From Acidobacteriota bacterium (GTDB lineage Bacteria; Acidobacteriota; Thermoanaerobaculia; Multivoradales; JAGPDF01): a DNA stretch of 33,976 nucleotides. How positions within the stretch are numbered: the stretch's first letter is position 1; each line of letters starts with the position of its first letter. The notes below the pieces were generated by a model. It did no database searches. It saw nothing but the letters and a program-made list of their open reading frames with translations, and was not told the origin of the DNA. This document shows positions 1 to 33,976 of this stretch, one piece after another. The position numbers and the translations under genes were made by a program. The DNA is taken from assembly GCA_014584695.1 (NCBI GenBank), contig JACTMI010000030.1, forward strand, positions 1-33,976. Direction: 5' to 3'.

Positions 1-142
1 TCATCGACCGATCCACCCACGCAACCGAGGTTGACGGAGCCTGCACCACCAGATCCCTCGAACCTCCGCTGAGCTCGCTGAGAATCGGATGGCACCTTGG
101 GGCCGCACCTCGGGGCGGTGTGCGGGGGCGCTCGGTCGGTTT
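1..142. other. Left-edge non-coding stretch
   Basis: No convincing gene, RNA or repeat is seen here. It lies beyond the 3' end of the minus-strand GCS2/CBS gene. It could hold that gene's terminator, but I see no clear hairpin followed by a T run. Confidence 0.4.
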
Positions 143-2095
143 CTAGCCTGGCGGTTCGTTCGGGGGGGGCAGCGGGGGGGTGGGAGCGCGGCCGAGCTCG
201 CGGTCGACGAGTTGGGCGGCGACGCCTAGGAAATCGTACTCGGTGATGATGCCGACCAGGCGGCCGTCCTTGACCACCGGCAGGCTGCCGACGCGGTGGC
301 GGCGCATCTGGGCGATCGCCTCGGCGATCGGCGTGTCGGGAGCGACGGCGACCGGGTCGGCGGTCATGACGTCGCGCGCGGCGATGGTGCGCTGGCCGAG
401 GTCCTGGAACTGCTCGGCGATCAACCGGATCATCGAGCGCTGCGAGATCAAGCCGACCAGCCGGTGCTCGTTGTCCTCCACCGGAACGTGGCGGATCCGC
501 TTCCACTGCATCAGGTGGGCGACCAGCTCGATCGCCTCGTCGGGGCCGACGGTGAACAGGTCCGTGGTCATGAACTGCTCGACCCGTGCCGAGTTGCGCC
601 CCCAGCCCCCGGTCGGGTGGAGCTCCGCCAGCGGCCATTCGTGGACCGGCCGCTCCGACCGCTGATTCTCGACCGTCGCCGCGACGATCGCGGCTTGGCG
701 CTCGCCGCGCCCGCCCCGTTCCTTGACCGCGGCGTAGGAGTCGAGTTGCCATTGCGCGCCGGTCTTCTTGGCGCGCACCCGCTCCTCGAGCACCCCCAGA
801 TAGCGATCGACGTCCTCGGCGCGAATCCCCTTCTGCGCCAGCCCCTCGCGCGCCACCGGCAGCAGCTCCTCGAGGATCAGCTCGTCGGCGGGAATCTGCT
901 GGTGGCCCGGCCAGCCGAACTGGGCGCGCAGGCCGAGCCGCGCGGCGGCGACGAAGTTGTCGAGCGCGGTGTCGAACTCCATCACCCGGCGCACGTCCGG
1001 GTAGACACGCGACAGACCCGAGAGCAGGCCGAACCAGAACGCGGCGTTGGCCATCTCGTCCACGATCGTCGGCCCGGCGGGGAGGATGCGGTTCTCGATT
1101 CGCAGGTGCGGCTTGCCGTCCAGGATGCCGTAGCAGGGCCGCGTCCAGCGGTAGATCGTGCCGTTGTGCAGGCGCAGCGCCTTGAGCTCGGGCGCGACGT
1201 TGGCGCGCAGCCGCTCGAGCGGGTCCTCGTCGATCTCGGCCGAGAGCAGGACGCGGAAGCGGGCGATGTCCTCGGCGAAGATCTCGAGCACCGAATCGTC
1301 GACCCAGCGGCGGCCGAACGAGACGCGCGGCGCCTGTTCGCGCAGGTGGAGCCCCGCGGCGCGGTGGTCGATCGATTGCTGGAAGAGCGCGATCCGCGTC
1401 TCGCGCCAGAGCCGACGGCCGAACAGCATCGGCGAATTGCAGGCCGCGGCGAGCACCGGCGCCGCCACCGCCTGGGTCAGGTTGTAGAGCTCGGCGAACT
1501 CCTCGGGCCCGACCTGGTAGTGGGCCTGGAAGCTGGTGTTGCAGGCCTCGACCATCACCGAGTCGTGCCGGATCAGCAGCTCGTCGGTGCCCTTGATGTA
1601 GAACTCCCAGTCCTTGCCGCGCAGCCGCCGCATCGCCTCGTTGAGCGCGAAGTAGCGCGGCTTGGGGGTCATGTTCTCGAGCGTCAGGTCGGAGATGTCG
1701 AGCGTCGACAGGATGCCCATCATGACGACGTCGGCGTCCAGCCCCTGCGCCGCGGCGCGCGCCTTGCCGAGCAGCTCGGTGAGCTGGCGTTCCATCCGCG
1801 CCAGGCAGTCGCCGCCGAAATCGAGCGGGTCGGTGTTGAACTCGAGATTGAAGCGGGCGACCTCGGTGGTGAAGTGCGGGTCGTCGATCCGCTCGAGCGC
1901 CTCCATGGCGAGCGGCGCCGGCCGGTACTGGCGGTCGATCAGGAACAGCTCCTGCTCGGCGCCGATGCGGCGCACCCCGGATTCGATGGCGCCGCTGCCG
2001 AGCATCAGCTCGAGCGCCCGCAGGTCGGCCAGCAGCTTCTGGGTGAAGGCGCGCAGGTTGCGCGAGTCGAGCTCCTTGACGTCGTGCTGGCCCAT
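143..2095 (-). CDS. GCS2-family carboxylate-amine ligase-like protein with C-terminal tandem CBS domains
   Basis: The protein has 650 residues. The first ~430 resemble the glutamate-cysteine ligase family 2 (GCS2) fold: an early IGAEQELFL stretch carries the conserved glutamates, followed by ARFNLEFNTDP and a histidine- and arginine-rich catalytic core. The C-terminus carries two CBS domains, at about residues 505-560 (starting VEQFMTTDLFTVGP) and 576-626 (starting VMTADPVAVAP, with the GRLVGIITEYDF end typical of CBS). The tail is proline-rich. GCS2 proteins ligate an amino acid carboxylate to an amine using ATP, and CBS pairs usually sense adenine nucleotides, so nucleotide-gated ligase activity is a reasonable inference. 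The true substrate is unknown; calling it gshA would be unsafe. The start is the ATG at 2095. The gene stands alone, 80 bp downstream of the helicase gene on the same strand. Confidence 0.85.
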   Translation of the reverse strand: MGQHDVKELDSRNLRAFTQKLLADLRALELMLGSGAIESGVRRIGAEQELFLIDRQYRPAPLAMEALERIDDPHFTTEVARFNLEFNTDPLDFGGDCLARMERQLTELLGKARAAAQGLDADVVMMGILSTLDISDLTLENMTPKPRYFALNEAMRRLRGKDWEFYIKGTDELLIRHDSVMVEACNTSFQAHYQVGPEEFAELYNLTQAVAAPVLAAACNSPMLFGRRLWRETRIALFQQSIDHRAAGLHLREQAPRVSFGRRWVDDSVLEIFAEDIARFRVLLSAEIDEDPLERLRANVAPELKALRLHNGTIYRWTRPCYGILDGKPHLRIENRILPAGPTIVDEMANAAFWFGLLSGLSRVYPDVRRVMEFDTALDNFVAAARLGLRAQFGWPGHQQIPADELILEELLPVAREGLAQKGIRAEDVDRYLGVLEERVRAKKTGAQWQLDSYAAVKERGGRGERQAAIVAATVENQRSERPVHEWPLAELHPTGGWGRNSARVEQFMTTDLFTVGPDEAIELVAHLMQWKRIRHVPVEDNEHRLVGLISQRSMIRLIAEQFQDLGQRTIAARDVMTADPVAVAPDTPIAEAIAQMRRHRVGSLPVVKDGRLVGIITEYDFLGVAAQLVDRELGRAPTPPLPPPNEPPG

Positions 2096-2175
2096 GGCCG
2101 CCCTTTCTGGGAGCGATGTCGCGGTCCGAAGTGTAGCCGCCGCGCCGAAGCGGCGGCAACCACCGGCGGCGGCGG

Positions 2176-3393
2176 TCAGCGCAGCCGGCGGCGGCGCAGC
2201 GTCGCGGGGGCCTTGCGTTCGACGTAGGGTTCGACGCCCGGGGTGACGCAGCGGGCCAAGGTCTGGCCGAGCGCCCGCTCGATCTCGCGGATCATCTCCT
2301 TGTCGAGCCAGGTGGCGATCGAGGAGACGATGCCGGTGGCGTCCCCGCGGGCGGTGCGGCCGGAGCGATGGACGTAGTCCTCGACCGTGTCCGGCAGGTC
2401 GTAGTGGACGACGTGCCGGATCGCCGGGATGTCCAGGCCGCGCGCCGCGACGTCGGTGGCGATCAGGATCTGGTGACGCCCCTCGCGGAAGCCCGAGAGC
2501 GAGGCGATGCGCTCACTCTGCGACAGATCGGCGTGGATCCGCTCGACCGGGTGGCCGGCGCGCTCGAGCTGGCGGTACAGGAACTCGGCGTCCGAGCGGC
2601 GGCGAACGAAGACCAGGGTCGGCCCGAGCTCGCTCGACAGCAGCGACAGGATGCAGGGCTTCTTGTTGTCGACGTCGACCAGGTAGAGGCGGTGGGTGAT
2701 GCCGGCGGCGGCGCGGCCGGGCGGCGTGATGTCCACCCGCAGCGGGTCGGAGAGGAACCGCTGGGTCAGCCGCGCGATCGGCGGCGGCATGGTGGCCGAG
2801 AACATCATCGTGTGGCGCGCGGCCGGCAGCGTCTCGAGCACGCGGTGGATCTGCGGCAGGAAGCCGAGGTCGAGCATGTGGTCGGCCTCGTCGAGCACCA
2901 GCTCTTCGACCCGGTCGAGCCGGACGGTACCGCGCTCGAGGTGGTCGAGCAGACGGCCGGGGGTGGCGACCACGATGTCCGGCTTCTTGCGCAGCACGTC
3001 CATCTGGTGCCGGATGTTGAGGCCGCCGACGAGCGAGACGGCGCGCAGCCGCCGGCTGGCCCCGAAGTAGTCGAGCAGGGCCTTGGTCTGGAGCGTGATC
3101 TCGCGCGTCGGCGACAGGATCAGGCCGCGGATGCCGCGCCCGGGCTCGAGCCGCTGCACCATCGGCAGCGCGAAAGCGGCGGTCTTGCCGGAGCCGGTCT
3201 CGGCGAGGCCGATCACGTCCCGGCCGGTGAGCGCCGGCGGCACGATGGCGGCTTGGATCGGGGTCGGGTGGGTCCAGCCGAGCTCGGCCACCGCGGTGGC
3301 GAGCTCGGCGGTGAGCCCTAAATCGTCGAAACTCTGCGTCGATTCCGGGACCGGGTGGATCGGGAGCGAGACATCCTGCATCCGGAACGGCAT
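2176..3393 (-). CDS. DEAD-box ATP-dependent RNA helicase (RhlE-like)
   Basis: This 405-residue protein carries the full set of DEAD-box motifs in order: the Q motif (F22 and Q47), Walker A AETGSGKT at residues 64-71, PTREI, TPGRLLDH, the DEAD box, SAT, ARGLDIP and HRSGRTAR. It is a two-RecA-domain core with only a short basic tail ending RRRRLR. It would unwind or remodel RNA duplexes using ATP, in ribosome assembly or mRNA decay. Length and lack of a long C-terminal extension fit the RhlE group better than DeaD or DbpA, but the subgroup is an inference. A second in-frame ATG four codons in is an alternative start. RNase E/G is also in this window but on the other strand 3 kb away, so shared degradosome work is only a possibility. 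Confidence 0.93.
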   Translation of the reverse strand: MPFRMQDVSLPIHPVPESTQSFDDLGLTAELATAVAELGWTHPTPIQAAIVPPALTGRDVIGLAETGSGKTAAFALPMVQRLEPGRGIRGLILSPTREITLQTKALLDYFGASRRLRAVSLVGGLNIRHQMDVLRKKPDIVVATPGRLLDHLERGTVRLDRVEELVLDEADHMLDLGFLPQIHRVLETLPAARHTMMFSATMPPPIARLTQRFLSDPLRVDITPPGRAAAGITHRLYLVDVDNKKPCILSLLSSELGPTLVFVRRRSDAEFLYRQLERAGHPVERIHADLSQSERIASLSGFREGRHQILIATDVAARGLDIPAIRHVVHYDLPDTVEDYVHRSGRTARGDATGIVSSIATWLDKEMIREIERALGQTLARCVTPGVEPYVERKAPATLRRRRLR

Positions 3394-3465
3394 TCTAGCC
3401 CGTCTCGGGGCCGTCGTGCCGCGCGGCCGCGGAGCGCCGAGCGCGAACCGCCCGCGCGCGGGGCG

Positions 3466-4512
3466 TCAGCGGCGCCGCCGCAGGCGCGCGATTCCGGCCG
3501 CGGCGGTCGACAGCGCCAGCGCCAGCAGGCCGAGCTCGCTGGCGGTCGGAATCGGAATCGGCACGAAGTCGGTGACGTTGAGCGTCGCCTGGCCGGAGTC
3601 GTTGCCCGGATTCGTCTCCTCGGACGCCGTGCTCGCGGTGGCGATGTTGACGATCGCCCCGGTGACCGAGCCGGTCGCCGTGGCGACGATCGTGTACTGC
3701 GCCTGCCCGAGCGCGGGAATCGTCCCCAGCGTGCAGGTCGGTACGCCGCCCGCGGGGCTCTCGGCGCAGCCCGAAGTCGAGACGAAGGCGAGGCCGGCCG
3801 GGAGATTGTCGGTCACCACGACGCCGCTCGCCGGGTCGGGTCCGGCGTTGGCGACCGTGATGGTGAACGTCACCGCCTGGCCGATGCTGACGCTCGGCGG
3901 CGCGACCGTCTTGGTGAGCGACAGGTCGACCGGATCGGTCGAAGTGATTCGCAGCTCCCAGCCCTGGAGGACCGCCCCTTCATTGCCGCCGAACTCCTCG
4001 GCGTAGAGGTTCCAGGTGCCGTTCGGATTGGCGCCGTTCCAGATGCCGAGATTCGTCGAGTAGGGGGGCGCGGGGGCAGGGGCATCCAGGATGTAGCCGC
4101 CGACCAGCGGGGAATAATCGCTCGGCAGGTAGGTCGCGCCGGTGACGCAGGGCGAGCCGCTCTGGCCGCTCGGCGCCGGTCCGCCGGCGGCGTTGTCGAA
4201 CGCCACCGAGATCGGGCCGAGCGTCGCGTCGCAGGCGAAGGAGAAGAGGATCAGCCCCTGCGCCACGTTAGGCGCGACGACCAGCAGGTCGAGCTCCTCG
4301 ATTCCGGCCGGGCCGTTGGTGCCGAGCCCGGTCAGCGCGACGTCGACGTCGGTGACCGTGCCGAAGACACCCGAGACGGCGATCGAGCTGCCGACGGTGG
4401 TGCCCGGAATCGGCAGCGGCGTGTTGTTGGTGAACACCTGCGTGCCGGCGTGAGCGGCGCCGGCGAGTGCGAGCCCCGCCAGCGGAGCCCACCAGAAGCG
4501 TGTCTTGGCCAC
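3466..4512 (-). CDS. Secreted P-domain/DUF11 protein with IPTL-CTERM-like sorting tail
   Basis: The 348-residue product begins with a signal peptide (FWWAPLAGLALAGAAHAG, cleavage near residue 22). Residues ~30-190 resemble the proprotein-convertase P domain, including the NGTWNLYAEEFGG stretch followed by GWELRI. Residues ~194-310 form one DUF11-type beta-sandwich repeat (LSLTKTVAPPSVSIGQAVTF, ANAGPDPA, VVTDNLPAGLAF). The C-terminus has the order of an IPTL-CTERM signal: IPTASELG, a hydrophobic helix (LLALALSTAAAGIA) and a basic RLRRRR end. Such tails are cut by exosortase-type enzymes in the inner membrane. The protein is therefore probably exported and anchored or released at the cell surface. 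No protease domain is present, so the P domain acts without its usual partner. No exosortase gene lies in the window. Confidence 0.82.
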   Translation of the reverse strand: MAKTRFWWAPLAGLALAGAAHAGTQVFTNNTPLPIPGTTVGSSIAVSGVFGTVTDVDVALTGLGTNGPAGIEELDLLVVAPNVAQGLILFSFACDATLGPISVAFDNAAGGPAPSGQSGSPCVTGATYLPSDYSPLVGGYILDAPAPAPPYSTNLGIWNGANPNGTWNLYAEEFGGNEGAVLQGWELRITSTDPVDLSLTKTVAPPSVSIGQAVTFTITVANAGPDPASGVVVTDNLPAGLAFVSTSGCAESPAGGVPTCTLGTIPALGQAQYTIVATATGSVTGAIVNIATASTASEETNPGNDSGQATLNVTDFVPIPIPTASELGLLALALSTAAAGIARLRRRR

Positions 4513-4575
4513 GGCCTACCCCCTGAAGACTGCTGCGATCGCACCCACGAATCAACGGTGGAGTATAGCGCGCTT

Positions 4576-5676
<1,101 letters not shown>

Positions 5677-5718
5677 GGGCGGGATCCGCGGCCAGCGGCA
5701 GTGGCCCCGAAGGCGCCG

Positions 5719-6168
5719 TCAGCGACCCTCGACGGCGGGCCCGGCGGGATCCTCGGCGCGCAGCGGCGCGACGGTGAGCGAGCGCCAGCGCGCCAGCGTG
5801 ACCTCGCCCGCGGGCTGGCCGCGGCGTTTGGAGACGTCGGCGCCGCGGCAGGCGTGGACGGCGACGCGGCCGGCATTCCTGGCCCGCGAGTAACCGGCCG
5901 CGAGCGCGGCCGCGAAGCGCTCCGTTTCGCGCGGCAGCTTCTCCAGGCGCTCCGGATTGCGGACCACCACGTGCGAGCCCGAGTCGCCCGCCAGGTGGAA
6001 CCAGAAGTCCTCCGGCGCGCACAGCCGCAACGACAGCAAGTCGTTGTCCTCCGCGGACTTGCCGACGAGCACGGTGAACCCGTCCGGGGCGACGAAGCGG
6101 CGTGCCACCCGCCGGCCCTGCCAGATACCCTGGTCGGGATCCGAAGGCGGGGGCTGGCGCCAGGACAT
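5719..6168 (-). CDS. Stand-alone NFACT-R (DUF814) RNA-binding domain protein
   Basis: This is a 149-residue protein made almost entirely of one NFACT-R domain, the C-terminal RNA-binding module of RqcH/FbpA/NEMF proteins. Telling stretches are DGFTVLVGKSAEDND, the DFWFHLAGDSGSHVVVRNP block and later VSKRRGQPAGEVTLARW. In full-length RqcH this module contacts peptidyl-tRNA on stalled large ribosomal subunits. Here the N-terminal NFACT-N and coiled-coil parts are missing, so it is not a complete quality-control factor. Stand-alone forms are known, and tRNA or ribosome binding is a fair inference. The gene diverges from RNase E/G across about 90 bp and is followed by dinB. Confidence 0.85.
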   Translation of the reverse strand: MSWRQPPPSDPDQGIWQGRRVARRFVAPDGFTVLVGKSAEDNDLLSLRLCAPEDFWFHLAGDSGSHVVVRNPERLEKLPRETERFAAALAAGYSRARNAGRVAVHACRGADVSKRRGQPAGEVTLARWRSLTVAPLRAEDPAGPAVEGR

Positions 6169-6257
6169 GGCGGAAGCGTAACACCGGCGGAGATTCGCCC
6201 CAAAGTGGCGCCGGCGCTCGGCCCACCCTCCGGGGCGGGTTAGAATATGGGCTCCTC

Positions 6258-8315
6258 ATGGCGCCCGCTTCCGGGCGCCCCGAGCAGACCCCAACGGCCA
6301 CCGGGAGCCTGTCGCCCTTGACCCGCCGAATGCTGATCAACGCCCAGAGCCGGGAGGAGCTGCGCATCGCCGTCGTCTCCGGCTCGACGCTCGAGAACTA
6401 TCAGGTCGAGGTGGCGGAGGGGGGCCTGACCCGCGGCAACATCTACCGCGGCATCATCGCCAACCTCCAGACCGCCCTCAACGCCGCCTTCGTCGACTAC
6501 GGCACCGCCAAGAACGGCTTCCTGGCGATTCAGGACGTGGTCGAGGAGGCCTGCTACAAGACCCCGCCCGCCTCCGGCCGGCCGCAGATCGACGATCTGC
6601 TCGAGAAGGGCAAGCCGATCGTCGTCCAGATCACCCGCGACCCGGAGGGCCAGAAGGGCGCCGCGCTGACGACGAACCTCTCGCTCGCCGGCCGCTACCT
6701 GGTGCTGACGCCGTTCGACCCGACGCGCGGCATCTCGCGCAAGGTCGAAGACGACGAGACCCGCGCCGGCCTGCGCGAGTTGGTCGGCAAGCTCGAGCTG
6801 CCGGAGGGCTGCGGCGTCATCGTGCGCACCAACGCGCTCGACCAGAGCCGGGCCGAGCTGCAGCGCGACCTCGCGGCCTTGCTGCGGGTCTGGAAGCGGA
6901 TCCAGAGCGAAGCGCGCAAGGGGGTCGGCGCCCGGCTGCTCTACAGCGACCAGGATCTGATCCTGAAGGCCCTGCGCGACCACCTGGACGCTTCGGTCGA
7001 AGAGGTCCTGGTCGACGACGACGACGCTTTCGAACAGGCCCGCGAGTACATGCAGGCCTTCATGCCGCGCTCGAAGACCGAGCTCGTCCGCTACGCCGAG
7101 CGGGTGCCGCTGTTCTCGAAGTACGGCCTCGAGAGCCAGATCGAGCGCATCTTCGCGCGCGTCGCGCCGCTGCCTGGCGGCGGCTCGATCGTCATCGACG
7201 CCACCGAGGCGCTGACCGCCATCGACGTCAACTCGGGGCGCGCCTCGAACGGCGGCAGCCACGAGGAGATGGCGCTCGCGACCAACCTCGAGGCGGCGCG
7301 CGAGGTGGCGCGCCAGCTGCGGCTGCGCGACCTGGGCGGCCTGGTGGTGGTCGACTTCATCGATCTGCGCTCGTCGAAGGGCAAGCGCACGCTCGAGAAG
7401 GCGGTCAAGGATGCGCTCAAGGCGGACAAGGCGCGGACCACGGTCGGCCGCCTGTCGCCCAACGGGCTGCTCGAGATCAACCGGCAGCGAATCCAGCAGG
7501 CGCTGCGGGTGCGCGCCCATCGGCCCTGCCCGACCTGCGCCGGCACCGGCCGCGTCCCTTCGATCGAGGCCGTCGGCCTCAACCTGCTGCGGCGGATCGA
7601 GGCGCGCGCCGCCACCGGGCGGCTGATGAAGGCCCGCATCGAGCTTCATCCGGAGCTGGCGGAGGCGATCCAGAACGGCCGCCGCCGCGACTTCGCCCGG
7701 CTCGAGCAGGAGTACGAGGTCGAGATCGAGATCGTCGCCTCGCACCGGTTGCTCGGCCCCGAGGAGCAGATCGAATGGCGCGACCGGCCGGCGGCGCTGG
7801 CGGTGACGCCGTTGCGTCCGGGCGAGCCGGTCACCCGCCGCAAGGCGGCGGCGGTACCGGTCCTGGAGTTGGAGCCCGCCCCACCGGAGGTCGACGAGAG
7901 CGCGGAGGAGGGGGCCGATGCGAACGGCAAGCGCAAGCGCCGCCGCCGCGGCGGCCGCCGGCGCAAGGGCAAGGGCGGCGACGCCGAGACCGCTCTCGCG
8001 ACCGCGCCGCGCGGCGAGCTGATCCTGTTCGCCCCCGCGGGCCCGACGCCGGAATCGGAGGCCGAAGCGCCCGCCGAGTTCGCGGTGGAGGCCGAATCCG
8101 AGGCCGAGGCGGGGACCGAGGCGGGGACCGATGCGGGGGATGCCGGCGCCGTCCCGCGCGCGCGGCGCCGCCGGCGCGGCGGGCGCCGCCGTTCGGGCCG
8201 CCGGCGCGAGGGCGCCGCGGAGACGGCGGCGCCGGAGGGTGCGGAGCAGGCTCCGCCGCCGGCGGAGGCCCCGGCCGAAGCGCCCGCCGAGCTGCTCGTC
8301 GTCCCCGAAGGCTGA
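6258..8315 (+). CDS. Ribonuclease E/G family endoribonuclease
   Basis: With the ATG at 6258 the protein is 685 residues. The order is: MLINAQSREELRIAVV, an S1 domain (GNIYRGIIANLQTALNAAFV), the 5' sensor, then the catalytic DNase I-like domain with D323 (TAIDVNSG) and D366 (VVVDFIDLR). The Zn-link CPTC follows at residues 424-427. The D-D spacing of 43 and D-to-Cys spacing of 58 equal those of E. coli RNase E (D303, D346, C404). From about residue 530 the tail alternates Arg-rich blocks (KRKRRRRGGRRRKGKG, RARRRRRGGRRRSGRRR) with acidic Ala/Glu/Pro stretches, as in degradosome scaffolds or RNA-binding tails. It cleaves single-stranded RNA in mRNA decay and rRNA/tRNA processing. A second in-frame ATG at 6330 lies directly before the conserved LINAQ, so the first 24 residues may not be translated. 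Confidence 0.93.
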   Translation: MAPASGRPEQTPTATGSLSPLTRRMLINAQSREELRIAVVSGSTLENYQVEVAEGGLTRGNIYRGIIANLQTALNAAFVDYGTAKNGFLAIQDVVEEACYKTPPASGRPQIDDLLEKGKPIVVQITRDPEGQKGAALTTNLSLAGRYLVLTPFDPTRGISRKVEDDETRAGLRELVGKLELPEGCGVIVRTNALDQSRAELQRDLAALLRVWKRIQSEARKGVGARLLYSDQDLILKALRDHLDASVEEVLVDDDDAFEQAREYMQAFMPRSKTELVRYAERVPLFSKYGLESQIERIFARVAPLPGGGSIVIDATEALTAIDVNSGRASNGGSHEEMALATNLEAAREVARQLRLRDLGGLVVVDFIDLRSSKGKRTLEKAVKDALKADKARTTVGRLSPNGLLEINRQRIQQALRVRAHRPCPTCAGTGRVPSIEAVGLNLLRRIEARAATGRLMKARIELHPELAEAIQNGRRRDFARLEQEYEVEIEIVASHRLLGPEEQIEWRDRPAALAVTPLRPGEPVTRRKAAAVPVLELEPAPPEVDESAEEGADANGKRKRRRRGGRRRKGKGGDAETALATAPRGELILFAPAGPTPESEAEAPAEFAVEAESEAEAGTEAGTDAGDAGAVPRARRRRRGGRRRSGRRREGAAETAAPEGAEQAPPPAEAPAEAPAELLVVPEG

Positions 8316-8342
8316 CCCCGCGCGCCCCCCGGCCGGCGCGAA

Positions 8343-8372
8343 CCGGGCCGCGGTCCCGCGAGCGCGGCCCGG
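8343..8372 (+). terminator. Strong hairpin between the RNase E/G gene and aceE
   Basis: A perfect 10-bp stem pairs CCGGGCCGCG (8343-8352) with CGCGGCCCGG (8363-8372) around a 10-base loop. It lies 27 bp past the RNase stop and 29 bp before the aceE start. There is no T run after it, so it may be a weak terminator or a transcript-stabilising or processing structure. Confidence 0.4.
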
Positions 8373-8401
8373 CGGTATCCTCGACCCCCCTGGGAGGGTG
8401 G

Positions 8402-11062
8402 ATGTCCGACGTCAACGATTTCGATCCGCAGGAAACACGCGAGTGGCTCGGCGCGCTCGATGACGTGATCGCCGCGCGGGGCGAGGAGCGGGCGCGCTTC
8501 CTGATGCAGCGGCTGCAGGACCACGCCTACCGGCGGACGGTGCCGCTGCCGGCGCCGACCACCCCCTACGTCAACACCATCCCGCGCCACGAGCAGCCCC
8601 CCTTCCCCGGGGACCGCGCGCTCGAGCGGCGGATCAAGTCGCTGGTGCGCTGGAACGCCCTGGCGATGGTCGTGCGCGCCAACCGCGAGGACGACGGCAT
8701 CGGCGGCCACATCGCGACCTACCAGTCGGCGGCGACGCTCTACGAGGTCGGCTTCAACCACTTCTACCGCGGCCGCGGCGAGAGCGGCTTCGACGGCGAC
8801 ATGGTCTTTTTCCAGGGCCACGCCTCGCCCGGCATCTACGCCCGCGCCTTCCTCGAGGGGCGGCTCTCGGACCGCCAGCTGGCGAGCTTCCGGCGCGAGC
8901 TGGCGCCGGGAGGCGGGCTCTCGTCCTATCCGCACCCGTGGCTGATGCCCGATTTCTGGGAGTACCCGACGGTGTCGATGGGCCTGGGTCCGATCACCGC
9001 CATCTACCAGGCGCGGTTCATGAAGTACCTCGAGCACCGCGGCCTGGCGGCGACCGCCGGACGCCGGGTGTGGGCCTACCTCGGCGACGGCGAGACCGAC
9101 GAGCCGGAGACGCTCGGCGCTCTGACGCTCGCCGCGCGCGAGCGGCTCGACAACCTGGTCTTCGTCGTCAACTGCAACCTGCAGCGGCTCGACGGCCCGG
9201 TGCGCGGCAACGGCAAGATCATCCAGGAGCTCGAGGCCGCCTTCCGCGGCGCCGGCTGGCACGTCATCAAGGTGATCTGGGGCTCGTCGTGGGATCCGCT
9301 GCTCGAGCGCGATCACGACGGCTGGCTGGTGCGGGTGATGAACGAGACGCTCGACGGCGAGTACCAGAAGTACTCGGTCGAGGGGGGCGCCTACATCCGG
9401 GAGCGCTTCTTCGGCAAGTATCCGGAGCTCGCCGCCATGGTGGCCGACGTGCCGGACGGCGAGATGCCCTACCTGCGCCGCGGCGGCCTCGATCCCGAGA
9501 AGGTCTACGCCGCCTACGACCTGGCGATCCGCACCCAGGGCCAGCCGACGGTGATCCTGGCCAAGACCATCAAGGGCTACGGCCTCGGCCACGCCGGTGA
9601 GGGCAAGAACGTCACCCACCAGCAGAAGAAGCTGAACGAGGAGGAGCTGCGCGCCTTTCGCGACCGCTTCGAGATCCCGGTCTCGGACGACGCCATCGCC
9701 GAGGCGCCCTTCTATCGGCCGGCCGACACCAGCCCCGAGATCCGCTACCTGCTCGAACGGCGGCGCGAGCTCGGCGGCTTCGTGCCGGCGCGCCGCGCGT
9801 TCGTCGGCGCGCTGCCGACGCCGGAGCCGGAGTTCTTCGCCGAGTTCCACGGCGGCATCGAACGCGAGGTCTCGACCACCATGGCGTTCGTCCAGATGCT
9901 GCGCCAGATCCTGCGCCACCCGCAGATCGGGCCGCGGGTGGTGCCGATCGTCCCCGACGAGGCGCGCACCTTCGGCATGGAGTCGCTGTTCCGGCAGCAC
10001 GGCATCTACTCGTCGGTCGGCCAGCTCTACGAACCGGTCGACTCGGGGACGCTGCTGTTCTACAAGGAGGCCCAGAACGGCCAGATCCTGGAGGAGGGGA
10101 TCACCGAGGCGGGGGCGATGTGCTCGTTCACCGCCGCCGGCACCTCGTACTCGAACCACGGGCTGCCGATGATCCCGTTCTTCATCTACTACTCGATGTT
10201 CGGCTTCCAGCGCATCGGCGACCTGATCTGGGCCCACGGCGACCAGCGCGGCCGGGGCTTCCTGCTCGGCGCCACCGCCGGGCGGACGACGCTCAATGGC
10301 GAGGGGCTCCAGCACGAGGACGGCCACTCCCACGTGCTGGCCTCGGTGGTGCCGAACCTCCAGGCCTACGACCCCGCCTTCGCCTTCGAGTTGGCGGTGA
10401 TCCTCCAGGACGGCCTGCGCCGGATGTACCGCGACAACGAGGACGTTTTCTACTACCTCACGCTCTACAACGAGAACTACCGTCAGGCGGCCATGCCCGA
10501 GGGGGCGGCGCCGGGCGTGCTCGCCGGTCTCTACCGTTACCGCGAATCGGCGGTGCCGCCCGAGCGTCCGCGCGTCCAGCTCCTGGGCAGCGGCTCCATC
10601 CTCAACGAGGCGCTACGGGCGGCGGAGATCCTGGCTGGGCGCTACGGCGTCGGCGCCGACGTCTGGAGCGTGACCTCCTACCAGCAGCTGCGCCGCGAGG
10701 CGCTCGAGTGCGAGCGCTGGAACCGGCTGCACCCGGAAGCCGAGCCGCGCGTGCCCTACCTGACCCGCCAGCTCGGCGCCGCGCGCGGGCCGGTGGTGGC
10801 GGTGTCGGACTATCTGAAACTGGTGCCCGACCAGATCGCCCGCTGGGTGCCGCAAGGGCTGCTGCCGCTCGGCACCGACGGCTATGGCCGCAGCGAGACG
10901 CGGGCGGCGCTGCGCCGCTTCTTCGAGATCGACGCCGAGCACGTCGCGGTGGCCGCGCTCGCCGAGCTCGCCCGCCGCGGCGAGATCGAACGCTCGGCGG
11001 TGGCGCGGGCCATCGCCGAGCTCGGCCTCGACCCCGAAGCGCCCGACCCGCGCGGCCGGTGA
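8402..11062 (+). CDS. aceE: Pyruvate dehydrogenase E1 component, homodimeric type
   Basis: The 886-residue protein matches AceE throughout. It starts MSDVNDFDPQETREWLGALD after a purine-rich GGGAGGG ribosome site, six bases upstream of the ATG. The thiamine-diphosphate motif runs from GDGETDEPE at residue 228 to N257 in NCNLQRLDG. Other family blocks are NREDDGIGGHIATYQS, FFQGHASPGIYARAFLEG and, in the second half, GATAGRTTLNGEGLQHEDGH. It decarboxylates pyruvate and passes the acetyl group to the lipoyl domain of E2. Neither the E2 (aceF) nor the E3 (lpd) gene is beside it, which is unusual compared with enterobacteria. Its stop overlaps the start of the next gene (GTGA), so the two are translationally coupled. 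Confidence 0.96.
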   Translation: MSDVNDFDPQETREWLGALDDVIAARGEERARFLMQRLQDHAYRRTVPLPAPTTPYVNTIPRHEQPPFPGDRALERRIKSLVRWNALAMVVRANREDDGIGGHIATYQSAATLYEVGFNHFYRGRGESGFDGDMVFFQGHASPGIYARAFLEGRLSDRQLASFRRELAPGGGLSSYPHPWLMPDFWEYPTVSMGLGPITAIYQARFMKYLEHRGLAATAGRRVWAYLGDGETDEPETLGALTLAARERLDNLVFVVNCNLQRLDGPVRGNGKIIQELEAAFRGAGWHVIKVIWGSSWDPLLERDHDGWLVRVMNETLDGEYQKYSVEGGAYIRERFFGKYPELAAMVADVPDGEMPYLRRGGLDPEKVYAAYDLAIRTQGQPTVILAKTIKGYGLGHAGEGKNVTHQQKKLNEEELRAFRDRFEIPVSDDAIAEAPFYRPADTSPEIRYLLERRRELGGFVPARRAFVGALPTPEPEFFAEFHGGIEREVSTTMAFVQMLRQILRHPQIGPRVVPIVPDEARTFGMESLFRQHGIYSSVGQLYEPVDSGTLLFYKEAQNGQILEEGITEAGAMCSFTAAGTSYSNHGLPMIPFFIYYSMFGFQRIGDLIWAHGDQRGRGFLLGATAGRTTLNGEGLQHEDGHSHVLASVVPNLQAYDPAFAFELAVILQDGLRRMYRDNEDVFYYLTLYNENYRQAAMPEGAAPGVLAGLYRYRESAVPPERPRVQLLGSGSILNEALRAAEILAGRYGVGADVWSVTSYQQLRREALECERWNRLHPEAEPRVPYLTRQLGAARGPVVAVSDYLKLVPDQIARWVPQGLLPLGTDGYGRSETRAALRRFFEIDAEHVAVAALAELARRGEIERSAVARAIAELGLDPEAPDPRGR

Positions 11063-11547
11063 CCGATCCGACCCGCCCCGACTCGCCGCGGATCTACGTC
11101 CCGCCGCCCTTCCTGTTCGTCGGCGTCGCGCTGCTGGCGTTCGTGGCCGAGCGGACCTGGCACTGGCCCTTCCCGGGACCCGGTCCGATCGCCGACCTGC
11201 TCCGTGAGGCCGCCGGCGTCGCGCTGCTCGGCGCCGGCCTGCTGCTCGATCTAGTGGCCCTGCTCCTGTTCTGGCGCTCGCGCACCAGCGCGCTGCCCTT
11301 CCGGCCCGCCGCGGCGATGGTCTCCAGCGGCCCGTACCGCTTCACGCGCAACCCGATGTACCTGGGCCTCACCCTGACCACCGTGGGGCTCGGCGCGCTG
11401 CTCGACGTCGTCTGGCTGGCCTTCGCCGGGGTCGTCGCGGCGGTGCTGGTCGACCGGTTCGTCATCCCGCGCGAGGAGCGCTACCTCGAGCGCCGCTTCG
11501 GCGCCGAGTACCACGAGCTCAAGCGGCGCGTTCGCCGCTGGCTCTGA
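11059..11547 (+). CDS. Isoprenylcysteine carboxyl methyltransferase-like integral membrane protein
   Basis: Starting at the GTG that overlaps the aceE stop gives 162 residues. Hydrophobic helices lie near residues 13-25, 38-60 and 97-125. The conserved core is GPYRFTRNPMYLG, followed near the end by VIPREERYLERRFGAEYHEL. That pattern belongs to the ICMT/phospholipid methyltransferase (PEMT-like) superfamily, where R-N-P-x-Y and E-E-R-x-L bind S-adenosylmethionine at the membrane. In bacteria the substrate is rarely known; lipids, small isoprenoids or protein ends are possible. Coupling to aceE is clear from the sequence, but a functional link to pyruvate dehydrogenase is not obvious. The gene meets the minus-strand permease gene tail to tail with a 7-bp gap. 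Confidence 0.83.
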   Translation: MTDPTRPDSPRIYVPPPFLFVGVALLAFVAERTWHWPFPGPGPIADLLREAAGVALLGAGLLLDLVALLLFWRSRTSALPFRPAAAMVSSGPYRFTRNPMYLGLTLTTVGLGALLDVVWLAFAGVVAAVLVDRFVIPREERYLERRFGAEYHELKRRVRRWL

Positions 11548-11554
11548 GACCGAT

Positions 11555-12847
11555 CTACTCGTAGCGCAGGGCCTCGATCGGGTCGAGCTTGGCGGCGCGC
11601 CAGGCGGGGAAGATCCCGAACACCAGGCCGACCGACATCGAGACGCTGAGGCCCAGGGCGATCGACCAGAGCGGCGTCGCGGTGGCGAGCGGCGAGATGT
11701 TGCGCACCAGCGCCGCGATGCCGACGCCCAGCGAGACGCCGATGGTGCCGCCGAGCAGGGCGAGGGCGGAGGCTTCGATCAGGAACTGGATCAGGATGTC
11801 CTGGCGCACCGCGCCGAGCGCCTTGCGCAGGCCGATCTCGCGCGTGCGCTCGGTGACCGAGACCAGCATGATGTTCATCACTCCGACGCCGCCGACCAGC
11901 AGCGCGATCGAGGCGATCAGGATCATGGTCGCCGCGATGCCGTCGGTGACCGCGCGGAAATTGCCGATCAGCTTGTCCGGCGTCATGATGCCGAAGTCGT
12001 TGGGCTGGTGGAAGCGCAGGCCGCGGCGCTGGCGCAGGAGGTTGGTCCCCTCCTCGATCACCTGGTCGACCAGCTGCGGCGACTTCGGCACGGTGGCGAT
12101 GTTGACGCCGAAGTCGCGCGCCACCCAGGGGAAGCCGCGGTCGAAGGTCGAGAAGGGCAGCAGCACGTGGGCGTCGGTCGACTCGAAGCCGGTGGCGCCC
12201 TGCTCCTCGAGCACGCCGATCACGGTGTAGCGGCGCCCGGCGAGCGTGATCCGCTTGCCGAGCGGATCCTCGAACGGGAACAGCGCGTCGGCGATCGACC
12301 AGCCGATGACCACCACGTCGGCGGCGCGCCGCTCGTCGGCTTCGGTGACGAAACGGCCGAGCGCGAGCTGCTTGGCGTTGGCGTCGAGGTAGGCCTCGGT
12401 GACGCCGCCGACGGTGTCCGGGGTCGCCTCGCGGCCGCGGTAGGTGGCGAGCGGGATCTGGCCGCCGGCGCGCGGGCTGGGGAACCAGTAGCGCTCGGGC
12501 GAGACGGCGCGCATCGACGGGCAGAGCTCGCGCATCGCCAGCGCGTCCTCGTAGGTCAGGTGCTTGCGCAGCCGCTGCTTCTCGTCGCGCTGGCCGCCGC
12601 CGGGCCCGAACTGCGGGTCGAAGCGCTGGAACTGGACCAGCGTCGCGCCGAACGATTCGAAGCTCTGGGCGACGCTGCGATTGAAGCCCTCGACCATCGA
12701 CACCATCGCGATCACGGTGGCGACGCCGATGACGATGCCGAGCACGGTCAGGAAGGTGCGCAGCTTGTGGGCGAGGATGGCGGTCCGCGCGAAGCGGACG
12801 TTCTCGAGAAAGCCCCGGCGCAGCGCCTGGAGGACCGTCCTACTCAT
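11555..12847 (-). CDS. ABC transporter permease, MacB/FtsX type (second of pair)
   Basis: The protein has 430 residues. One transmembrane helix near residues 30-50 (LRTFLTVLGIVIGVATVIAM) is followed by a large periplasmic MacB-type domain. Three C-terminal helices follow, with the FtsX pattern VGGVGVMNIMLVSVTERTRE and IGLRKALGA, ending at a short cytoplasmic LDPIEALRYE. This is the permease half of the MacB/LolE-like mechanotransmission class; these proteins work the periplasmic face rather than pumping through the membrane. Its start overlaps the end of the neighbouring permease by 8 bp, so both are in one operon. Unlike E. coli MacB there is no fused ATPase domain. Confidence 0.88.
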   Translation of the reverse strand: MSRTVLQALRRGFLENVRFARTAILAHKLRTFLTVLGIVIGVATVIAMVSMVEGFNRSVAQSFESFGATLVQFQRFDPQFGPGGGQRDEKQRLRKHLTYEDALAMRELCPSMRAVSPERYWFPSPRAGGQIPLATYRGREATPDTVGGVTEAYLDANAKQLALGRFVTEADERRAADVVVIGWSIADALFPFEDPLGKRITLAGRRYTVIGVLEEQGATGFESTDAHVLLPFSTFDRGFPWVARDFGVNIATVPKSPQLVDQVIEEGTNLLRQRRGLRFHQPNDFGIMTPDKLIGNFRAVTDGIAATMILIASIALLVGGVGVMNIMLVSVTERTREIGLRKALGAVRQDILIQFLIEASALALLGGTIGVSLGVGIAALVRNISPLATATPLWSIALGLSVSMSVGLVFGIFPAWRAAKLDPIEALRYE

Positions 12848-14051
12848 AGCGCAGCGCCTCGACCGGCGTCAGATGCGCCGCCTTGCGCGCCGGGAAGACC
12901 CCGGCCAGCAGGCCGGTGAGCAGCGAGATGAAGAGCCCCGCGGCGACGAGCCCCGGGGTCACCCGCGTCGGCAGCGGGAAGGCGGCCGACAGGCCCTTGG
13001 CGATCCCGGCGCCGATCAGCACGCCGATCAGGCCGCCGATCATCGACAGCAGCACCGCTTCGGCCAGGAACTGCAGCAATATGTCGCGCCGGCGCGCCCC
13101 GAGGGCGCGCCGGATGCCGATCTCGCGCGTCCGCTCGACCACCGAGACCAGCATGATGTTGGCGATCACGATGCCGCCCACCGCCAGCGAGATCCCCGAG
13201 ATGAAGGTGACCAGGGCGAAGGCGCCGGCCGAGATCTGCTTCCAGACGTCGCCGATGGCGCCGGCGGTGACCAGGCCGAAGGGGTCCTTGGCGCGGAAGG
13301 GGGTGCCGCGGCGGGCGCGCAGGATGGTGCGCACCTCGTCTTGCGCCGCCTCGAGGCCGGCCATGCCGCTGCCCGGGCGGATGAACAGCGCGACGCTGCG
13401 GCGCAGGCCGAACTGCTTGCGGAAGGCGCCGAGCGGCATGTAGACGCGCTTGTCCTGGTTCTGCCCCAGGACCGAGCCCTGCTTCTTGAGCAGGCCGACC
13501 ACCTTGTAGGGCGTCCCCTCGACCCAGATCAGCCGGCCGAGCGGGTCGAGCGCGCCGAACAGCTGCTCCTTGACGTCCGAGCCGATGACCGCGATGGGGG
13601 CGGCGTGGCGGTTCTCGGTCTCGAGGTAAAAGCGCCCCGCCTCGAGATCGAGGTTGGTGAGCTCCGCCATGTTGGCGGTGCCGCCCAGGATGACGACGTC
13701 GGCCAGCCGCTCGGCGCCGCGTTTGACCGCCTGACTCGTGTTGTTGGAGACGCCGACCTGGGCGCAGCCGGCGCACAGGCGCGTCACGGCGGCGGCATCC
13801 TCGAGAGTGATCCGCTTGCGCTTGAGCGCCTCGAGGAACTCTTCCTGGCTGGTGATGATGCCGAACTGGGTGACGATGAAGACGTCGGGGTTGAGCGAGA
13901 AGACCTGCTCGGTGACGTAGGCGTTGAGGCCGTTGACGATCGCCACCACCGCCACCACCGTCATCACGCCGATGATGACGCCGAGCAGGGTCAGGAAGCT
14001 GCGCAACTTGTTGGTGCGCAGGGCGACGACGGCGATGCGCAGCGTTTCCAC
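12840..14051 (-). CDS. ABC transporter permease, MacB/FtsX type (first of pair)
   Basis: This 403-residue protein is a paralogue of the downstream permease: an N-terminal helix (LRSFLTLLGVIIGVMTVVAV), a MacB-type periplasmic domain and three C-terminal helices with VGGIVIANIMLVSVVERTRE and IGIRRALGA, ending LTPVEALRYE. The start is a GTG at 14051, 33 bp downstream of the adaptor gene. The two permeases could form a heterodimer with the adaptor above them. A cysteine pair (RLCAGCAQVG) in the periplasmic part is distinctive and could form a disulfide. No ATP-binding subunit lies in the operon. Confidence 0.88.
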   Translation of the reverse strand: METLRIAVVALRTNKLRSFLTLLGVIIGVMTVVAVVAIVNGLNAYVTEQVFSLNPDVFIVTQFGIITSQEEFLEALKRKRITLEDAAAVTRLCAGCAQVGVSNNTSQAVKRGAERLADVVILGGTANMAELTNLDLEAGRFYLETENRHAAPIAVIGSDVKEQLFGALDPLGRLIWVEGTPYKVVGLLKKQGSVLGQNQDKRVYMPLGAFRKQFGLRRSVALFIRPGSGMAGLEAAQDEVRTILRARRGTPFRAKDPFGLVTAGAIGDVWKQISAGAFALVTFISGISLAVGGIVIANIMLVSVVERTREIGIRRALGARRRDILLQFLAEAVLLSMIGGLIGVLIGAGIAKGLSAAFPLPTRVTPGLVAAGLFISLLTGLLAGVFPARKAAHLTPVEALRYE

Positions 14052-14084
14052 GGCCGATGAATCCCGAGCGCTCGGCTCCGCCGG

Positions 14085-15347
14085 TCAGCCCCGGCCGCCC
14101 GGCCCCTTCTTGGCGCCTTCCTTCTTCGGCTCTTCGCGGCGGACGGCGTCGCCGTCGGCGATTTCGCGCAGCGCCTTGAACGGGCCGGTCACGATCTCCT
14201 GCCCCTCGGCGAGCCCGGCGACGACCTCGACCTGCGTCTCGCCGGTCATGCCGGTCTCGACCGCCTGGAAGGTGACCCGCTTGGCCGCCGCGTCGAACCG
14301 GTAGACCCCCTCTTCCTCGCGCGCCGCGCCGGGCGCCGGCTTCTCGCCCTCGGCGAGCGGCTTGTCGCGCACCACCAGCGCCTGGATCGGGATCGCCAGC
14401 GCCCCGGCAACGGTGCCGGTCAGGATGTCGGCGGCGCAGGAGAAGCCGGGGCGGATCCCCTCCGGCGGGCTGGCGAGCTGAATCTTGACCTCGAAGTTGA
14501 CCGCCGCGTCGGCCGCGCCGGTCAGGCCCTGGATCGGCGACGAGCCGACTTCGGTGACGACGCCCTCGAACTTCCTCTCGCCGTAGGCGTCGATCCGCAC
14601 CTCGGCGGTCTGGCCGACGCGCACGTTCGGGATGTCGGTCTCGTCGACCTGCATCACGGCCTGCACCACGCCCATGTCCGAGATGGTCATCAGCTTGGTG
14701 CCGGGGTTGTTCATGGTGCCGATGACGGCGATCTCGCCCTCCTCGACCGGCAGGGCGGTGACGATGCCGTCGATCGGCGCCGTCATCTTGGTCTTCGACA
14801 GCTCGTCGCGGGCGCCCGCCAGCGTGGCGCGCGCCTGCTCGATGCGCCGCTCGAAGGCGAGCACCTGGGCCGCGGCGGCGTCGGCGGCGGCGCGCGCGCG
14901 GTCGACCTCGGCCTGGGGCACCAGCTGGTCGGCGAACGAACGCTCGGCGCGCTCCAGGCTCTTCCTGGCCTCTTCGGCCTGGGCGCGCGCGGCGTCGCGG
15001 TCGAAGAACAGGGCCTTGAGCGACTCCTCGGCCGAGAGCGCCGTGGCGCGGCGCTGGGTCTGGTCGATCTGGAGCAGGAAATCGCCGCGCCGGACGGTGT
15101 CGCCCTCGCGCACCGCCAGGTTGACGATCTGGCCCATGACGTTGGCCGACAGCTCGACCTTGCGCTGGGCCTCGATCTTGCCGGTCGCGGTGACCAGGCT
15201 GCGCAGATCGGTCCGCTCGACCTTCTGGACGGCGACCGCCGGCGCCTTCTTCTTCTTGGACTGGACGACGTTGACCGCCACCAGCCCCACCACCACGAGG
15301 GCGGCGACCGCCGCCCCGATCTTGGCTCCACGGGTCATCTCGGGCAT
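14085..15347 (-). CDS. HlyD/MacA-family periplasmic adaptor subunit
   Basis: This is a 420-residue membrane-fusion protein. An N-terminal anchor helix lies at about residues 9-27 (IGAAVAALVVVGLVAVNVV). A first half-lipoyl part (GKIEAQRKVELSANVMGQIV) precedes a long alpha-hairpin rich in Ala/Glu/Arg (about residues 100-180). The second half-lipoyl part (APIDGIVTALPVEEGE) and beta-barrel region follow. The tail is lysine- and glycine-rich (KKEGAKKGPGGRG). It would bridge inner-membrane permeases to an outer-membrane channel. It is the first gene of a three-gene unit with the two MacB-type permeases. The order adaptor-permease-permease matches MacAB-like exporters except for the missing ATPase. 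Confidence 0.9.
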   Translation of the reverse strand: MPEMTRGAKIGAAVAALVVVGLVAVNVVQSKKKKAPAVAVQKVERTDLRSLVTATGKIEAQRKVELSANVMGQIVNLAVREGDTVRRGDFLLQIDQTQRRATALSAEESLKALFFDRDAARAQAEEARKSLERAERSFADQLVPQAEVDRARAAADAAAAQVLAFERRIEQARATLAGARDELSKTKMTAPIDGIVTALPVEEGEIAVIGTMNNPGTKLMTISDMGVVQAVMQVDETDIPNVRVGQTAEVRIDAYGERKFEGVVTEVGSSPIQGLTGAADAAVNFEVKIQLASPPEGIRPGFSCAADILTGTVAGALAIPIQALVVRDKPLAEGEKPAPGAAREEEGVYRFDAAAKRVTFQAVETGMTGETQVEVVAGLAEGQEIVTGPFKALREIADGDAVRREEPKKEGAKKGPGGRG

Positions 15348-15453
15348 CCCTCCCGGGCAAGCGACATCGGACCAGGTCGAAATACGCCCCGGCGCGGCAA
15401 AGGTTTGCGCGGGCCGGGCCGGCGGCGGACGCGGCGCCCCTCGGGCTGGCGCT

Positions 15454-18400
15454 CTACGCCGGCTCGGCGTCCGCGCGGCGCCGGCGCAGGCGCGGCGCGA
15501 TCCAGGCGGCGTTGCCGGCGAGCGTCGTCCGCAGGTCGTCGAACAGAGTGTAGAACACCGGCACCACCAGCAGGGTGAGGAGCGTCGCGGTGGTCATGCC
15601 GCCGACCAGCGTCAGGCCGAAGCTGGTGTAGGAGAGGCCGATCGAGGTCGAGCCGCCGGACAGCAGCGGCATCATGCCGCAGATGGTGGTGAGCGCGGTC
15701 ATCATGATCGGCCGGAAGCGGCGATGGGTGGCGAGCGCGAGCGCCTCTTCGCGGGAGTGCCCGGCGTCGCGCAGGCGGTGGACGTAGTCGATGAGCACGA
15801 TGCCGTTGTTGACCACCACGCCGACCAGCAGGACCAGGCCGACGACGCCCAGGAAATCGATGTCGAGGCCGAGCGCGATGTGCGCCCAGGCGACGCCGAG
15901 GAAGGCGAGCGGCATGGTGGTGACGATCGACAGGGGCAGCACGAAGCTCTCGAACAGGAAGGCCATCAGCAGGTAGATCAGCAGCACCGAGAACAGCAGC
16001 GCCGACATCAGCGCGGCCAGGTCCTCGTCGTCGCCGCGCGGCCCCCGGACGTCGCGGCGCACCCCCTCGGGCAGGTCGACGCCGGCGACCAGCGCCGACA
16101 GGCGCTCGCGGATCGTCTTCTGGTCCTCCTCGGCGAGCTCGACGCTGACCGTGCGCGAGGTGCGGCGGCCGCTGCGCCAGATCTGCTGCGCGGTCGGCAG
16201 CCAGGTCGCGTCGGTCAGGGATGCGAGCGCGATCGGCTGGCCGTCGCCGCCCGGGACCGAGAAGTTCCCGAGGTCGTCGAGGCTCGAGCGGTCGGCCTCC
16301 TCGAAGCGGACGCGCACCGGGATCTGGCGGCCGCCGTAGCTCGCGCGCGGCAGCTGCTGGCCGCGCAGCGCGTAGCCCACCACGCTCGCCACCACCTGCG
16401 GGCTCACCCCCTGCGCCCGGGCGCGGTCGCGATCGACCACCAGGGCGAGCTCCTCGAGCGGCCGGTCGGAGGCCTTCTGGACGCCGAGCACTCCGGGCAC
16501 CTGGGCCAGCAGCTGCTCGAGCCCGACCGCCACCCGCTCCAGCTCCTCGGCGTCGTCGCCGTAGAGCTCGACCGAAAAGACCCCCTTCTTGACCTGGTCG
16601 GACTCGTCGTCGCGGCCGGTCATCAGCCGGGTGCCCGCCTTGCGCGGCAGCGCGGCGAGCACCCGCTCGGTCACCTCGCTCGGCTTGAGCTTGTTGGTGC
16701 GCGGCGTGTTGAACCAGCCCTCGATGCGGCCGAACTGGGTGCGGTGGAAGAGGAAGTGGCCGGCCAGGTCGAGCTCCTCGCGCAGCCCCTCGACCACCTT
16801 CTCGCAGGCCAGGAAATAGGCTTCCGCCTCGCGGAAGGTGGTGTTCGGCGGCAGCTCGACGTGGATCTCGAAGCCGCCGCGCTCCTCCTCCTGGGTGCCG
16901 ACGAACTCGACCCGCGCCGAGAAGACGGCGAGCGTCGCCACGAACAACAGGCCGAGACCGATCAGCATCTCGGCCCGACGCGCCAGGGCGAGGCGGAGCA
17001 GCCGGCCGTAGGCGTCGTTCAAGCGCCCGAAGGTGCCATCGTAGGCGCCGCGCAGCACCCGGTTGAGCCGCTCGTGGCCGGCGCGCAGCCGCCCCGGCCG
17101 GGCGCCGCCGCCGTTGGCGGGCAGGGTGGCGTAGACGGCGAGCGGGATCAGCAGCAGCGCCACCACCAACGAGGCCACCAGCGCCACCGAGATCGGCACC
17201 GACAGCCGCAGCAGGAAGAACTGCGCCTCGCCCTCGACCAGCGAGGCGGGCAGGAAGACGATCACCGTGGTCAGCGTCGCCATGACGATCGCCAGCGCGA
17301 TCTGGCTGGCGCCGCGCACGCAGGCCTCGCGCCGTGGCATGCCGTCGCGGTGGAGGCGGAAGATGTTCTCCGCCACCACCACCGAGTTGTCGACCAGCAG
17401 GCCGACCGAGATCATCAGCGCCAGCAGCGAGATGATGTTCAGCGTCTCGCCGGAGAGGAACATCACGGTCAACGCCACCAGCAGCGAGAGCGGAATCGAC
17501 AGCGTGATGATCATCGTCATGCGCAGGCGGCGCAGGAAGAAAAACAGCACGCCGACGGCGAAGAAGGCGCCGATCTCGCCGCTGCGCAGCAGCGTCTGGA
17601 GCGACTCGAGGATGACCTTGCGCTGGCTGAACAGCTCCATGCTGTCGATCGAGGAGAGGCGCGGGTTGGTGCGCAGCCGCTCGACCTCCTCCTCGACCCG
17701 GCGCGCGACCTCGAGCGTGTTGGCGTCACCCTCCTTGCGCACGATCACCGCCACCGCCGGACGGCTCATCGCGCGGACGCGGAACTTCCACTCCGGCAGG
17801 TCGTAGCGGATGGTGGCGATGTCGCGCAGGCGGGCGGTCGGCGACACCGGCCGCGCGCCGAGCGCGTCGAGGTCGGGGTAGGTCGCCTGCGAGCGCAGCA
17901 GCAGCTTGCGGTCGCCGGCGTGGACCTGGCCGCTCGCCAGGGTGAAGTTGTCCTGCGTCAGCTCCTGGGCGAGCCGCCAAAGGTCGACGCCCGCCGCCGC
18001 CGTCCGCTCGCGGTCGAGCTCGATCAGGATCTCCTTCTCGACCAGGCCGTCGGTGGTGACCGAGGCGACGCCGTCAATGCGCTCGAGGCGCAGGAGGACC
18101 TCGTTCTGGATCAGGTCGTAGGCGCCCGCCAGGGTGTCGTCGACGGCCAGGCCGAGGACGTAGATCGGAATGCCGGTGTCGTCGTCCTTGCGCAGGAAGA
18201 TGCGGTCGACGTCCTCGGGCAGTCGCCGCCGGGCGCGTTCGACGCGGTCGCGCACCTCGCGGTAGGCGACGTCCATGTCGGTGCCCTGCTTGAAGCGCAG
18301 GAAGACCCGGCCGGAGCCGAGGATCGAGAACGACATGATCCGGTCGAGGCCGCCGACGGTGGCGAGCTCCTCCTCGAGCGGCCGCACGATCTTGTCGAGC

Positions 18401-18611
18401 ACCTCGGGCGCCGGCGCGTCGCGCCAGGGGACGATGACGCGCAGGAAGGGCTCCTCGAAGCCGCGCGGGATCAGCTCGACCGGGATGCCGAGGGTGGCGA
18501 CCAGGCCGAGCACCAGCGTGCTCGCGAGCAGCACCGAGACGGCGATCGGCCGCCGCAGCGACAGCGACACCAGCCGCGCGGTGCGGTCGGAGCGCTCGAG
18601 CTCGGCCGGGC

Positions 18612-18615
<4 letters not shown>
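15454..18615 (-). CDS. RND efflux pump inner-membrane subunit (1053 residues)
   Basis: The start is the GTG at 18615, which overlaps the stop of the upstream pump gene as GTGA; the reading frame extends further upstream only over that gene. At 1053 residues the length is usual for AcrB/HAE1-type pumps. The N-terminus has a helix (VSLSLRRPIAVSVLLAST) and the porter motif begins near FLRVIVPWRDAPAPEVLDKI. The proton-relay helix contains SVGLLVDNSVVVAENIFR, with one aspartate where many pumps have two in tandem. The second half repeats the layout (LVLLVGVVVNNGIVLIDYVH). It would export drugs, lipids or other amphiphiles using the proton gradient. Together with the adjacent pump and single adaptor it suggests a heteromeric trimer as in MdtBC. 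Confidence 0.92.
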
Positions 18616-22272
<3,657 letters not shown>

Positions 22273-22286
<14 letters not shown>

Positions 22287-23334
22287 CGGCCGCCCCCACC
22301 ACCCGCACCTTGGCGCCGGCCTTGAGGCCGGCCTGGCCGGCGACCACGATCCGGTCGCCCGGCGCCAGGCCGGTCGCGACGCTCACCTTCTCGCGGTCCT
22401 CGAGCACCGGCTCGACCCAGAGCCGCTCCACGGTCTCCTCGTCGGCCAAGCGCCAGAGGGTGAGCTGGGTGCCGTCGGGCACCAGCGCCCGCTTCGGCAC
22501 CAGCAGCGCGTCGGGCTCGACGGCGGTGACCAGCTCGACCTCGAGGAACATGCCGGGCAGCAGGCCCGGGGCATTGGGCACCGTGACCGTGACCTTGACC
22601 GTGCCGCTCTTGGGGTCGACCACCGGCGCGATCCGGTCGACGCGGCCCTCGAACAGGTTGCCCGGCGCCGCCGGCGGCATCAGGCGGGCGGCCTGGCCGA
22701 CCCGCACGCGGGTCACCTCGCGCTCCGGCACGAAGACCAGCGCCACCAGGGAATCGAAGTCGACGAGGTCGAACAGCTGCTGGTTGACGGCGACGGTGTC
22801 GCCGACGCGGACGTGGCGGTTGGTCACCGTGCCGGCGATCGGCGCCCGCACGGTCGTGTAGGAGAGCTCGCGGCGGGCGTCGGCAAGGGCGAGCTCGCGC
22901 TGCTCGAGGTCGTAGCGGGCGGCGGTCATCTCCTGCTCGGAGAGCATCTTCTGCTCGAACAGGCGCAGCTTGCGGTCGTGCTCGCGGCGGGCCTGCTCGA
23001 CCTGGCCCTCGGCGCGGGAGACGGCGGTCGTCTGGGCGGTGTCCTCGAGCCGCAGCAGGGTCTGGCCGCGGGCGACCCGGTGCCCCTCCTCGACCAGCAG
23101 GGCGACCACCTGGCGCGCCGCCTCGGCGCGCACCGGCACCGCCCGCTCGGCCTCGAGGCCGGTCGAGAAGCGGAGCACCTGCTCGATCGGTCCCCGCTCC
23201 AGGGTCGCGATCTCGACCGGCACGGCCTCGGTCTTTTTCTCGGCATCGCCGCCGTCGGCCTTGCCCTTGCCGCAGGCGGCGACCGCCAGAGCGAGAGCGC
23301 CGAGGAGCAGCGCGGAACGGTAGGGTCGTCGCAC
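22273..23334 (-). CDS. RND efflux periplasmic adaptor, lipoprotein type
   Basis: The chosen start is the GTG at 23334, preceded by GGGAGG at a good spacing; the frame stays open upstream, but that part overlaps prfC and has no adaptor similarity. The product is 353 residues with a lipoprotein signal: VRRPYRSALLLGALALAVAAC, the lipobox cysteine being about residue 21. The half-lipoyl parts (VRAEAARQVVALLVEEGHRV and APIAGTVTNRHVRVGDTV) flank a short alpha-hairpin. The beta-barrel and membrane-proximal domains follow. It would be tethered by lipid in the inner membrane and couple the two downstream pumps to a TolC-type channel, which is not in this window. Confidence 0.92.
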
Positions 23335-23516
23335 GGGGACCTCCCAATAGGGCCTTCGGTGGGCCGAGCGCCCCCCTCGGGGCAGCGAGTCGTCCTGAAG
23401 CAGGGAACGCCCGATCTCTGCATTTCTTACGCGCCACCCCCGGGCTTGTTTCCGGGCCGCTCCCAGGGCACCGTCGGGGCGGTCGCCGGCGCGGCGGCGG
23501 CGGCCCCGCCGGCCGG

Positions 23517-25106
23517 CTACTGGACCTGCTCGCGGGTCTTCAGGAAGCGGAGCTGGGGCCAGTCCTCGAGCGCGACCTTGAGCCGGTAGGGGTTGGCGGC
23601 CAGGAAGACCGGGGCCCCCGACCAGTCGTCGGCGATGGCGCCGGGGTGGGCGTCGACGAAGCGTTTGAGCTCCCGGTCGTCGTCGGCTTCGAGCCAGCGG
23701 GCGGTGTGGAGGCTGGTGGCCTGGAACTCGACCGTCAGGTCGTACTCGGTGCGGATCCGGTCGGCCAGGACGTCGAACTGCAGCGGCCCGGCGACGCCGA
23801 CGATCCAGTCGCTGCCGATGCGGGCGCGGAACACCTGCGCCGCCCCCTCCTCGGCGAGGTGGGTGAGCGCCTTGCCCAGGTGCTTGGCCTTGAGCGGGTC
23901 GGTGGCGCGCACCTTCTGGAGCAGCTCGGGAGCGAAAGATGGGATGCCGGTGAAGCGGAGCGGCTCGCCCTCGGTCAGGGCGTCGCCGATGCGGAGCTGG
24001 CCGTGGTTGGGCAGACCGACGATGTCGCCCGGGAAGGCCTCCTCGGCGATCTCGCGGTCGCGGGCGAGGAACATCACCGGCGTGTGCACGGTCAGCCATT
24101 TGCCGCTGCGGACGTGCAAGAGCTTCATGCCGCGCTCGAAGCGCCCGGAGCAGATGCGCGCGAAAGCCACCCGGTCCCGGTGCTTGGGGTCCATGTTCGC
24201 CTGGATCTTGAATACGAACGCCGCGACGCTCTCCTCGGTCGGCTCGACCCGGCGGCCGGCGGTCGGCGCCGGGCGCGGCGGCGGCGCGAACTCGGCCAGC
24301 CCCTGGAGCAGCTCGCGGACGCCGAAATTGTGGAGCGCCGAGCCGAAGTAGACCGGCGTCAGGTGCCCTTCCCGGTAGACCTCGAGGTCGAAGGCGGGGC
24401 TGAGCGAAGCGGCCAGGTGCGCCGACTCGCGCAGCTCGGCGAGCGCGCCCGCGGGCAGCTCGCGGTCGAGCGCCGGGTCGGCGAGGCCGTGGAAGGGGCG
24501 CGGCTCGGCCAGCCGCTCGCCCTGGCCGCGATCGAACAGCAGCAGCTCGTCGCGCAGCAGGTCGTAGCAGCCGCGGAACGAGGCGCCCATGCCGATCGGC
24601 CAGTTGGCCGGGGTGACGTGGAGCTGGAGGTCGCGCTCGATCTCGTCCATCAGGTCGAACGGGTCGCGCCCCTCGCGGTCGAGCTTGTTGACGAAGGTGA
24701 CGATCGGCACGTCGCGCAGCCGGCAGACCTCGAACAGCTTCCGGGTCTGCGCCTCGATCCCCTTGGCGGCGTCGATCACCATTACCGCCGAGTCGACGGC
24801 GGTCAACGTCCGGTAGGTGTCCTCGGAGAAGTCCTGGTGGCCCGGGGTATCGAGCAGGTTGAAGGTGCAGCCGCCCCAGTCGAAGGTCATCACGGATGCG
24901 GTGACCGAGATGCCGCGCTCCTGCTCGACTTTCATCCAGTCGGAGCGCGCCCGCCGCAGCGCCCCCTTGGCCTTGACCGCGCCGGCGAGCTGGATGGCGC
25001 CGCCGAACAGCAGCAGCTTCTCGGTCAGCGTGGTCTTGCCCGCGTCCGGGTGGCTGATGATGGCGAACGTGCGCCGGCGGGCGGTCGCGGCCGCGAGGGT
25101 GGTCAT
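23517..25106 (-). CDS. prfC: Peptide chain release factor 3
   Basis: The protein is 529 residues, the usual RF3 length. GTPase motifs are present in order: G1 ISHPDAGKTTLTEK, the RGISVTASVM switch region, G3 DTPGHQDFSEDTYR and G4 NKLDREGRDPFDLMDEIE. The later blocks GRFERGMKLLHVRSGKW and GLPNHGQLRIGDALTEGE and the QFDVLADRIRTEY stretch are RF3-specific rather than EF-G or TypA. RF3 is a GTPase that recycles RF1 and RF2 after peptide release and helps quality control after miscoding. It sits upstream of the RND adaptor on the same strand with a 182-bp gap, so it is probably a separate unit. Confidence 0.96.
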   Translation of the reverse strand: MTTLAAATARRRTFAIISHPDAGKTTLTEKLLLFGGAIQLAGAVKAKGALRRARSDWMKVEQERGISVTASVMTFDWGGCTFNLLDTPGHQDFSEDTYRTLTAVDSAVMVIDAAKGIEAQTRKLFEVCRLRDVPIVTFVNKLDREGRDPFDLMDEIERDLQLHVTPANWPIGMGASFRGCYDLLRDELLLFDRGQGERLAEPRPFHGLADPALDRELPAGALAELRESAHLAASLSPAFDLEVYREGHLTPVYFGSALHNFGVRELLQGLAEFAPPPRPAPTAGRRVEPTEESVAAFVFKIQANMDPKHRDRVAFARICSGRFERGMKLLHVRSGKWLTVHTPVMFLARDREIAEEAFPGDIVGLPNHGQLRIGDALTEGEPLRFTGIPSFAPELLQKVRATDPLKAKHLGKALTHLAEEGAAQVFRARIGSDWIVGVAGPLQFDVLADRIRTEYDLTVEFQATSLHTARWLEADDDRELKRFVDAHPGAIADDWSGAPVFLAANPYRLKVALEDWPQLRFLKTREQVQ

Positions 25107-25230
25107 GGCCTTGGGCTCGGAAGCGCGCGGGGCTGCTCGGCGCGCGGGGCGGGAACTCTATCAGCCCGGGCGTCGGCGCCCGCCGCCGCCCTCGGCGTCG
25201 CGACGCTCGCGGCCGGGCCGCCGGCGGGGC

Positions 25231-25662
25231 TCAGCGCGCGGCGAGCGCGCCGACGCCGAGCGCGTCGGCGGCGGTCGCGAACTCGGACTCGCGGATGTAG
25301 AGGATGTAGCCGAAGCCCCCCTTGCCGTCGGTGACGCCGGTCGAGGCGAAGGGGTGGACGCCGGCGTCGGCCAACTGGCGGTGGAAGCGGGCGAGCGCGC
25401 CGAGCTCGTCGTCGCCCTGGATCAGGAAGGCCCGCTCGGGGCCGGAGAGGACGAAGCCGGGGTGGCGCGCGAACAGCTCGAAGCGCGCGGTGTCTTCAGG
25501 GAAGACCACCAGCTGGGTCGCCTGGAGGCCGACCGGGATGGCGCTGAAGGCGAGCAGGTCGATGCCGTTGGCGGCGAGCGTCGACAGCAGCTCGGAAGCG
25601 GCTTCCTGGGGATCGTGGACGGTGATGGTGAAGTACTCGACGGGGCGGATCGTGGCGCTCAT
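25231..25662 (-). CDS. ACT-domain-like protein of unknown function
   Basis: This 143-residue protein begins with a beta-alpha-beta pattern typical of ACT domains (EYFTITVHDPQEAASELLST, then ANGIDLLAFSAIPVG) and has a second related half (RAFLIQGDDELGALARFHRQ, then LADAGVHPFASTGVTDG). ACT domains usually bind small metabolites such as amino acids. No enzyme domain is attached, so a regulatory or binding role is likely, but the ligand is unknown. No signal peptide or membrane helix is seen. An unusual purine site (GGAGGTGAGCG) lies just before the ATG at 25662. Confidence 0.7.
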   Translation of the reverse strand: MSATIRPVEYFTITVHDPQEAASELLSTLAANGIDLLAFSAIPVGLQATQLVVFPEDTARFELFARHPGFVLSGPERAFLIQGDDELGALARFHRQLADAGVHPFASTGVTDGKGGFGYILYIRESEFATAADALGVGALAAR

Positions 25663-25774
25663 CGCTCACCTCCGTGCGGAGTGGCTCCGCGGCTGCGCGG
25701 GCTCGCGCTCCAGGATACTCCTCGGATCGGGCGCCGGGAACCGAGGTGGCAGGCGGCTGGGAGGGCGGCGGCCT

Positions 25775-25824
25775 GGCCTCCGAGCTTCCCCTGCCGAGTG
25801 GGGGAAGGCAGCCGCCTGGAGGCC
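25775..25824. terminator. Nested inverted repeats between the aldehyde dehydrogenase and ACT-like genes
   Basis: An outer 7-bp pair GGCCTCC (25775-25781) and GGAGGCC (25818-25824) encloses an inner 7-bp pair CTTCCCC (25785-25791) and GGGGAAG (25801-25807). A further 8-bp element AGGCGGCT (25751-25758) can pair with AGCCGCCT (25810-25817), giving an alternative fold. It lies just after the stop of the minus-strand dehydrogenase gene. This may be a terminator, but no T run is visible. Confidence 0.4.
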
Positions 25825-25844
25825 GGTCGTGGAGGTCCGAGGGC

Positions 25845-27395
25845 TCAGGCTCCGGCCAGCGGGTCGACGACCTGCCGGTGGCCCTGGAGCGCGACGCGCT
25901 GGAGATAGGGGGCGAGGCCGCGCAGGCCGCCGAGCTCCTCGCCGCCGCCGGCGCGGCCGGGGCCGCCGTGCAGGGAGGCGGGCAGAGCGGCGCCGGAGCC
26001 GAAGCCCTCGGAGCCGGTGGAGCCGACGTAGAGCCGGCCGGTCGAGCTGCCGGCCGCGCCGAGCAGGGTGGCGAGCCAGGCCGGGTCGTCGCTGTAGGCG
26101 GAGGTGACCAGGGTGCCCTGGGCCAGGGCGACGATTCTCGCCGCCTGGGCGGCCGAGCCGTCGTAGGGGAGCAGCGTCGCCACCGGGCCGAAGACCTCGC
26201 GCCAGTGGACGGGGGTGAGCTCGAGCGGCACGTCGGAGGCGAGCAGGGTCGGGGCGACGAAGTAGCCCTTGCCGGCCGCGACCCCGGCGCCGTCGACGCG
26301 GGTGCCCGCGCCGGCGACCAGGCGGGTGGTCGCCAGCAGCTCGGCAATGCCGTCGACGGCGTCGCCGAGCTGGGCGGCGGTGGCGAGTGGGCCCATGGTC
26401 ACCCCCGCGGCGCGCGGGTCGCCGGGGACGACGCGCGCGAGCCGGGCGGCGAGCGCCTGCGCCGCCTCGTCGGCGCGCTCGCGCGGCACCAGGATCCGGC
26501 GCACCGCCGTGCACTTCTGGCCCGCCTTCTGGGTCATCTCGCGCGCCACGTCGCGGACGAACAGCTCGAACAGCGGCGAGCCGGGGGCGGCGTCGGGGCC
26601 GAGCACCGCGGCGTTCAGGCTGTCGGCCTCGACGTTGACCTTGACGCTCGCCGACAGCAGGTTCTTCTTGCCGCGCAGCGCCAGCGCGGTCGCCGCCGAG
26701 CCGGTGAAGGCGAAGACGTCCTGCGGCCCCAGGCGGTCGACGAGATCCGCGCTCGAACCGATGACCAGCTGGAGCGCGCCCGCCGGCAGCAGGCCCGACT
26801 CGAGCACCAGCTCGACCATCCGCTGCGCGGTGAGCGCGGTCGCCGTCGCCGGTTTGGTCACCACCGGCACGCCGGCGAGAAAGGCGCAGGCGAACTTCTC
26901 GGCGAAGCCCCAGGCCGGAAAGTTGAAGGCGTTGACGTGCAGCGCGACGCCGCGCTTCGGCACCAGCGCGTGGCGGCTCCAGAAGGTCTCGCTCTTGCCG
27001 AGCTGGAAGCCCTCGCCGTCGACCAGCCAGCGCCGGTCGCCGAGCTGCTGGCCGAGGCCGCCGTAGAAGGCGAGGGTGCCGCCGGCGCCGTCGACGTCGA
27101 AGGCGCCGTCGCCCTCGGTGGCGCCGTTGTTGGCGGCCGACAGCGCGAGCAGCTCGGCGCGGTGCTCCTTGAGCTGCTTGGCGAGCGCCTTGAGGATCGC
27201 GCCGCGCTCGCCGAAGGTGGTGGCGGCGAGCGCCGGGCCGCCGACCTCGCGCGCCCAGGCGAGGGCGCCCGGCAGGTCGAGCCCGGCCGAGGAGGCGCGC
27301 GCGAGCGGCTCTTCGGTCGAGGGGTCGACCAGCGTCTGGAAGTCGCGCTCGCCCGCCTGCCAGCGGCCGGAGAGGTAGCTCTCGAGGGTCTTCAT
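25845..27395 (-). CDS. PaaZ/BoxD-like aldehyde dehydrogenase (3,4-dehydroadipyl-CoA semialdehyde type)
   Basis: With the ATG at 27395 (MKTLESYLSGRWQAGERDF) the enzyme is 516 residues, close to BoxD and to the dehydrogenase half of PaaZ without the MaoC hydratase. Motifs include NAFNFPAWGFAEKFACAF, PVVTKPATATALTAQRMVE, the coenzyme-binding FTGSAATALAL and the catalytic cysteine in AGQKCTAVRRILVPRE. BoxD oxidises 3,4-dehydroadipyl-CoA semialdehyde in aerobic benzoyl-CoA breakdown; PaaZ acts in phenylacetate breakdown. Neither box nor paa neighbours are present, so the physiological aldehyde is uncertain. The frame remains open 67 codons upstream, but that stretch lacks similarity and the ATG lies exactly at the family start. 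Confidence 0.87.
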   Translation of the reverse strand: MKTLESYLSGRWQAGERDFQTLVDPSTEEPLARASSAGLDLPGALAWAREVGGPALAATTFGERGAILKALAKQLKEHRAELLALSAANNGATEGDGAFDVDGAGGTLAFYGGLGQQLGDRRWLVDGEGFQLGKSETFWSRHALVPKRGVALHVNAFNFPAWGFAEKFACAFLAGVPVVTKPATATALTAQRMVELVLESGLLPAGALQLVIGSSADLVDRLGPQDVFAFTGSAATALALRGKKNLLSASVKVNVEADSLNAAVLGPDAAPGSPLFELFVRDVAREMTQKAGQKCTAVRRILVPRERADEAAQALAARLARVVPGDPRAAGVTMGPLATAAQLGDAVDGIAELLATTRLVAGAGTRVDGAGVAAGKGYFVAPTLLASDVPLELTPVHWREVFGPVATLLPYDGSAAQAARIVALAQGTLVTSAYSDDPAWLATLLGAAGSSTGRLYVGSTGSEGFGSGAALPASLHGGPGRAGGGEELGGLRGLAPYLQRVALQGHRQVVDPLAGA

Positions 27396-27570
27396 CGGCG
27401 TCGTCCTCACGGTCGGGGGCCGCACGGGCCGGACCCGGATCGGGAAGCGGCCGCCGCGGCCCGGGGATGGTATCAACCGGCTCCGGGCGCGGCGCGCGAT
27501 AGACTGGGGCGCGCGGAGCGCTTCGGGAGCCATGGCGGCGGACGGAGCCCCGCATCGGAAAAGGAGCGAC

Positions 27571-27948
27571 ATGGCGGCCAAGGTGTTCGTGGGCAATCTC
27601 GCCTTCCAGACGACGCGCGATCAACTCCAGACGCTGTTCGAGCAGGTCGGTCCGGTGATCGACGTCTTCCTGCCCTCGGACAAGGCGACCGGCCGGCCGC
27701 GCGGCTTCGCGTTCGTCGAGTTCGAGAGCGCCGAGGCCGCCGAGCAGGCGATCGAGCGCTTCGAAGGCTACGAGCTCGAGGGCCGCGCGCTGCGGGTCAA
27801 CCCGGCGGAGGACAAGCCCGCCCGGCCGCGCTCCTTCGGCGACGCGCCGCGCCCGCCCTACGGCGGCGGCGGCGGTGGTGGCGGCTTCGGCGGCGGCAAG
27901 CCGAAAGGCAGCCGCCGCAACGTCCGCGCCCGCAAGCGCTCGCTCTGA
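27571..27948 (+). CDS. Glycine-rich RRM RNA-binding protein
   Basis: This 125-residue protein starts at the ATG preceded by AAGGAG. Residues 3-80 are one RNA-recognition motif with RNP2 (KVFVGNLAF) and RNP1 (RGFAFVEF). A short basic and glycine-rich tail follows (YGGGGGGGGFGGG, then SRRNVRARKRSL). Proteins of this kind in bacteria are often induced by cold and bind single-stranded RNA. It stands alone between a divergent dehydrogenase gene and a convergent chorismatase gene, with about 175 bp upstream for a promoter. Confidence 0.93.
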   Translation: MAAKVFVGNLAFQTTRDQLQTLFEQVGPVIDVFLPSDKATGRPRGFAFVEFESAEAAEQAIERFEGYELEGRALRVNPAEDKPARPRSFGDAPRPPYGGGGGGGGFGGGKPKGSRRNVRARKRSL

Positions 27949-27957
27949 GGCTCCGGC

Positions 27958-27978
27958 GGGCCGGCCGCGCGCCGGCCC
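27958..27978. terminator. Hairpin between convergent genes
   Basis: GGGCCGGC (27958-27965) pairs perfectly with GCCGGCCC (27971-27978) around a CGCGC loop. It lies 10 bp past the RRM gene stop and 13 bp before the 3' end of the chorismatase gene on the other strand. It could end transcription from both sides. There is no T run on either side. Confidence 0.45.
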
Positions 27979-27990
27979 TCGAGGGTCGGG

Positions 27991-29046
27991 TCAAGAGGGC
28001 CGGAGGGCGTCCAGGGCGACGCCCTCGATTTCGAGTCGCAGATCCCCCCGGCAGATGTCGGCCTCGAGGTAGAGGACCGGCGTCGCGGCGGGCCAGCGCG
28101 CGGCGAGCGCCGAGCGGACGGCGTCGAAATCGCCCCGCTCGCGCAGGTAGACCTTCACCAGATCGAACCGCGCGCCGGCGCCGCCGAGCGGGCCCTCGGG
28201 CCGGCCCTCGGCCGCCGCAGCCGCGTCGAGCACGGCGTCGATGTTGACGAGCGTCTCCTCGAGCTGCGGCGCGAGCTCGCCCGGAAAGCGCGTCTCGTGG
28301 CCGAGCACGCTCGCGGTGCCGGAGAGCAAGAGCCCGCCGCCGAGCGCCGGTGGCAGGCGCGTGGCGCGCGCGAAGGTGGGCGCCACCGGGCCGTAGAGCG
28401 GCGGGTAGAGCCAGGCGCTGACCTGGCGCGGGTTCTCGACGTGGCGGCCGGGCGCGCGCGCGGCGGCGAAGGCGATGCGCAGCTCGGCGCCGGACGAGCC
28501 GACCGCCGAGGAGGCGGAGAAGCGCGCCGCGGCCTCGGCGCCGTAGCGCTCGACGAAGGCGTGCGCGCGGCCGGCGTTGAAGGCGCGGTAGCGCTCGACG
28601 CCACCCCGTTCGCCGGCGGCGCTCGGCGCGTCCTCGCGGTTGATCCCGGGCAGGTAGTTCCACATCCGCAGCAGGTGCGGCCGGCCGCGCTCGTGGGCGA
28701 GCGAGAGCAGCTCGCGGTAGGCGGTGAGGGCCGCCCGCTCGACCCCTTCGTCGAGCGGCCGCGCGAGCGCCCCGAACAGCACCTCGCCGTCGTCGGCCCA
28801 GGCGATGTCGCCGCGCCGTCCGCGCTCGACCGCGCCGCGGCGCCCGCTCCACCAGAGCTCGAGCCAGGCGCCGCCGCCCACCACCGGATTGGGGACTTCG
28901 AGCCAGGGCAGCTCGTGCCCCGGCGGCGGCGCCGGCTCGCCCGCCGGCGCGCCGTAGCGGACCGCGAGCAGCGCCCGACCGGCGCGCTGCTCCAGGCTCT
29001 CGCGCAGCGCCTCGACCGGCCCGCAGCCGAGCGCCAGCCCGAGCAT
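27991..29046 (-). CDS. FkbO/XanB2-like chorismatase (pteridine-dependent deoxygenase-like)
   Basis: Taking the ATG at 29046 gives 351 residues; a further in-frame ATG at 29103 is possible. The protein resembles the chorismatase family of FkbO, Hyg5 and XanB2, with a split RidA-like fold. Recognisable stretches are [16 protein letters not shown] followed by [14 protein letters not shown], then [19 protein letters not shown] and the FARAT block, and near the end [18 protein letters not shown]. These enzymes hydrolyse chorismate to a dihydroxycyclohexadiene acid or eliminate to 3-hydroxybenzoate/4-hydroxybenzoate, which prime polyene pigments (xanthomonadin, aryl polyenes) or feed ubiquinone. 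Which of these applies cannot be read from the sequence. No aryl-polyene genes lie near. It diverges from the integron integrase. Confidence 0.77.
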
Positions 29047-29173
29047 GGGCGCCACTCGCCTCACCCGGGTCCTGCCCAGCGGTGCCCCCACCGACGCGCG
29101 CACGCGGCGATTCTCTCAGGAATCGCCGCAATGCGGCGCAAAGTCGCGGAGGCCGCGGTCCGGCCGGGAGGAG

Positions 29174-30301
29174 ATGCGACCGCGGGGAGGCCCGGCGCCC
29201 GGCCCGCCCCCGCGAGGACGCCCCGCTGCCGTCACCACGGACCGCGCTCGCCCGCGCGAGCCGGGCGCGCCGGATCGCGTCTCTCGGCACGTGGAGCCGA
29301 CCCGCCGATCGCCCGCCACCGGCGCCGCCCCGCCGCGCGCGGCCGCGCCGCGCCTGCTCGAGCGCGTGCGGCTCGAAGCCCGCCGCCGGCGCCTGTCGCC
29401 GCGCACGGAGCGTGCGTACGCCGATTGGGTCCGCCGCTACGTCCGCTTCCACGGGCTGCGCCACCCGCGCGAGCTGGGCGCGGCCGAGGTCGCGGCCTTC
29501 CTGAGCCACCTCGCGGTCGAACGCGGCGTGGCGGCCTCGACCCAGAACCAGGCGCTCGCGGCGCTGCTCTTCCTCTACCGCCACGTCCTCGGCCTCGAGC
29601 TGGGCGAGCTTCCGGAGGCTGCTCGTGCGCGCCGCCCGAAACGCTTGCCGGTGGTCCTTTCCCGAGACGAAGCCCGGCGGTTGCTCGCCGAGCTGTGTGA
29701 CGAGCCACGGCTGGTCGCGCAACTGCTCTACGGCTCGGGACTGCGCCTGCTCGAAGCGCTGCGTCTGCGAGTGAAGGATCTCGACCTCGACCGCCGCGAG
29801 GTGCTCGTGCGCGCCGGCAAGGGGGACAAGGACCGCCGCACGATGCTCGCCGCGAGCCTCGTCGCGCCGCTGCGCGAGCAGCTCGAGCGCGCTCGTGCGC
29901 TCTGGCGCGCCGACCACGCGCGCGACCTTTCGGGCGTGCCGCTCCCACAAGCGCTGGCGCGCAAGTACCCGAGCGCGGCTCGCGAGTGGACCTGGTACTG
30001 GGTCTTCCCCGCGCCGAATCTGTGGCGCGACCCAGAGAACGGCACCGCCGGCCGCCACCACCTCCACGAAAGCCGCATCCAGCGCGCAGTCCGGCAGGCG
30101 GCTCGGACGGCGGGAATCGCCAAGCCGGTCTCTCCACACGCGCTACGTCACAGCTTCGCGACCCACCTCCTCGATTCGGGCTACGACATCCGCACCGTGC
30201 AGGAGCTCCTCGGCCACGCCAGCGTCCGCACGACGATGATCTACACGCACGTCCTCAACCGCGGCGGAATGGCTGTCCGCAGCCCCGCCGACGACTTGTA
30301 A
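29174..30301 (+). CDS. intI: Integron integrase (tyrosine recombinase)
   Basis: From the ATG at 29174 the protein is 375 residues; from the GTG at 29291 it is 336, close to the 337 of IntI1. With the GTG start the catalytic residues are R152, K177, H283, R286, H309 and Y318. Each is exactly six higher than in IntI1 (R146, K171, H277, R280, H303, Y312), so the core is collinear with no gap. The integron-specific insert before the HxxR box is present ([20 protein letters not shown] and then [14 protein letters not shown]), followed by [20 protein letters not shown] and [12 protein letters not shown]. The enzyme recombines single-stranded attC hairpins into attI. The extra Arg/Pro-rich leader from the ATG has no counterpart, and its purine-rich GGAGG is very close to the ATG, so the GTG is a serious alternative. 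Unusually, the gene points toward the cassettes. Confidence 0.96.
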
Positions 30302-30317
30302 TCCCCGAATTCGACAC

Positions 30318-30447
30318 GTTATGCGACAGCGCATGAAGCGTTTGACACCCGAGCCCCGAGGTCTAGAATCAACGAAGTGTCCGTGAGCAGAGCAGCTTCC
30401 CGGCCGCAAGGCCAGAGACGTTGGCACGTTATCCGACGTCGCATAAC
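30318..30447 (+). repeat. Repeated core-like boxes between intI and cassette 1
   Basis: CACGTTATGCGAC (30316-30328) recurs with one change as CACGTTATCCGAC (30426-30438). The second copy is followed by GTCGCATAAC (30438-30447), the exact reverse complement of GTTATGCGAC at 30318-30327. The boxes match the GTTATGC core at 30483. They may be integrase-binding repeats of attI or the ends of a mini-cassette. Confidence 0.6.
30342..30369 (+). promoter_or_regulatory. Candidate cassette promoter Pc
   Basis: A perfect -35 box TTGACA (30342-30347) is followed after 16 bp by TAGAAT (30364-30369), one base from the -10 consensus. It points toward the cassettes and starts 41 bp after the intI stop. Such a near-consensus sigma-70 promoter stands out in this GC-rich DNA. 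It would transcribe cassette 1 with a leader of roughly 110 bases. Confidence 0.75.
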
Positions 30448-30489
30448 GTCCAGCGCCGCCATCTCCCGCCGTCGAATCAGTAGTTATGC
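30426..30489 (+). other. attI: Candidate attI recombination site
   Basis: The crossover point is between G30483 and T30484 in GTTATGC (30483-30489), fixed by the complement GCATAAC in the attC of cassette 1. Upstream lie the imperfect palindrome GTTATCCGACGTCGCATAAC (30428-30447) and direct-repeat boxes, which could be the extra integrase sites seen in attI1. The left limit is a guess. Confidence 0.65.
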
Positions 30490-30977
30490 GGCAAGTTGAG
30501 CAGCCCAGCCGGCCGGTTCAAGCCGGCTATCTCTTCCTGGCCCTAGCGCGGAATCTCGTACAGCACGAAGTCGCTGTTCGCTGGGCTGACACGATGATCG
30601 TCGAATTGGAGCACCCGGAGTCTCTACTGCTGGAGCTTTCGACGAGCGGGAGGCGAGATGAGATTCTTCGAATACTCCGCGCCTTGGCCGGTGGCTCGAT
30701 CCCTCCCGATGCTGTGAAACTGGCCGCTGCGAAGATCGGTCAGCAGCTCGAGGGGGGTGAACTCTCGCCACTGGATGCCGCCTGCCACCTTGTGGGTGTG
30801 TACGATCTGGCGGAGGCCCGCGACTCCGCCGAGTACTGGCAGGCGGTGGCGCTCGAAGACGACTTGGAGCCAGGGTCCGTTCGGGACGAGTCGATACTGG
30901 CGGCAGTCAGGGAAGATCTGAAAGCGCTACTCAGGGAGTTCAAGGAGTATGGGGATCATCTGGGGTTTGCCGCATAA
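30486..30977 (+). CDS. Integron cassette 1 protein, unknown function
   Basis: I do not recognise this 163-residue protein. Its ATG lies inside the GTTATGC recombination core and its TAA inside the GCATAAC of its own attC, so the gene fills the cassette completely. The N-terminal third has WADTMIVELEHPESLLLEL, and the rest is acidic and helical with LSPLDAACHLVGVYDLAEA and a charged end (REDLKALLREFKEYGDH). No signal peptide, membrane helix or catalytic motif is seen. No ribosome site is visible before the ATG at 30486; an internal ATG at 30594 is another possible start. Its small, acidic and soluble nature would fit an immunity or antitoxin-like protein, but this is speculation. It is first after the promoter, so it should be the best expressed cassette. 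Confidence 0.75.
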   Translation: MRQVEQPSRPVQAGYLFLALARNLVQHEVAVRWADTMIVELEHPESLLLELSTSGRRDEILRILRALAGGSIPPDAVKLAAAKIGQQLEGGELSPLDAACHLVGVYDLAEARDSAEYWQAVALEDDLEPGSVRDESILAAVREDLKALLREFKEYGDHLGFAA

Positions 30978-31040
30978 CAACTCGCTCCAGCGGACAAGCG
31001 GGCTGTGCCCGCTTGCCGCTGAGCTCATGATTCGTTCGGC
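30972..31040 (+). repeat. attC site of cassette 1
   Basis: R'' is GCATAAC (30972-30978) and R' is GTTCGGC (31034-31040), with crossover after G31034. GCCGCATAAC is the exact complement of the cassette start GTTATGCGGC. L'' GCTCCAGCGG (30984-30993) pairs with L' CCGCTGAGC (31016-31024), leaving one extra C in L'' (the extrahelical base). The centre is a 9-bp stem CAAGCGGGC/GCCCGCTTG with a TGT loop. Confidence 0.95.
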
Positions 31041-31059
31041 GGCTCTGGGTGAATCTGCG

Positions 31060-31524
31060 ATGAAGCAGTCCTCCATGGCTCAGCCCCCCGCAGTTCATCG
31101 GCTCATTGCGGTGCTCTGGGCAGTAGTTGCAGCGGTCGCGCTGGTGATCGAACTCTTGGTCGTCGTCCCAATGCAAGCCGGTGAGCTTGTTTGGGCGTTT
31201 CGAGAGTTTGCCCACGAGATCACCCTTGGTGTCACACTGTCGGTGGTGTATGCGCTCAGTGTCTCCTGTGCCATAGCACGTTCTCGCAGGCCGGTGCTGC
31301 TCGCACCCGTGGCATGGGCAGTCGGTTCTGTCGGCACTTCCGCGGTCATGCTCATGGCTGCAGTGCTACGCGCTGGCCAGTGGCCCGAAGGCAAGGGAGC
31401 CCTACTCTTGCTTGAGTTAGCAGCGTCCGCGGCGCTTCTCGTGGCAGTGCCGGCTCTCTTGAGCGGCGTGGGCCTTGGTATTACAGTCAGAGCGCTTGAG
31501 GGTAAACGTGTGGCCGCTAGCTGA
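31060..31524 (+). CDS. Integron cassette 2 protein, four-helix membrane protein
   Basis: Starting at the ATG at 31060 gives 154 residues (MKQSSMAQPPAVHRL). Four hydrophobic helices are seen, at about residues 14-37, 47-64, 70-94 and 105-130. I do not recognise the family. An earlier in-frame ATG at 31027 lies inside the attC of cassette 1 and would only work in this array order; ATG 31075 is a further option. About 80 bp separate the stop from the attC, a longer gap than in most cassettes here. It is probably an inner-membrane protein. Codon use is less GC-biased than in the chromosome, which fits an acquired cassette. Confidence 0.72.
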   Translation: MKQSSMAQPPAVHRLIAVLWAVVAAVALVIELLVVVPMQAGELVWAFREFAHEITLGVTLSVVYALSVSCAIARSRRPVLLAPVAWAVGSVGTSAVMLMAAVLRAGQWPEGKGALLLLELAASAALLVAVPALLSGVGLGITVRALEGKRVAAS

Positions 31525-31605
31525 AGCCAGAGCGGTAGTCGGCGCAGCCGCAACACACGCGCGGCTCGGCTCGACCTCGCTGTGGCGGTACGGTGGCGCG
31601 AAGCC

Positions 31606-31679
31606 GCCGAACTACACGCTCCACCGGACGCCACCGGTCGCTCCGCTCCCGGTGTCGCCGGTGAGCTCTGGCGTTAGCA
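31606..31679 (+). repeat. attC site of cassette 2
   Basis: R'' is GCCGAAC (31606-31612) and R' is GTTAGCA (31673-31679). AGCCGCCGAAC (31602-31612) is the exact complement of the cassette start GTTCGGCGGCT. L'' GCTCCACCGG (31618-31627) pairs with L' CCGGTGAGC (31658-31666) with one extra C. Confidence 0.95.
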
Positions 31680-31709
31680 ATTTTGGCCTGATCTTTTCTA
31701 AAGATAGCG

Positions 31710-32015
31710 ATGAATAAGCAATTACTGGTCATTAATTCGGGATATGCTGTATTGGCAGCGATTTTCTTAATATTGGCTTCAATGGCATTTCTCCGTGGTG
31801 GCCATCCGCCAGGATATGGAATAGTAAATTTGTTTATTCTCATCATTGTTTATCCGATATCAGTTTATGGTTCTATTGTTGGGCTGAAAACGACGATTGA
31901 TTCTTTATTGGTATCAGCCAAGAGATATTTCATAATGGTTGGTGTGTGTTTAGCCTTTGCTTTGTTTTCTACAACTCTTTTTGTATTCAAATTTGTTTTT
32001 GGCAAGGCAATCTAA
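31710..32015 (+). CDS. Integron cassette 3 protein, small AT-rich membrane protein
   Basis: The protein has 101 residues with three probable membrane helices: residues ~5-28 (LLVINSGYAVLAAIFLILAS), ~37-58 and ~72-95. I do not recognise the family. The DNA is sharply different from everything around it: two 60-base lines in the gene count 25 and 23 G+C, about 40%, and codons such as TTA, ATA and TTT are common. This is strong evidence for origin in a low-GC genome. The stop lies five bases before the attC. No strong ribosome site is seen before the ATG. Confidence 0.78.
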   Translation: MNKQLLVINSGYAVLAAIFLILASMAFLRGGHPPGYGIVNLFILIIVYPISVYGSIVGLKTTIDSLLVSAKRYFIMVGVCLAFALFSTTLFVFKFVFGKAI

Positions 32016-32019
32016 AAAT

Positions 32020-32079
32020 TGCTAACAAGTCGTTCAAGCCGACGGCGCTACGCGCCGCGGCTTAACTCCAGCGTTATAC
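32020..32079 (+). repeat. attC site of cassette 3
   Basis: The site is 60 bp. R'' is TGCTAAC (32020-32026) and R' is GTTATAC (32073-32079). AAAATTGCTAAC is the exact 12-base complement of the cassette start GTTAGCAATTTT. L'' GTTCAAGCCG (32032-32041) pairs with L' CGGCTTAAC (32058-32066) with one extra C. The inner stem is CGGCGC/GCGCCG with a TAC loop. The TTAACTC right half differs from the TGAGCTC right half of attC 1, 2 and 4. Confidence 0.95.
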
Positions 32080-32092
32080 GGCCATGTGAGTG

Positions 32093-32545
32093 ATGAGTAG
32101 AGTCCATGCTGTTCCCGCCCTCATTCGCGAGCTCTATTCGATCGTCGATCGACTTCAATCTCTGTTTCCTGAGCGGAAATTCACACCTGACGGCCATCTC
32201 GTCGGAAGCATCGGGGTCGTTCTGGCCGCTCATCACTACGGCGTCAGGCCGCTGCCCGAGTCAACGCCGGTTCACGACTCCGAAGCAGTTGACGGCCGAA
32301 TGGTGCAGATCAAGTTGACCCAGGCGGGTTCGGTGGGCCTGAGGGCAGAGCCACAGCACCTTCTCGTGCTGCTCCTTTCTCGCGAGGGCACCGTCTCCGA
32401 GGTCTTCAACGGTCCAGGTTCGATCGCTTGGTCGAGCGCGGGCAAGATGCAGAGCAATGGTCAACGGTCAATCTCAGTGAGTCGCCTGCGCAACCTCATG
32501 AACTCCGTTCCTCAAGGGGCTCGGCTTGAGCGGCTGGCCGTATAA
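32093..32545 (+). CDS. Integron cassette 4 protein, DUF6998-like
   Basis: The ATG at 32093 gives 150 residues; a GTG one codon earlier is also possible. The block RKFTPDGHLVGSIG (residues 28-41), then HD at 61-62 and VQIKLTQAG (71-79), and later NGPGSIAW with SRLRNLM, matches a family I know as DUF6998, which is frequent in integron cassettes. The order acidic residue, D62 and Q72-I-K74 looks like a PD-(D/E)XK nuclease core. Where I recall the family having Glu after SIG, this protein has Val42, so it may be inactive. The TAA stop sits inside the attC R'' box. Function is unknown; a nuclease-fold DNA-binding or defence role is an inference. Confidence 0.75.
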   Translation: MSRVHAVPALIRELYSIVDRLQSLFPERKFTPDGHLVGSIGVVLAAHHYGVRPLPESTPVHDSEAVDGRMVQIKLTQAGSVGLRAEPQHLLVLLLSREGTVSEVFNGPGSIAWSSAGKMQSNGQRSISVSRLRNLMNSVPQGARLERLAV

Positions 32546-32639
32546 CCAATCGCTGCACCGGACGCGCCAGTGTGCGCCTCGACCGGCTGCGCCGGTCGGC
32601 CGCTGTGGGGCGCGCCGGTGAGCTCATGATCCGTTAGGC
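32540..32639 (+). repeat. attC site of cassette 4
   Basis: R'' is GTATAAC (32540-32546) and R' is GTTAGGC (32633-32639). GGCCGTATAAC (32536-32546) is the exact complement of the cassette start GTTATACGGCC. L'' GCTGCACCGG (32552-32561) pairs with L' CCGGTGAGC (32615-32623); the extra base here is G rather than C. An inner 8-bp stem CGACCGGC/GCCGGTCG (32580-32598) has a TGC loop. Confidence 0.95.
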
Positions 32640-32661
32640 GCCTCAAATACATTCCTGCCCC

Positions 32662-33546
32662 ATGAGCCTCAAATACGAAAAGCTGTCGCCGATCACGATC
32701 AAGGGTCACTCTTCACTCAATGAGAAGTGGGTCCAAGACAGAATTGCCGACGACCCGCAGATTTTGGGTCTCGGTGACGTGATCCTCAAGGACCGCGAGC
32801 GCAGTCAGCCTCGGGCTGGAAGGTTGGACTTGCTGCTCCAAGATGCTGACGGCAACCGCCGGTACGAGGTCGAAGTGCAGCTTGGCAAGACGGATGAGTC
32901 CCACATTATCCGGACCATCGAGTACTGGGACATCGAGCGCAAGCGGTATCCGCAGTATGAGCACACCGCTGTGATCGTGGCAGAGGAGATCACGAGCCGA
33001 TTCTTGAACGTCATCTCCCTATTCAATGGCACCATCCCACTGATGGCCGTTCAAATGCGGGCGCTGCAACTCGGCAATGCGGTGTCACTTGTCTTCACGA
33101 CCGTCCTGGATCAAGTGATGCTCGGCCTTGTGGACGAGGATGAAGAGGTTCACGAGGTGACAGACCGAGCGTACTGGGAGACCCGGGGTTCCAAGAGCAC
33201 CGTTGGCATGGCCGATGAAGTCCTTGAAATCCTCCGAACGCTGGATCCAACGTTGGAGCTGAAGTTCAACAAGTTCTATGTCGGCCTTGCCAGAATGGGG
33301 CAGCCTGACAACTTTGTTGTTCTCCGACCGAAGAAAAAGGACTTGCGCATCGAGGCCCGCGTAGACAAGGACCCCACAATCGAGCAGAAACTGGAAGCCG
33401 CCGGCCTTGACCTGATGGACTACGACGAACGATCCGGTCGGTACCGCGTTCGCCTGGCCAAGGGCGATGTAAAGAAGCACGCCGAGGTATTGACTGAGCT
33501 GCTCGCCGCAGCGCATTCGAAGGCCACTGGTGGCGGAGGCGCCTAA
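32662..33546 (+). CDS. Integron cassette 5 protein, PD-(D/E)XK nuclease-like
   Basis: The protein is 294 residues. The N-terminal half looks like a restriction-endonuclease-like fold: E21 in LNEKWVQDRIADDPQ, D56 in AGRLDLLLQD, and E69-V-E71-V-Q73 in YEVEVQLG. These would be the metal ligands, with Gln73 in the place of the usual Lys. A conserved-looking block follows (SHIIRTIEYWDIERKRYPQY). The C-terminal third (FNKFYVGLARMGQPDNFVVL and the lysine-rich PKKKDLRIEARV) is reminiscent of DUF5655-type domains, with low certainty. Proteins of this kind are widespread in mobile DNA and are often annotated only as hypothetical. The TAA stop is inside the attC. It could act in defence, but no partner methylase or other module is present in the cassette. 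Confidence 0.8.
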   Translation: MSLKYEKLSPITIKGHSSLNEKWVQDRIADDPQILGLGDVILKDRERSQPRAGRLDLLLQDADGNRRYEVEVQLGKTDESHIIRTIEYWDIERKRYPQYEHTAVIVAEEITSRFLNVISLFNGTIPLMAVQMRALQLGNAVSLVFTTVLDQVMLGLVDEDEEVHEVTDRAYWETRGSKSTVGMADEVLEILRTLDPTLELKFNKFYVGLARMGQPDNFVVLRPKKKDLRIEARVDKDPTIEQKLEAAGLDLMDYDERSGRYRVRLAKGDVKKHAEVLTELLAAAHSKATGGGGA

Positions 33547-33669
33547 CCCCTCGTTCAACCGGACCCGCTACGGCAGGCCACCTTGGCCCGGACTGAGGTA
33601 CGCGGTACATTTTCTCAGTCCGGGCCAAGGCGTCCTGCCTCCGCGGGCCGGTTAACTCGAACGTTAGGC
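33541..33669 (+). repeat. attC site of cassette 5, long type
   Basis: This 129-bp site has R'' GCCTAAC (33541-33547) and R' GTTAGGC (33663-33669). GAGGCGCCTAAC is the exact 12-base complement of the cassette start. L'' GTTCAACCGG (33553-33562) pairs with L' CCGGTTAAC (33648-33656) with one extra C. The centre has a perfect 17-bp stem (33581-33597 with 33614-33630) and an outer GGCAGG/CCTGCC pair, as in long VCR-like sites. Confidence 0.95.
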
Positions 33670-33976
33670 CGCCACATCTCCAGCGGTTTCCTTCCAAGAA
33701 TTTCTCTGTTGTCCGCCGCCTGGCGGCTCGGCAGTCGAATCACCCGTGGTGCAGCGTTTCGCCTTCTCGCGAGGTCGAGCCGGAGGTGGTTCGCGTCCGT
33801 GCCGGTTCTGGCTTTCGGCGGTTGGGCAGCGCTGGTTGCCTGGGAGCGGCAGTTGCTCTACGCTTTTGCTGTGCGGCCTAACACCTATCAGGCCTCCGGG
33901 TGTCAAGGGGTAGAGCTTTCCTGAGGCGAGCTTCGTGGCTTGCCGGTTGTTTTTCGTTGCCGTGGTTCGCTCGTCG
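33664..33976 (+). other. Integron cassette 6, without a convincing gene (runs off the window)
   Basis: The cassette starts at T33664. Its R'' GCCTAAC at 33876-33882 extends to GCGGCCTAAC, the exact complement of the start GTTAGGCCGC. This leaves only ~210 bp for a gene. The plus-strand frame across it has no ATG and runs through the attC; possible starts are TTG 33709 or GTG 33799. The minus-strand frame begins inside the attC. It may be non-coding, carry a promoter or small RNA, or be a gene remnant. L'', L' and R' of its attC are not clear before the window ends. Confidence 0.7.
33876..33976 (+). repeat. Start of the attC site of cassette 6 (incomplete)
   Basis: Only R'' (GCCTAAC, 33876-33882) can be supported. 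The following bases do not show the GTTC or GCTC L'' box seen in the other five sites, and no R' GTT core with a paired L' is found before 33976. The site may be degenerate or long. Confidence 0.55.

Follow-up and report, generated by a model that had tools for sequence, protein, structure and literature searches.

A single-gene integron cassette of an Acidobacteriota bacterium codes for a two-domain protein, in which a predicted NucS/EndoMS-like nuclease domain with two exchanged active-site positions is joined to a C-terminal DUF5655 domain. Relatives of the gene are spread across many phyla, occur both in integrons and in defence islands, and are enriched beside R-M genes. On this circumstantial evidence we lean, by a modest degree, towards a role of the protein in defence.

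Gene and cassette setting

The window, i.e. the whole stretch of 33,976 nucleotides analysed here, is an entire contig ending at position 33976, and the cassette array, which begins after the intI gene, is readable to that point (Table 1). The open reading frame called in a first-pass annotation, and its description there as a stand-alone cassette, are both confirmed: the gene starts with ATG and codes for 294 residues; it is the single ORF between two attC sites, and the array has an intI gene; and its ATG lies 22 bp past the upstream attC while its stop codon overlaps the downstream one, which is the usual cassette geometry. The E values of the two flanking sites are those of members of the set of 17 attC sites from which the covariance model was built, all 17 having the same conserved paired architecture.

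Table 1. Features of the predicted nuclease-gene cassette and its surroundings (positions in the window)
Feature	Position	Strand	Basis or remark
intI, integron integrase gene	29045..30301	+	TIGR02249, 450.8 bits
Strong promoter-like site, candidate Pc	30342..30369	+	TTGACA-16-TAGAAT, 11/12, pointing into array; function inferred
attC upstream of the gene (end of cassette 4)	32540..32639	+	Covariance-model match, E 9e-14
Predicted nuclease gene	32662..33546	+	ATG start; 294-aa two-domain protein, predicted PD-(D/E)XK nuclease + DUF5655
N-terminal nuclease domain, aa 16-142, NucS/EndoMS-like	32707..33087	+	AlphaFold2 model, VIA comparison
E21 codon (= NucS E127)	32722..32724	+	E21 in 68/68 relatives
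D56 codon (= NucS D160)	32827..32829	+	D56 in 67/67 relatives, plus one gap
E71-V72-Q73 codons (= NucS E174-L-K176; Lys to Gln)	32872..32880	+	E71, Q73 in 68/68
R84-TIE-Y88 codons (= NucS Q187-xxx-Y191; Gln to Arg)	32911..32925	+	R84, Y88 in 68/68
C-terminal domain, aa 167-292, DUF5655	33160..33537	+	Profile match; fold like YdhG/DUF1801, YjbR, T4 MotA DNA-binding domain
attC of the nuclease-gene cassette	33541..33669	+	Covariance-model match, E 1e-12; first bases overlap the stop codon of the gene

The predicted nuclease gene is the fifth cassette, ~2.3 kb from the candidate Pc, and its G+C content (57% vs. 73% for the upstream chromosome) is consistent with a foreign origin. The usual orientation of intI is divergent from the cassettes; here intI shares the strand of the cassettes (30486-33976) and has its 3′ end toward the array, an “inverse” arrangement. 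Rfam microRNA matches near 33564-33647 were below the cutoffs and were rejected as an artefact of the long palindromic attC hairpin.

The first-pass annotation had paired the gene with cassette 4, as two neighbouring cassettes with nuclease-like folds. Cassette 4 (32090-32545) belongs to DUF6998 (158.4 bits), and its D63 and Q73-I-K75 resemble the PD-(D/E)XK motif; in the helix, Val43 takes the place of a Glu kept by six of the seven aligned members, and a putative site residue may have been lost in this copy. The AlphaFold model of cassette 4, built from two sequences, has a pLDDT of 37, too low for reading a fold; a nuclease fold in cassette 4, and with it the pair, is no more than a possibility. 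DUF6998 relatives were seen in two other settings: in L109, a viral contig, beside a gene resembling those of phage head proteins, and in L111, a Roseomonas plasmid, beside a type ISP restriction enzyme. Cassette 3 (31710-32015), with 36% G+C in a genome of 73% G+C, looks like a small membrane protein from a very different donor. The listed ORF 30949-31524 begins within cassette 1 and crosses the attC at 30972-31040, and the true start of the cassette 2 gene is probably further in.

Predicted fold and active site

The AlphaFold2 model of the 294-residue protein, made from 68 sequences, has a mean pLDDT of 88.9 and a pTM of 0.60; because of this pTM and of a weak linker (residues 153-163, pLDDT <50), the model does not fix the arrangement of the two domains. 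The N-terminal domain has the core α-β fold of PD-(D/E)XK proteins, and the best PDB matches of the model are PD-(D/E)XK enzymes. The closest are the nuclease domains of EndoMS/NucS, the mismatch endonuclease of archaea and actinobacteria (PF01939; PDB 5gke, 2vld): in the VIA comparison, residues 16-142 match 5gke_A with Z 14.6 (2.2 Å over 114 residues) and 2vld_A with Z 14.4, and the next-best families, other PD-(D/E)XK proteins, are clearly lower (Z ≤10). The guess of a PD-(D/E)XK-like fold in the first-pass annotation was thus right for residues 16-142, and structure prediction, the check it had proposed, reveals the nuclease core. The modelled fold is very strongly supported as NucS/EndoMS-like. 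This likeness is structural: neither phmmer nor profile searches linked the protein to solved structures, hhalign against archaeal NucS found no significant sequence similarity, and PF01939 (NucS_C) was not among the Pfam matches of the protein at E up to 1.

As had been proposed, the C-terminal domain is unlike the nuclease domain. It scores 23.9 bits against DUF5655 (PF18899), whose curated cutoff is 24, and 57 of 68 relatives match the family at E up to 1 (best 1.1e-8). Its structural matches are YdhG/DUF1801 (Z 8.5), YjbR-like proteins (Z 7.5-8.2), and the T4 MotA DNA-binding domain (Z 7.0); as these Z values are near the level of common arrangements, we infer, rather than read from the fold, that this domain binds DNA. 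Foldseek matched the model over both domains to Gp54 of Bacillus phage G (BFVD G3MBC4, 296 aa; E 4.4e-14), and it is possible, judging from the models, that Gp54 is a phage-borne version of the nuclease-DUF5655 architecture.

The active-site residues of Pyrococcus abyssi NucS have been described as E127, D160, E174, K176, Q187, and Y191 (PMC7343888). We checked this numbering against the 2vld sequence and mapped the residues onto our protein by hand, from their spacing and the VIA alignment ranges, because the sequence profiles gave no significant alignment and a residue-level structural alignment was not at hand. The stretch from E71 to Y88 maps onto NucS without any gap and has the NucS spacing. 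The proposal that E21, D56, and E71-V-Q73 form a plausible nuclease site is borne out, with the positions correctly placed: E21, E71, Q73, R84, and Y88 are invariant in all 68 aligned relatives and D56 in all 67 that cover the position, an invariance of putative site residues far beyond chance for relatives with identity as low as 43%. On this mapping, two positions are changed together relative to NucS: on the strand Gln replaces Lys, as the first-pass annotation had noted, and on the helix Arg replaces Gln.

Loss of the Lys may also signal lost activity. The PD-EXQ variant is on record in BglII, and in CoiA an EXQ motif is accompanied by a conserved Arg at a swapped-Lys position (PMC1189080); a variant with Gln for Lys is thus of a known kind, found here with a NucS-type core. 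We consider it likely that the predicted nuclease is catalytically active.

Spread and genomic neighbourhood

At least 294 related stretches were found in genome contigs; the best 80 of them, 57-80% identical, come from one archaeal record and otherwise from bacteria belonging to many phyla. Relatives also occur in four IMG/VR contigs and 12 plasmid records, and tblastn found none in phage records. The occurrence of close relatives in different phyla indicates frequent transfer, although many of the records are MAGs and possibly misbinned. The distribution around the host is patchy (the gene is present in just 3 of its 99 relatives), and the window's genome and each of 34 others have one copy.

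By the covariance model, 14 distinct loci have an attC site beside the homologue, namely the window and 13 others (L002, L003, L005, L011, L014, L018, L019, L021, L028, L029, L038, L060, and L072; L006 repeats L005 and was counted once); part of these adjacent sites had entered the building of the model, and their arrays hold many more sites that had not. In the window, L005, L018, L019, L038, and L060, attC flanks the homologue on both sides. A strict base-pairing screen for attC had a random rate of 1.5%; together with the covariance model it supersedes our first screens, whose loose criteria gave a random rate of 24%. A quick maximum-likelihood tree requires no fewer than nine changes of the cassette state, which probably reflect repeated entry into integrons.

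The first-pass annotation had named co-occurrence with defence genes as a check on a defence role. We examined 34 genomes, nearly all of them carrying a non-cassette copy, with 157 R-M domain matches (N6_Mtase/Eco57I/HSDR_N), and the co-occurrence was found: 12 of the 34 homologues lie within 10 kb of an R-M gene, vs. 0.92 expected (tail p 1e-11), and 10 lie within 5 kb, vs. 0.5 expected. Two of the 12 copies are from closely related cyanobacteria, and the cassette-like L011 is among the 34, with no R-M gene near its copy. Of 62 ParE toxins in the same genomes, taken as a mobile accessory control and counted by hand, 3 have an R-M gene within 10 kb; the difference from the homologue has a Fisher p of 2e-4, or 4e-4 with the cyanobacteria merged. 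A gene confined to variable islands could show R-M enrichment anyway, a concern that the ParE control lowers and does not remove. The matched-genome test replaced unmatched PADLOC scans of neighbours against 72 random proteins, which were too coarse.

In several loci the homologue directly follows an R-M or BREX gene: BrxL (L082, with a 3-bp gap), a type ISP enzyme (L035, L074), an Eco57I-type enzyme (L023), or HsdM-type methylases (L066, L068), with gaps that run from −6 to 58 bp where the two genes are closest. In two Synechococcus genomes (L008, L034) it slightly overlaps the end of the TerB-domain gene upstream of it, and this gene is a possible operon partner. These close placements suggest an alternative, namely that the protein is a restriction subunit or accessory nuclease of the neighbouring R-M or BREX system and needs its methylase or specificity subunit, the cassette copies being displaced or relying on host methylation. 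We consider this unlikely: the partners vary between loci, most copies have no such partner, and 14 loci are cassettes with no visible methylase partner in the same cassette. No recurrent partner gene was found, the largest neighbour cluster covering 8 of 84 loci; the gene is therefore an apparent guest in defence loci and not a fixed subunit, and its mechanism is not definable from its neighbours.

Candidate defence profiles point in the same direction as the neighbourhood. At E up to 1, PADLOC PDC-S18 matches 44 of 68 relatives and PDC-S11 up to 22 of 68; the best match among the relatives has an E value of 1.4e-12 over two thirds of the protein, and the best to PDC-S18 is that of L051 (45.5 bits), whose residues 102-291 are colinear with positions 125-307 of the 307-position profile. 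The window protein itself matches with E 0.012, below significance. A search of the accessible literature found no tested function for PDC-S18 or PDC-S11, and likewise no paper on DUF5655. The earlier suggestion of a defence or anti-plasmid cassette is thus supported in part: the enrichment, the BREX and R-M neighbours, and the profile matches favour defence, and nothing points specifically to an anti-plasmid function.

Proposed function and relation to known systems

We propose, with slightly better than even confidence, that the cassette encodes a methylase-free, single-gene endonuclease directed against foreign DNA, most likely that of phages. In this proposal E21, D56, and E71 of the NucS/EndoMS-like domain would hold a divalent metal for DNA cleavage; Q73 and R84 would substitute for the usual Lys-Gln arrangement, with Y88 kept; and the protein would form a dimer, by analogy with NucS. 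The DUF5655 domain probably recognises the target or a partner. As no methylase travels with the cassette, self-DNA would have to be spared in another way, for which recognition of modification or structure is the likeliest: the enzyme probably works in a type IV-like or structure-specific manner, cutting only at modified bases or at unusual structures that arise as phage DNA replicates, although the specific trigger is a guess. A broader version is tentative and, in our judgement, less likely than not as a whole: a widely mobile family of methylase-free defence proteins, with a rearranged NucS-like site and a DUF5655 domain that reads a phage-specific DNA modification or structure, spread via defence islands and integron cassettes across phyla.

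The closest fold is that of a mismatch endonuclease, and the EXQ-plus-Arg pattern is common to CoiA; the protein might accordingly be a horizontally transferred nuclease of DNA repair (NucS-like) or DNA uptake (CoiA-like), with no part in defence. The patchy occurrence among relatives of the host, the enrichment beside R-M genes, and the lack of the N-terminal DNA-binding domain of NucS make this improbable. Least probable is a catalytically inactive PD-(D/E)XK DNA-binding protein, e.g. an anti-restriction or regulatory one, which would fit the absent catalytic Lys, the MotA-like C-terminal fold, and the Foldseek pairing with phage Gp54, since invariant acidic residues, Q73, R84, and Y88 over 68 sequences are unexpected where catalysis has been lost, and EXQ enzymes such as BglII are active.

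The proposed defence endonuclease is a concrete and cheaply testable candidate: one small gene with predicted catalytic residues, found in many phyla both in integrons and in defence islands. If it is active, a function would be linked to DUF5655 proteins; it would show how a nuclease spares self-DNA without a methylase; and it would serve to test if a NucS-type site can catalyse with the paired Gln/Arg exchange. The majority of integron cassettes are of unknown function, and in one V. cholerae array about a tenth of them proved to be anti-phage (PMC12409362).

PD-(D/E)XK nucleases, possible integron defence cassettes, and relatives of catalogued candidates are kinds already known; what sets this case apart is that two active-site positions are exchanged as a pair, that these two domains are joined, and that islands as well as integrons carry the gene across phyla. 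The protein shares with EndoMS/NucS the fold of the nuclease domain and the residues E127, D160, E174, and Y191 (kept as E21, D56, E71, and Y88), and differs from it in Gln73 for Lys176 and Arg84 for Gln187, so that the catalytic set of D, E, and Lys is incomplete. The domain order differs as well: the nuclease domain of NucS is its C-terminal half and the DNA-binding domain is N-terminal, whereas our protein has its nuclease domain at the N-terminus and DUF5655 in place of the NucS DNA-binding domain. Gln at the Lys position is shared with CoiA, which acts in DNA uptake, and with the type II restriction enzyme BglII, and a conserved Arg is shared with CoiA, where it stands at a swapped-Lys position; this is a likeness of motif. 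PDC-S18 and PDC-S11, candidate single-gene families of PADLOC with profiles of 302-358 residues, show remote, partial, and colinear matches to relatives, PDC-S18 covering their C-terminal two thirds and PDC-S11 the nuclease half. Finally, as a small single-gene cassette of unknown function, the gene resembles, in cassette type, the anti-phage cassettes described for V. cholerae (at least 16 of 179 integron cassettes with anti-phage activity), V. parahaemolyticus, and mobile integrons (PMC12409362).
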